From NCBI RefSeq assembly GCF_030731595.1, contig NZ_JANQTS010000088.1, positions 36,280 through 87,843 of the forward strand: a DNA stretch of 51,564 nt, in the 5' to 3' direction. A program made the translations under genes and the position numbers. This document shows, piece by piece, positions 1 through 51,564 of this stretch (position 1 is the stretch's first letter; the number at the start of each line of letters is the position of its first letter). The stretch comes from Yoonia sp. (GTDB taxonomy: Bacteria > Pseudomonadota > Alphaproteobacteria > Rhodobacterales > Rhodobacteraceae). The notes under the pieces were generated by a model. It saw only the letters and a program-made list of their open reading frames with translations. It was not told the origin of the DNA and searched no databases.

Positions 1-1311
1 TTACTCTGCCGCCGTACCATAGGCCACGTTCTTGCCGCCATACCGGCGCACGCGGATATTGCATTGCTCTGCGTGGCCCACGAACCCTTCGAGCATACAC
101 AACCGCGAGCCATATTCACCGACAAGGGCCGCCGCTTCATCGGTCAGGATTTTCTGATAGCTGTGCGTCTTGAGGAACTTTCCGACCCAAAGACCGCCAG
201 TATAGCGCCCGGCCTTCTTGGTTGGGAGCGTATGGTTTGTCCCGATCACCTTGTCGCCATTCGCCACATTGGTCCGCGCCCCGAGGAACAGCGCGCCATA
301 GCAGGTCATATGCTCCAAGAACCAATCGTCGCGGTCGGTCATGACCTGCACATGCTCAGAGGCGATATCATCGGCAACGGCCAGCATTTCGTCATAGGTA
401 TCGCAAAGGATGACCTCACCGTAATCAGCCCAAGAGGTTCGCGCGGTTTCGGCGGTCGGCAGAATAGCAAGGATCCGGTCGATCTCGGCCAATGTTGCCT
501 TGGCCAGCTTTTCGGAATTTGTGACCAGAACAGCGGGCGAATTGTACCCGTGTTCGGCCTGCCCCAGCAGGTCGGTTGCGCAAAGTTCGGCATCCACAGT
601 GTCGTCAGCGATCACCATGGTTTCGGTCGGGCCAGCAAACAGGTCGATCCCGACGCGGCCAAACAACTGGCGCTTGGCTTCCGCGACAAAGGCATTGCCT
701 GGACCCACGATCATATGCACCGGTTCGATCGTTTCGGTGCCCAGCGCCATCGCTCCCACCGCCTGCATGCCGCCCATCACGTAAATCTCGTGCGCACCGC
801 CCAACTGCATGGCCGCGACAATCGCGGGATGCGGCGCACCGTTCTGTGGCGGGGCCGCTGCGATGATGCGCGGCACGCCCGCGACCGAGGCTGTCAGGAC
901 AGACATATGGGCCGAGGCGACCATAGGGAATTTGCCACCGGGCACATAGCAGCCGACCGATTGCACAGGGATATTCTTGTGACCAAGGATCACACCGGGC
1001 AGGGTTTCCACTTCGATATCCGTCATCGAGGCGCGCTGCGCCTGCGCAAAGCCCCTGATCTGGTTCTGCGCAAAGCGGATATCATCCATATCACGGGCCG
1101 ATACTTTTGACATAGCAGCTTCGATCTCGGAGGGGCTGAGCCGGAAGCTGGGCGGATCGTATTTGTCAAACTTGACGGAAAGTTCGCGGACAGCGGCATC
1201 GCCGCGCGCACCGATATCGGCCAGCGTTGTTTCCACGACTGCGCGGACTTTCGCATCGTCTTCGTCCCGCTCGGCCTGCGCCTTGCCGGTTTTCAAGTAA
1301 GTGACCGTCAT
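1..1311 (-). CDS. HisD-family NAD-dependent dehydrogenase (not biosynthetic HisD by context)
   Basis: Predicted 436-aa cytoplasmic zinc- and NAD-dependent alcohol/aldehyde dehydrogenase of the histidinol dehydrogenase superfamily. The family's zinc and catalytic residues are recognisable: Gln251 and His254 (QAEH), Glu319-His320 (SEHVQ), Asp353, His360 (GTNH) and His413 (EGFVGH). The start has a good ribosome site (GGAGG, 7 nt upstream). It is the last visible gene of a minus-strand operon with an ABC ATPase and a SnoaL-like protein, and no his genes are nearby, so a catabolic role on the imported compound is inferred. The best-known catabolic relative is sulfopropanediol dehydrogenase HpsN, but the HpsK/L/M transporter and HpsO/P partners are not seen, so I do not assign that substrate. 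The operon may continue past the left edge. Confidence 0.85.
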
Positions 1312-1374
1312 TTCGTTTCCTCCGCGTCCCGGATATCTTGCGGGACTTGTTCCTTTCGTGGCGTCACTCTGGCA

Positions 1375-1869
1375 TTAATCCGGATGCGCTGGTGTGGCAG
1401 TTCCGTTGTCGTAACTTTCCCACCCTTGTCCGCCAAAAACATCGACCCCCAGTTGCATCATGACCGATGCAAAGTCGACCGATACAGGATTGTCGGCAAT
1501 CCGCCCATCCTCGATCCGCCAGAAATCCATATACGGGATCCTGACCCGCTTGCCCGTGGCAGGAATGCCCATGAAGGTGCCAGAATGCGTCGCTTCGATA
1601 TGTCCGAAACAAGAGGCCCAGGCACCATCAGCCATGAAATGTTCAGTGATATAGTCCCTGTCAGTGAAAGCGGCACGCAAGGGAAACTGCCAGTTGCGCT
1701 GAAACTCCGCGATGCCTTTCTTGGTGCCGCAGCCCTGATTGCCGCGCCACAGGAAATCGGGCGTGAAATAGGGTGTCATATCCATTTCACCCGCAGCAAG
1801 TCCGGCTTCCATGCGTTTGACCGCAGCAAGCGAGGCCGCAGTTTGGCTGGCGTGGTCTGGAGTGTTCAT
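1375..1869 (-). CDS. SnoaL-like / NTF2-fold protein, single domain
   Basis: 164-aa protein with the look of the SnoaL-like polyketide cyclase (NTF2-fold) family: an N-terminal helix, then a DFLWRG segment near residue 37, and a closing strand pattern (YMDFWRIEDGRIADN) typical of these alpha+beta barrels. The ATG at 1869 overlaps the TGA of the upstream ABC ATPase as ATGA, which decides the start and suggests translational coupling. It resembles the second half of the 329-aa protein at 6347-7336, so the cluster holds three related domains. SnoaL-fold proteins act as cyclases, isomerases, hydrolases or binding proteins; the reaction here cannot be told from sequence. It lies 63 nt upstream of the HisD-like gene. 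Confidence 0.8.
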   Translation of the reverse strand: MNTPDHASQTAASLAAVKRMEAGLAAGEMDMTPYFTPDFLWRGNQGCGTKKGIAEFQRNWQFPLRAAFTDRDYITEHFMADGAWASCFGHIEATHSGTFMGIPATGKRVRIPYMDFWRIEDGRIADNPVSVDFASVMMQLGVDVFGGQGWESYDNGTATPAHPD

Positions 1870-2918
1870 TTGCTCAGCCTTTGCCCTGTGTCCTTGTCGA
1901 AGAGATGGCAAATCGCGGCAGGGATATGCGCATGGACGGGATCGTCAATTTCGACACGGTAGTCCTTGCCCGATTTCACCGACACGATTGTGCCGCCGAT
2001 CCGCATCGTGACCATTGTGGCCTCGCCCAGCAGTTCCAGTGAATAGACTTTGGAATTCGCCTCGGCAGGACCAGTAGCAACACTGGCATCCTCTGCGCGA
2101 AAACCGAGTGTGACAGGACCGTTATGCTGTGACGGCAGGCCGGACACGGTGATCTTGTCTGCGGTGAAGGTGCCACCCGAAATCTGCCCATCGACCAGAT
2201 TCATCGCTGGCGAGCCGATAAATCCCGCCACAAAAGTGTTGGCGGGATTGTCATAAATGTCGGTAGGGGTGCCGACCTGTTGCACCACGCCTTTGCTCAT
2301 CACCACGACACGATCAGCAAGGGTCATGGCCTCGATCTGATCGTGCGTGACATAGATTGTCGTGACCTTGAGTTCGTGGCTCAGATTCTTGATCTGCGCG
2401 CGGGTGGAAACCCGCAGCTTTGCGTCAAGGTTCGACAGGGGTTCGTCCATCAAGAACACATTGGGTTCGCGCACGATCGCGCGGGCCAAGGCCACACGTT
2501 GTCGCTGCCCGCCCGACAATTCCGCAGGCTTGCGGTGCAGAAACTCGTCCAGTTCGACCATCGCTGACGCGCGCATGACCCGCTCTTTGTGTTCGGACTG
2601 CGGAACGCCGCGCACTTTGAGCGGAAAGCGGATATTGTCGTAGACGTTCAGGTTGGGATAAAGCGCGTAGCTTTGAAACACCATCGCCACATCGCGATCT
2701 TTTGGATCAAGATCGTTAACACGCTTGCCATCAATCAGAATATCACCGCCCGATGCATCCTCGAGCCCCGCGATCATCCGCATCGTTGTGGTCTTGCCGC
2801 AACCCGAGGGCCCCAGCAGCACCAGAAATTCCTGATCGGCAATGGTCAGATCGAACCCTTCAACCCCGACAAAGGAGCCCCAGCGTTTGGATACATTGCG
2901 CAGCTGAATTTCGGCCAT
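1866..2918 (-). CDS. ABC transporter ATP-binding protein, MalK/UgpC type
   Basis: 350-aa ATPase of a CUT1-type carbohydrate ABC importer. Motifs in order are Walker A GPSGCGKT (36-43), Q-loop Gln82, signature LSGGQ (134-138), Walker B VFLMDEP (154-160) and a C-terminal regulatory (TOBE-like) domain from about residue 240. The ATG at 2918 has an AAGGGG ribosome site; an in-frame extension to 2975 would run through the operator and is unlikely. It is transcribed divergently from the binding protein and permeases it must serve (3147-6342), so the transporter is split over two operons sharing one control region. Its stop overlaps the next start (ATGA). Confidence 0.93.
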   Translation of the reverse strand: MAEIQLRNVSKRWGSFVGVEGFDLTIADQEFLVLLGPSGCGKTTTMRMIAGLEDASGGDILIDGKRVNDLDPKDRDVAMVFQSYALYPNLNVYDNIRFPLKVRGVPQSEHKERVMRASAMVELDEFLHRKPAELSGGQRQRVALARAIVREPNVFLMDEPLSNLDAKLRVSTRAQIKNLSHELKVTTIYVTHDQIEAMTLADRVVVMSKGVVQQVGTPTDIYDNPANTFVAGFIGSPAMNLVDGQISGGTFTADKITVSGLPSQHNGPVTLGFRAEDASVATGPAEANSKVYSLELLGEATMVTMRIGGTIVSVKSGKDYRVEIDDPVHAHIPAAICHLFDKDTGQRLSK

Positions 2919-2928
2919 CGGACGCCCC

Positions 2929-2944
2929 TTGCATACGTTTGCAA
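2929..2944. promoter_or_regulatory. Candidate LacI-family operator, site 1
   Basis: The 16-base near-palindrome TTGCATACGTTTGCAA, centred on a CG step as in many LacI-family operators, lies 11-26 nt upstream of the ABC ATPase start. A regulator bound here would cover the ribosome-site side of the minus-strand transcript or its promoter. The same sequence in opposite orientation occurs at 3054-3069. No regulator gene is in the window. Confidence 0.7.
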
Positions 2945-3053
2945 AAACTTTCGCCTGATTCCTAATCTCTCGCAAGGGCTAAAGCGGCGAATGCATAAAT
3001 CTTTGGCATTTCACGGCAAAATGCTTGCGTCATGATAGACCTTCGCGGTTAAA

Positions 3054-3069
3054 TTGCAAACGTATGCAA
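3054..3069. promoter_or_regulatory. Candidate LacI-family operator, site 2
   Basis: TTGCAAACGTATGCAA, the exact reverse complement of site 1 and 125 bp from it, lies 78 nt upstream of the binding-protein start. The pair brackets the divergent promoter region, so one regulator could control both operons, possibly with a DNA loop. This is inferred from symmetry and position only. Confidence 0.7.
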
Positions 3070-3146
3070 AACCGTCGCGATTCGCAGATGGTAGAAAATC
3101 AGACCGGTCAAAACCGGACCATGAGAACAACTGGGAGGTTCTTGAA

Positions 3147-4376
3147 ATGAATATCTTGAAATCGGCTTTGCTGGGAACTGCGGTTGCAGCCTTGACGGCC
3201 ACCGGTGCTTTGGCTTGCGAGGCCACAGGCCGCGTCAGCATCATTGGCAATGAATTCCCCGCGATCCAGACGGTCGCCGCAAATGCCGGTGCCTGCACAG
3301 GGATCGACTTTTCCTCGAACCTGACGGCTGACCACCAGACGCTGAACGTTGCCGGCATGTCGGGCAACCCCGCCGAATATACAACGGCCATTGTTGCGAA
3401 CTCGTCCATCGTGGCGCTGATCAACGAAGACGTCATTCGCCCGCTGGACGATCTGGTTGCAACCTATGGCGCCGACATTCCCGCCCGCCAGTTGATCACC
3501 GTCGATGGTCAGATCATGGCCGTAGCGTTCATGGCCAACGCGCAGCACCTGGTCTATCGCGGTGACGTGCTTGAACAGGTCGGCCTCGATGTGCCGACCT
3601 CCTATGAAGAAGTCCTTGCCGCTGCCGAGGCGATCCGCGCTGCTGGCATTATGGAGTATCCGGTCGGTGGGGCCTATGCGGCCGGTTGGAACCTCGCGCA
3701 GGAATTCATCAATATGTATATCGGCACCGGTGGTGAATTCTTTGTGCCAGGGACTGCACAGGTCAGCATTAACAACGCACAAGGCGTTGAAGCGCTGGAG
3801 ATGATGAAAGCGCTGACAGAATACATGAACCCCGATTTCCTCACCCACGACAGCAACGCAACATCCGCTGAATGGGAGGCAGGAAACGTTGCCCTCATGA
3901 ATATGTGGGGCAGCCGGACAGGCGTGCTGATGGACGCAGAGGGCTCCGAGCCCGTCGTCTATGAGAACACAATGGTTTCTGGCCCACTCACCGTTGGTGA
4001 TAGCGGCACGCCTGCAACGACTCTTTGGTGGGACGGCTGGACCGTCGCCAAGAATATCAGCGATGAAGACGCCGCTGCGACTTTCATTGCGATGGCCAAT
4101 GGCGTATCGCCCGCAATCCTGGATGATGCGACAATGGGACAGGCTGTCTGGCTGATGGAAGGCTATACGCCGGCCCCCGTGAACGAAGGCGTCTTGGCCT
4201 CTGTTGCTGCAGGCTCCACCCCTTACCCGATGCGGCCGTATCAGGGTTTGTTGCACACAGCGCTGGGTGACAATATCGCCGACTTCCTGCAAGGCAACGA
4301 AAGCGCAGAGCAGGCGCTGGCCGACATCGAAGCAGCCTATACTGCTGCCGCGATTGAAAAAGGGTTCCTGCAGTAA
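3147..4376 (+). CDS. ABC transporter substrate-binding protein (CUT1, family 1)
   Basis: 409-aa periplasmic binding protein with a clear Sec signal peptide (MNILKSALLG, hydrophobic core, cleavage near ALA-CEA at about residue 24). Length and fold signs match the extracellular solute-binding family 1 that binds sugars, polyols and related compounds. The ATG at 3147 follows GGGAGG; a TTG-started extension upstream would begin inside operator site 2 and lose the signal peptide from the N-terminus. The ligand is not evident. Two permease genes follow after a stable hairpin (4386-4408). Confidence 0.9.
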   Translation: MNILKSALLGTAVAALTATGALACEATGRVSIIGNEFPAIQTVAANAGACTGIDFSSNLTADHQTLNVAGMSGNPAEYTTAIVANSSIVALINEDVIRPLDDLVATYGADIPARQLITVDGQIMAVAFMANAQHLVYRGDVLEQVGLDVPTSYEEVLAAAEAIRAAGIMEYPVGGAYAAGWNLAQEFINMYIGTGGEFFVPGTAQVSINNAQGVEALEMMKALTEYMNPDFLTHDSNATSAEWEAGNVALMNMWGSRTGVLMDAEGSEPVVYENTMVSGPLTVGDSGTPATTLWWDGWTVAKNISDEDAAATFIAMANGVSPAILDDATMGQAVWLMEGYTPAPVNEGVLASVAAGSTPYPMRPYQGLLHTALGDNIADFLQGNESAEQALADIEAAYTAAAIEKGFLQ

Positions 4377-4385
4377 GGACCTTCG

Positions 4386-4408
4386 GGGAAGGCGCATGCC
4401 GCCTTCCC
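4386..4408 (+). terminator. Intercistronic hairpin between binding protein and permease
   Basis: A perfect 9-bp stem (GGGAAGGCG / CGCCTTCCC) with loop CATGC lies between the binding-protein stop and the first permease. It lacks a T run, so it is more likely an mRNA-stabilising or partial-termination element that leaves binding protein in excess over permease, as known for maltose-type operons. Confidence 0.6.
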
Positions 4409-4433
4409 GCTCCGCCAGTTCGGGACAAGACAT

Positions 4434-5459
4434 ATGAAACATGCTTCATTCTTTTGGTTTGTCCTGCCCTCGTCCCTGATGATGCTTTTGTTCATTGCTT
4501 TCCCGATCGTTTCGGTCGTGACGCAATCGCTGTACCAAGCCCACGAACAGGTCATCATCGAGGTCGAGAACTGCGGCCCCTTTGGCTGCACCACCGAAAC
4601 CGCCGTTGATACGCAAGCAACCGCCGCCCTGCGCGAAGCAGAGCCTTTGGGCCAATGGGCCGGTCTGAACATCTACAAAGACCGCAACCATCTTGCCGTG
4701 GACGAGGTGACTGCGGCCTGGGTCAATGCCGACGGGTTACCCGACTTTGGCCGCGCCTTGATGAACCTGCCCTTTTACAAGGCGATGGCCTTTACGCTGA
4801 CCTATACGGCCGTGGTCACCCCGCTCACGATCATTCTGGGCTTTATCATCGCGATTGCTGTCAATGCCGTCGCCCGCAGTCTGCGCGGGCCGACGATCTT
4901 TTTCTCGCTTTTGCCGATGATCGTCACGCCGCTTGTCGGTGCGCTCATCCTGTTCTGGATGGTTGATGCGCGCGGCATTCTGGGCACCGCGCTGCAATGG
5001 CTGGCCGATGATCCCAGCCTTTCGGTCAAGGCCTCGACCCCGCTGATGTGGATCATGCTGATGGTCTACGGAGTATGGAGTTCGGCCCCTTTCGCTTTCA
5101 TCGTCTATTATGCAGGGTTGCAGACGGTGAATACCGACACACTCGAAGCCGCGATGATCGACGGGGCAAGCCGCTGGCAGCGGATCCGCTATGTGGTCAT
5201 TCCGCATCTGGTTCCGTTGACGACCTTTATCGCGCTGATCCAGCTGATGGATAACTTCCGCGTCTTTGAACCCATCGTCAGTTTCAGCGCACAGGCCCAT
5301 GCGACCTCGTTGTCTTATGCGATCTTTAACGATCTGGGCGGCGAAACACGGCTGCTGTCCTCTGCCGCTGCAACATCGGTGCTGACAATCATCGGCGTTG
5401 CGATCCTTTTGTCCCCCGTTCTTGTGCGCACATGGCGCGAATTCGGCAGCCCGAGGTAA
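4434..5459 (+). CDS. ABC transporter permease 1 (MalF/UgpA type)
   Basis: 341-aa inner-membrane permease. One transmembrane helix (residues about 6-32) is followed by a long periplasmic segment (about 33-115) with a CGPFGC cysteine pair, then five more hydrophobic segments. The ATPase-contact EAA loop is visible as EAAMIDGASRWQRIRYVVIP. It pairs with permease 2 and the ATPase at 1866-2918. The long loop after TM1 is larger than in most short CUT1 permeases and may contact the binding protein. Confidence 0.92.
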   Translation: MKHASFFWFVLPSSLMMLLFIAFPIVSVVTQSLYQAHEQVIIEVENCGPFGCTTETAVDTQATAALREAEPLGQWAGLNIYKDRNHLAVDEVTAAWVNADGLPDFGRALMNLPFYKAMAFTLTYTAVVTPLTIILGFIIAIAVNAVARSLRGPTIFFSLLPMIVTPLVGALILFWMVDARGILGTALQWLADDPSLSVKASTPLMWIMLMVYGVWSSAPFAFIVYYAGLQTVNTDTLEAAMIDGASRWQRIRYVVIPHLVPLTTFIALIQLMDNFRVFEPIVSFSAQAHATSLSYAIFNDLGGETRLLSSAAATSVLTIIGVAILLSPVLVRTWREFGSPR

Positions 5460-5463
5460 GCCC

Positions 5464-6342
5464 ATGTCAGTTGCCACCCGTCGCTCTCCTGCCGCCAACA
5501 CACTCGCCTACGGGTTCATCATCATCTGGCTGATCATGGCCGCCTTTCCGTTCCTGTGGACCCTTTGGGGGTCCTTCAAGGTGGAAGGCGATTTCTTTTC
5601 CAAGGCCGACTGGGCCAATTCGATCTTTGGCACGCTGACCGTTGTGGAAACAGGGAGCAGCTTTACCGGCGACGGCTATTACGGCGCATGGGTGCAAGAA
5701 GAATTCTGGCGCGCGGCGCTGAACACCACAATTGTCTGCGTCTGTGTGGTGACGATCTCGCTGACCTGCGGGACGCTGGGAGGCTATGCCTTGTCACGCT
5801 CGACCTACCGTTATGCCTTCTGGTTTCTGATCTGCGCGCTCATGTTTCGGGCGATGCCGCCGATCACCTTGGTGTCCGGCTACCTTTTGCCCTTCTTTGA
5901 ATGGAACCTCTGGGGGCATCTGAGCACCACGATCATCGTGCTGGTGGCGATCAACCAGCCTTTTACACTGTGGATGCTGCACGCTTTCTTCAAGAACATC
6001 CCCAAAGACCTTGACGAAAGCGCCATGGTCGATGGCTGCACCCGTTTCCAGGCTTTCCGCCATGTGATTATTCCGGTGATGTGGCCGGGCGTGATCACGA
6101 CCGGTTTGTTCAGCTTCCTTTTGGCCTATAATGATTTTGCGGTCACCTCGATGCTGCTGAGCAAGGACAACCAGACGATGGTGCCGAAACTCGCCAGCTT
6201 CCTTGGGACGACCCAAACAAAGGGCAACGTGATGTTTGCGGTTTCGGCTGTGGTTTCGGTGACGGCACCGCTTTTCGTGATGATCATTTTCTTCCAGCGC
6301 CAGATCGTCTCTGGCCTGACCGCAGGGGCAGTGAAGGGCTAA
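5464..6342 (+). CDS. ABC transporter permease 2 (MalG/UgpE type)
   Basis: 292-aa inner-membrane permease with six hydrophobic segments and the EAA-type loop ESAMVDGCTRFQAFRHVIIP. The start at 5464 is 4 nt after the stop of permease 1. A longer reading from 5398 would overlap permease 1 and is rejected. A roughly 60-residue segment between TM1 and TM2 is probably periplasmic. It forms the pore with permease 1. Confidence 0.92.
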   Translation: MSVATRRSPAANTLAYGFIIIWLIMAAFPFLWTLWGSFKVEGDFFSKADWANSIFGTLTVVETGSSFTGDGYYGAWVQEEFWRAALNTTIVCVCVVTISLTCGTLGGYALSRSTYRYAFWFLICALMFRAMPPITLVSGYLLPFFEWNLWGHLSTTIIVLVAINQPFTLWMLHAFFKNIPKDLDESAMVDGCTRFQAFRHVIIPVMWPGVITTGLFSFLLAYNDFAVTSMLLSKDNQTMVPKLASFLGTTQTKGNVMFAVSAVVSVTAPLFVMIIFFQRQIVSGLTAGAVKG

Positions 6343-6346
6343 TCAA

Positions 6347-7336
6347 ATGCGCTATCAATCCGAGAAAGCGCTGGTGCGCGCCCATTATGATGCGTTGGCG
6401 AAAGCCACGCCAGAGACAGTCGCGCACGCCTTGGGTGAACACACGAGCGCCGATTGGCATTGGCGCGGGATGCATCCCTTTTATGAACAACACGGCGCAA
6501 AGGCTGTCGCTGACAGCTTCTGGGCGCCATTCCTGCGTGCGATGACCAATGTCCAGCGGCGGCAGGATATGTTCTTTGCAGGCCACAACGAGATTGATGG
6601 CTTCGCGTCCGTCTGGGTCGTGTCGATGGGTCATCTGATGGGGCTCTTCGATGCGCCCTTCATCGGGATCAAACCCAACCGCCGGATCGCGATGCTGCGA
6701 TATGCGGAGTTCCACAAGGTGGTGGACGGCAAGATCGTCGAGACTGCGCTCTTCTGCGATCTGCTCCATCTGATGCGCCAAGCGGGGCAATACCCGCTGC
6801 CGCCGCAGACAGGCATGCATCTGGTCCAGCCCGGACCTGCGACCCATGACGGCCTGCTGTTTCAGGATGCGCCCCAAGACGAGGGCATCACGACTTTGGC
6901 GCTGATCAACAGCATGATCGGCGATATCAACGCGCATCAGAAATACGCCACACCACAAGAGGAACTGGCACGCTGCTGGCACGACGATATGCTGTGGTGG
7001 GGGCCAGAGGGGATCGGGGCCACCTATACCATCGACCGCTATGTCGAACAGCACCAACGCCCGTTCCGGACCCAGATCAAGGACCGCGTCTTTAACGGCC
7101 ATATCTGCAGGCTTGCCGAAGGCAATTTTGGCGGGTTCTTCGGTTGGGCCAATCTGACAGTCACGAACGCGGGCGGCTATATGGGCCTGCCAGCGGGCAC
7201 CCCCGCCGAGATGCGGGTGGTCGATCTTTACCGGCGGGACGGCGACAAGCTGGCGGAAAACTGGATATTTATCGACATGCTGCATTTTCTGTCGATGCAG
7301 GGACTGGATGTGCTGGGACGCATGCGGTCCAAGTAA
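6347..7336 (+). CDS. Tandem-domain SnoaL-like protein
   Basis: 329-aa cytoplasmic protein made of two SnoaL/NTF2-like halves, about residues 1-165 and 180-329. Each half has an aromatic W-x-W/G motif (DWHWRG near residue 38, DMLWWG near 215) and a closing strand pattern. The second half resembles the 164-aa protein at 1375-1869. The ATG lies 4 nt after the permease stop, so it is co-transcribed with the transporter. A role as cyclase, isomerase or lactone-processing enzyme on the imported compound is inference. I know of no described pathway that pairs this double-domain protein with a HisD-like dehydrogenase and a CUT1 importer. Confidence 0.8.
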   Translation: MRYQSEKALVRAHYDALAKATPETVAHALGEHTSADWHWRGMHPFYEQHGAKAVADSFWAPFLRAMTNVQRRQDMFFAGHNEIDGFASVWVVSMGHLMGLFDAPFIGIKPNRRIAMLRYAEFHKVVDGKIVETALFCDLLHLMRQAGQYPLPPQTGMHLVQPGPATHDGLLFQDAPQDEGITTLALINSMIGDINAHQKYATPQEELARCWHDDMLWWGPEGIGATYTIDRYVEQHQRPFRTQIKDRVFNGHICRLAEGNFGGFFGWANLTVTNAGGYMGLPAGTPAEMRVVDLYRRDGDKLAENWIFIDMLHFLSMQGLDVLGRMRSK

Positions 7337-7343
7337 TGACATG

Positions 7344-7364
7344 CAAATTCTCATCGAGAATTTG
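7344..7364. terminator. Hairpin in convergent intergenic gap
   Basis: A perfect 9-bp inverted repeat CAAATTCTC / GAGAATTTG with a 3-nt loop sits 7 nt after the SnoaL-like stop and before the convergent GNAT gene. It lacks a clear T tract, but its place suggests shared termination. Confidence 0.45.
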
Positions 7365-7391
7365 GAAACAAACTTTCGGTGAAAGTCTGCC

Positions 7392-7976
7392 CTACCCCAC
7401 GTCCGTCTTGCCCCGCCTGTCGTGGCGCAGGTTGGCATAAAGGACATGGTTGCGCCAACGTCCGTTGATTTGCAGATAGCTTTGCGCAACGCCCTCGTAT
7501 TTATAGCCGCATTGTTCAAGCAAGCGCCGTGACGCTGTGTTCTCGGGCAGGCACCCTGCCTCGATCCGGCTAAGGTCCATTACGCTGAACGCATGGTGCA
7601 CCACGGTCTGGATTGCTTCGCGCATATAGCCCTGCCGCGCAAAAGGTGCACCGATCCAATAGCCTGTGATGCCGGACTGGGCTGGCCCACGCTTGATGTG
7701 ATCCAAGGTGATCGCCCCGATCAGCGCGTCATCCTCGCGCCGGATCAGAAAAAGCGGCATCGCCGTGCCATTGGCAATCGAGCGTTGCGCCCAATAGACC
7801 CGATTGGTGAAAGCCTTGCGCGACAGATGGTCCGGCGCCCAGGTCGGCTCCCAGGGCTTAAGGAAATCGGCACTGTCTTGGCGCAGGGCCGCCCAGGCCC
7901 GAAAATCGCCATGTGCCGGTGGCCGCAGGGTCAACCGATCACTGTCCAGCCGAACCTTGCGTTTGCTCCCCAGCAT
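7392..7976 (-). CDS. GNAT N-acetyltransferase, RimJ/RimL-like
   Basis: 194-aa acetyltransferase of the RimJ/RimL branch of GNAT enzymes, which acetylate protein N-termini or small amines with acetyl-CoA. The N-terminus LDSDRLTLRPP and the core IGAPFARQGYMREAI (acetyl-CoA loop, around residue 120) with ...NTASRRLLEQCGYKYEG are typical. Its ATG overlaps the stop of the M16 peptidase gene by one base (TGATG), making it the last gene of the cta-thrC operon. The target is unknown. Confidence 0.88.
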   Translation of the reverse strand: MLGSKRKVRLDSDRLTLRPPAHGDFRAWAALRQDSADFLKPWEPTWAPDHLSRKAFTNRVYWAQRSIANGTAMPLFLIRREDDALIGAITLDHIKRGPAQSGITGYWIGAPFARQGYMREAIQTVVHHAFSVMDLSRIEAGCLPENTASRRLLEQCGYKYEGVAQSYLQINGRWRNHVLYANLRHDRRGKTDVG

Positions 7977-9244
7977 CAGGCAGCGAGCCGGGCTTTCAAC
8001 GCCTCGAGCGTCGGGGCGGCCTCTGCCGGGCCATAAAGCGCCATGGCCGTGCCCGCCTGCCCTGCCATCTGACCGGCAAAAGCTTTGACATCGCCGGTCG
8101 TGACATCATCAATATGCGCAATCGTTTCTTCGATGCTGGGAATACGGTCCCAGATCGAGAGCAGACGCGACAGACGTTCGCCACGATTGGACGGGCTTTC
8201 CAGCCCCATCAGCAAACCGGCCTTCATCTGCGCCCGCGCACGGGCGACTTCGGCGGCGGTCATATCGTCGGCGGCGCGCTTCATCTCGTCGATCGTGATA
8301 TTGGCAAGCTCTGCGATCTGTTCCGCGCTGGTCCCTGCATAGATCGTGGTCAGCCCCGTGTCTTCGTAGGCCCCCGCCTGCGCAAAGATCGTATAACAAA
8401 GCCCACGGTTCTCGCGCACCTCTTGGAACAGGCGCGAGGACATCCCACCACCCATCGCACTGGCGTAAATCTGCGCGGTATAGATCGCGGGGTCGCGGTA
8501 GGTCGGCCCTTCGAGAGCAAGGGCGAAATGCACCTGCTCCAGCGCTTTGTTCTCGCGCCGTTCGCCGCCACCAAAGCGGGCAGGTTGCAGCAGTTCAGGC
8601 GCGCGCGGCACGGCAGGCAGATGACCGAACAAAGCTTCGGCCTGACGCACGATGGCGTCGTGATCAATCGCCCCGGCCGCAGAGAGGATCATCTGGTTCG
8701 GGCCATAGTGTTCAGCCACGAAGCCTTGCAAATCGGCTCGGTTGAAGGCGCTGACCCGATCGGCCGGACCAAGGATCGTGCGGCCAAGCGCCTGATCAGG
8801 ATAGGCCACCTCTTGCAGCCAATCAAAAATGATGTCGTCCGGCGTATCCATCGCCTGACCGATTTCTTGCAGGATCACGCCACGCTCGACCTCGATCTCG
8901 GCAGGGTCAAAGGTGGAATTAAGCAGGATATCCGCAATCACATCGAGGCTCAGCGCCACATCCTCTTGCAGGACCCGCGCGTAATAGGCGGTCATTTCGC
9001 GGCTGGTATAGGCGTTCAGATAGCCGCCCACGTCTTCGATGCTTTCGGCGATTTGCAGGGCGCTGCGGGTCTTGGTGCCTTTGAAGGCCATATGTTCCAG
9101 AAAATGGGCGATCCCGTTCTCTTCGATCCGTTCATGACGTCCGCCAACTTGCACCCAAATCCCGATGCTGGCGGATTTCAGGCCCGGCATATTCTCGGTT
9201 ACGATGCGAAAGCCGTTCGCCAGCGTATGCAGTTCAATCGTCAA
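7976..9244 (-). CDS. M16 family zinc peptidase (processing-peptidase-like)
   Basis: 422-aa inverzincin of the family that includes mitochondrial processing peptidase beta. The HxxEH zinc motif is intact as HFLEH (residues about 47-51), with the downstream glutamate in the VERGVILQEI segment. A second inactive-type half follows. The start is TTG at 9244, whose bases overlap the thrC stop as TTGA, so initiation is probably coupled to thrC translation. Roseobacters usually have this gene right after thrC. The physiological substrate is unknown. Confidence 0.92.
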   Translation of the reverse strand: MTIELHTLANGFRIVTENMPGLKSASIGIWVQVGGRHERIEENGIAHFLEHMAFKGTKTRSALQIAESIEDVGGYLNAYTSREMTAYYARVLQEDVALSLDVIADILLNSTFDPAEIEVERGVILQEIGQAMDTPDDIIFDWLQEVAYPDQALGRTILGPADRVSAFNRADLQGFVAEHYGPNQMILSAAGAIDHDAIVRQAEALFGHLPAVPRAPELLQPARFGGGERRENKALEQVHFALALEGPTYRDPAIYTAQIYASAMGGGMSSRLFQEVRENRGLCYTIFAQAGAYEDTGLTTIYAGTSAEQIAELANITIDEMKRAADDMTAAEVARARAQMKAGLLMGLESPSNRGERLSRLLSIWDRIPSIEETIAHIDDVTTGDVKAFAGQMAGQAGTAMALYGPAEAAPTLEALKARLAA

Positions 9245-10626
9245 TGCGTTATCCGTTCCTTGATGACGGCTTGGATCGCCGCCAGATCGTTCGCCACCCG
9301 TGTGACACGCTCTGGTCGGTCATACAGGTCCGCCATGCGCGGGGGAAGAGGGGCCGCAACGCCGGATGCCGCTTTCACAGCATCGGGGAATTTTGCGGGA
9401 TGGGCTGTGGCCAATGTGACCATCGGCGTCGTGCCCAAATAGGCCTCGGCGACATGGACGCCAACAGCCGTATGCGGGCAGAGCAATTCGCCGTGCCTTG
9501 CCAGATATGTCTTGATGGCAGCGCTGGTTTCTTCTTCCGAGGCGCGGCCCGATTTGAAGGTGTCCTTCAGCATCTGATAGGCCCCCTGACTGATCTGGAA
9601 TCCCCCTTTTTTGAGGTCCTCCATCTGGGCGGCAACAGCAGCCCCGTCGCGCCCATAGGCATCGAACAGGGCGCGCTCAAAATTAGAGCTGACCTGAATA
9701 TCCATCGAAGGGCTGATCGTGGGTTCCACACCTTCCTTGGTATAGGCGCCCGTTTGCAGCGTGCGGTGCAGAATGTCGTTGCGGTTGGTGGCGACCACCA
9801 GATCGGCGATGGGCAGACCCATTTGCTTGGCGATATAGCCTGCAAAAATATCACCGAAGTTGCCCGTGGGCACGGTAAAGCTGACCTCACGGTGAGGTGC
9901 GCCAAGCGAGACTGCGGCGGTAAAGTAATAGACCACCTGTGCCAGCACCCGCCCCCAGTTGATAGAGTTGACGCCAGCCAGCTTCACATCCTCGCGGAAG
10001 GCGAAATCGTTGAACATGTCTTTGACTGCTGCCTGACAGTCATCGAAATCACCATCCACCGCCAGCGCATGCACATTGCCTTCGGTGGGCGTGGTCATCT
10101 GGCGGCGCTGTACTTCGGAGACCCGACCATGCGGATACATGATAAAGACATCAACGGCCTTGAGGCCACGAAAAGCCTCGATCGCGGCAGAGCCGGTGTC
10201 GCCAGAGGTGGCACCCACGATGGTCACACGGCTGCCCGAGCGGGTCAGCGCCGCCTGAAACATCTGCCCGATCAATTGCATGGCAAAGTCTTTGAAGGCC
10301 AGCGTGGGGCCGTGGAAAAGCTCGAGCAGGTAGTGGTTGCTATCAAGCTGCACCAAAGGCGCGCGCGCGGCATGTCCAAAGCCTGCGTAGGCTTGATCAA
10401 TCAACTTGCGGAATTCCGCATCGGTGAAGGTATCGCCGATGAAGGGGCGCATCACATCAAAGGCGACCTCTTCATAGGATTTCCCTGCCATATCAGCGAT
10501 TTGCGCATGGGCAAGGGTGGGTACCTCTTGCGGCACATAAAGCCCACCGTCACGGGCCAGCCCTGTCAGCATCGCCTCTTCAAAGGTCAGAACCGGGGCA
10601 GTTCCACGGGTCGAGATATAGCGCAT
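9241..10626 (-). CDS. thrC: Threonine synthase
   Basis: 461-aa PLP enzyme converting O-phosphohomoserine to threonine. The N-terminus MRYISTRG, PLP lysine Lys112 in FKDF and the phosphate-binding VGATSGDTGSAA segment are characteristic of the longer bacterial ThrC class. The start at 10626 is chosen because it gives the family N-terminus; an extension to 10710 would run into surf1. It lies just after surf1 and overlaps the TTG start of the M16 gene. Confidence 0.97.
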   Translation of the reverse strand: MRYISTRGTAPVLTFEEAMLTGLARDGGLYVPQEVPTLAHAQIADMAGKSYEEVAFDVMRPFIGDTFTDAEFRKLIDQAYAGFGHAARAPLVQLDSNHYLLELFHGPTLAFKDFAMQLIGQMFQAALTRSGSRVTIVGATSGDTGSAAIEAFRGLKAVDVFIMYPHGRVSEVQRRQMTTPTEGNVHALAVDGDFDDCQAAVKDMFNDFAFREDVKLAGVNSINWGRVLAQVVYYFTAAVSLGAPHREVSFTVPTGNFGDIFAGYIAKQMGLPIADLVVATNRNDILHRTLQTGAYTKEGVEPTISPSMDIQVSSNFERALFDAYGRDGAAVAAQMEDLKKGGFQISQGAYQMLKDTFKSGRASEEETSAAIKTYLARHGELLCPHTAVGVHVAEAYLGTTPMVTLATAHPAKFPDAVKAASGVAAPLPPRMADLYDRPERVTRVANDLAAIQAVIKERITH

Positions 10627-10631
10627 GGGGC

Positions 10632-11309
10632 TCAGGCGTCCTTTGGGCGTATGGTGCGAGCTATCAAGAACAGGGTCATAATCGCCCAGACCAGTGCCAG
10701 CAAGAACCATGTGACCGCATATTCGAAATGGTCGTTCTTGATAGTGGCTGTATTCACGGGCAACGGGGTCAGGCGCGGGTCTGCGGGGACAGTGGTGGTC
10801 GTGACGACCATCAGCGGCAGGGTTTCCAAGGACGCCGACATCGTGTCGATATTGCGCGCAAACCAGATATTTGCAGCCAGATCAGGGGCTGGCGTGTTGC
10901 TGTTCTGGTCATCGGGCCAAAGCAGCGTGCCCGTGATTTCCATCGGGGCCGACAGCGGGGCTGCCTGTTTGGCATCCAGTGCCAAGAGCCCTTGATCGAC
11001 GAGAATCGGGCCAAGCGGCGTGTCGACTTTGGAAATGACGCGGTAGCCTGTGCCGGCTTCAGTCCCCGAAACCAGCACATGCAGTTCCTCTCCGGTAGGT
11101 GTGCCGGTCAGGGTCACGCGCGTGTACTCATCTGCGGCTTCGGTCACATCAAGGGAAAGCGGGACAGGCGCGGCGGACAGGCGGCTGTTGATGTCGGCAA
11201 GGATGCCTTCTTTCCACGCCAAACGCTCGACCTGCCACAGGCCAAGGCTGACCAGCACGCCGCAGCCAGCCACGCCAAGGATCAAAGGAAAGAGTATCTT
11301 ACGCAGCAT
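10632..11309 (-). CDS. SURF1 family cytochrome oxidase assembly protein
   Basis: 225-aa inner-membrane protein with one transmembrane helix at each end (about 5-25 and 195-217) and a periplasmic domain, the SURF1 layout. The family helps deliver haem a to cytochrome aa3 oxidase. The GLWQVERLAWKEG segment after TM1 and HFEYAVTWFLLAL before TM2 are family hallmarks. It follows ctaE after a gap with a strong hairpin and precedes thrC by 5 nt, so it may be transcribed with thrC. Confidence 0.93.
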   Translation of the reverse strand: MLRKILFPLILGVAGCGVLVSLGLWQVERLAWKEGILADINSRLSAAPVPLSLDVTEAADEYTRVTLTGTPTGEELHVLVSGTEAGTGYRVISKVDTPLGPILVDQGLLALDAKQAAPLSAPMEITGTLLWPDDQNSNTPAPDLAANIWFARNIDTMSASLETLPLMVVTTTTVPADPRLTPLPVNTATIKNDHFEYAVTWFLLALVWAIMTLFLIARTIRPKDA

Positions 11310-11330
11310 TTTGCGCCTTTGACGGTCAAA

Positions 11331-11354
11331 ACGCGCGGGATTGCCCCCGCGCGT
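11331..11354 (-). terminator. Terminator-like hairpin between ctaE and surf1
   Basis: A 9-bp GC-rich stem ACGCGCGGG / CCCGCGCGT with a 6-nt loop is followed on the minus strand by TTTTG. It could end or attenuate transcription coming from ctaE before surf1-thrC. Confidence 0.5.
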
Positions 11355-11368
11355 CTGTATTCAGGTGG

Positions 11369-11386
11369 GGTGGATCAAGATCCACC
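11369..11386. repeat. Short palindromic repeat, copy 1
   Basis: GGTGGATC-AA-GATCCACC is a perfect 8-bp inverted repeat followed by TTAC. A closely related palindrome lies at 14046-14067, also followed by TTAC in a cta operon gap, suggesting members of one dispersed repeat family. Confidence 0.6.
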
Positions 11387-11402
11387 TTACGGATGATGCC
11401 GC

Positions 11403-12212
11403 TTAGATGCCCCAGATATAGACAGCGAAGAACAGGAACAGCCAGACCACGTCAACAAAGTGCCAGTACCATGCTGCGGCTTCGAAACCGACGTGACGCT
11501 CTGGTGTAAAGTGCCCTGCCCGCGCCCGCAAGTAGCAGACAAAAAGGAAGATCGTTCCGATGATCACGTGGAAACCGTGAAAGCCTGTGGCCATGAAGAA
11601 GTTCGAGAAGAACTTGTCACCACCGAATGTCCAGTCCTGCGCGACCAGCAAGTACCAGTATTCATAGGCCTGCAGCCCTGTAAACGCGATCCCCAGAACC
11701 ACAGCCAAAAGCAAACCGTGCTCAAGGTCTTTGCGATTGTTTTCGTGTACCAGTGCGTGGTGCGCCCAAGTGACGGCCATGCCGGAACACAAAAGGATCA
11801 GAGTATTCATCAGCGGCAGGTGGAAGGCGTCAACCTGATAGAACTCTGGCGGCACATAGGAGGTGCCGACATATTCGTTCATCGGATAGATCGTGTGCTT
11901 GAAGAATGACCAGAACCATGCAGCAAAGAACATGACCTCGGACATGATGAACATGATGAAGCCATAGCGCAGACCGATCCGCACGACAGGCGTGTGGTCG
12001 CCGGCATTGCTTTCGGCAACGACCTCGGACCACCACGCGAACATGACGTAAAGCACCATCGCAAGGCCGATCAGGAACATGTACGGGCCGCCGCCATGAT
12101 TTGGCATCCACAAGACGGCCCCGAAAAGCATGATAAACGCGCCCAGACCGCCCATGAATGGCCAAATTGACGGTGGCAGAATGTGAAAATCGTGGTTTTT
12201 TGCGTGCGCCAT
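11403..12212 (-). CDS. ctaE: Cytochrome c oxidase subunit III
   Basis: 269-aa integral membrane subunit of the aa3 oxidase. It has about seven hydrophobic helices and the conserved [26 protein letters not shown] and [11 protein letters not shown] segments. The N-terminus [18 protein letters not shown] is typical for Rhodobacteraceae. It stabilises the subunit I/II core. It is encoded after ctaG, with a 26-nt gap. Confidence 0.97.
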
Positions 12213-12238
12213 GTGGTGCGTTCCCTATCGGCTTGTCG

Positions 12239-12853
12239 TTAGTTCGTTTCTATGCCGCCTTGCGGCGCGGTTGTCAAAGTCTCGGGGGCCAGTGCGGCCT
12301 GGATTTCTTCCTCGGGGAGGTCGATCTGGTAGAAGGTGTAGCTTAGCGTAATCGTATGCACGAACTTGCCTTCGCGATCATCAACGATAGCAGGATCAAC
12401 AAAGAAGCTGACTGGCATCATCACTGTCTCGCCGGGCATCAGAACTTGCTCTGTAAAGCAGAAGCACTCGATTTTATCAAAGAAGACGCCTGCTTCGTAG
12501 GGTGTGACGTTATAAGCGGCTTGACCCGCAACAGGCACATCCAGCGGATTATGTGCCTCGTAGAAGGCCAGTCCGGTTTCCCCGATCCTGATTTCCATCT
12601 CGCGCACTTCAGGTTTGAAAGTCCACGGCATGTCCCTTTCGAGCGAGGCATCAAAGCGGACCTTGATCGTCTGGTCGAGAATCACATCGCTGCCGGTTTC
12701 GGCGACATTCGTGGCGCCGCCAAAGCCTGTGACCCGGCAAAACCAGTCATAGAAAGGGACCGAGGCCCATGCGAGCCCACCCATGAAAACAACGACTGAA
12801 ACCGTTTGCGCGACGGTTCTTTGAGGTCCTTGGAGCTTGGGAAAAAGTGTCAT
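12239..12853 (-). CDS. ctaG: Cytochrome c oxidase copper chaperone CtaG (Cox11)
   Basis: 204-aa protein anchored by one N-terminal helix (about 15-37), with a periplasmic copper-binding domain. The copper-site motif is seen as ECFCF, followed by MPVSFFVDP, the family signature. It inserts copper into the CuB centre of subunit I. Its ATG overlaps the stop of the small upstream gene as ATGA. Confidence 0.96.
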   Translation of the reverse strand: MTLFPKLQGPQRTVAQTVSVVVFMGGLAWASVPFYDWFCRVTGFGGATNVAETGSDVILDQTIKVRFDASLERDMPWTFKPEVREMEIRIGETGLAFYEAHNPLDVPVAGQAAYNVTPYEAGVFFDKIECFCFTEQVLMPGETVMMPVSFFVDPAIVDDREGKFVHTITLSYTFYQIDLPEEEIQAALAPETLTTAPQGGIETN

Positions 12854-13053
12854 TCGCTTGCACTTTCCTGCGGGATCAACTGGGGCCGAACCACGTGATC
12901 GAACTTTTCAAACTGGGCCGCGTCTCCCAGTTGCAAGACCTTCACCACGGTCAGCCCGAAGATAATCGCGATAAAAGACAGCAAGATCAGCCCAAGGCCA
13001 TAGTTGCGGCCTTTGCGGCGCTCGTGCAGTTCATGCTCGACTTGCAAAGTCAT
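12850..13053 (-). CDS. CoxF-like small membrane protein
   Basis: 67-aa protein with a charged N-terminus (HELHERRKGRNYG), one transmembrane helix (about 17-37) and a polar tail. It sits exactly where small CoxF-type proteins occur between ctaB and ctaG in alphaproteobacterial cta operons. Two in-frame ATGs exist; the one at 13053 is preferred because it is 6 nt from GGAGG and makes an ATGA overlap with the ctaB stop, whereas the ATG at 13059 touches the ribosome site. Its function in oxidase assembly is unproven. Confidence 0.8.
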   Translation of the reverse strand: MTLQVEHELHERRKGRNYGLGLILLSFIAIIFGLTVVKVLQLGDAAQFEKFDHVVRPQLIPQESASE

Positions 13054-13985
13054 GACCATCCTCCGATGCCATAAAGACGCAGCACCGCTTCGACCAAGAG
13101 TGCGCCGAAGTGTGCAAACAGATAATAAAGCGAGACCTTGAAGACCTTGATCTCGACCTTGTGCCTGTCAGCCTCACAGGCCGCATCGTCGCGCCGCCAG
13201 ATGTCATAGGCCCCTTTGAGGAACCATGCGTTCATGATCACAGCGACAGCCATATAGAATGGACCGCCAATTGACGTGAACCCCAACCAGATCGCGACCG
13301 GCACCAAGAAAAGCGTGTAGACCAGCACATGCTTGCGGGTGGCATCCCGACCATGTGTTTCGGTCAGCATCGGCACGCCTGCGTTGCCGTAGTCAGATTT
13401 GACAAACAGGGCCAGCGCCCAGAAATGCGGCGGCGTCCACATGAAGATCAGCGCAAACATCAGGACGGATTCGATGCTCACCCCGCCCGTTGCCACCGCC
13501 CAGCCGATCATCGGAGGGAAAGCCCCCGCAGCGCCACCAATGACGATGTTCTGCGGTGTGGCCCGCTTGAGCCACATTGAATAGATCACCGCATAAAAGA
13601 AAATTGTGAAAGCGAGCAGGAAAGCCGCCAGAAAGTTGGTGGCAAGGGCCAGCAGGACTGTCGCAAAACCAGAAAGCGCCAAGCCGATGCCCAAGGCTTC
13701 GCCCGGCTCTACCCGGCCAGAGGGGATCGGGCGGCCTGCTGTGCGCTTCATCCGCGCATCAATATCGGCATCCCACCACATGTTCAGCGCGCCAGACGCC
13801 CCTGCGCCCACGGCGATGCAAAGGATCGCCACGAAGCCGATGAAAGGATGGACCGGAACAGGTGCCGCAAGCAGCCCGACAAGTGCGGTGAACACGACAA
13901 GCGACATCACACGCGGTTTGAGCAGGGCAAAGTAATCGCCCATACCTGCCTCGTAGGTTCTGTCGCTTGCGCTGATATCGCTCAT
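13050..13985 (-). CDS. ctaB: Protohaem IX farnesyltransferase (haem O synthase)
   Basis: 311-aa integral membrane prenyltransferase of the UbiA superfamily that converts haem b to haem O, the precursor of haem a. The magnesium-diphosphate motif is visible as NMWWDADIDARMKRTAGRPIPSG (around 88-110), with multiple hydrophobic helices. It is the second gene of the cta operon after ctaC, separated by 87 nt containing a palindromic repeat. Confidence 0.97.
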   Translation of the reverse strand: MSDISASDRTYEAGMGDYFALLKPRVMSLVVFTALVGLLAAPVPVHPFIGFVAILCIAVGAGASGALNMWWDADIDARMKRTAGRPIPSGRVEPGEALGIGLALSGFATVLLALATNFLAAFLLAFTIFFYAVIYSMWLKRATPQNIVIGGAAGAFPPMIGWAVATGGVSIESVLMFALIFMWTPPHFWALALFVKSDYGNAGVPMLTETHGRDATRKHVLVYTLFLVPVAIWLGFTSIGGPFYMAVAVIMNAWFLKGAYDIWRRDDAACEADRHKVEIKVFKVSLYYLFAHFGALLVEAVLRLYGIGGWS

Positions 13986-14045
13986 TGCAGACCTTATAAA
14001 ATTGGGCAGGTCACCAAGACCCGCTTTGCAGTGTTAAACAGGCGC

Positions 14046-14067
14046 AAGGTGGGCCTTGACCCACCTT
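14046..14067. repeat. Short palindromic repeat, copy 2
   Basis: AAGGTGGG and CCCACCTT arms around a 6-nt loop, followed by TTAC, form a hairpin between ctaC and ctaB. It matches the pattern of the palindrome at 11369-11386. It might lower downstream expression or be a REP-like dispersed element. Confidence 0.6.
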
Positions 14068-14072
14068 ACCTC

Positions 14073-14897
14073 TTAGGACGTTCCGATCGCTTCGGCGAGC
14101 CAAGCATCATAGGTTTCCTGGCTGACCACTTTCACTGTGATCGGCATATAGGCATGATCTTTGCCGCAAAGTTCAGAGCACTGACCAAAGTAGATGCCCT
14201 CGCGCTCTGCCGCGAACCACAGTTCTGCCAGACGACCAGGGACCGCATCTTGCTTCACCCCGAAAGCCGGAATGGTCCAGGAATGGATCACGTCCGCCGC
14301 TGTGACCTGCATGACAACCGTCGCACCGATTGGCACAACAACGGCTGTGTCCGTTGCCAGAAGATATTCTGCCTGGCTGTAACCATTCTCTTCAAGCTCG
14401 TCGCGTCCCAGCATGTAGCTGTCGAAAGCGACGCCATGATCCACGTATTCATAGCCCCAGTACCACTGATAACCGGTGACCTTGATCGTGATGTCGGCCT
14501 CGGGGATTTCCTGCTGTTTGAAAAGCACTGGCAAAGAGAAGGCCCCGATAAACACCAAAATTACGACAGGTACGACTGTCCATGCAATCTCGAGCGGTGA
14601 GTTGTGGGTAAAGGTCGCAGGCTCTGGCTGCCGTTTGTGGTTATAACGGATCACTACCCATGCCATCAAAGCCGTCACAAAAAGCGTGATCGCAGTGATG
14701 ATGATCAGCAGAAGATTGTCCAACCAAACCACATCGCGCGCCAATTCCGTCGCGGCTGGCTGAAAGCCCATCGCGCCGTTCACAGGACGTCCGACAATTT
14801 CAAGCTCTTGATTGACGTCTTGTGCAAAGACAGAAGATCCCGCCATCACAAGACCAGCCGTGGCCCAGAGCGAGGTCGCAAAGGTTTTCAAACGCAT
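14073..14897 (-). CDS. ctaC: Cytochrome c oxidase subunit II
   Basis: 274-aa membrane-anchored subunit that receives electrons from cytochrome c. It has a signal peptide (cleavage near VFAQ, residue 25), two transmembrane helices and a periplasmic cupredoxin domain. CuA ligands are visible: His in VIHSWTIP, then CSELCG, then His and Met in KDHAYMPI. First gene of the cta operon. Subunit I (ctaD) is not in the window and must be encoded elsewhere, as is usual in this group. Confidence 0.97.
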
Positions 14898-15078
14898 ATC
14901 TTACCCTATCATCATTGCGCCGTCTGGCGCGTCTCCCTGGTTCTTCCGCACGGGCTGCGAACGGAATCCCATTGTATTCGTTGGACCGTGTCCCATATCC
15001 TGATGAACAACTCAAGAACCGCAGTTGCGTCAAACAGACGCTTTCGCCACAAAATTGACCGCCGTGAAGGAAAAATCC

Positions 15079-16500
15079 ATGTCCACTGATCCATTTCGCC
15101 CGTTCGAAACCAATCTGGACCAAGATACCGCGCTTGCGCTCTTGCGCGAGGCGACAGCGGGCGCGGACGACGGAGAGCTGTTTCTGGAACGGCGCAAATC
15201 CGAAGTCATTTCCTTTGACGATGGCCGCATCAAGACCGCAAGCTTTGATGCTTCCGAAGGATTCGGCCTGCGCGCCGTGCGCGGCGAGACAGCGGGCTAT
15301 GCCCATTCCACGACCATCGACGAACATGCCCTCAAGCGCGCGGTCGCTACGGCCCGCCTTGCTGTGGGCGATGGCGGCGGGACGATGGCCGCGGGTCCTG
15401 CTGGCACCAATCGCAAGCTTTATTCCGATGACGACCCGATGTTGCAGGCCACGTTCCCTGCAAAGATCGACCTGCTGAAAGAAATTGATGCCTTTGCCCG
15501 TGCGCTGGATCCCCGTGTGGTGCAAGTTTCAGCAACCATCGCGGCCTCGCATCAAGAGGTGCTGATCCTGCGCCCCGAAGGCACTTTGGTGACAGATACC
15601 CGCCCGATGTCCCGACTGAACATCAGTGTCATCGTCGAAGAGAACGGCAAGCGGGAAAGCGGCGGCATGGGTGGCGGCGGCCGAGCTGGCCTCATCGGCT
15701 TGATCGGCCGTGACCATTGGGAGCCTGTCACCCGCGAAGCTTTGCGCATTGCCTTGGTCAATCTGGATGCAGAGCCTGCACCTGCAGGCGTGATGGATGT
15801 GGTCCTTGGCCCCGGCTGGCCGGGCATCTTGTTACACGAAGCGATCGGTCACGGGCTGGAGGGTGATTTCAACCGCAAAGGCTCCAGCGCTTTTGCTGGA
15901 TTGATGGGCCAGCAGATTGCGGCCAAAGGCGTAACCGTGCTGGATGACGGCACGATCCCGGATCGGCGCGGCTCGATCACCGTGGATGATGAGGGCACGC
16001 CCAGCGCCAAGAACACACTGATCGAGGACGGTGTTCTGGTGGGTTATATGCAAGACCGCCAGAACGCCCGATTGATGGGTGTGGCACCCACAGGCAACGG
16101 TCGCCGCGAAAGCTTTGCCCATGCGCCGATGCCGCGCATGACCAATACCTATATGCTGGCGGGCGATACCGCCCCAGAGGCTTTGGTTGCCGACCTCAAG
16201 GACGGGATCTATGCAGTCGGGTTTGGTGGTGGGCAGGTCGATATCACCAACGGCAAATTCGTGTTCAGTTGCACAGAGGCCTACCGTGTCAAGAACGGTG
16301 TCATCGGTGCGCCTGTGAAGGGGGCGACGTTGATTGGCGACGGCGCGACAGCGCTGAAGCAGATCCGCGGGATCGGCAATGATCTGGCCCTTGATCCTGG
16401 CATTGGAAACTGCGGCAAGGCCGGGCAATGGGTTCCGGTTGGTGTCGGCCAGCCCAGCCTGCTGATCGGCGGGCTAACGGTTGGCGGTGCTGCGGCATAG
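15079..16500 (+). CDS. tldD: Metalloprotease TldD
   Basis: 473-aa TldD-type zinc metalloprotease, which with TldE/PmbA matures modified peptides and affects DNA-gyrase toxins in E. coli. The zinc motif is intact as HEAIGHGLEGD (HExxxH, around residue 254). The ATG at 15079 follows GAAGGA and gives the usual N-terminus; a TTG extension to 15025 is not supported. It is transcribed divergently from ctaC across a 181-nt gap. Its TldE partner is not in the window. Confidence 0.96.
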   Translation: MSTDPFRPFETNLDQDTALALLREATAGADDGELFLERRKSEVISFDDGRIKTASFDASEGFGLRAVRGETAGYAHSTTIDEHALKRAVATARLAVGDGGGTMAAGPAGTNRKLYSDDDPMLQATFPAKIDLLKEIDAFARALDPRVVQVSATIAASHQEVLILRPEGTLVTDTRPMSRLNISVIVEENGKRESGGMGGGGRAGLIGLIGRDHWEPVTREALRIALVNLDAEPAPAGVMDVVLGPGWPGILLHEAIGHGLEGDFNRKGSSAFAGLMGQQIAAKGVTVLDDGTIPDRRGSITVDDEGTPSAKNTLIEDGVLVGYMQDRQNARLMGVAPTGNGRRESFAHAPMPRMTNTYMLAGDTAPEALVADLKDGIYAVGFGGGQVDITNGKFVFSCTEAYRVKNGVIGAPVKGATLIGDGATALKQIRGIGNDLALDPGIGNCGKAGQWVPVGVGQPSLLIGGLTVGGAAA

Positions 16501-16505
16501 GTCCA

Positions 16506-16527
16506 TAGGTGGAAGCCCAGCCACTTA
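16506..16527. terminator. Hairpin between convergent tldD and hypothetical gene
   Basis: TAGGTGG and CCACTTA arms, pairing with one G-T, flank an 8-nt loop just after the tldD stop and reach the stop of the minus-strand gene. This is a possible shared weak terminator. Confidence 0.3.
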
Positions 16528-17136
16528 GGGCAGGGTTTCAGGTGGCATACCAATGGCCATGGCAGACCCGTTGGAAAGGTGGAACAAACAGCGTGCCGCG
16601 ACAAGCTGGTAGGCGCGCTTTTCCCAGCCGTCTTCGTCTTGAAAAAGGCGTCTGCGCCACGCGCCTTCAATTTCGGCTTGCAGTCTGATCCCATCAAGAT
16701 CGGGGACTGGCAGCTGGCTTTGCACCGCAGCCTTGTAGGCGCGGGTCTTGAGGTCATTGAGTTCCTGCACAAGCGGCTTGGTCTCACGGACGCGCCGCCC
16801 CGCAAACAAAACTTCTGCGCGCAGATTTGCCTTAACAAAACACCGGATAATGATATCGCCACGCCGATTGAAATTGATCACGGGCACCAAGTCGAGACGC
16901 ACTGTGCAAATCTGGGTCTTGAACAGGCCAGCATCCTCGTATTGAGGGGTCACGTCCTTAGGATCTTTCCGTGCCTGCTGCAGTACATGCTTCAAATGAA
17001 ATACTTTGGGACTGGCACCCAACTCCTCTGATGTGCTGTCTTCAAACTTCTTCGGTCCTAAATCACAAAGACCTAAGAAATCATTGAGAACAGAGCGGCG
17101 GCGGGATGCTGGTGGCGATGCCGAATGCACCGCCAA
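16525..17136 (-). CDS. Unrecognised conserved-looking protein
   Basis: An open frame of about 203 aa lies between tldD and dprA. It has no in-frame ATG before the last 15 residues, so translation would need TTG (17136) or GTG (17130), and the true start is uncertain. The product is soluble, basic and mixed alpha/beta: a strand-rich middle (TVRLDLVPVINFNRRGDIIIRCFV as two segments) and a helical C-terminal half rich in Arg, Glu and Ala. I see no signal peptide, membrane span or known motif. It reads like a real protein rather than a shadow, as nothing codes opposite it. No function is proposed. Confidence 0.6.
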   Translation of the reverse strand: MAVHSASPPASRRRSVLNDFLGLCDLGPKKFEDSTSEELGASPKVFHLKHVLQQARKDPKDVTPQYEDAGLFKTQICTVRLDLVPVINFNRRGDIIIRCFVKANLRAEVLFAGRRVRETKPLVQELNDLKTRAYKAAVQSQLPVPDLDGIRLQAEIEGAWRRRLFQDEDGWEKRAYQLVAARCLFHLSNGSAMAIGMPPETLP

Positions 17137-17245
17137 AACGGTCTTTTGAAAGGTTCCAGTTTTTTTGAAAAGGCGCGGATTCTGGTTACGACTCGTTAAC
17201 CTCGATCTTCTAAGCCTGTCGTAGCAATATGGCGGAGCTCACAGG

Positions 17246-18373
17246 ATGACCGGAAACAACACATCTTCCACTCACCCCCAACTCCCCCCCACCACGGAAG
17301 AGGATACGGTCAACCGGCTCCGCCTATTGCGATCACGTCGGGTTGGCGTGGCGACCTATCATCGGCTGATCGCAGAACATGGCACTGCGGCGGACGCGCT
17401 GCGCGCCCTGCCGCTGATCGCGCAGGCGGCAGGCGTTTCTGACTATACGGTCTGCCCCGAAGGCGTAGCACTTGCAGAGCTGAAGGCGGGCAAATCCGCA
17501 GGTGCCCGTCTGCTGATCGCGGGCACTCCGGACTATCCTGCGTCGCTGGCGCAGATCGATGACGCGCCGCCCATGTTGTGGGTAATGGGCAAGGTCAGCC
17601 TCCTGCAGCGCCCTATCATCGCGCTTGTGGGCGCGCGTAATGCCTCATCTCTTGGAACGCGCATGGCCAAACGTCTGGCCGAGGATTTGTCTTTGGCGGG
17701 CTATGCCGTTGTATCCGGCCTCGCGCGCGGCATTGATGCGGCAGCGCATCTTGGTGCACTGACGCATGGCACCATTGCGGTGCAGGCGGGCGGTGTCGAT
17801 GTCATCTATCCGTCGGAGAATGCGCAACTGGCGCATGATATCGCAAAATCCGGCTTGCGCTTGTCGGAAATGCCGATGGGCCTGCAGCCGCAAGCGCGCC
17901 ATTTTCCGGCACGGAACAGGATCATCTCGGGTCTGGCGCAAGCTGTTGTCGTGGTCGAGGCTGCGGCCAAGTCAGGTAGCCTGATCACCGCGCGCAATGC
18001 CCTTGATCAGGCGCGCGATGTTCTGGCAGTCCCCGGACATCCTTTTGATGCGCGCGCGTCGGGCTGCAACATGCTGATCCGCGACGGTGCGACATTGGTG
18101 CGCAATGCCGCCGATATTATTGAAACCCTGCAACCTGTCGCTGAACAAGAACCGACGCTTGACGTTGTCGTGCCGCAAACCCGCGGTTTGCGGGACACAG
18201 CAGCACTCCATTCCGAGATTCTGGCGCGGCTTGGGCCTGCGCCCATCGCCGAAGACCAGCTTTTGCGCGACATCAAGGCCAGCGCGATGGACGTGGGTCC
18301 GGTGCTCGTTGACCTTGAACTGGATGGTAAAATCATACGGCAGGCCGGTGGTTTGCTGGCCCGCGCGATCTGA
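17246..18373 (+). CDS. dprA: DNA processing protein DprA (Smf)
   Basis: 375-aa protein that loads RecA on incoming single-stranded DNA in natural transformation. The Rossmann-like core is clear: VGARNASSLGTRMAKRLAEDL, VVSGLARGIDAAAH, PRHFPARNRIISGL-type segment and GSLITARNALDQARDV. The N-terminal part (about 20-90) resembles the SAM-like domain, and residues about 305-375 fit the C-terminal winged-helix domain. It precedes topA by 105 nt, a common pairing in alphaproteobacteria. Confidence 0.96.
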   Translation: MTGNNTSSTHPQLPPTTEEDTVNRLRLLRSRRVGVATYHRLIAEHGTAADALRALPLIAQAAGVSDYTVCPEGVALAELKAGKSAGARLLIAGTPDYPASLAQIDDAPPMLWVMGKVSLLQRPIIALVGARNASSLGTRMAKRLAEDLSLAGYAVVSGLARGIDAAAHLGALTHGTIAVQAGGVDVIYPSENAQLAHDIAKSGLRLSEMPMGLQPQARHFPARNRIISGLAQAVVVVEAAAKSGSLITARNALDQARDVLAVPGHPFDARASGCNMLIRDGATLVRNAADIIETLQPVAEQEPTLDVVVPQTRGLRDTAALHSEILARLGPAPIAEDQLLRDIKASAMDVGPVLVDLELDGKIIRQAGGLLARAI

Positions 18374-18409
18374 AATCGACCTGCATTTTTGCAAAGATTT
18401 TTCCCCTCA

Positions 18410-18438
18410 TTGACATTCCGATGACAGACGCCACATCT
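18410..18438 (+). promoter_or_regulatory. Possible topA promoter
   Basis: TTGACA at 18410-18415 matches the -35 consensus; 17 nt on is ACATCT, a weak -10. It sits 41 nt upstream of the topA start in the only gap after dprA. Confidence 0.3.
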
Positions 18439-18478
18439 TGCCCGACTTAAGGAACCGTATTTTCTGTAAAGGATTCTC

Positions 18479-21073
18479 ATGCCCGTCGTTGTTGTCGAAT
18501 CCCCCGCTAAGGCTAAGAAAATAAACGGATACCTTGGCAGCAACTACACTGTTCTGGCGTCTTATGGGCATGTCCGTGACCTGCCTCCGAAAGATGGATC
18601 GGTCCTTCCCGACGACGATTTCGACATGAAATGGGAGATCGCGGCAGACAGTAAAAAGCATATCAAGGCCATTGTTGACGCGCTGAAAAACGACAACGAA
18701 CTGATCCTTGCCACCGACCCCGACCGCGAGGGCGAGGCGATTTCCTGGCACCTGACAGAGGCGCTCTTGGCCAAGAAGGCGATCAAGAAAGACACGCCCG
18801 TCAGCCGCGTCGTTTTTAACGCGATCACCAAGGCTGCCGTGACCGACGCGATGAAGAATCCCCGTCAGGTGGACCAGCCATTGGTCGAGGCTTACCTTGC
18901 CCGCCGCGCACTGGATTACCTTGTCGGCTTTAACCTGTCCCCTGTCCTCTGGCGCAAACTGCCGGGTGCCAAATCGGCGGGCCGTGTGCAATCGGTCTGT
19001 CTGCGCATCATCGTCGAGCGCGAGATGGAAATCGAAGCCTTCCGCAATCAGGAATACTGGACCGTCAAGGCCCTGCTGCAATCCGCACGCGGCCAGACCT
19101 TCGAGGCACGGCTGACAACGCTGGCTGGCAAGAAGCTGGACAAATTCGACCTTGCAAACGCAACACAGGCCGAAATGGCCGTTCAGGCCATCAATTCGCG
19201 CGATCTGGTGATCACTTCGGTCGAGGCGAAACCTGCGACGCGGAACCCTTCGCCGCCCTTCATGACCTCGACCTTGCAACAAGAGGCAAGCCGCAAGTTC
19301 GGCATGGGTGCCAAACAGACCATGTCCGTGGCCCAGCGCCTTTATGAGGCCGGTCTGATCACCTACATGCGGACCGACGGGATCGATATGGCCCCCGAGG
19401 CCGTGACAGCGACCCGCGATGCGATCACCGCAAAGTTTGGCGCCAAGTATCTGCCCGATCAGCCGCGCATGTATAAAAACAAAGCCAAGAACGCGCAGGA
19501 AGCGCACGAATGTATCCGCCCGACGGAAATGGACGTCAGCACCGAGGAGGCTAAGATCTCGGACGCGGACCAGCGCAAGCTTTATGACCTGATCTACAAA
19601 CGCACCATGGCCAGCCAGATGGCCGCCGCCAGCTTTGAGCGTACTGTCGTAGATATCGCCAGCAAAGATGAGCAGGTGATCCTGCGCGCCAACGGGCAGG
19701 TCATGGTCTTTGACGGCTTTATCGCGATCTACGAAGAGGGCAAGGACGACAGCGTCGTTGATGATGACGACAAGCGTCTGCCGCAACTGGCCGAGGGCGA
19801 GAAAGCAGAGAAGAAATCGGTTGATCCAGAACAGCACTTTACCCAGCCCCCGCCCCGCTATACCGAGGCGACGCTGGTCAAGCGCATGGAAGAACTGGGC
19901 ATTGGCCGCCCGTCCACCTATGCCTCTATCGTCACGACCATTCAGGACCGTGGCTATGTCGAGAAAGACAAGAACCGCCTGATCCCGCAGGATAAAGGGC
20001 GGCTCGTGACCGCCTTTCTGACCAATTATTTCCAGAAATATATCGGCTATGATTTTACCGCCGATCTGGAAAACCAGTTGGATGAGGTCAGCGCTGGCGA
20101 CGCTGACTATAAGAAAGTGCTTGGCCAGTTCTGGCGCGATTTTTCAGCGGCGATTGCGGAAACCGCCGATTTGCGCATCACCGAGGTGCTTGAGAAAATC
20201 AACGAAGTGCTGGAGCCGCATCTGTTCCCGCCCACCGAAGACGGCAGCGATCCGCGCCTTTGCCCCAACTGCGGTGCTGGGCGTTTGTCGATGCGCACAG
20301 CCCGGTCAGGTGGCGCGTTCATCGGCTGCTCGAATTACCCCGAGTGCAAATACACCCGCCCCTTCGGCCCTCCCAACCCAGAGGCAGAGGCGTCCGCCAT
20401 TCCGCCAGAAGGGAAATTGCTGGGGGTGGATTCGGGCGATGAGATTCGCATCTTCAAGGGCCGTTTTGGGCCATTTGCCCAGCGCGGTGCTGTGACGGAC
20501 GAGAACAAAAAGCCCCCGCGCCAGAGCATCCCCGCCGATTGGGAACCAGAAGAGGTAACGCTGGAACAGGCTGTCAGGCTACTGTTGCTGCCGCGCGAAA
20601 TTGGGCCTCACCCCGAGGATGGCGTGGCAGTCTGGGCCAACATCGGGCGTTATGGACCTTATCTCAAACATGCGGCAAGCACCTCGGATCGGGGCGGCAC
20701 GAACGCGAACCTAGAAAGTATTGACGAGGTTTGGACTGTTGGGATGAACCGTGCCGTGCAGCTTCTGGCGGAAAAAGTCGCATCACGCGGTGCGCGCGGC
20801 AAGGCCGCTGCTCCGATCCGCGCATTGGGCGAACACCCAGAAGCAGGCGGCCCCGTCAATATCTATGACGGCAAATACGGTCCTTACGTGAAGTGGGAAA
20901 AGATCAACGCGACGATCCCCGATACGATCGCACCGGACGATCTGACCTTGGCGCAGGCTGTGCATCTGATTGATGAACGGGCCGAAAAAGCGGGAAAGAA
21001 AAAGCCCGCTGGCAAAAAGGCCCCCGCAAAGAAAGCCGCAGCCAAGAAGAAACCGGCCGCCAAGAAAGCGTGA
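18479..21073 (+). CDS. topA: DNA topoisomerase I
   Basis: 864-aa type IA topoisomerase that relaxes negative supercoils. It begins with the TOPRIM motif VVVESPAKAKKINGYLG. The active tyrosine lies in LITYMRTDG (around 300), and PSTYASIVTTIQDRGYV follows in the core. A C-terminal zinc-ribbon (CPNC...GCSNYPECKYTRPFG, around 595-640) is followed by three glycine-aromatic repeats (GRFGPF, GRYGPY, GKYGPY) typical of alphaproteobacterial TopA. The last ~35 residues are a Lys/Ala/Pro-rich tail like histone H1 tails and probably bind DNA. Confidence 0.98.
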   Translation: MPVVVVESPAKAKKINGYLGSNYTVLASYGHVRDLPPKDGSVLPDDDFDMKWEIAADSKKHIKAIVDALKNDNELILATDPDREGEAISWHLTEALLAKKAIKKDTPVSRVVFNAITKAAVTDAMKNPRQVDQPLVEAYLARRALDYLVGFNLSPVLWRKLPGAKSAGRVQSVCLRIIVEREMEIEAFRNQEYWTVKALLQSARGQTFEARLTTLAGKKLDKFDLANATQAEMAVQAINSRDLVITSVEAKPATRNPSPPFMTSTLQQEASRKFGMGAKQTMSVAQRLYEAGLITYMRTDGIDMAPEAVTATRDAITAKFGAKYLPDQPRMYKNKAKNAQEAHECIRPTEMDVSTEEAKISDADQRKLYDLIYKRTMASQMAAASFERTVVDIASKDEQVILRANGQVMVFDGFIAIYEEGKDDSVVDDDDKRLPQLAEGEKAEKKSVDPEQHFTQPPPRYTEATLVKRMEELGIGRPSTYASIVTTIQDRGYVEKDKNRLIPQDKGRLVTAFLTNYFQKYIGYDFTADLENQLDEVSAGDADYKKVLGQFWRDFSAAIAETADLRITEVLEKINEVLEPHLFPPTEDGSDPRLCPNCGAGRLSMRTARSGGAFIGCSNYPECKYTRPFGPPNPEAEASAIPPEGKLLGVDSGDEIRIFKGRFGPFAQRGAVTDENKKPPRQSIPADWEPEEVTLEQAVRLLLLPREIGPHPEDGVAVWANIGRYGPYLKHAASTSDRGGTNANLESIDEVWTVGMNRAVQLLAEKVASRGARGKAAAPIRALGEHPEAGGPVNIYDGKYGPYVKWEKINATIPDTIAPDDLTLAQAVHLIDERAEKAGKKKPAGKKAPAKKAAAKKKPAAKKA

Positions 21074-21195
21074 CACCGGGGGCGGGGATTGCCTTGCTTT
21101 CATTGGTCCCGTCACTGTCCCGCTGCAATGCGGCAATTTATTGACTCTGTTACGGTTGGACGCCACAAGTTGCCAACACCATCGGGAGAACATGC

Positions 21196-21891
21196 ATGAA
21201 GAAAATCTATCCCAACGCCGCCGCCGCCCTTGATGGGCTTTTGCATGACGGCATGTTTATTGCTGCAGGCGGCTTTGGCCTGTGTGGCATCCCAGAGCTT
21301 TTGCTGTCTGCGATCAAGGACGCGGGCACCAAGGATCTGACCTTCGCCTCGAACAATGCGGGCGTTGATGACTTCGGCATCGGTATTTTGCTGCAAACCC
21401 GTCAGGTCAAGAAGATGATCAGCTCTTATGTGGGCGAGAACGCAGAGTTCATGCGCCAATATCTTTCGGGCGAGCTTGAACTGGAATTCAACCCCCAAGG
21501 CACTCTGGCCGAACGTATGCGTGCCGGCGGGTGCGGCATCCCGGGGTTCTATACCAAGACGGGCGTGGGTACGGTCATCGCCGAAGGCAAGGAACATAAA
21601 GACTTCAATGGCCAGACCTATATTCTGGAAGAAGGTATTTTTGCCGATCTCTCGATCGTGAAAGCTTGGAAGGCGGACGCGACCGGAAACCTTGTGTTCC
21701 GCAAGACTGCGCGCAACTTCAACCCGCCTGCCGCCATGTGTGGCAAGGTCTGTGTTGTCGAGGTCGAAGAAATCGTCCCCACAGGCAGCCTTGATCCTGA
21801 CAGCATCCATTTGCCGGGTATCTATGTGCATCGCCTCATCCAGGGTGATCACGAAAAGCGGATTGAGCAACGCACAGTGAGGGCAGCATAA
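21196..21891 (+). CDS. 3-oxoacid CoA-transferase subunit A
   Basis: 231-aa alpha subunit of a two-subunit succinyl-CoA:3-ketoacid (acetoacetate) CoA-transferase. The N-terminal [22 protein letters not shown] glycine-rich region, in two parts, and the conserved [20 protein letters not shown] segment are typical. The start follows GGGAGA. Its TAA overlaps the ATG of subunit B by one base. The pair activates acetoacetate or related acids with CoA for catabolism. Confidence 0.94.
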
Positions 21892-22517
21892 TGGCTTGGG
21901 ATCGCAATCAAATGGCGGCACGCGCCGCCCAAGAGCTGCAGGACGGCTGGTACGTCAACCTTGGCATCGGCATTCCGACCTTGGTGTCGAACTATATTCC
22001 TGAAGGAGTCGAGGTAACGCTCCAGTCCGAGAACGGCATGTTGGGCATGGGACCCTTCCCGATTGATGGGGAAGAAGATGCCGATCTGATCAATGCGGGC
22101 AAGCAGACAATCACCGAACTGCCCCAGACGGCCTATTTCGATAGTGCGACCTCATTTGGCATGATCCGTGGCGGCAAGATCGCCATGGCGATTTTGGGTG
22201 CGATGGAAGTTGCCGAGAACGGCGATCTGGCGAACTGGATGATTCCCGGCAAGCTGGTCAAAGGCATGGGCGGTGCGATGGATCTGGTCGCAGGTGTTGG
22301 CCGCGTCGTCGTCGTGATGGACCACACCAACAAACATGGCGAAAGCAAAGTGCTCAAAGCCTGTACCCTGCCGCTGACTGGTCAGGGCGTGGTTGACCGG
22401 ATTATCACGAACCTTGGTGTGCTGGATGTCGTCGAGGGCGGCTTGAAGATCGTAGAAACCGCTGAAGGCGTCACCGAAGCAGAACTGCGCGCCGCGACAG
22501 AGGCCCATATTGTCTGA
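21891..22517 (+). CDS. 3-oxoacid CoA-transferase subunit B
   Basis: 208-aa beta subunit carrying the catalytic glutamate in [10 protein letters not shown] (around 45). [17 protein letters not shown] and [21 protein letters not shown] are family hallmarks. It begins in a TAATG overlap with subunit A, ensuring equal amounts. The likely substrates are succinyl-CoA and acetoacetate; scoB/atoA are both possible names, so none is given. Confidence 0.94.
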
Positions 22518-22800
22518 CCTGACGGTCATGCACGAAGAAAACGGCAGCAAGGGTCGCTATTATATCGTGCATCCGTCGGGTGAGAGTGAGATGACCTATT
22601 CCGTCATGTCGCCAAAAATGGTGATTGCTGACCATACCCAAGTCGCCAGCGGCCATGAGGGCGAAGGCATCGGGCTCTTGATGCTGCGCGAATTCATCGC
22701 GGATGCGCGCAGCAAGGGTTTCCAGATTGTCCCGCTCTGCCCCTTTGTGAATGCACAACGGCGCAAACACCCCGAATGGGCCGATGTCTTTTCTGTCTAG
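22510..22800 (+). CDS. Small GNAT-like acetyltransferase (YjdJ type)
   Basis: 96-aa minimal GNAT domain of the YjdJ/NAT-DUF class. The acetyl-CoA loop is [19 protein letters not shown] and the family ending is [21 protein letters not shown] start at 22510 overlaps the CoA-transferase stop by 8 nt and has AGAGG upstream; an ATG at 22528 is the alternative. Similar human and bacterial proteins are thought to act on proteins or CoA metabolites, but the target is unknown. Its stop shares the tetranucleotide CTAG with the convergent lytic transglycosylase. Confidence 0.85.
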
Positions 22801-23633
22801 ATACCGTTGACGTTAAAGACGCAGGCATCCGTGATCAACTCGGGTGGTGTGCGGCAAAGCCCCTTTGCAACTTGCCATGCTGCCAGCACTTTGGGCACAT
22901 AGGCGCGTGTCTCGCTGAAGGGCGGCACGCCATCGTAGCGGCGCACATTCCCCTCGCCAGCATTGTATCCGGCCAAGGCCAGCAGCGGGTCATTCCCGAA
23001 ATGATCAAGCAGCCAAGCCAGATAGGCAACGCCACCTTTGATGTTTTCTGCAGGGTCCATGCTATTGGTGACGCCAAACCGCGTTGCCGTATCCGGCATC
23101 AATTGCATCAGACCTTCCGCACCGGCCGAACTTACGGCTTGGGTACGCCCCGCGCTCTCGACTGCGATCACCGCAAGGACGAGTGCGGGTGAAACCCGTG
23201 TCCCGACAGTCTCGCGCAGGATATGGAGCCCGTGCTCGGACGCAATATCCTGAAGCGCCTGCAAGCGCGGCGCTGCTATCGCAGATCCTCGTGGTGGATT
23301 ATTGATTTGCTCCATCGCCCTTTGAAGCCTGACAGGGCTTGGATCATCCATCGCAGGCGAGACTGTCGTCCAAAACCACTCCAGCCCCGAAGGTTGCGGC
23401 AAAACGATCGCCCCGCCAGCAACGATAGGTTCCGGCTCTGGCTCTGCATAGACCGGGCCGAGGCGCGGCGCTGTCGGATCGATCTGGACAGTAATACGAT
23501 TGGTCGTGTTCCCAGTAGGGACCGTCACGCGCTTAAAGGTAAAGTCAGGCTGAAGACGCTCGACTTCGGCCACTGCGCCAGACGCAGCGAAGATCGCGAT
23601 CAATGCCGCTATGCTTATGATTTGACGATTCAT
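22797..23633 (-). CDS. Lytic transglycosylase (SLT domain)
   Basis: 278-aa exported murein lytic transglycosylase. A Sec signal peptide (cleavage after GAVA, residue 22) is followed by a ~100-residue linker region and the C-terminal SLT domain: VIAVESAGRTQAVSSAGAEGLMQLMPDTA (catalytic Glu in AVES) and LALAGYNAGEGNV. It cuts peptidoglycan, possibly to let the neighbouring Tad machine or other envelope complexes pass. It is divergent from the pilin genes across a 353-nt gap. Confidence 0.93.
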   Translation of the reverse strand: MNRQIISIAALIAIFAASGAVAEVERLQPDFTFKRVTVPTGNTTNRITVQIDPTAPRLGPVYAEPEPEPIVAGGAIVLPQPSGLEWFWTTVSPAMDDPSPVRLQRAMEQINNPPRGSAIAAPRLQALQDIASEHGLHILRETVGTRVSPALVLAVIAVESAGRTQAVSSAGAEGLMQLMPDTATRFGVTNSMDPAENIKGGVAYLAWLLDHFGNDPLLALAGYNAGEGNVRRYDGVPPFSETRAYVPKVLAAWQVAKGLCRTPPELITDACVFNVNGI

Positions 23634-23986
23634 TTTTGGGGCCTGCTCGCCGATTGTTGTTCATTTAAAGATGGCAGAAAACTGCCAACAATCCAAGTTT
23701 TGGGGAACAATGATCGTCGATTCACCGCAATTACCGGCATTTCAGCAACGAAAACGCTCGAATATTAACGAGAGATGAATATTTCTTTCATTTAAAATCA
23801 ATACTTTATAGTGATTTAAGCGAGAATTCCACTTTCTACGCAAAAATTTCTCTACATGCCAAACTCCCGCCCCATTCCGCAGGCTATATATGTTCATCCA
23901 AGACGGGGATGGCGCTTTTGAAAGATGGTCCCAGACACCGGCGAGGAACGAAACAAACTCTGCTAATACCCTGAGGAGGGAATACA
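23634..23986. other. AT-rich divergent control region before the Tad locus
   Basis: 353 nt without a credible gene. A right arm CTGCCAACAATC (23682-23693) pairs with TGGCAG (23672-23677) and, past a 12-nt bulge, with GATTGTTG (23652-23659). An AT-rich block spans about 23745-23840, richer in A and T than the surrounding DNA, with a TATAGT that could be a -10. A strong ribosome site (GAGGAGGG) precedes the first pilin. Probably holds promoters for both the transglycosylase and the pilin. Confidence 0.55.
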
Positions 23987-24199
23987 ATGCTTAACTTTAT
24001 CAAAAATTTCCGCAACGACGAAGACGGTGCTGTCACTGTTGACTTCGTAGTTCTGACAGCTGCAATCGTTGTTCTCGGCCTGGCCGTTGGCGGCGTTATC
24101 TCCCGCGGTGCGCAGGACCTCGGCAACGAGATCGAAACATCTTTGACAACACAGAGCGCGCCAGCGACTGTGACTCTGCCAGGTGCGCCAGCAACCTAA
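23987..24199 (+). CDS. flp: Flp-type major pilin 1
   Basis: 70-aa prepilin of the Tad/Flp type IVb class. A short charged leader ends at Gly14, and the mature form starts AVTVDFVVLTAAIVVLG, a hydrophobic helix. The prepilin peptidase (34479-34970) should cut after Gly14. The usual Glu at mature position 5 is Asp (Asp19) and the usual Tyr at +6 is Phe. The tail ends in Ala/Thr/Pro. The second copy follows at 24416. Likely strongly expressed: good ribosome site and its own terminator. Confidence 0.9.
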   Translation: MLNFIKNFRNDEDGAVTVDFVVLTAAIVVLGLAVGGVISRGAQDLGNEIETSLTTQSAPATVTLPGAPAT

Positions 24200-24208
24200 A
24201 TGCATTTG

Positions 24209-24230
24209 TCTAGAAACCCTGATTTCTAGA
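24209..24230. repeat. Inverted repeat after pilin 1
   Basis: TCTAGAAA / TTTCTAGA arms, 8 bp perfect, around a 6-nt loop lie just after the pilin stop and before the terminator. It could stabilise the 3' end of the pilin mRNA. Confidence 0.5.
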
Positions 24231-24239
24231 GAGTGAAAG

Positions 24240-24275
24240 AAAGCTGCGCCTGATAATCTTGGCGCAGCTTTTTCT
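24240..24275 (+). terminator. Rho-independent terminator after pilin 1
   Basis: AAGCTGCGCC / GGCGCAGCTT, a perfect 10-bp stem with a 10-nt loop, followed by TTTCT. It separates pilin 1 from pilin 2 and would give a short abundant pilin 1 mRNA. Confidence 0.8.
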
Positions 24276-24415
24276 GGTTTAGTGCCGGAACAGTGTTCGT
24301 AAGTGGTTTTGCAGCGAGGATCGTTTTGACATCAATTGAGGGAGTCAGCGGTCTGGGAAATAGGCTTGCAAGGCTTTCCTGCACACAGACAGAAAGAAAA
24401 ACGAAGGTGGACAGG

Positions 24416-24628
24416 ATGAAAAGTCGCTTCGCGAGTTTTGCCAAAAACGAAGATGGCGCGGTCACCGTCGACTTTGTCATAATCACAGCCGCTATCTGTG
24501 TACTCAGTCTGACCGTCGGACTTGTGATAACCCGAGGCAGCACCGATTTGGGTAACGAAATCGAAACATCGCTGACAACGCAGAACGTGCCAGCAACTGC
24601 CGCGCTACCTGCAGCGCCCGCAGACTGA
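24416..24628 (+). CDS. Flp-type pilin 2 (tandem paralogue)
   Basis: 70-aa prepilin closely similar to pilin 1: Gly14 cleavage site, mature AVTVDFVIITAAICVLS, and the shared DLGNEIETSLTTQ block. It differs in having a cysteine in the membrane helix. The ATG at 24416 is chosen because it gives the same leader length as pilin 1; a longer frame from 24293 lacks family features. Position and similarity show local duplication. It may be an alternative or minor pilin. Confidence 0.87.
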   Translation: MKSRFASFAKNEDGAVTVDFVIITAAICVLSLTVGLVITRGSTDLGNEIETSLTTQNVPATAALPAAPAD

Positions 24629-24946
24629 CGTGTTGGGCAAAGGGTCGGTGACTGGATCGACCTGTTGAAGTCTTTCTCTCGCGACGCAAGCAATCCTGTC
24701 AGCGTGCGCAGTTCCCGGAACGTTCTACACGATCGGACCTGTACGCATTTTGGACCTTGACCAAGCCATCGCGACCGCGGGCGTCACAGCGCCTGGACGG
24801 TGCAAGCAAAAGTTGATCGACCTTTGGCTTGTGCGATACCAATGCAATGCATTAGAACCGCCTCGAGTACTCAAGTGCTGATTGACCAGTGTTAAAGAAT
24901 ATTATGTGTTGTCCGAACAATTGGGCACAAAGTGAGGATAGAAGTT
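24629..24946 (+). other. Non-coding gap between pilin 2 and cpaB
   Basis: 318 nt with no open frame that resembles a protein. I see no stable terminator or clear promoter. The last 60 nt are AT-rich (TTAAAGAATATTATG near 24890) and could hold the cpaB promoter. AGTGAGG at 24931-24937 is the cpaB ribosome site. Confidence 0.5.
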
Positions 24947-25768
24947 ATGCGCGGAGTTTTTGGACTAGTCCTTTTGATCGGCATGGGCTTGGCGGGTTTT
25001 GCTGTGTACATGGTCAATCAGTATATGGACACGCAGTCGGCTGCCCTCCAGCGCGAACGAGAGCGGGCATCAAATGTCGTGCAAACAATCGACATCTATG
25101 CGCCGTCCCGTGATCTAACCTATGGCGAACGGTTGACGATTGATGACGTGAAGATCATCAAATATGCGGTCGACAACCTCCCCGATGGCTATTTTCAGAC
25201 AGAGGAAGGCCTCTTTCCTGAAGGCGTGAATGTTCCTCGTGTTGTCCGGATCCCGATGCGGATCAACGAACCAATCTTGATTTCAAAGGTAACGGAGGCC
25301 GGTGCAGCTCAGGGTATTACAGCACTGCTGGACCCCGGGATGCGCGCATTTCCCCTGCCGGATGAACTTACCCGTTCTTTCTCTGGCGAATTGCGCAACT
25401 CGGATGTGATTGATCTTTACTGGTCGGGTCGGGTCGGCGACGGCCAGCAAATTTCACGCCTGGTAAAGAGCCGTCTCGAAATCATTTCGATCGATCAGGG
25501 TGGCAATGGTGTTGTCGTTCAGGTCTCGCAGGAAGACTTTGCTGATCTTCAGGTTCTGCAATCTGCAGGATCACTGTCGCTGACGCCGATTGGTCGCAAT
25601 GACGACGAGATCGGGACGGAGACGATTGAAACCAATATCCAGGATGTATTGGGGATCGAGGCTGTCGTTGTCGAGGAAGCGCCAGAAGTGGTTGAAGAGA
25701 GAATTTGTACGCGACGCGAGCGCCGTGGCGTTGACATCGTAACACTTCAAGTGCCTTGCGAGGACTAA
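24947..25768 (+). CDS. cpaB: Flp pilus assembly protein CpaB
   Basis: 273-aa periplasmic protein anchored by one N-terminal helix (MRGVFGLVLLIGMGLAGFAVYMV). A SAF-like domain follows (YAPSRDLTYGERLTIDDVKIIKYA), then the RcpC/CpaB domain (LDPGMRAFPLPD...SDVIDLYWSGR). It is believed to work with the secretin CpaC. The ATG at 24947 is preferred because a GTG at 24932 would lie within the ribosome site. It is followed by cpaC after 211 nt. Confidence 0.93.
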   Translation: MRGVFGLVLLIGMGLAGFAVYMVNQYMDTQSAALQRERERASNVVQTIDIYAPSRDLTYGERLTIDDVKIIKYAVDNLPDGYFQTEEGLFPEGVNVPRVVRIPMRINEPILISKVTEAGAAQGITALLDPGMRAFPLPDELTRSFSGELRNSDVIDLYWSGRVGDGQQISRLVKSRLEIISIDQGGNGVVVQVSQEDFADLQVLQSAGSLSLTPIGRNDDEIGTETIETNIQDVLGIEAVVVEEAPEVVEERICTRRERRGVDIVTLQVPCED

Positions 25769-25979
25769 ACTCTTAACGAGCGGGACCAAAAAGCGCATCG
25801 AAAAATTGCCTTATTCAGTTGGTCGTTTTTTGTCTTGGATCGCAAGTGTTGCCAGTTGTCCACATACGCTTTGCCTTCCAACCTCTTGATTCTTGCAATA
25901 AATGGCGATCTGCCGCATGGTTATCACGTGAGGGCACTAAGACCCATTAATGAGGCGTGATCGGAGAGGCAGGTCACTT

Positions 25980-27431
25980 ATGAAATATGACAGATTTTTG
26001 AAGGCAGCTATTGCTGGCTTAGCGTTGTCGTTTACCGCGGCAGCACCAACATTTGCACCGGCCGAAACGTTGCGCGTCTTGCGCGGCGCAGCGTCCAGCG
26101 CACTCAGCGTTCCGATGAACCGGGCCGTTGTCGTGGAGAGCGACGTCCCCTTCGCGGAACTATCTATTGCAAATCCCGGGATCGCTGACATTTCGTCGCT
26201 TTCCGATCGGACAATCTACGTGCTGGGTAAAGAACCCGGCCGCACGACGATGACTCTTCTTGGCGCTGATGGGCGCCTTATTACGAACGTGGAGGTCCAT
26301 GTTTCTCCTGATGTTGCCGAGTTCAAAGAGCGTCTGACCCAGATTCTACCTGGCGAGAACATCGAGGTTCGCACAGCGAATGACGGGATCGTTCTGTCGG
26401 GCACAGTAAGCTCGATCGCGCGTCTAGACCGTGCGCTAGAGCTTGCTCAGCGGTATGCACCTGATCGGGTTTCGAACTTGATGGTTGTTGGCGGAACACA
26501 ACAGGTCATGTTGAAAGTGCGGTTTGCCGAAATGCAGCGCTCTGTCAGCAAAGCGCTTTCTTCGTCACTTTCTCTCTCCGGTCTGGCATTTAACGATGAT
26601 GTACGGGTTGCGGGCGGAACTGGGATCGGCGGCGTTGGTTCTATCCCGAACCCAGATGTGTCGGGGGCTGTCATTTCCGTACCAAATGCCCTTACATCGT
26701 CACCTGACAGCAATGGTGCATTCCTCTTTGGGTTTGGCGCTGGCGGTCTTGAGGTCGGTATCCTGTTGGAAGCGTTGGAATCCCAAGGGGTTGTGCGCTC
26801 GCTTGCAGAACCCAATCTGACAGCATTGAGCGGCCAGGAGGCAACTTTCCTTGCTGGTGGCGAATATCCTGTACCCGTTTCGAATGCAGACGGTGCCATC
26901 TCGGTTGAATTCAAGCCATTCGGTGTAGAGCTTAACTTTATCCCTCGCGTGGTTGATCAAGATATCATCAATCTGGAACTGACTGCTGCTGTTTCGGCAA
27001 TTGATACGTCAAACAGCTTCCAGGCCGATGGCTTTGCGATTGATGCCTTTAGTCGGCGTGAAACATCCACAACAGTCGAGATGCGTGATGGCGAGAGCTT
27101 CGCGATTGCCGGTCTGTTGTCAGATGACTTCACAGACCTGAAAGGTCAGGTGCCTTGGGTCGGTGACATTCCAATTCTTGGAGCTCTCTTCCGTAGTTCC
27201 GAGTATGCACGTCGCCAAACCGAACTGGTGATCATCATCACACCACACCTTGTCTCACCAACGCGCGGTGAAGCATTGGCATTGCCAACTGACCGTGTCC
27301 GCCCACCGACAGAGCAAGACCTGTTCTTGTTTGGCCGCGTTGCCCGGACAGGTGCACCTTCTTCCGGTGCAGCAGGCGAAGTAGCACGACAGGACTTTAG
27401 CGGGTCCTACGGCTATGTTCTTGACGAATGA
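25980..27431 (+). CDS. cpaC: Tad secretin CpaC (RcpA)
   Basis: 483-aa outer-membrane secretin through which the pilus exits. It has a signal peptide (cleavage near APAE), an N-terminal pilus-formation domain (VPMNRAVVVESDVPFAELSIANPGIADI, in two parts), a BON-like segment and the secretin core with GLEVGILLEALESQGVVRSLAEPNLTALSG and the C-terminal PILGALFRSSEYARRQTELVIIITPHLV stretch. The ATG at 25980 has GGAGAGGCAGG upstream. It is adjacent to the OmpA-like lipoprotein gene. Confidence 0.95.
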   Translation: MKYDRFLKAAIAGLALSFTAAAPTFAPAETLRVLRGAASSALSVPMNRAVVVESDVPFAELSIANPGIADISSLSDRTIYVLGKEPGRTTMTLLGADGRLITNVEVHVSPDVAEFKERLTQILPGENIEVRTANDGIVLSGTVSSIARLDRALELAQRYAPDRVSNLMVVGGTQQVMLKVRFAEMQRSVSKALSSSLSLSGLAFNDDVRVAGGTGIGGVGSIPNPDVSGAVISVPNALTSSPDSNGAFLFGFGAGGLEVGILLEALESQGVVRSLAEPNLTALSGQEATFLAGGEYPVPVSNADGAISVEFKPFGVELNFIPRVVDQDIINLELTAAVSAIDTSNSFQADGFAIDAFSRRETSTTVEMRDGESFAIAGLLSDDFTDLKGQVPWVGDIPILGALFRSSEYARRQTELVIIITPHLVSPTRGEALALPTDRVRPPTEQDLFLFGRVARTGAPSSGAAGEVARQDFSGSYGYVLDE

Positions 27432-27446
27432 ATGGAGCGTAAGTCT

Positions 27447-28100
27447 ATGAAATATTTTATGACCACGGCTATCGCTGCCGCAACACTTGCCGCCTGTTCG
27501 CCGACAGATTCATCCTTAGGGTCTTTCTACTCTGAAGCTGGCTCTGTCATCGATACCGGTGATTTTGGTGAAGCGACTATGAACAATCGGTTGGTTCAGA
27601 CCGGTCAGCAGGATTATACGATCAACCTTGCTCGCCGTTTTGCATCGGACGTGAATTCAACAGTCAACTTTGCGTTCAACTCGAGCGTGCTTGATGCAGA
27701 TGCGCGCGCCACATTGATGCGCCAAGCAGATTGGATCAAACAATTCCCTGAAGTTCGCTTCACGGTCTATGGACACACCGATCTGGTCGGAAGCCAGGCT
27801 TACAATCGCGCTCTTGGTTTGCGTCGTGCGCAAGCAGCGGTTGCTTTCCTGACGTCGCAAGGGATCGATCGTAGCCGACTGGATGCAGTAGCTTCCTTCG
27901 GTGAAACCCAACCGCTTGTTGTCACTGAAGGTCGCGAACGTCGGAACCGTCGTACTGTAACAGAGGTCTCTGGTTTCGTCGAAAGCAACCCGCTTGTCCT
28001 AAACGGAAAGTATGCGCAGATCATCTTCCGCGAATACGTTGGCAGCGCGATTCCCCAATCTGGCGTCACCGGTGCCCAGATAACGACCGGCGAAGGCTAA
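27447..28100 (+). CDS. OmpA-like lipoprotein of the Tad locus
   Basis: 217-aa lipoprotein: signal with lipobox LAAC (Cys at about 17) and a C-terminal OmpA peptidoglycan-binding domain (NFAFNSSVLDADAR..., YGHTDLVGS, LGLRRAQAAVAFL, NRRTVTEV). Asp in GHTD and Arg in LRRAQ, which grip diaminopimelate, are kept. It occupies the place where cpaD lies in Caulobacter and may anchor the secretin to the cell wall. The ATG at 27447 is preferred over 27432, which lies in the ribosome site. Confidence 0.9.
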   Translation: MKYFMTTAIAAATLAACSPTDSSLGSFYSEAGSVIDTGDFGEATMNNRLVQTGQQDYTINLARRFASDVNSTVNFAFNSSVLDADARATLMRQADWIKQFPEVRFTVYGHTDLVGSQAYNRALGLRRAQAAVAFLTSQGIDRSRLDAVASFGETQPLVVTEGRERRNRRTVTEVSGFVESNPLVLNGKYAQIIFREYVGSAIPQSGVTGAQITTGEG

Positions 28101-28115
28101 CTTACGCTTATCAAG

Positions 28116-28144
28116 TTGACGCCGGATTTATCGTCCGGCGTCAA
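28116..28144 (+). terminator. Perfect hairpin after the OmpA-like gene
   Basis: TTGACGCCGGA / TCCGGCGTCAA forms an 11-bp perfect stem with a 7-nt loop, 15 nt past the stop. There is no T run, so termination may be partial or factor-assisted. The next 200 nt to cpaE are relatively AT-rich and probably hold a second Tad promoter. Confidence 0.6.
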
Positions 28145-28346
28145 CATTCTCAGAGGTTTATCAAGATCGTCGCAATAATTCGCACAATTACGATCTTTTG
28201 GTCCTAATCTCGACAAGATTCCCTAAAATAGTGATATCAGTATCAGCGTCCTGCCACTGGGCTGTAGGCAATTCTATCGCTTGTGTTAGGATGACTTTCT
28301 CAGTTGGCATAATTGAGTGTGATCAAAGTGATGGGGACATCTATAA

Positions 28347-29594
28347 ATGAGTACTAGCCCGGTTGTACAAAGCGACCCGCCACAAATCGTGGCATGCACA
28401 ATCAGCCGCGACGTCCAGAACTTCGATCTTCTGATCGAAGATATGGAGGCCGCACTTGGTGACGCTTGGGGTGATCTCAGTTTTGACGATGCAGCAGCAT
28501 TCCTTGCGCAGCCTGATGCAAAAGGCCTTCAGTTCGTGACCATCGCCATGGATGCGGAAGACGAAGACAACCTGCCCAATATTTCACGGGTCATCGCAAG
28601 TGCGAAAGCCGCCAATATAAAAGTCATTTTGATCGCGGAAGATGTCAGCCCGACCGCTTTGCACCAATTGCTACGCGAAGGTGGTGACGAATTCGTCCCC
28701 TACCCTCTGCCAGAAAACGAGCTCGCGCGCGCAATTGAACGGGTCTTGACCGCTCCGGATACCCCGCTGCCCACACAGACCACGGCAACGAAGTTCCAGG
28801 CAACAGGTGATCGCTCTGGCGTCATCATCCCCGTTCATGGCATTGCAGGCGGAACGGGAGCGACCTTGTTTGCTGTGAACATGGCATGGGAATTGGCCAA
28901 TATCGACAAAGATGACCCTCCCAAGGTCTGTTTGCTCGACCTCGACTTTCAATTCGGCTCGACCTCGACATATCTCGATCTGCCGCGTCGTGAAGCTGTC
29001 CTTGAAATGTTGACCGACACAGAAGCTATGGACAGTGAGGCTTTCCAGCAGGCCCTGCTGACATTTGGCGACAAGATGCATGTGCTGACCGCGCCGATGG
29101 ATATGATACCACTCGACATGATCACGCCGCTGGATATCTCGCGGGTGATCGAAATGGCGAGCAAGAACTTTGACTACGTGATCATCGATATGCCTTCAAC
29201 GATGGTGGAATGGTCGCAAACCGTTCTTGAGATGGCCCATGTCTATTTTGCGATGATCGAACTGGATATGCGGTCGGCGCAAAACACGCTGCGCCTCAAG
29301 CGCGCTTTACAGTCAGAAGACCTTCCATTTGAAAAGATACGGTTTGTGTTGAATCGCGCACCCGGCTTCACAGACCTCAATGGGAAAAGCCGTGTTAAGC
29401 GACTGTCTGACAGCCTTGGCATTTCAATTGAAGTCTTATTGCCGGACGGCGGCAAGCCAGTGATGCAAAGCGCTGACCATGGCACGCCAATGTCAGAAAC
29501 TATTCCAAAGAACCCTCTGCGCAAAGAGATCATGAAACTTGCGAAATCAGTCCATGATGTCAATCTGGATGCAGCAACCACAGCGAGAGCTTAA
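28347..29594 (+). CDS. cpaE: Pilus localisation ATPase-like protein CpaE/TadZ
   Basis: 415-aa protein with an atypical receiver-like N-terminal domain (about 10-135) and a MinD/ParA-type domain (about 155-400). TadZ/CpaE places the Tad machine at the pole. The P-loop reads AGGTGAT (167-173): both lysines of the normal KGGxGKT motif are alanine, so ATP hydrolysis is doubtful. Other family segments (LLDLDFQFGSTSTYLDLP, VIIDMPSTMVEWSQ) are intact. It begins the second half of the Tad locus, 12 nt before cpaF. Confidence 0.93.
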   Translation: MSTSPVVQSDPPQIVACTISRDVQNFDLLIEDMEAALGDAWGDLSFDDAAAFLAQPDAKGLQFVTIAMDAEDEDNLPNISRVIASAKAANIKVILIAEDVSPTALHQLLREGGDEFVPYPLPENELARAIERVLTAPDTPLPTQTTATKFQATGDRSGVIIPVHGIAGGTGATLFAVNMAWELANIDKDDPPKVCLLDLDFQFGSTSTYLDLPRREAVLEMLTDTEAMDSEAFQQALLTFGDKMHVLTAPMDMIPLDMITPLDISRVIEMASKNFDYVIIDMPSTMVEWSQTVLEMAHVYFAMIELDMRSAQNTLRLKRALQSEDLPFEKIRFVLNRAPGFTDLNGKSRVKRLSDSLGISIEVLLPDGGKPVMQSADHGTPMSETIPKNPLRKEIMKLAKSVHDVNLDAATTARA

Positions 29595-29605
29595 GAGGTA
29601 ACGCT

Positions 29606-31069
29606 ATGTTTTCGAAATACAAAAAACCAACGATTTCCAAAGATGTTGCAACTGCAACGCCCGCAGCCTCCAATCCGAAAGTGAACGTCGCAGCGATTGC
29701 AGCGGCGCCACAACAACCAGCACGTCAATCCATGATGAAACCAAAGCCGAGCCCGCGTCCCGGTGAAGTCGCGCCAATGGATAAGGACAAACGCCGCAAG
29801 GAACGCTTGGGAGAGATCAAGCTGGAACTGCACAAGGCGCTTTTGGACAACCTGAACCTTGCCGCGCTTGAAACTGCGACAGAGCAGGAACTGAAGTCCG
29901 AGATCAACGCCATTGCGAACGAAACCCTCGAGGAGATGGGAATTGTCCTGAACCGCGATGAGCGCCAAACCCTTAGCCAGGACTTGTTCTTTGAAGTCAC
30001 AGGCCTTGGCCCGCTCGAGACACTCCTGAAAGATGATACCGTAAACGATATTCTGGTGAACGGCCCGCAACAGATCTTTGTGGAGCGTGACGGCAAACTC
30101 CAACTGACTGACGTAACTTTCAAAGATGAACGGCACCTTCTGCGGATCATCGACAAGATCGTATCTGCTGTGGGTCGCCGCGTGGACGAATCAAACCCCT
30201 ATGTTGACGCGCGTCTGGCAGATGGATCGCGTTTCAACGCCATGGTTCCACCGATTGCCGTAGATGGTTCACTCGTTTCCATTCGTAAGTTCAAAAAGGA
30301 CAAGCTTGGTATCGAAGATCTGGTCAATTTTGGAGCCTTTACCGAAGAGATGGCCGCTTATTTGCAGGCCGCCGTATCGACCCGTCTGAATGTGATCGTG
30401 TCCGGTGGTACGGGTTCCGGTAAGACAACCACTCTTAATGCCCTATCCAGCTTTATCGACGACTCTGAGCGCATTCTGACGATCGAGGATACTGCGGAAC
30501 TTCAACTGCAGCAGACACACGTCGGTCGTATGGAAAGCCGCCCACCGAATGTTGAAGGCCGCGGCGGTGTTTCTCAGCGCGACTGTCTCAAGAACGCTTT
30601 GCGGATGCGCCCTGACCGGATCATCGTGGGCGAGACACGCGGCGAAGAAGTCATCGACATGCTGCAAGCGATGAACACGGGCCACGACGGTTCCATGACA
30701 ACGATCCACGCCAACAGTGCCCGCGACGGCATTTCACGTTTGGAAAACATGATTGCGATGGCCGGTATCGACATGCCGATCAAGGCCATGCGCAGCCAGA
30801 TCTCATCCGCTGTGAACCTGATTGTGCAAGCGTCCCGCCTACAGGACGGATCGCGCCGCATGACCTCGATCACAGAGATCACCGGTATGGAAGGTGACGT
30901 CATTTCTATGCAGGAAATTTTCCGTTATCAGCGTGTCGGTCTTACTCCTGACAACAAGATCATCGGTCACTTTACAGCAACCGGTGTCCGCAGTCACTTC
31001 TCGGAGCGGTTCAAGCTTTGGGGTTACGACCTGCCACCTGCAATCTTTGAACCTATGGTCGCGGAGTAA
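29606..31069 (+). CDS. cpaF: Tad secretion ATPase CpaF (TadA)
   Basis: 487-aa hexameric type II/IV-like ATPase powering pilus assembly. An Ala/Pro-rich N-terminal linker (about 1-58) is followed by the N-terminal domain and the ATPase core. Walker A is GGTGSGKT (267-274); [12 protein letters not shown] is the Asp box and [14 protein letters not shown] the Walker B region. [16 protein letters not shown] is the His box. It lies 5 nt before tadB. Confidence 0.97.
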
Positions 31070-31074
31070 TATCA

Positions 31075-32040
31075 ATGATTTCTGCGGAACCACTTATCTA
31101 TATCTTGATCTTTGTCGCCGTGCTGGCGCTGGTCCAAGGTGCGTATCTGGTCATTTTTGGCAAATCCATCAGCATGGACGGCAAGGTAAACCGTCGTCTG
31201 GACATGCTCGACAAGGGCGGCTCTCGTGAGCAGGTTCTGGATCAACTCCGTAAGGAGATGACCCAGCACATGAAGTCACAGAGTATCCCGATCTACTCTT
31301 TGCTGGCTGATAAGGCGCAGAAAGCAAACATCGCGTTTACACCGCTACAGTTGATGATGTTGATGGTTGTGCTGAGCGGTGTTTCCTTCATTCTTCTCAC
31401 TTTCATGACCGCTGTCGGCGTGCCGATCAGAGTTGTCGTTGGTACCTTGATGGGTGTGGGCGGCGTCTATGTTTGGGTGAACGGCAAAGCGAAAAAACGC
31501 ATGAGCATGATCGCAGAACAGCTTCCTGAGGCAGTAGAGCTGATGGTCCGGTCGCTGCGTGTGGGCCATCCTTTCTCTTCTTCTGTTGCGATTGTAGCCC
31601 GGGAAGTTCCCGATCCGCTTGGAACAGAGATGGGCATGATTTCGGACGAAGCCGCTTATGGTCGAGATATGGGTGAAACGCTCAAGGCTATGGCAGAGCG
31701 CCTCGACAACCAAGATATGCGTTTTCTTGCGGTTGCTGTGACGATCCAACAGACATCTGGCGGTAACCTTGCCGAAATCCTTGACGGTCTGGCAAAGGTG
31801 ATCCGGGCACGGTTTCGTCTGTTTCGCCGGGTTGCCGCGATTACGGCTGAGGCCAAATGGTCCGGCAATCTGCTTTCGGCATTTCCTGTTGTCGCCCTTC
31901 TGGGGATCAACCTCGTCAAGCCCGACTATTATGACGAGGTGATGCTAAGCCCCCTCTTCATTCCGGCGGTGCTGGTTGTTGTGGCATTTCTTGTGATGAA
32001 CATCATTGTGATGCGCTCGCTCGTTAATATTAAGGTTTAA
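31075..32040 (+). CDS. tadB: Tad inner-membrane platform protein TadB
   Basis: 321-aa membrane protein with a GspF/T2SSF domain. Hydrophobic helices are at about 5-25, 95-135 and near the C-terminus (270-315). The cytoplasmic GspF core includes LPEAVELMVRSLRVGHPFSSSV and DMRFLAVAVTIQQTSGGNLAEIL. It forms the inner-membrane base with TadC and CpaF. Confidence 0.95.
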   Translation: MISAEPLIYILIFVAVLALVQGAYLVIFGKSISMDGKVNRRLDMLDKGGSREQVLDQLRKEMTQHMKSQSIPIYSLLADKAQKANIAFTPLQLMMLMVVLSGVSFILLTFMTAVGVPIRVVVGTLMGVGGVYVWVNGKAKKRMSMIAEQLPEAVELMVRSLRVGHPFSSSVAIVAREVPDPLGTEMGMISDEAAYGRDMGETLKAMAERLDNQDMRFLAVAVTIQQTSGGNLAEILDGLAKVIRARFRLFRRVAAITAEAKWSGNLLSAFPVVALLGINLVKPDYYDEVMLSPLFIPAVLVVVAFLVMNIIVMRSLVNIKV

Positions 32041-32050
32041 GGGGACGACT

Positions 32051-33019
32051 ATGGAGAACATACAAAGCATGATTGTTGAGTTGCTCGGACCTTCTGGGCC
32101 TCTCATGATTGTTGGCCTTCTGGGCGTATTTCTAATCCTGATAACACTCCCTGTGTTGCTCAAGCGTGAAGTCGATCCTCTGGACAAACTCAAAGCTGCC
32201 GGTCGCGCGGCCGAAGCAAGTGCGTCAAAGGGGGAAAAGCTCCGGAGTGCCACCCGCAAAGACAAGCTGGAAAAATATTCCAGCTTCCTCGAACCGCAGA
32301 ATGCGGATGAATACTCCGCAGACAAACTAACGCTCTTGCAGGCTGGCTACAGTGGCAACAACGCGGTTCGGATTTTCCACTTTTCGAAGTTTGCATTGGG
32401 ACTCTTCGGTCTGGTCTGCGGTGGCATCTTCGCGATGGTTCAGATGGCCCAAGTCGAAGTGACGGCCCAGGATCTGGTTCTGTGGATCATGGTGCCAGGA
32501 GGCGTAGGCTACTTCCTTCCAAAGTATTGGGTGTCACGCCGCAAGCAAAAGCGGATCGAAGCAATCACCAACGCCTTTCCTGACAGTTTGGACATGATGC
32601 TTGTGTGCGTTGAAGCGGGCCAATCACTGGACCAGTCTATTCTTCGTGTCGCACGGGAATTGAAGTCCGGCTTTCCGGAACTTGCGTCAGAATTCGAGAC
32701 TGTCAGCCAAGAAGTGAAGGCGGGTAAGGACAAGAACACTGTTCTCAAGGACATGTCTGAACGCTGCGGTGTCGCGGATATTGCCAGTTTCGTGACCGTT
32801 CTTGTACAGTCATCGCAATTCGGCACATCAATCTCTGACGCGCTTCGTGTCTACTCTGCGGAAATGCGCGACAAGCGGGTCATGCGGGCCGAAGAAGCCG
32901 CGAACAAACTGCCGACCAAGATGACATTGGCCACAATGATGTTGACGGTACCGCCACTGATGGCGATGCTCATCGGCCCATCAATCTATGCGATCGCAAC
33001 AAGTCTTGGCGGGCGCTGA
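32051..33019 (+). CDS. tadC: Tad inner-membrane platform protein TadC
   Basis: 322-aa partner of TadB with the same GspF-type core (FPDSLDMMLVCVEAGQSLDQSI, FVTVLVQSSQFGTSISDAL) and flanking helices at about 15-35, 110-155 and 295-320. It lies 10 nt after tadB, so the pair is co-expressed and probably forms a heteromeric platform. Confidence 0.95.
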   Translation: MENIQSMIVELLGPSGPLMIVGLLGVFLILITLPVLLKREVDPLDKLKAAGRAAEASASKGEKLRSATRKDKLEKYSSFLEPQNADEYSADKLTLLQAGYSGNNAVRIFHFSKFALGLFGLVCGGIFAMVQMAQVEVTAQDLVLWIMVPGGVGYFLPKYWVSRRKQKRIEAITNAFPDSLDMMLVCVEAGQSLDQSILRVARELKSGFPELASEFETVSQEVKAGKDKNTVLKDMSERCGVADIASFVTVLVQSSQFGTSISDALRVYSAEMRDKRVMRAEEAANKLPTKMTLATMMLTVPPLMAMLIGPSIYAIATSLGGR

Positions 33020-33025
33020 CACACA

Positions 33026-33586
33026 ATGAAGATATGGCCATTTGCTTTGGCCATTCTTCTGACAGGGTTTGCCGCTTGTACCTCAGGCGACCTTAATCGT
33101 TCAGGAGATGGTGTTTTTGCGCCGGGTGTTGCCGGGCCAAGTGATGTTGACGGTTTGATCGTCGGGCACCGCCTGATGGAAGCCGGCGAGTTTGAACTCG
33201 CACTCAGCGCCTACAACCGTGCCGCCGCGCAACAGGGACTGAATGTCGATACGATGTCGGCCATCGGTTCTGCCAATCTTAGACTTGGGCGCCTGGGTCA
33301 AGCCGAACGCTGGCTGCGCCGCGCTGTTGAAGAAGACCCCAGTTTCCCCGCGGCATGGAATAATCTGGGCGTCATTTTGATGGAAAAAGGCGAAGTCGCT
33401 GAGGCGAGTGAGGTTTTTCGACGCGCTTTTGCCGCAGATAGCGGAAATTCGGATGAAATTCGCGACAATTTACGCTTAGCGCTCGCAAATTTTGAAAATC
33501 CTGACAATAATGCGGTACAAGAAAATCAGAACTTTAGTCTGATCCGGCGAGGTGCAGGCGACTTCGTACTTATGTCGGACCTATAG
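33026..33586 (+). CDS. tadD: TPR lipoprotein, TadD-like
   Basis: 186-aa lipoprotein with lipobox GFAAC (Cys at about 18) and three TPR-like units (AGEFELALSAYNRAA, GRLGQAERWLRRAVEED, NNLGVILMEKGEVAEASEVFRRAF). TadD proteins are thought to help secretin assembly or localisation (pilotin-like). It follows tadC by 6 nt. The symbol rests on locus position and repeat type. Confidence 0.85.
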   Translation: MKIWPFALAILLTGFAACTSGDLNRSGDGVFAPGVAGPSDVDGLIVGHRLMEAGEFELALSAYNRAAAQQGLNVDTMSAIGSANLRLGRLGQAERWLRRAVEEDPSFPAAWNNLGVILMEKGEVAEASEVFRRAFAADSGNSDEIRDNLRLALANFENPDNNAVQENQNFSLIRRGAGDFVLMSDL

Positions 33587-33613
33587 GTAAGAGCAGCAAA
33601 AGGACGCAGAAAA

Positions 33614-34471
33614 ATGCGCCATCGAATCTTTATGACGCTTTGTGTGGCGGCCGTTGGCTTGTCCGCATGTGAACAACCAACCGGTGAAGCCGAGGTCGAA
33701 CGGGCATTGAAAGACCTCAATGTCATCGACGAAAGCAACCTCAACGACGTTATGCTGACAGTCGGTGATCCGAATGAGGCCGTTCGCTACTTTGCAAGCG
33801 CAAACGCCAATGATCCCGGCCGGATCGACTTGCAACGTGGCTTGGCAAAATCGCTGGTCCGCGCAGGGCGCAACGCAGACGCAGTAGATGCATGGCAAGT
33901 TGTGGTCACCAATCCAGAGGCAACCGACACAGACCGTGTCGACCTGGCGGATGCTTTTGTACGGAACAATCGCTGGGACGAGGCTGCGGCGACGCTGAAC
34001 ACGATCCCACCGACATATGAGACATTCAAGCGCTATCGTTTGGAAGCCATGGTGGCAGACAGCCGTCAGCAGTGGGAAAAAGCCGATAGCTTTTACCAAA
34101 CGGCTGTTGGCCTGACCACACGCCCTGCAACGGTCTACAACAACTGGGGCTATTCAAAGCTCACGCGCGGCGAATATAGCGAAGCCGAACGTCTGTTCTT
34201 TGATGCATTGCGGTTCAACAGCAACATGTTTACCGCAAAGAATAACCTCGTTCTGGCCCGCGGAGCGCAGCGCAACTACACCTTGCCAGTCGTTCCAATG
34301 ACCCAAACCGAACGGGCCCAGTTGATGCATACGATGGCTTTGGCAGCGATCAAGCAAAACGACGTATCGATGGGAAAATCGCTGTTGACGGACGCAATCA
34401 GCACTCATCCACAGTATTTCGAAGAGGCCGCACGCGCTTTGGAAGCACTTGAAACGAACGTTGTGAACTAA
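33614..34471 (+). CDS. Second TPR lipoprotein of the Tad locus
   Basis: 285-aa lipoprotein with lipobox GLSAC (Cys at about 19) and TPR repeats throughout (ANANDPGRIDLQRGLAKSLVRAGR, VDLADAFVRNNRWDEAAATL, VYNNWGYSKLTRGEYSEAERLFFDALRF as separate units). It is longer than the preceding TadD-like protein and not an obvious duplicate. Probably also outer-membrane bound and involved in pilus assembly. It lies 7 nt before the peptidase gene. Confidence 0.85.
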   Translation: MRHRIFMTLCVAAVGLSACEQPTGEAEVERALKDLNVIDESNLNDVMLTVGDPNEAVRYFASANANDPGRIDLQRGLAKSLVRAGRNADAVDAWQVVVTNPEATDTDRVDLADAFVRNNRWDEAAATLNTIPPTYETFKRYRLEAMVADSRQQWEKADSFYQTAVGLTTRPATVYNNWGYSKLTRGEYSEAERLFFDALRFNSNMFTAKNNLVLARGAQRNYTLPVVPMTQTERAQLMHTMALAAIKQNDVSMGKSLLTDAISTHPQYFEEAARALEALETNVVN

Positions 34472-34478
34472 AAGCAAC

Positions 34479-34970
34479 ATGGGGATGACTGCACAAGCCG
34501 CGTTTTGGTTCTTGCCAGCCGTCATCCCCATCGCGATCTACATTTCATGGAACGATATGCGTTCCATGAAGATCACCAATAATTCGATCATTGTCCTCAT
34601 GGTGGCTTATGCGCTGCTGGGCCCATTTGCCTTTGGGCTCGAGATGTATCTGTGGCAATGGCTGCATTTTCCGATTGTCCTTGTCGTTTGCATGGCTCTT
34701 TGGAGCCTGAGAACGATGGGGGGCGGAGATGCAAAAATGATCGCCGCTATGGCCCCCTTTTTTGTGGTTGCCGATCTCGAACTGATTCTGCGGCTCTTTG
34801 CGGCCAGTTTGCTTGGTGCCTTGGCCGTGCATTCGCTCTTTCGGTTCACCCCGCTCAAAAAACCTGTCGCGGAATGGCAAAGCTGGAATGCAGGACGCTA
34901 TTTTCCAAAGGGTTTTCCGCTGAGTATGACCCTTGTGCTCTATCTGGCTTTTGCGGCGGTTTATCGCTGA
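34479..34970 (+). CDS. cpaA: Prepilin peptidase CpaA/TadV
   Basis: 163-aa integral membrane aspartic protease that cleaves Flp prepilins. One catalytic Asp lies in SWNDMRSMKITN near the N-terminus, the other in the GxGD motif MGGGDAKM (around 84-91). About four hydrophobic helices fit the short A24 class, which lacks the methylase domain. A second ATG 6 nt downstream is also possible. Last gene of the Tad operon rather than near the pilin as in many other species. Confidence 0.93.
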   Translation: MGMTAQAAFWFLPAVIPIAIYISWNDMRSMKITNNSIIVLMVAYALLGPFAFGLEMYLWQWLHFPIVLVVCMALWSLRTMGGGDAKMIAAMAPFFVVADLELILRLFAASLLGALAVHSLFRFTPLKKPVAEWQSWNAGRYFPKGFPLSMTLVLYLAFAAVYR

Positions 34971-35097
34971 ATAAGCTTGCAATGCCTTGGACTGGCGCAG
35001 GTTTATTCACGATTTCGCCATAAATGAATGTAAATTAAACAACAGATGCCGCAGTATCGTCGGTATCAATCTTTTTTGGTGATGGACGGAACCCGAT

Positions 35098-36408
35098 ATG
35101 AACGTGCAAGCAACCAGTGTAATGGCGCCCCCCGCGCCGCGCGGTCTCGATGGCATGCTGCTGCCAATGGCCATGATGCGGGACATCCTCATCAAGACAA
35201 TGTTCCGAATGAACCTTGATCTGGTTTCGACCATCAGTCGTGCGGTCTGCCTTCCTGTCCCGGTGACGCAAGAACTGGTGGACATGGCGCGCAGCCAGCT
35301 TTTGCTCGAGGCCACCGGTACTCTGAACGCCAATAACGGCAATGAGATGGGATACCAGCTGACAGATGCCGGACGTGCGCGTGCGCTCGATGCCTTGGCG
35401 CAGTCAGAGTATTATGGCGCAATGCCTGTCCCCCTTTCAATCTACAGTCAGCAGATCAAGCGCCAGTCAATCCGCAATATCCAGATCACCCGTGACCAGT
35501 TGCAGACCGCAATGGGCCACCTGGTCCTGCCCGATGACCTGCTTTCGAACCTGGGCCCCGCAGTCAGTGCCGGCCGGTCCATCCTGATGTATGGCCCTCC
35601 GGGCAACGGCAAATCCTCGATCTCGAACGGTATCAGGGATGCTTTGGGTGACAAAATCTATGTGCCACGTGCAATCGAATATTCCGGTCAGGTGATCACC
35701 GTCTATGATCCGATCGTGCATTCAGCCGCCGAAGATGACGTGGACGACCCCAACAGTCTGCGCCGGACCTCTGGCCGCTTTGACACGCGCTATGTGCGCT
35801 GCGAACGGCCGACCGTGATCACCGGCGGTGAACTTTCACTTTCCATGCTTGATCTGGTCTATAACCCGACAGCACGCACATATCAGGCACCTTTGCAGCT
35901 CAAGTCGACCGGCGGCATCTTCATCGTGGACGACCTTGGCCGTCAGGCGGAACCGCCGCAGACCCTTGTGAACCGCTGGATTGTGCCCTTGGAAGAAAAC
36001 AAGGACATCCTCGCCCTGCAATCCGGCGAAAAGTTCGAAGTCCCTTTCGATACGCTTGTTGTCTTTTCGACCAACTTCCACCCCAATGCGATCTTCGATA
36101 AAGCGGCGCTGCGTCGTATTTTCTACAAGATCAAGATTGACGGCCCGAACCAAGAAGACTTCCTCAAGATTTTCGCCATGGTCGCACGCAAGCGCAAGAT
36201 GCCGCTGGACGAAGATACGCTGGTTCACCTGCTGAACGTGCGCTACCCGGAAATCGACAATATCTATGCCAACTATCAGCCGATCTTTTTGATCGACCAG
36301 ATGATCTCGATCTGTGAATTCGAAGGCATTCCTTACCAGATGTCGCCAGAACTGATTGACCGCGCCTGGGCCAACATGTTCGTCAAGGACGAAGACATCG
36401 TCCGCTGA
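35098..36408 (+). CDS. AAA+ ATPase of unknown function next to the Tad locus
   Basis: 436-aa soluble ATPase. The N-terminal 145 residues look like a winged-helix adaptor (TISRAVCLPVPVTQELVDMA, MGYQLTDAGRARALDALAQ). The AAA+ core has Walker A GPPGNGKS (166-173), Walker B IFIVDD (274-279, Asp in place of the usual Glu), sensor 1 STN (324-326) and a candidate arginine finger Arg339/Arg340. The C-terminal part (about 350-436) fits the lid. From memory this family is strongly conserved in alphaproteobacteria and has no described function. It has its own AT-rich upstream gap and terminator, so it is a separate unit from the Tad operon. Confidence 0.88.
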   Translation: MNVQATSVMAPPAPRGLDGMLLPMAMMRDILIKTMFRMNLDLVSTISRAVCLPVPVTQELVDMARSQLLLEATGTLNANNGNEMGYQLTDAGRARALDALAQSEYYGAMPVPLSIYSQQIKRQSIRNIQITRDQLQTAMGHLVLPDDLLSNLGPAVSAGRSILMYGPPGNGKSSISNGIRDALGDKIYVPRAIEYSGQVITVYDPIVHSAAEDDVDDPNSLRRTSGRFDTRYVRCERPTVITGGELSLSMLDLVYNPTARTYQAPLQLKSTGGIFIVDDLGRQAEPPQTLVNRWIVPLEENKDILALQSGEKFEVPFDTLVVFSTNFHPNAIFDKAALRRIFYKIKIDGPNQEDFLKIFAMVARKRKMPLDEDTLVHLLNVRYPEIDNIYANYQPIFLIDQMISICEFEGIPYQMSPELIDRAWANMFVKDEDIVR

Positions 36409-36432
36409 TCCGGCAGATCGTTGAAAAAGAAC

Positions 36433-36466
36433 GGCCCCCCATTTCAACGGGGGGCCTTTTCCTTTT
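36433..36466 (+). terminator. Rho-independent terminator after the AAA+ gene
   Basis: GGCCCCCC / GGGGGGCC, an 8-bp stem with an 8-nt loop, followed by TTTTCCTTTT, 24 nt past the stop. Confidence 0.85.
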
Positions 36467-36556
36467 GCGATGAAGACAGAGGTGACTTGCACCAAAGTGC
36501 GATCGCGCGTTCTTCTTTCGCCTTGACGCACCCCGCCGATAAGCCACTTTAGCGCC

Positions 36557-38962
36557 ATGAGCGCGCTTCCCCCAATTTTCGAAAACTGGTTCGCCACGCG
36601 CGGTTGGGATATCCATCCCCACCAAAAAGCCATGCTTGACCGGGCGTCAGAGCCCGCCTTGATGCTGATCGCGCCCACCGGGGGCGGCAAGACGTTGGCG
36701 GGGTTTTTGCCCTCGCTCATCGCGCTGTCAGAGGGGAATCATGCAGGACTGCATACGCTTTATGTCTCACCGCTCAAGGCTTTGGCCGCCGACATCAAGC
36801 GCAACCTGCGAACCCCTGTTGACGAGATGAACCTGCCGATCCGGATCGAGGACCGAACAGGCGACACCACCTATACGCAAAAACGCAGACAGCGCGCCGA
36901 CCCGCCGCATATCCTGCTGACCACGCCAGAATCGCTGGCCTTGCTGACCAGCTACGAAGATGCACCTCATATCTTCAAGGGGCTGCAACGGATCATTATC
37001 GATGAAATCCACGCCCTCGCCGAAAGCAAACGCGGGGACCAGTTGATGCTGGCGCTCAGCCGCCTGCAAACCCTTGCACCGGGTCTGCGTCGGGTGGGCC
37101 TGTCGGCAACGGTCGAAGACCCCGCCGCCATCGCCCGCGAACTCGCCCAGCATCCCGACCCATGCGCCATCATCAACGCAGACCCCGGCCCCGATCCCGA
37201 CATCGCGATGCTGGTGACCGAAGAACGCCCGCCGTGGACCGGTGGCGGCGCGAAGTATGCAATTCCTGCCGTGCTGGACGCGGTCAAGAAACATAAAACC
37301 ACCCTCATCTTTCACAACACCCGCGCGCAGGCAGAGATTTTCTTTCACAACCTGTGGCTCGCCAATACCGACGATCTGCCCATTGGGATTCACCACGGCA
37401 GCCTATCCCGCGAACAACGCGAAAACGTCGAGGCGGCGATGGTTGCAGGTGATTTGCGGGCCATCGTCTGCACTGGCAGCCTTGATCTGGGGATCGACTG
37501 GGGCGATGTCGATCTGGTGATACAGGTGGGTGCGCCCAAGAACGTCAAACGGCTGGTGCAGCGGATCGGGCGGGCCAACCACCGCTATAACGCGCCATCA
37601 AAGGCGCTTCTGGTACCTGCCAACCGGTTCGAGGTCGTTGAATGCGTGGCAGCGCTCGAAGCGGTGAAAGCCCATGATCTAGACGGTGATCCCAAAGGTG
37701 CCGGCCCCCGTGATGTGCTGTGCCAGCATATCCTGATCACCGCATGCGCCGGTCCTTTTGACGCGGACCAGCTTTATCAAGAGGTCACGACCGTCGGGGC
37801 CTACCACAGCCTGACCCGCGCTGATTTCGACGACTGCCTCGATTTTTGCGCCACAGGCGGCTATGCCTTGCGCGCCTATGACAAATGGAAGCGGTTGCTG
37901 CAAAGGCCGGATGGCAAGTGGCAGTTGCGCGACCCGCGCGCAGCCCAACGCATCCGTATGAACATCGGCACGATCCAGGATACCGACACGCTCAAGGTCC
38001 GGCTCAAGGGCAATTTCAAACCTTTGGGCGAGGTCGAAGAGGCCTTTGCCGCAACCCTCACGCAAGGCGATACCTTCCTGATCGGCGGGCAGGTTGTGCG
38101 CTATGAAAACCTCAAGGACATGACCGTCGAGGTCAGCCGCCGCGCTGACAAAACCCCCAAGATCGCGACCTTCATGGGAACCAAGTTCGCAAACTCAACC
38201 CAGCTGTCACAACGCATCCTGCGCATGTTCGACCAGCCCGATTGGCCCGCCCTGCCCGGACACACAGCCGAATGGCTGGGCTTGCAGCGCAAATACTCAA
38301 AACTCCCCGAGGCCAACCGCATCCTCGTCGAAAGCTTTCCCCACGAAGGGCGGCATCACATCTGCGTTTACGGCTTTGCGGGCCGCAATGCGATGCAGAC
38401 ACTGGGCATGCTGCTGACCCAAAGGATGGAAGAGCTTGATCTGCACCCGATGGGCTTTGTCGCCAGCGACTATGCTACGCTGATCTGGGGGCTGGACCCG
38501 GTCACCGACCCTGTCCCGCTGTTCAAACCCGACAACATCCGCGCCGATTTCGAAACATGGCTGTCGGGCAATGCGGTGATGAAGAAAACCTTTCGCGGGG
38601 CCGCGACCATCGCCGGGCTGATCGAACGCAACCTGCCACAGGCCCGCAAATCGGGGCGACAGGCCACGTTTTCCTCGGATATTCTTTATGACACGCTGTC
38701 AAAATACGACCCCGACCACCTGATGCTGCGGATCACACGCGAAGAGGCCTTGCGCGGGCTGGTCGATTTTGGCCGGATCGAAGAAATGCTGACCCGCACC
38801 GCAGGCAGGATTGATCACCTGATCCTTGATCGGGTGACGCCACTTTCCTTGCCCATGTTTCTGGAACGGGGCCGCGTAGCCGTGGCGGGGGCAGCACAGG
38901 ACCGCATCTTGGAAGAAGAAGCTGCGCGCCTGATGGAACAGGCCGGTGTGGCCGCACTTTGA
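36557..38962 (+). CDS. Ligase-associated DEXH-box helicase (Lhr-like)
   Basis: 801-aa superfamily 2 DNA helicase of the Lhr core type. It has Q-like HPHQKAML, Walker A APTGGGKT (around 36-43), DEIH box (IIDEIHAL), motif III GLSAT and motif VI QRIGRANHRY (around 335). A winged-helix and a C-terminal Lhr extension fill residues about 400-801. In other bacteria it clusters with an ATP-dependent DNA ligase, an exonuclease and PdeM in a repair operon. Here only the PdeM-type gene follows, 39 nt downstream. Confidence 0.93.
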   Translation: MSALPPIFENWFATRGWDIHPHQKAMLDRASEPALMLIAPTGGGKTLAGFLPSLIALSEGNHAGLHTLYVSPLKALAADIKRNLRTPVDEMNLPIRIEDRTGDTTYTQKRRQRADPPHILLTTPESLALLTSYEDAPHIFKGLQRIIIDEIHALAESKRGDQLMLALSRLQTLAPGLRRVGLSATVEDPAAIARELAQHPDPCAIINADPGPDPDIAMLVTEERPPWTGGGAKYAIPAVLDAVKKHKTTLIFHNTRAQAEIFFHNLWLANTDDLPIGIHHGSLSREQRENVEAAMVAGDLRAIVCTGSLDLGIDWGDVDLVIQVGAPKNVKRLVQRIGRANHRYNAPSKALLVPANRFEVVECVAALEAVKAHDLDGDPKGAGPRDVLCQHILITACAGPFDADQLYQEVTTVGAYHSLTRADFDDCLDFCATGGYALRAYDKWKRLLQRPDGKWQLRDPRAAQRIRMNIGTIQDTDTLKVRLKGNFKPLGEVEEAFAATLTQGDTFLIGGQVVRYENLKDMTVEVSRRADKTPKIATFMGTKFANSTQLSQRILRMFDQPDWPALPGHTAEWLGLQRKYSKLPEANRILVESFPHEGRHHICVYGFAGRNAMQTLGMLLTQRMEELDLHPMGFVASDYATLIWGLDPVTDPVPLFKPDNIRADFETWLSGNAVMKKTFRGAATIAGLIERNLPQARKSGRQATFSSDILYDTLSKYDPDHLMLRITREEALRGLVDFGRIEEMLTRTAGRIDHLILDRVTPLSLPMFLERGRVAVAGAAQDRILEEEAARLMEQAGVAAL

Positions 38963-39001
38963 GCCTTGATCCGGCCCGTGGTTTGGCGCAAAGAACAGAG
39001 C

Positions 39002-39646
39002 ATGAACAACTTTGATTTCACTCTTTGCGGTACGCGGTGCAGCGCCCTGCCCTCTGGCGCGCTTTGGCTGCCCGATTACGCCACGCTCTGCGTCTCGGAC
39101 CTGCACTTGGGCAAATCCGAACGGATCGCGCGGCGCAGCGGCGTGATGTTACCCCCTTACGAAGTGCAGGAAACGCTGGGAAAGCTGGCGCGCGATATCG
39201 ACTCCGCAGCACCCGCCTGCATCATCTGCCTTGGCGATAGTTTCGATGATCTGGATGCGGCAACAGGACTGAACGACGCCATGCGCCTGTGGCTGGCACG
39301 GTTGCAAGCGGGACGCAAATGGGTCTGGATCGAAGGCAACCATGATCCCGGACCGATTGATCTGGGCGGCACGCATCTGTCCGAAACAGTGGTCGGGACC
39401 CTGTCCTTTCGGCACATTGCAACAACGGCCAGCGCCGAAGTGTCCGGCCACTACCACCCCAAACATCGGATTGCAGGACGCAGCAGGCCGGCATTTCTCT
39501 ATGATCAAGAGCGACTGATCCTGCCCGCATATGGGGCCTATACTGGTGGGCTGTCCAGTCAGGCGCCCGATCTGCGCAAGCTCTTCCGCACCTCTCCGAT
39601 GGCTGTTCTGACAGGGCGCAAGGCGATCCCCGTACCCGTAGCCTAA
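39002..39646 (+). CDS. pdeM: Ligase-associated phosphoesterase PdeM
   Basis: 214-aa calcineurin-like metallophosphoesterase with the motifs [20 protein letters not shown] and SGHYHPKH, all metal ligands present. It is a predicted nuclease or phosphodiesterase of the ligase-associated repair set. The ATG at 39002 is preferred to a TTG at 38966, which lies 3 nt after the helicase stop. Its TAA overlaps the stop of convergent folD. Confidence 0.92.
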
Positions 39647-40536
39647 GCCGTCAAGCCTTCCGGTTCGGGCAATCCATTGGCACGACAGCACGCCGTCAGC
39701 GTATTGGCCAGCAAACAGGCAATCGTCATCGGACCAACGCCACCGGGCACCGGCGTAATTGCGCCGGCAACAGCAGCACAGCTGTCATAATCCACATCCC
39801 CGACAAGGCGGGTACCACCATCGGGTTTTTCAATCCGGTTGATGCCCACGTCAATCACCGTGGCCCCCGGTTTGATCCAATCCCCCGGCACCATCTGCGG
39901 ACGACCCACCGCCGCAACAACGATATCCGCCTGACGGACCACATGGGGCAAATCCTTCGTGCGACTATGCGCAATCGTCACCGTACAGCTATCACCCAGC
40001 AAAAGCTGCGCCATCGGTTTGCCCACGATGTTCGAGCGGCCAATGACCACCGCGTTCATCCCTGACAAAGACCCGTGATAATCGCGCAGCATCATCAAAC
40101 AGCCCAGAGGTGTGCAAGGGACCATGCTTTTCTGTCCTGTCCCCAGCAGTCCGACGTTGGAGATATGGAACCCGTCCACATCCTTGGCAGGATCAATGCT
40201 GTTGATCACCAGATCGCTGTCCAGATGGTCAGGCAGGGGCAGTTGCACCAGAATACCGTGAATGGCAGGATCGTTGTTCAACTGATCAATCAGGGCCAGC
40301 AAATCCGCCTCTGATGTCGCCACATCCAGCTTATGCTCGATCGAGTGCATGCCGACCTCTACGGTCATTTTCCCTTTGGAACGGACATAGACCTGACTGG
40401 CCGGATCTTCACCCACGAGGACAACAGCAAGACCGGGGGTGATGCCATGATCCGCCTTCAGCTTGGCCACACCTTCGCCGACCAGACCACGCACTTTGGC
40501 GGCAAAGGCTTTTCCATCAATCACTGTCGCTGTCAT
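39643..40536 (-). CDS. folD: Bifunctional methylene-THF dehydrogenase/cyclohydrolase
   Basis: 297-aa enzyme interconverting 5,10-methylene-THF, methenyl-THF and 10-formyl-THF. The catalytic lysine lies in [13 protein letters not shown], and [20 protein letters not shown] and the NADP site [11 protein letters not shown] are all visible. With fhs upstream it forms a one-carbon route between formate and methylene-THF, which in roseobacters supports use of methylated compounds. The gap to fhs is 98 nt. Confidence 0.97.
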
Positions 40537-40562
40537 ATCCGTCTTCTTTTGTTCAAAAATAC

Positions 40563-40574
40563 CTTCGCGCGAAG
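40563..40574. promoter_or_regulatory. Palindrome CTTCGCGCGAAG upstream of folD
   Basis: A perfect 12-base palindrome lies about 26 nt upstream of the folD start. On the minus strand it is followed by GGTATTTTTGAACAAAAG, an AT-rich block of the kind I recall seeing often in Rhodobacteraceae intergenic DNA. Its role is unknown. Confidence 0.4.
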
Positions 40575-40634
40575 CGCAAACGGGAGGGTGGGCGGGGCGT
40601 CGACGCAGTCGCGCGCCGTCCCGCCCGATGACGA

Positions 40635-42311
40635 CTAGAACAAGCCTTCAATCTGGCCGTCCGCATTCAGCATGATCTGCTCTGCCGATGGGACACGTGG
40701 CAAGCCCGGCATCGTCATGATCTCACCGCAGATTGCGACGATAAAACCAGCACCGGCGCTCAAACGCACCTCGCGCACCGGGACCGAGAAACCGGTGGGC
40801 GCACCGCGCACCGTTGGATCAGTGGTAAAGCTGTATTGCGTCTTCGCCATACAGACCGGCAGATGGCCATAGCCTTGCTCTTCCCACTGCTTGAGTTGAT
40901 CGCGGATCTTGCCATCGGCAATCACCTCGTCGGCGCGGTAGATCTTCTTGGCGATGGTATCGATCTTGTCAAACAGGCTCATGTCATCAGGATAGAGCGG
41001 GGCAAAATCCGCCTCGCCTTTATCGGCAATCTCTGCCACGCGGGTTGCCAGATCCTTGATCCCTTCAGACCCCAATGCCCAGTGCTTGCACAGGATCGCC
41101 TCGGACCCTTGGGTCGCCACATAGGCTTTGACCGCCGCAACTTCAGCATCCGTATCCGTGACAAAGTGGTTAATCGCGACGACCACTGGCACGCCAAAGC
41201 TTTTGACGTTCTCGATGTGGCGTCCGAGGTTGGCGCAGCCGGACTTCACCGCATCCACATTCTCTGTCCCCAAGTCGGCCTTGGCGACCCCGCCATTCAT
41301 CTTCATTGCCCGCACCGTGGCCACGACGACCACACAAGAGGGTGCAATCCCCGCCTTGCGGCATTTGATGTTCATGAATTTCTCGGCACCCAGATCGGCC
41401 CCAAAGCCCGCCTCGGTCACCACATAGTCAGCCAGTTTCAGCGCGGTCGTTGTTGCCGTGACCGAGTTACAACCATGCGCGATATTGGCGAAAGGCCCAC
41501 CATGCACAAAGGCAGGGTTGTTTTCCAACGTCTGCACAAGGTTCGGCTGCATCGCGTCTTTCAGCAGAACAGTCATCGCGCCATCAGCTTTCAGATCGCG
41601 GCAATAGACGGGGCTGCGGTCGCGGCGGTAGGCCACGATGATGTCGCCCAGACGCTTTTGCAGATCGTCCAGATTGCGCGCAAGGCACAGGATCGCCATG
41701 ACCTCGGAGGCCACCGTGATGTCAAAACCGGTCTCGCGGGGGAACCCGTTGGCGACACCACCAAGGCTTGTCGTGATCTGGCGCAACGCACGGTCATTCA
41801 TATCCAGCACACGCCGCCAAACGACGCGGCGGATGTCGATATCAAGGCCATTGCCCCAATAAATGTGGTTGTCGATCATCGCGGACAGCAGGTTATGCGC
41901 CGATGTGATCGCATGGAAATCGCCCGTGAAATGCAGGTTCATATCTTCCATCGGCACAACCTGGGCATAGCCACCACCCGCAGCGCCGCCCTTCATACCA
42001 AAGCACGGACCCAGGGATGCCTCGCGGATACAGACCGCCGCCTTCTTGCCAATCGCGTTCAAACCATCGCCCAAGCCCACGGTCGTGGTGGTCTTGCCTT
42101 CACCGGCAGGCGTGGGATTGATCGCTGTCACCAGGATCAGTTTTCCATCGGCTCGGTCTTGCACGCTGTCGATCAGGCGCTGGCTGACCTTGGCTTTGTC
42201 ATGGCCATAGGGCAGCAGATCGGCGCTATCGATGCCCAGTTTCGCACCGATCTCCTGAATGGGGCGCTTGGAGGCTGCGCGCGCGATCTCGATATCAGAC
42301 TTATATTCCAT
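40635..42311 (-). CDS. fhs: Formate-tetrahydrofolate ligase
   Basis: 558-aa ATP-dependent ligase making 10-formyl-THF from formate. The P-loop is seen in [18 protein letters not shown] (around 67-84), with the conserved [17 protein letters not shown] segment. It is full length for the family. It lies upstream of folD on the same strand, and the two act in consecutive steps. Confidence 0.98.
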
Positions 42312-42454
42312 GAAAGATTTCCCTGCCCTTTGGCAAATGCCGCTGTTGTTCTCGTGTCGCTTCTATCGGGCGGATGCTATGGGCTGCGACGTGATTGCGA
42401 CATATTCACCGCTGGAATCGGCGGGACGCGCATCTGGTGTTTCGCATGGGAAAC

Positions 42455-43033
42455 CTATGACCGCCATGGGCGTTGACCGGGCACGTGCAGACGCACCGCA
42501 TCGCCAAGATGGATCACGCCCTCGCGCTCGACCCAAGCGGTGACACCGCGTTTGTCTTTGGCGGCAGCTTTGAACTTGTCCCCTGCCCCCGGATGATCGG
42601 CATTGATGCCCTTGGCAGGCAAATGACAAGGCTGGTTTTCCATATCGACGACAAGGCTGGAACCGTCAGGAAACTGGAGCCGTGATGACGGCGGAACATG
42701 GGTGAAATCAGGAATACCCTTGATCACCAAAGACGCACCCGCAAAGCTGGGCTCCAGCGTCGCAAGCCCGCAAGCGGCAGCAATCTCTGCCAGCTCTTCG
42801 GCGGACATGACGGAAAGTTGCCGCACGTTGCGTATATCCGTCCCTTTGGGGTACTGGCTGACCACCCGCGAACAGGAAGGGCGGGTCAGTCCGCCATGAA
42901 TTTCGCCGGGGATGCCTGCATAGGTCAGCGTGGCCTCGGATAGGGGTTCAGACTTCAATGAGGCTTCCCGATCAGGCACCCGCCCGATCCAGACGATTTC
43001 GCCAATGATGTCGGTGGGGATCAATGCGGGCAT
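42455..43033 (-). CDS. MOSC-domain protein
   Basis: 192-aa protein of the MOSC (molybdenum cofactor sulfurase C-terminal) family. The ALIPTDIIGEIVWIGRVPDR opening, GEIHGGLTRPSCSR segment and a cysteine in MENQPCHLPAK fit. Such proteins bind sulfur-carrying molybdenum cofactor or act in sulfur transfer; the partner is unknown. The ATG at 43033 gives a sensible start. It lies between fhs and ftsH on the same strand, 143 nt upstream of fhs. Confidence 0.88.
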   Translation of the reverse strand: MPALIPTDIIGEIVWIGRVPDREASLKSEPLSEATLTYAGIPGEIHGGLTRPSCSRVVSQYPKGTDIRNVRQLSVMSAEELAEIAAACGLATLEPSFAGASLVIKGIPDFTHVPPSSRLQFPDGSSLVVDMENQPCHLPAKGINADHPGAGDKFKAAAKDKRGVTAWVEREGVIHLGDAVRLHVPGQRPWRS

Positions 43034-43084
43034 GGTCTGGTCTCCGAAACTGCTGCACGCCGTTCGCGGCGCTGGCGCCACAAA

Positions 43085-43121
43085 GCGTCAAATGACAGCA
43101 AAATTCAACCCGGTTTGACGC
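43085..43121. repeat. Inverted repeat upstream of the MOSC gene
   Basis: GCGTCAAA (43085-43092) and TTTGACGC (43114-43121) are perfect 8-base arms 21 nt apart, 52-88 nt upstream of the MOSC start. TTTGAC could also be part of a -35 on the other strand. It may be an operator or an outer stem near the ftsH terminator. Confidence 0.35.
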
Positions 43122-43154
43122 AGAAAGAAAAACGCCGCCCCGAAGGGCGGCGTT
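43121..43154 (-). terminator. Rho-independent terminator of ftsH
   Basis: AACGCCGCCC / GGGCGGCGTT, a 10-bp stem with a TTCG tetraloop on the transcript strand, followed by TTTTTCTTTC, 7 nt after the ftsH stop. Confidence 0.88.
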
Positions 43155-43161
43155 GATTTCG

Positions 43162-45078
43162 TCAGACCGATGGTTCCGGCTCCATGCCGCCATCAGGCGC
43201 ACGGGGCTTTTTCGGCTTGGTCTTGGGGATCGCAGTGACCGAGGGCGTCCCACCAGAGGGTGGTGTCTTGTCGACATCATCGCTGACATGCGGCAATTCA
43301 CCGGCCATCACGCGCTTGATCTCGTCACCGGTCAGCGTTTCATATTCCAACAGACCTTGGGCCAGACGCTCGAATTCCTCATTCTTTTCCAGAATGATTT
43401 CATGCGCTTTTTCATAGCCGGCTTGGATAAAGCTGCGGACCTCTTCCTCGATCAACTCTTTGGTATGCGCCGAAACCGACAGACCGGCCGTATTGCCCTG
43501 ATAGCCTTCATGGGCTTCGGCGTAGTCGATATTACCGATCTTGTCGGACATGCCCCAGCGCAAGACCATCGCACGGGCCAATTGGCTGGCCTGCTGGATA
43601 TCGCCCGCAGGGCCATTGCTGACCTGATCCGCGCCGTATTTGATGACTTCGGCTGCTTTGCCCGCCATTGTCATGGCAAGCCGCTGGTGGCATTCGTCCT
43701 TGAACATGTTCAGACGGTCCATCTCGGGCAGGCTCATCACCATGCCGAGCGCACCACCACGCGGAATGATCGTGGCCTTATAGACCGGATCACATTTCGG
43801 CAGGGTAATGCCCACAATCGCGTGGCCTGCTTCATGATAGGCAGTCATTTCTTTTTGCTCGGCGGTCATCACCATCGACCGGCGCTCTGCGCCCATCATG
43901 ACCTTGTCCTTGGCAGATTCAAAATCCACCATCGTCACAAAGCGCCGCCCGACACGGGCCGCCATCAAGGCTGCCTCGTTCACAAGGTTTGCCAGATCAG
44001 CACCCGAGAACCCGGGAGAGCCGCGCGCGATGATCCTCAGATCGACATCAGGACCCAGCGGGATTTTACGCGCATGCACGCCCAAAATCTTTTCGCGGCC
44101 TTTGATATCGGGGTTCGGTACCGTGATCTGACGGTCAAAACGACCGGGACGCAACAAGGCAGGGTCAAGCACGTCACGCCGGTTTGTTGCAGCCACGATG
44201 ATAACGCCTTCATTGGCCTCGAAACCATCCATCTCGACCAGAAGCTGGTTCAATGTCTGTTCACGCTCGTCATTGCCGCCACCGATGCCGACACCACGGG
44301 ACCGGCCCACGGCGTCGATTTCGTCGATAAAGACGATACACGGCGCGTTCTTTTTGGCTTGCTCGAACATGTCGCGGACACGGGAAGCACCGACACCGAC
44401 GAACATTTCAACAAAGTCGGAACCAGAGATCGTGAAGAAAGGCACGCCGGCTTCGCCAGCAATGGCGCGCGCCAGCAAGGTTTTACCTGTACCCGGAGGA
44501 CCTACAAGCAACGCGCCTTTGGGGATCTTACCACCAAGGCGGCTGAATTTTTGCGGGTTACGCAGGAATTCGACAATCTCTTCCAGCTCTTCTTTGGCTT
44601 CATCAATACCTGCCACATCGTCAAAGGTGACGCGGCCATGCTTTTCGGTCAGCAGCTTTGCACGCGATTTGCCAAAGCCCATCGCACCGCCTTTGCCGCC
44701 ACCTTGCATCCGGTTCATGAAATAAACCCAGACGCCGATCAACAGCAGGAAGGGCAGCAGGCTCAGCAGGAACGACTGGAAAGCCGATGTTTCCTGGCTG
44801 CGCGCCTCTACAGGCACACCTGCCGCGATCAGCAGGCTCGTGATTTCGGCATCTTGCGGCCTGATTGTCAGATAGGTGCGGCCACCTTCGACATAGCGCA
44901 CCTGCTCGCCGTCAATGACGACATCTGTTACACGCCCGCCTTCAACGGCGCCGACGAAAGCTGAATAGCTGCGGGTCTCGCCGCCTGTTGTACCGGGAGG
45001 TGTACTGAAAAGATTGAACAGAGCCAGCACCATCAGGAACAGGACGACCCAAAAAACCATATTACGCGCGTTGCCCAA
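43162..45078 (-). CDS. ftsH: ATP-dependent zinc metalloprotease FtsH
   Basis: 638-aa membrane-bound AAA protease that degrades misassembled membrane and regulatory proteins. Two transmembrane helices (about 7-25 and 103-121), Walker A GPPGTGKT (193-200), Walker B IVFIDEID (248-255), second region of homology [20 protein letters not shown] and zinc site HEAGH (415-419). The start is TTG at 45078: it follows GGAG at 8 nt spacing and gives the family N-terminus MGNARNM; no ATG fits. It follows tilS by 79 nt. Confidence 0.97.
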
Positions 45079-45157
45079 GGGGAGGACTCCTTTGAAATGG
45101 GGAAGTGGCACGACAGAGTCGCGGCACAAGCGTTTCCTCTAAAATAGACGTTAAACC

Positions 45158-46438
45158 TTAATCTTCAATGGCAAAGGCCACGGAATGGAAATCCGCGACA
45201 ATCCGCGCGGACCAGCCGCTTGATAATCCCGCAAGCGGGGCGGCGATCAAGCTGTCACCGCGCCAAACAGAAGGTGACGCAAGCAGCGATGTTCGTGGTG
45301 TGCCGCTGGTCCGCCAATCAGGGCAATGTCGGATGCCCTCACCCAAAGCCCTGAAACACAGATCAGGCCCAAGCGGCCCCTCAAGAAACCAGCGCGTGTC
45401 CCAAAAAACACCCATCGCATCAGTCAAAGGATGATTTGAGCGGATAACGTCCACGGTTGCTGCCGCTTCGCGCGTCAGGCGCACCCGACCATCGCTTTCT
45501 GGCGACATGATGCATCCACCCAAGGTGACAGTCAGACCTTTGCGCGCCTTGCCCACGACTTCCAAAAGCTGTTCGAACCTTGGGCGATATGTCTTGCTTC
45601 CGACCCATCCGAACGCGGCCGCCATCACGCGACGCGGCGCATCCTCTTTTTCAAGGTCCAAGGCTGGTTGCGAAAAAATAAGGTCACCCGCATCCTGCTG
45701 AACATGGGCGCGGGCGAACTGTCTGGCTGCAATTTGCAAGGACATATGGGCCGCTTGCATATGATCGACCGTCTGCAAAAGCCGTTTACGGGTTAAGCCC
45801 AATTCCTCCAGTTTCCCGAACATCTGGCGGGCACGGACCCGATCAAACCGTGGATCGTCATTGCTGGGATCGTCGGCCCAAGCGATCCTTTCGGCCTTCA
45901 GCCATGTCCGCAAGTCCGAGCGCGCAATGCCCAGCAAAGGGCGCATCAGGGTCAATTCATCACGCTGTGTCACCTGCGCCATGGCCATCAGACCATCAAT
46001 GCCAGAACCACGGGCCAACCGCATCAGAACGGTCTCTAGCTGGTCGTCTTCGGTGTGGCCCAGCCAGACCGACCGGATGTTATAGGCAAACGCCCATTCG
46101 CGGATCGCGGCCCAGCGCCCGTTACGGGCGGCAGCCTGCAAGTTTCCGGTGCCGTCCCAAGTCCATTGAACGACGGTATGTGGCACGCCCAGCGCTTGGG
46201 CCTGCTTGGCAACCAAGGCGATTTCATCCACGGCTTCCGGGCGCAAACCATGATTGATCGTGATTGCACGAAAGGCCTGCGGGCCAAGCGCCTTCACCGC
46301 CAAATGCATCAACGCAATGGAATCGCCCCCGCCGGAAACCGAAAGACCAATGGGGTGTTTTGCAAAAGTATCGGCATGCTGCGCCAGTGCTGCGCGAAAA
46401 CGGGCACTGGTTGCGGCGGGGTCAGAACCTACCGACAT
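45158..46438 (-). CDS. tilS: tRNA(Ile)-lysidine synthase
   Basis: 426-aa enzyme that converts C34 of the isoleucine CAU tRNA to lysidine so that it reads AUA. The PP-loop motif SGGGDS is clear (around 36-41), followed by INHGLRPEA, GHTEDDQLETVLMRLARGSG and MRPLLGIAR. The ATG at 46438 overlaps the end of cpoB by 10 nt. The C-terminal part is less conserved, as usual in the family. Confidence 0.95.
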   Translation of the reverse strand: MSVGSDPAATSARFRAALAQHADTFAKHPIGLSVSGGGDSIALMHLAVKALGPQAFRAITINHGLRPEAVDEIALVAKQAQALGVPHTVVQWTWDGTGNLQAAARNGRWAAIREWAFAYNIRSVWLGHTEDDQLETVLMRLARGSGIDGLMAMAQVTQRDELTLMRPLLGIARSDLRTWLKAERIAWADDPSNDDPRFDRVRARQMFGKLEELGLTRKRLLQTVDHMQAAHMSLQIAARQFARAHVQQDAGDLIFSQPALDLEKEDAPRRVMAAAFGWVGSKTYRPRFEQLLEVVGKARKGLTVTLGGCIMSPESDGRVRLTREAAATVDVIRSNHPLTDAMGVFWDTRWFLEGPLGPDLCFRALGEGIRHCPDWRTSGTPRTSLLASPSVWRGDSLIAAPLAGLSSGWSARIVADFHSVAFAIED

Positions 46439-47241
46439 CCCAAAATTTGCATTTCCCTCTGTGCATCGGTCACAGTGGGGTTGCCGGGAAACCGCACATT
46501 GACCTCGGCCAATGTCAGGCAAGCATCTTGGGTCTGGCCGATTTTGCCCAAGGATGATCCCAACTTGAACAGCGCATCGGGTGCTTTGGGGCCATTGGGA
46601 TCGCCCGAAAACGCCTCTAGATAGGCGCGCGCGGCATTGGTCGTTTCGCCCAACCCCTCCAAAGCCTCACCGCGCAGATAATTTGCGTCGGCTGTCAGCG
46701 GACTACCTGGGTAGGTCGTGACAAAGGCCGCAAGCTGGTCAGCGGCGCTGCGAAAGTCACCAGCTGCGAGCGCCGCCTGCGCCCGCTCAATATCGCCCTG
46801 TTCGCCAATTGCCAAAGCCGGGCCACCGGTCGTGCTGCCGGTCCCCGCATCCGGCACCGCCGGAATTTCCAGACCACCCAGAGGTGTGTCGTCCAGCTGA
46901 CCTATGTCACAGGCCGCCTCAAGCTCGCAAAGGCGGAAGTTCAGATCGCCAATGCGATTATTCGCATCGGAGGTGATGCGATTGACCCTAAACTCCAACT
47001 GCTCGGCATTTGAGGTCAGGCGCTGCAACTCCGCCTCGATCGCGTTGAGACGATCAAGGGGCGTACTGCCAATCGTGCCTGTATTCAAACCACCGGTTGT
47101 TGAAAGCTCACGGCGCAACCGCTGCACATCCACATAAAGCACCGTCAGTTGTTGGCGAATGTCTGCAAGGGTCTCTTCCTGCGCGATGGCAGGCAACGGG
47201 GCCAACAGCAGGGCAAAGACAACAACGACACGGTGCAACAT
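46429..47241 (-). CDS. cpoB: Cell division coordinator CpoB (YbgF)
   Basis: 270-aa periplasmic protein with a signal peptide (cleavage near AIAQ, residue 21), an N-terminal coiled coil (ETLADIRQQLTVLYVDVQRLRREL, in two parts, and AIEAELQRLTSN) and C-terminal TPR repeats (QAALAAGDFRSAADQLAAFV...). CpoB links Tol-Pal constriction to septal wall synthesis. The ATG at 47241 gives the signal peptide. Confidence 0.94.
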   Translation of the reverse strand: MLHRVVVVFALLLAPLPAIAQEETLADIRQQLTVLYVDVQRLRRELSTTGGLNTGTIGSTPLDRLNAIEAELQRLTSNAEQLEFRVNRITSDANNRIGDLNFRLCELEAACDIGQLDDTPLGGLEIPAVPDAGTGSTTGGPALAIGEQGDIERAQAALAAGDFRSAADQLAAFVTTYPGSPLTADANYLRGEALEGLGETTNAARAYLEAFSGDPNGPKAPDALFKLGSSLGKIGQTQDACLTLAEVNVRFPGNPTVTDAQREMQILGCR

Positions 47242-47261
47242 GGAACTTCCTTTGGTCTTGA

Positions 47262-47786
47262 TCAGCTTGTGATCGCCGAGAATGAAAGGACCGTAACAGC
47301 CCGTCGGTTCTGCGAATAGCACGATTCATTCGAACACACTTGAACCGGGCGTTCTTTGCCGAAGCTTGTTACCTGAAGGCGTTGCGATGGCACACCGCGC
47401 GACACCAGATATTCACGCACGGCATTGGCACGGCGTTGACCCAAAGCCAGGTTATATTCGCGTGTGCCCTGCTCGTCGGCATGGCCTTCGATAACGGCGC
47501 GGTAATCGGCATTGGCCAAAAGCCACTGCGCCTGGCCGTTCAAAATCGTCTGGCCTTCGGGAGTGATGGTGGAGGTATCGACTGCAAAGAGAACACGGTC
47601 ACCGATGGTCTGATTAAAGAACAAGGGGCTTGCGGGGTCGTTTGCGGACCCAGCCAACGCGCCATTTGCGCCCAATCCGGCGCCTGCGCCATCCGCGCCG
47701 CCGTTGCCACCAAATCGATCAGGGTTCGTACAGGCCGTTGTAGCCAGCATCAAAAGCACTACCGCCGCTTTTTTAAAGAGTGTCAT
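47262..47786 (-). CDS. pal: Peptidoglycan-associated lipoprotein Pal
   Basis: 174-aa outer-membrane lipoprotein. Lipobox ATTAC with Cys19, a Gly/Ala-rich linker, and an OmpA domain with VIEGHADEQGTREYNLALG and RRANAVREYL. It binds TolB and peptidoglycan to keep the outer membrane tied in during division. It lies between tolB and cpoB, 20 nt before cpoB. Confidence 0.97.
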   Translation of the reverse strand: MTLFKKAAVVLLMLATTACTNPDRFGGNGGADGAGAGLGANGALAGSANDPASPLFFNQTIGDRVLFAVDTSTITPEGQTILNGQAQWLLANADYRAVIEGHADEQGTREYNLALGQRRANAVREYLVSRGVPSQRLQVTSFGKERPVQVCSNESCYSQNRRAVTVLSFSAITS

Positions 47787-47869
47787 AGGTTTTCATCCTG
47801 TTTTTATATGTCTGCTCAGATTTTCTTCTGTGTATAGCACGGCTTTCGCTACAAGGGAATCACGCTTAA

Positions 47870-49186
47870 TCACGGTTGCAACGGTCCCCATGAGGGGTCG
47901 GATGCGCCACCCTGCAATGGCAGAGCCTTCAAATTGCGGCCCGAAATATCGACCGAAAACATCGACGATGTGCCCCCCGCCCCTTGGGTTTCACGGCTGA
48001 ACATGATCACACGCCCATTGGGCGACCATGTCGGGCCCTCATCAAGGAAGGATGAGGTCAACAGGCGCTCTTCGGACCCATCGGTGCGCATGACACCAAT
48101 ATGGAACCGACCGGCGTTTTGCTTGGTGAAAGCCACCAGATCACCGCGGGGCGACCAGACAGGCGTGCCATAGCGACCATCGCCAAATGAGATCCGGCGC
48201 GCCTCGCCGCCGTTGGCAGACATGATGTATAGCTGCTGCGTACCAGAGCGGTCGCTCTCGAAGACGATCTGGCTGCCATCAGGTGACAGACTGGGTGCGG
48301 TTTCAATGGAAGGTGCCGTCGTCAGTTGCATATGCTGACCCGTTGCAAGATCGGTGCGGAAGATGTCGGTATTGCCGCCATTGGACAGGCTGTAGATCAC
48401 CTGCCGCCCGTCACGCGAGAACCGCGGGCTAAAGGCCATCTCGCCCGGTGCGGTCTGCAACTGCTGACGTCCGACGTTGGCCACGTTCAACACATTAATG
48501 CGCGGGAACCCTGATTCAAAGCTGGTGTATAGCACGCGGTCGCCGCTGGGCGAAAAGCGCGGGGCCAGAACGATGCTGCTGCTGTCAGTCAGAAACTGCA
48601 CGTTCGCGCCATCGTAGTCCATGATGGCAAGACGCTTTTGCCGGTTATCCTTTGGGCCGCTCTCAGAGACAAAGACGACGCGACTGTCAAAGAAACCACC
48701 TTCGCCGGTGATCCGGCTATAGACCGCATCAGACACCTTGTGCCCCATGCGCCGCCAGCCGGCGACAGTGCCTGCAAATTGGAGCCCTTCACCAAGTTCC
48801 TGCCCCGAGAACACATCATAAAGGCGGAACTTCACGGTCAACTGGTTCCCGCTGACGTTGACTGCACCAACGATCAAGGCCTGCGCATTGATCGCACGCC
48901 AGTCGGCAAAGGCGACAGGCTGCGCGAAAGAACTGATCTGCGAGATAAAGGCGGCGGCTGGTACTTCACGGAACAGACCGGTTCCGGCAAGGTTTTGCGC
49001 CACGAGCCGCGAAATATCCAAGGCCGCTTGCTGCGCCTCGAAAGTTTCAGCCTGGAAACTGGGGACGGCGAAGGTAATGGGCTCGATCACCCCGTCCGTG
49101 ATTGTCAGTCGCAAGGGGCCATTTTGCGCCAAGGCAGGTCCTGCCAGCATCAGCGTCACCAAAAGTGTCAGAATTCTTTTCATCAT
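47870..49186 (-). CDS. tolB: Tol-Pal periplasmic protein TolB
   Basis: 438-aa periplasmic beta-propeller with signal peptide ([16 protein letters not shown], cleavage at ALAQ). Propeller repeats are visible as [49 protein letters not shown] and [14 protein letters not shown]. Two adjacent ATGs (49186 and 49183) follow GGAGTGAGG; either fits. A longer frame to 49243 has no signal at its N-terminus. Confidence 0.96.
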
Positions 49187-49292
49187 CTTTGCCTCACTCC
49201 GCCAGTTCGGATTCTTGCCCGAAACTTGCTCTTTCTTATTCATTTATAGCAGGGGGAAAAAACCTTTTCACCTCACCTACGCGTGTCTTTGC

Positions 49293-50411
49293 CTACCTCA
49301 GGCGCATCCCGCTGGGATCAAACGTGATCACAACATCCTTCCATTGGTCGTATTTGTCGGCAGGCAGTTGGTAGCCACCTGACTGGCAACGCAAAATTGC
49401 GCGCCGTGCAGCTTCAAACGCGATATTTGTAGCACTTTGATCTCCATCGGACGATAGCAACCGGACCTCGCTGCCGATCACAGTGCCATCGCGGTTCAGG
49501 CTAAAGCCCACATCAACAGTCACACGCGCAGCAATCGAACCAGGATCGACGTTCCAGCAGCGGTTCACCGCAACGCGGAAACTATCCCGCTCGGATCCCG
49601 TCATGGGCGGTCCGGCCGCAACAGCCGGAGCCTCGGTTGCACCAAGTGCCGCTTCCAAGGCTGCCGCCACATCATTTGGATTGACCTCTGGCGTGGCGGG
49701 GGTTGAGGGCGTCGTGGCAGGTGCCGGATCATCCTGTGCGGTCTGCGTCTGTGGCTGCGGTGCCGGACGGCTTGGCCGCGTGACAGGACGTACAGAGGTG
49801 GTCGGCGCGAGGTCCTCAATCACGATCTGTGTTGTGGTCTCTTCGGGCGCTGTGGCTTCTTGCTCTTCAGCCACGACGTCTGCCTCGGCGGAATTATCCG
49901 GCACGACCTCTTCGCGAACAATGTCATCCACAACCGCGTCCGGCGGCGGCGGCGCCGTAATTGTCGAGGCCACAGTGGGGGCCTGCGGTGGCGTTGGCTG
50001 CGGGCTGATCTCCAACTCTGGGGTTGGCGGCGGGGCTTCCGGCACAGCGGGCGCGGGCGGCGGCTGATCCTCTGCTTCGGTGACCAACGGGGGCGGCGGT
50101 GGCGGCGGTGGCACTTCGACGACCGGTTGCTCTACCGGGTCGGGAGGCGGTGCTGTCTCGGGCGGCTGCTCTGCGGCGGGTGGCGGTGGTGGTGTTTCAT
50201 CAACGACAGGTGGCACCGGAGCCGCCGGATCAGCATTGCCGGGCACGGGCGTCGTGCGCGCGCGCATCTGGTCAAACTCTTCCCCCGAAATCACCGAGAC
50301 ATCCATCGTTTCAATGCGCAAAGGCTCGGCATTGAATCCCCAGCCGACAATCAGCCAGCCAATCAGCCCCACGTGGCCAATTCCTGAAATGATGGTGCCC
50401 GGCGTTGCCAT
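49293..50411 (-). CDS. tolA: TolA-like energy transducer, proline-rich
   Basis: 372-aa inner-membrane protein linking TolQR to the outer membrane. One N-terminal helix (about 6-25) is followed by a long Pro/Ala/Glu/Thr-rich periplasmic segment (about 55-255, with runs of 5 and 8 prolines) instead of the helical coiled domain of E. coli TolA. The C-terminal domain (about 265-372) keeps cell-envelope TonB/TolA features (VAVNRCWNVDPGSIAARVTVDV, EAARRAILRCQ). Assignment rests mainly on position between tolR and tolB. Confidence 0.92.
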   Translation of the reverse strand: MATPGTIISGIGHVGLIGWLIVGWGFNAEPLRIETMDVSVISGEEFDQMRARTTPVPGNADPAAPVPPVVDETPPPPPAAEQPPETAPPPDPVEQPVVEVPPPPPPPPLVTEAEDQPPPAPAVPEAPPPTPELEISPQPTPPQAPTVASTITAPPPPDAVVDDIVREEVVPDNSAEADVVAEEQEATAPEETTTQIVIEDLAPTTSVRPVTRPSRPAPQPQTQTAQDDPAPATTPSTPATPEVNPNDVAAALEAALGATEAPAVAAGPPMTGSERDSFRVAVNRCWNVDPGSIAARVTVDVGFSLNRDGTVIGSEVRLLSSDGDQSATNIAFEAARRAILRCQSGGYQLPADKYDQWKDVVITFDPSGMRLR

Positions 50412-50414
50412 GAT

Positions 50415-50891
50415 CTAGCCGTCAGTACCGCCCGACACGGGAGGCGCGATATCCGTGACAAGGCCGATGTCCGAGAAACCGCCGGCATTCAGCAGACCCA
50501 TGATCTGGGCCACGCGATTCCAATCGTTGCGGCCATCGGCACGCAGGAAAATCTTGTTGCTTGTGCGTTCAGCAGCAATCGCTTGCAGGCGTTGCACAAG
50601 GACATCCTCGGGCGTCTCGGACTCTTGGATCATGACGCGGCCATCGTTGGTGATTGTTACCGTCAGCGGCTCTTCTTCATCGCCTGCCAAGGCCGTCGCA
50701 GAGGTTTCAGGCAGTTGAACCGGCACACCGACGACCGAAAGCGGGGCTGCCACCATGAAAATAATCAACAATACCATCATCACGTCAACAAAGGGCGTGA
50801 CGTTGATTTCAGACATCGGCTGCGCGCGCCGCGCGCGACGACGCCCACGTCCCCCTTCGCCTCCACCCGGATTGGCTGAAACCGGACCCAT
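50415..50891 (-). CDS. tolR: TolR proton-channel subunit
   Basis: 158-aa inner-membrane protein of the ExbD/TolR family with an Arg-rich N-terminal tail, one helix with the channel aspartate (INVTPFVDVMMVLLIIFMV), and a periplasmic domain ending near IGLVTDIAPP. With TolQ it uses the proton gradient to move TolA. It lies 2 nt after tolQ and 3 nt before tolA. Confidence 0.96.
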   Translation of the reverse strand: MGPVSANPGGGEGGRGRRRARRAQPMSEINVTPFVDVMMVLLIIFMVAAPLSVVGVPVQLPETSATALAGDEEEPLTVTITNDGRVMIQESETPEDVLVQRLQAIAAERTSNKIFLRADGRNDWNRVAQIMGLLNAGGFSDIGLVTDIAPPVSGGTDG

Positions 50892-50893
50892 GA

Positions 50894-51564
50894 TCAGCTA
50901 TCCAACTGGCGACTGAGGATCGTCGCAAACTCGTCGGCGAAGGCTTCATAGCCGCGCAGGATGCGGTCACTGTCGGACGACAGCTTGTTATAGTAGATGA
51001 CGGCGGGAATAGCCGCGATCAGGCCAAGGCCCGTTGCAAGCAAGGCTTCCGCGATACCGGGTGCCACGACGGCAAGGTTCGTGGTTTGGGCTTCGGCGAT
51101 TTCGATAAACGCATTCATGATTCCCCAGACTGTCCCGAACAGGCCGACAAAAGGCGCCGTTGATCCAACCGTTGCGAGCACCGAAAGGCTCTTTTGAAGC
51201 TCTGCGGCTTGTTTGGCGATCGCTACGTCCATAGAGCGGTCTATCCGCGCGGTCGCTCCGGCAATCAGCCCACCATCCTGCCTGTGTGACCTGCGCCATT
51301 CAAGCATGCCTGCGGCGAATATCTTTTCGGACGGGCCTTCGGGATCAGCGCCAATCTGATCGAAAAGCGTATCCAAAGGCTCGCCTGACCAGAAGGCGCG
51401 GTCAAATATCTCCGCCTCGGCCCGCGCTTTGCGATACTGGATGGTTTTGTCGATAATCACGGCCCAGCACCACACAGAGGCTGCCATCAACATGATCATG
51501 ACGATTTTAACGGTAATTGTCGCGCGCGCGAACAACGCCCACATTGTGAATTCGTGTGCTGCTT
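50894..51564 (-). CDS. tolQ: TolQ proton-channel subunit (partial at window edge)
   Basis: MotA/TolQ/ExbB family inner-membrane protein with three helices, including VGSTAPFVGLFGTVWGIMNAF and GIAEALLATGLGLIAAIPAVIYYN. An ATG at 51544 exists, but the frame stays open to the window edge (...HEF-T-MWALFARAT), and family members usually have ~15 residues before MWALFARAT. I therefore treat the gene as cut by the edge. First visible gene of the tol-pal operon. Confidence 0.94.
   Translation of the reverse strand, partial: AAHEFTMWALFARATITVKIVMIMLMAASVWCWAVIIDKTIQYRKARAEAEIFDRAFWSGEPLDTLFDQIGADPEGPSEKIFAAGMLEWRRSHRQDGGLIAGATARIDRSMDVAIAKQAAELQKSLSVLATVGSTAPFVGLFGTVWGIMNAFIEIAEAQTTNLAVVAPGIAEALLATGLGLIAAIPAVIYYNKLSSDSDRILRGYEAFADEFATILSRQLDS

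Follow-up and report, generated by a model that had tools for sequence, protein, structure and literature searches.

The first genes of a 51,564-nucleotide stretch of Yoonia sp. DNA (hereafter, the window) raise the question of whether a sugar-type importer, SnoaL-like proteins and a HisD-family dehydrogenase form one catabolic unit, and for which kind of compound. All seven genes are open reading frames at the positions that a previous sequence-only reading had assigned to them (Table 1), and domain assignment by Pfam and NCBIfam profile searches confirmed its description of a CUT1 importer split over two divergent operons, with a SnoaL-like gene on each, and a HisD-family dehydrogenase (HisDl). 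The importer parts are complete (an SBP_bac_1 protein, two permeases and a MalK/UgpC-type ATPase), and the three SnoaL domains, located in two genes, were borne out by Pfam. Four of the frames are open from further upstream (SnoaL1 from 1911, the ATPase from 2975, the binding protein from 3054 and permease B from 5398), and the internal starts at 1869, 2918, 3147 and 5464, respectively, are likelier.

The placement of the HisD-family gene at the end of the set holds inside the window but not beyond it. HisDl is the last gene of the window because a 100-N gap (L004, 18181-18280) adjoins the window's left end, and cluster genes continue on the other side of this gap, on the same strand. There, to the left of the window, lie an SDR, a LacI regulator, a double SnoaL protein (SnoaLx2b), a bicupin and a MetE-like protein. 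The window contains only half of the cluster, which is about twice as large as first listed and, as a whole, is predicted to comprise about 12 genes in a conserved catabolic island.

Table 1. Genes and putative operators at the start of the window.
Feature	Position	Strand	Evidence
HisDl, HisD-family NAD/Zn dehydrogenase	1..1311	-	PF00815, 446 bits
SnoaL1, single SnoaL-like domain	1375..1869	-	PF07366, 65 bits
ABC importer ATPase, UgpC/MalK type	1866..2918	-	NF008653, 452 bits (cut-off 432)
Putative LacI-type operator TTGCATACGTTTGCAA	2929..2944	.	Upstream of ATPase operon
Putative LacI-type operator TTGCAAACGTATGCAA	3054..3069	.	Upstream of binding-protein operon
CUT1 solute-binding protein	3147..4376	+	PF01547, 69 bits
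ABC permease A	4434..5459	+	PF00528 (BPD_transp_1)
ABC permease B	5464..6342	+	PF00528 (BPD_transp_1)
SnoaLx2, two SnoaL-like domains	6347..7336	+	PF07366, and PF12680 in two stretches

Conservation of the gene set and of a predicted operator

With the E-value limits used, HisDl and the binding protein always occurred together in the 56 genomes of the genus: 33 genomes had both, and the remaining 23 had neither. These 23 genomes also had no SnoaLx2, SnoaLx2b or MetE-like gene, which were present in 32, 31 and 26 of the 33 HisDl-bearing genomes, respectively (the MetE-like gene being absent from seven). Four of the 36 binding-protein matches in the genus genomes were located away from any HisDl; some of these look like split contigs, and one, with 51% identity, like a second copy. 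A tblastn count of the 51 HisDl loci with long enough flanks placed the CUT1 importer beside HisDl in 41, together with the genes for the bicupin (41), LacI (38), the SDR (37), SnoaLx2b (35) and the MetE-like protein (33). Seven genes bordering the cluster in Yoonia sp. (GNAT, M16, ThrC, FADox, VOC, Apt and MtaP) were found in 0-2 of the same 41 loci. Judged from sequence comparison, the gene order is far above chance. The neighbourhood comparison supports a conserved co-occurrence of these genes and contradicts a random association with the transporter, both across genomes (33 of 56) and across loci (41 of 51).

The CUT1 set was absent from ten of the long-flank loci, of which seven contain the SDR and nine have, at the threshold, no member of the three SnoaL families. 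HisDl thus also occurs without the importer, often together with the SDR, and the pair accompanies TRAP and CUT2-like transporters as well. Vitamin B6 degradation was considered for the CUT2-like variant, two genes of which match 4-pyridoxolactonase and FHMPC dehydrogenase models at 42 and 159 bits, and was dropped because these scores are far below the cut-offs of 325 and 500. Within the 41 CUT1 loci, SnoaL1 was detected in 25 at the threshold, and six lacked all three SnoaL families at this threshold; when the search was loosened, every one of the 42 loci that span at least 15 kb and have three or more subunits of the importer yielded one SnoaL gene or more. A minority of loci have aldolase and lactonase genes, which fall below the NCBIfam cut-offs for their names: RraA occurs in 15 and an HpaI-type gene in six of the 41 CUT1 loci, and HpaI/GarL-like aldolase and fuconolactonase-like neighbours are present in some loci.

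The palindrome TTGCAWACGTWTGCAA is present twice in the divergent promoter, and these two exact sites compare with an expectation of 0.05 in the window when up to two mismatches are allowed. A comparison by eye placed all of the 39 exact sites detected across the genus, which are spread over 23 of the 56 genomes, at the cluster promoter; the exact operator was absent from 10 of the 33 cluster-bearing genomes. An independent test was provided by 244 genomes of the order, counted without regard to the presence of the cluster: the strict palindrome occurred in eight of them, in all eight between SnoaLx2 and the ATPase gene. Besides, 80 HisDl loci contained 117 sites, as against 0-2 for each of eight shuffled palindromes, a count that includes sites off the promoter and is partly circular because the operator was found on those same 80 loci. 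No site was present in 22 of the 80, even with up to two mismatches, and four Hyphomicrobiales loci have a second site just upstream of HisDl. The LacI protein combines PF00356 (HTH) with PF13377, a sugar-binding-type effector domain, and we infer from co-conservation that it binds TTGCAWACGTWTGCAA. The accessible portion of a LacI regulon paper (PMC4052901) contains no match for this cluster.

The profile matches of the binding protein place it nearest to sugar-binding proteins, including SmoF and MalE3, and this likeness suggests a carbohydrate ligand. CUT1 importers and LacI regulators usually serve sugars. The HpaI/GarL-like aldolase and fuconolactonase-like neighbours of some loci are further signs of a sugar-type substrate. 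Systems of this kind (MalFGK/UgpC and SmoF types) likewise have four importer parts, a LacI regulator and palindromes in a divergent promoter, whereas in the present cluster SnoaL, HisDl, bicupin and MetE-like genes replace the glycosidases or kinases. On balance, and with slightly better than even confidence, we favour a LacI-controlled catabolic island for one sugar-like, polyhydroxylated compound. The uptake-and-oxidation unit of the sequence-only reading is supported; from its list of possible substrates (a polyol, an amino alcohol or a cyclic compound) the amino alcohol is disfavoured, as regulator and transporter type point, by family habit alone, to a sugar or sugar acid instead.

The SnoaL-like, bicupin, MetE-like and SDR proteins

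The SnoaL proteins pass the Pfam cut-offs for SnoaL, and the PDB entry nearest to SnoaL1 is 1sjw, SnoaL (E 6e-8). The model of SnoaLx2b has a pLDDT of 89.4, and both of its halves align with SnoaL-like structures (VIA-align). The two SnoaL proteins of the window fall below the NCBIfam cut-offs for cyclase and KSI models, and the double SnoaL proteins of the cluster differ from others with the SnoaL/KSI/limonene epoxide hydrolase fold in having two domains per chain and in their location in a catabolic operon. What these searches establish is fold and family, from which ring or lactone chemistry may be inferred.

The bicupin was compared with the metal-binding histidines expected of an active cupin in gentisate/quercetin-type dioxygenases: H76 and H78 (HxH) and E82 of the N-terminal cupin are invariant among 12 sequences, and Arg120 occupies the place expected for the last His of the usual cupin motif; the HxH of the C-terminal cupin is not conserved. 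The bicupin model is middling (mean pLDDT 72.5), with oxalate decarboxylases and seed storage proteins scoring alike. The MetE-like protein has the catalytic domain PF01717 in common with the cobalamin-independent methyltransferase MetE, but consists of this domain alone and meets no NCBIfam cut-off for methionine synthase. All 13 sequences compared have H243, C245, E277 and C343, which fit the H, C, E and C zinc ligands of MetE. PDB searches with the bicupin and the MetE-like protein returned weak, unspecific matches alone. The families nearest to the SDR are 2-deoxy-D-gluconate 3-dehydrogenases and L-xylulose reductase, a likeness to sugar-acid dehydrogenases that does not discriminate, because the HpsO-like SDR of this genome likewise scores best against families of this kind (KduD and gluconate 5-dehydrogenase, none at cut-off).

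These proteins could also serve to break down an aromatic, cyclic or polyketide-like compound, with SnoaL and bicupin proteins as ring enzymes and HisDl oxidizing a hydroxymethyl side chain. We consider this doubtful, given the usual association of CUT1 importers and LacI regulators with sugars, the quality of the bicupin model and the lack of a conserved HxH in its C-terminal half. It is also improbable that the SnoaL proteins are ligand-binding or regulatory helpers, with the remainder constituting an ordinary sugar-acid oxidation pathway. The occurrence of HisDl and the SDR without SnoaL genes would agree with such a role, as would the presence of only 21 invariant columns in the SnoaLx2-like alignment, which mixes subfamilies and includes one SnoaLx2b row. 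However, both domains of SnoaLx2b are rich in invariant polar residues, and the three or four SnoaL genes per cluster seen in 34 of the 42 long CUT1 loci are many for an accessory role.

The HisD-family dehydrogenase and the question of sulfopropanediol use

The PDB chains nearest to HisDl are DHPS dehydrogenases (8wwe and 8v35), and the protein shares 45% identity with HpsN of the same genome. The cluster might thus encode a pathway for sulfopropanediol (DHPS) or another C3-sulfonate, with HisDl as HpsN and the SDR as HpsO. HpsN carries a G-R-Y-A/S-H motif, the His126 of which binds the sulfonate (PMC11382572). Its zinc ligands are Gln248, His251, Asp352 and His411, and its catalytic residues Glu318 and His319. 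HisDl has the family, the Gln/His/Asp/His zinc ligands, the catalytic Glu-His, Lys353 and an adjoining SDR in common with HpsN of Cupriavidus pinatubonensis (8v35) and the (R)-DHPS dehydrogenase 8wwe, and an HpsO-like protein was matched in 65 of 80 HisDl loci (best 54%). The corresponding zinc ligands (Q251, H254, D353 and H413) and catalytic E319 and H320 are kept in all 106 HisDl rows, which comprise 80 loci, 19 genus loci, six plasmid loci and the window, some of them sharing genomes.

In contrast, the sulfonate-binding His is replaced by Met130 of a GKFPM motif (residues 126-130) in 106 of 106 HisDl rows, while the G-R-Y-S/A-H motif, with its His, is found in 16 of 16 HpsN rows. A tree of 31 of the 106 HisDl rows (30 randomly drawn plus the window), 17 HpsN rows and one HisD row placed HisDl and HpsN on opposite sides of one branch (support 100/99), although the single HisD row sits on a very long branch and the bootstrap was not fully settled. 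The gene context differs as well. A genuine hps cluster is located on contig C65 of this genome, with two sulfopyruvate decarboxylase subunits passing cut-offs, whereas HisDl mostly adjoins an ABC importer and no sulfopyruvate decarboxylase genes were found beside it. The search near HisDl covered HpsP and the sulfopyruvate decarboxylase subunits ComD and ComE: ComD and ComE were matched in 0 of 80 loci and HpsP-like proteins in two, at no more than 51% identity. Among 15 control HpsN loci, searched at an identity of at least 55% and with shorter flanks, HpsP was found in 11, HpsO in nine, ComD in seven and ComE in two. With Met for His, a clade of its own, an hps cluster elsewhere and no sulfopyruvate decarboxylase genes, we reject sulfopropanediol use as very unlikely; at the sequence level, the absence of a match to this pathway is upheld by motif, clade and gene context.

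An ordinary histidinol dehydrogenase present in the cluster by chance, to which the TIGR00069 hisD score (428 bits, cut-off 244) and the plasmid annotation hisD would point, is rejected as hardly credible: that score does not discriminate because HpsN, which is closer to HisDl, passes as well (436 bits), a separate HisD-family gene on C110 (motif GLASYP) is 40% identical to HisDl, and synteny and operator are conserved. HisDl and HisD have family, zinc and catalytic residues in common and differ in branch, motif and context. In the 80 best loci, HisDl shares 82-91% identity with the protein of the window, and it represents a separate subfamily matching neither HpsN nor HisD.

Public plasmid records annotate HisDl as hisD or 'histidinol dehydrogenase', in isolates that include those from seawater, soil and legume hosts; two rhizobial plasmid regions carry no annotation. 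A proteome table in PMC7105596 lists an R. johnstonii 'hisD', pRL80041, and gene order makes it probable that this is the L106 gene. Strains with the cluster include Roseobacter sp. CCS2 and Paracoccus alcaliphilus DSM 8512, the latter with no MetE-like gene annotated at this place.

A candidate route and its meaning

For the favoured sugar-like, polyhydroxylated compound, we propose that entry via the CUT1 importer would free the LacI repressor from both operators. The SnoaL-like proteins could then catalyze acid-base steps, e.g., isomerization, dehydration, or ring or lactone opening, with the bicupin and the MetE-like zinc protein performing further steps and the SDR oxidizing a secondary alcohol. 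HisDl would convert a -CH(OH)-CH2OH end to a hydroxy acid in two NAD-dependent steps (a four-electron oxidation), resembling the reaction of HpsN on DHPS, although the substrate would lack the sulfonate. Proteins resembling lactone hydrolases and pyruvate aldolases (alpha/beta hydrolase, fuconolactonase-like, RraA and HpaI), encoded in part of the loci, may finish the route into central metabolism. HisDl and the SDR may act late, on an intermediate common to other pathways, since they are also seen in combination with TRAP and CUT2-like transporters.

As a long shot, the cluster could be the first breakdown pathway for a methoxylated cyclic polyol of algae or cyanobacteria, e.g., a mycosporine or gadusol-type sunscreen. 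The MetE-like protein would remove the enol-ether methyl, the bicupin would open the resulting enediol ring with oxygen, SnoaL would rearrange the products, HisDl would oxidize the CH2OH on a tertiary carbinol, and an RraA-type aldolase would cleave the tertiary hydroxy acid to pyruvate. This scheme combines the gene content with chemical considerations, and a literature search listed no mycosporine breakdown pathway.

The sequence-only reading knew of no described pathway with this set, and our literature search likewise found no described cluster combining SnoaL, HisDl, bicupin and MetE-like genes with CUT1 and LacI. Neither the rhizobial SnoaL genes in the accessible portion of PMC12337268 nor the Ruegeria pomeroyi transporter screen in that of PMC10130141 were matched to this cluster. 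The conservation of about 12 genes together with a dedicated operator suggests that the compound is common in the environment; no account of its use was found. Direct handles on this compound are offered by the operator, by the binding protein and by HisDl, and surveys of sulfonate cycling or histidine synthesis could use the GKFPM motif as a simple rule against miscounting the subfamily as HisD or HpsN.

Gene content and the gap beside the cluster

The sequence-only reading had claimed a sugar-type (CUT1) importer on two divergent operons, with a SnoaL-like gene on each and a HisD-family dehydrogenase (HisDl), and all of these genes were detected (table). The window lies at C88:36280-87843, in a genome of 3.27 Mb in 151 contigs, and its first base adjoins exactly 100 N, which look like a scaffolding gap and separate HisDl from a short-chain dehydrogenase (SDR) gene. 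In the 11 close relatives examined, the HisDl–SDR spacer measured 78-187 or 733-805 bases.

Features of the cluster, its promoter and the separate hps cluster
Feature	Location	Strand	Remark
ABC ATPase, single-domain SnoaL protein (SnoaL1), HisDl	within window 1-7336	-	
Solute-binding protein, two permeases, double-domain SnoaL protein (SnoaLx2)	within window 1-7336	+	
Palindrome TTGCAWACGTWTGCAA, two copies	window 2929-2944 and 3054-3069		divergent promoter
Run of 100 N	L004 18181-18280		adjoins window base 1
SDR	L004 17417-18130	as HisDl	start cut off by the 100-N gap
LacI regulator	L004 16413-17420	as HisDl	
SnoaLx2b, second double-SnoaL protein	L004 15430-16416	as HisDl	
Bicupin	L004 14432-15397	as HisDl	
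MetE-like protein	L004 13286-14410	as HisDl	
hps cluster	L005 6262-10421 (C65)		apart from the HisDl cluster

A protein of about 225 residues is encoded between or near HisDl and SDR in L007, L008, L009 and L045 (about 11387-13095); in L045, the copy scanned, it has no Pfam match. At its place, many other loci (39 of 80) carry a further SnoaL gene. The model of SnoaLx2b (pLDDT 89.4) has the SnoaL/ketosteroid isomerase/epoxide hydrolase fold in both halves, which would suit isomerisation, dehydration or ring opening. With a pLDDT of 72.5, the model of the bicupin is of lower quality and does not tell dioxygenase, oxalate decarboxylase and storage proteins apart.

Judged from genes named by eye (GNAT, M16 protease, threonine synthase, topA, pilus-type genes, ftsH, formate-tetrahydrofolate ligase, tolB), window 7392-51564 looks like an unremarkable stretch of chromosome. 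One relative, L150, has genes upstream of the cluster (752-6952) that were likewise named by eye as aminomethyltransferase-like, Rieske-oxygenase-like and PanB-like, possibly for demethylation.

Conservation of the cluster as a unit

The co-occurrence that the sequence-only reading had proposed to look for was found: HisDl (≥75% identity; partial in G001) is present in 33 of 56 genus genomes, and the binding protein is confined to exactly the same 33. SnoaLx2 (32 genomes), SnoaLx2b (31) and the MetE-like protein (26) also fall entirely within this set. For these three and the binding protein, Fisher p values for co-occurrence with HisDl are 3e-16 to 8e-10, uncorrected for relatedness. Within 12 kb of a HisDl lie 32/36 binding-protein, 29/34 SnoaLx2, 31/36 SnoaLx2b and 26/27 MetE-like matches. 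The conclusion that the cluster forms one unit is solid.

Beyond the genus, we compared the best 80 of at least 578 HisDl relatives (82-91% identity, hence the closest ones); those with names that stand nearest among the matches listed include Roseobacter sp. CCS2, at 91%, and, at 90%, a Yoonia bin. The importer is present in 41 of the 51 loci with long flanks (≥8.5 kb left and ≥5.5 kb right), accompanied by bicupin in 41, LacI in 38, SDR in 37, SnoaLx2b in 35, the MetE-like protein in 33, SnoaL1 in 25, SnoaLx2 in 24, an alpha/beta hydrolase in 23 and RraA in 15, while each of seven genes flanking the cluster in the window's genome occurs in 0-2. The ten loci without importer hold SDR in seven cases and SnoaL genes in one (L039), and three or four SnoaL genes occur in 34 of 42 loci of ≥15 kb with at least three importer subunits. 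The SnoaL set goes with the CUT1 version of these loci.

At about 85% identity, HisDl was also observed with different neighbours in L012, L016, L022 and L040, from bins labelled Akkermansia, Verrucomicrobiaceae, Rubripirellula and Pirellula, reflecting either recent transfer or mis-binning; an alpha/beta-hydrolase-like gene, named by eye, is among these neighbours in L012, L016 and L040.

The dehydrogenase and sulfopropanediol use

The nearest solved relatives of HisDl are sulfopropanediol (DHPS) dehydrogenases, and the published HpsN structure identifies key residues, including the sulfonate-binding His126 (PMC11382572). We aligned 106 HisDl rows, of which 80 come from the best loci, 19 from genus loci, 6 from plasmids and one from the window; some rows share a genome, and alignments <380 residues and L001, L002 and L004 were excluded. 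All 106 retain the zinc ligands, the catalytic pair and Lys353, whereas His126 is replaced by Met (M130), inside GKFPM, in every one. The corresponding motif is GRY[SA]H in 16/16 HpsN rows and GR[FY]PL in 11/11 rows of a third type, and the other HisD-family gene of the window's genome has GLASY instead of GKFPM. In the tree, HisDl, HpsN and the third type each form one side of a branch.

A real hps cluster lies elsewhere in the same genome, with HpsN, SDR, MDR, a LacI-like regulator and two sulfopyruvate decarboxylase subunits passing cut-offs (HpsO and HpsP named by analogy with PMC11131964). Neither decarboxylase subunit has a match in any of the 80 HisDl loci, and together with Met in place of His126 this makes sulfopropanediol use, the known pathway that the sequence-only reading had named as a possible match, unlikely. 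HisDl thus probably shares the mechanism of HpsN and HisD, a four-electron NAD oxidation at zinc, but with a substrate that lacks sulfonate, and belongs under neither label.

The third HisD-like subfamily (GR[FY]PLL) was observed near the cluster in L023, L027, L029, L046, L050, L051, L057, L060, L063, L068 and L076. Nine of these 11 loci also carry an amidase gene, and several have operator-like sites between the gene of this subfamily and HisDl.

Putative operator and candidate substrate

The palindrome TTGCAWACGTWTGCAA occurs twice in the divergent promoter, although chance would give the whole window 0.05 matches at ≤2 mismatches. These copies are the only sites at ≤1 mismatch in the window's genome, which has two further places at two mismatches; the control, a backwards reading of the pattern, hits one place. 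Across the genus, 39 exact sites in 23/56 genomes all adjoin the cluster promoter (positions compared by eye); ten cluster-bearing genomes have no exact site, nor do the 23 without the cluster, and the control has none in the 56. The strict palindrome occurs in 8 of 244 genomes of the order (control 0), once in each and always between SnoaLx2 and the ATPase gene; HisDl is present in all six of these regions fetched. The 80 loci hold 117 sites (≤2 mismatches) in 58, compared with 0-2 for each of eight shuffled palindromes. HisDl itself is tied to the operator, because the Hyphomicrobiales loci L030, L031, L036 and L059 have a second site immediately upstream of its gene. From this co-conservation, we infer that the cluster's LacI protein would bind these sites. 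A different palindrome, TTGGAAACGTTTCCAA, was seen in L014 and L024.

In the open-access papers searched, no description of this gene set was found. Its parts are of known kinds; neither their combination nor the operator nor the HisDl subfamily appears to be described in those papers.

A sugar or sugar acid would fit as substrate, because the closest matches of the binding protein are sugar-binding proteins and the regulator is of the LacI type. Among PDB entries the SDR comes closest to 2-deoxy-D-gluconate 3-dehydrogenases and L-xylulose reductase, but this likeness says little because the best-matching families of the genome's HpsO-like SDR are of the same kind.

The HisDl–SDR pair also occurs in other contexts: with a LacI gene, a TAXI-TRAP transporter and a gene annotated as aldolase/citrate lyase in L107, L134 (also RraA) and L136, the L107 aldolase, the one scanned, being HpaI/GarL-like below cut-off; with lactonase-like and 3-hydroxyacyl-CoA-dehydrogenase-like genes in L014, L024 and L108, the latter two with a CUT2-like sugar importer; and nearly alone in L110. 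Genes for nadA, aspartate oxidase and nadC were seen beside the pair in L134 and L136. On the rhizobial plasmids pRL8 of R. johnstonii 3841 and p4 of Pararhizobium qamdonense (L106, L133), HisDl adjoins NAD(P) transhydrogenase genes, with SDR between only in L133; the pRL8 gene is probably the one listed as 'hisD' pRL80041 in a proteome table (PMC7105596). The substrate is perhaps an intermediate where several pathways meet.
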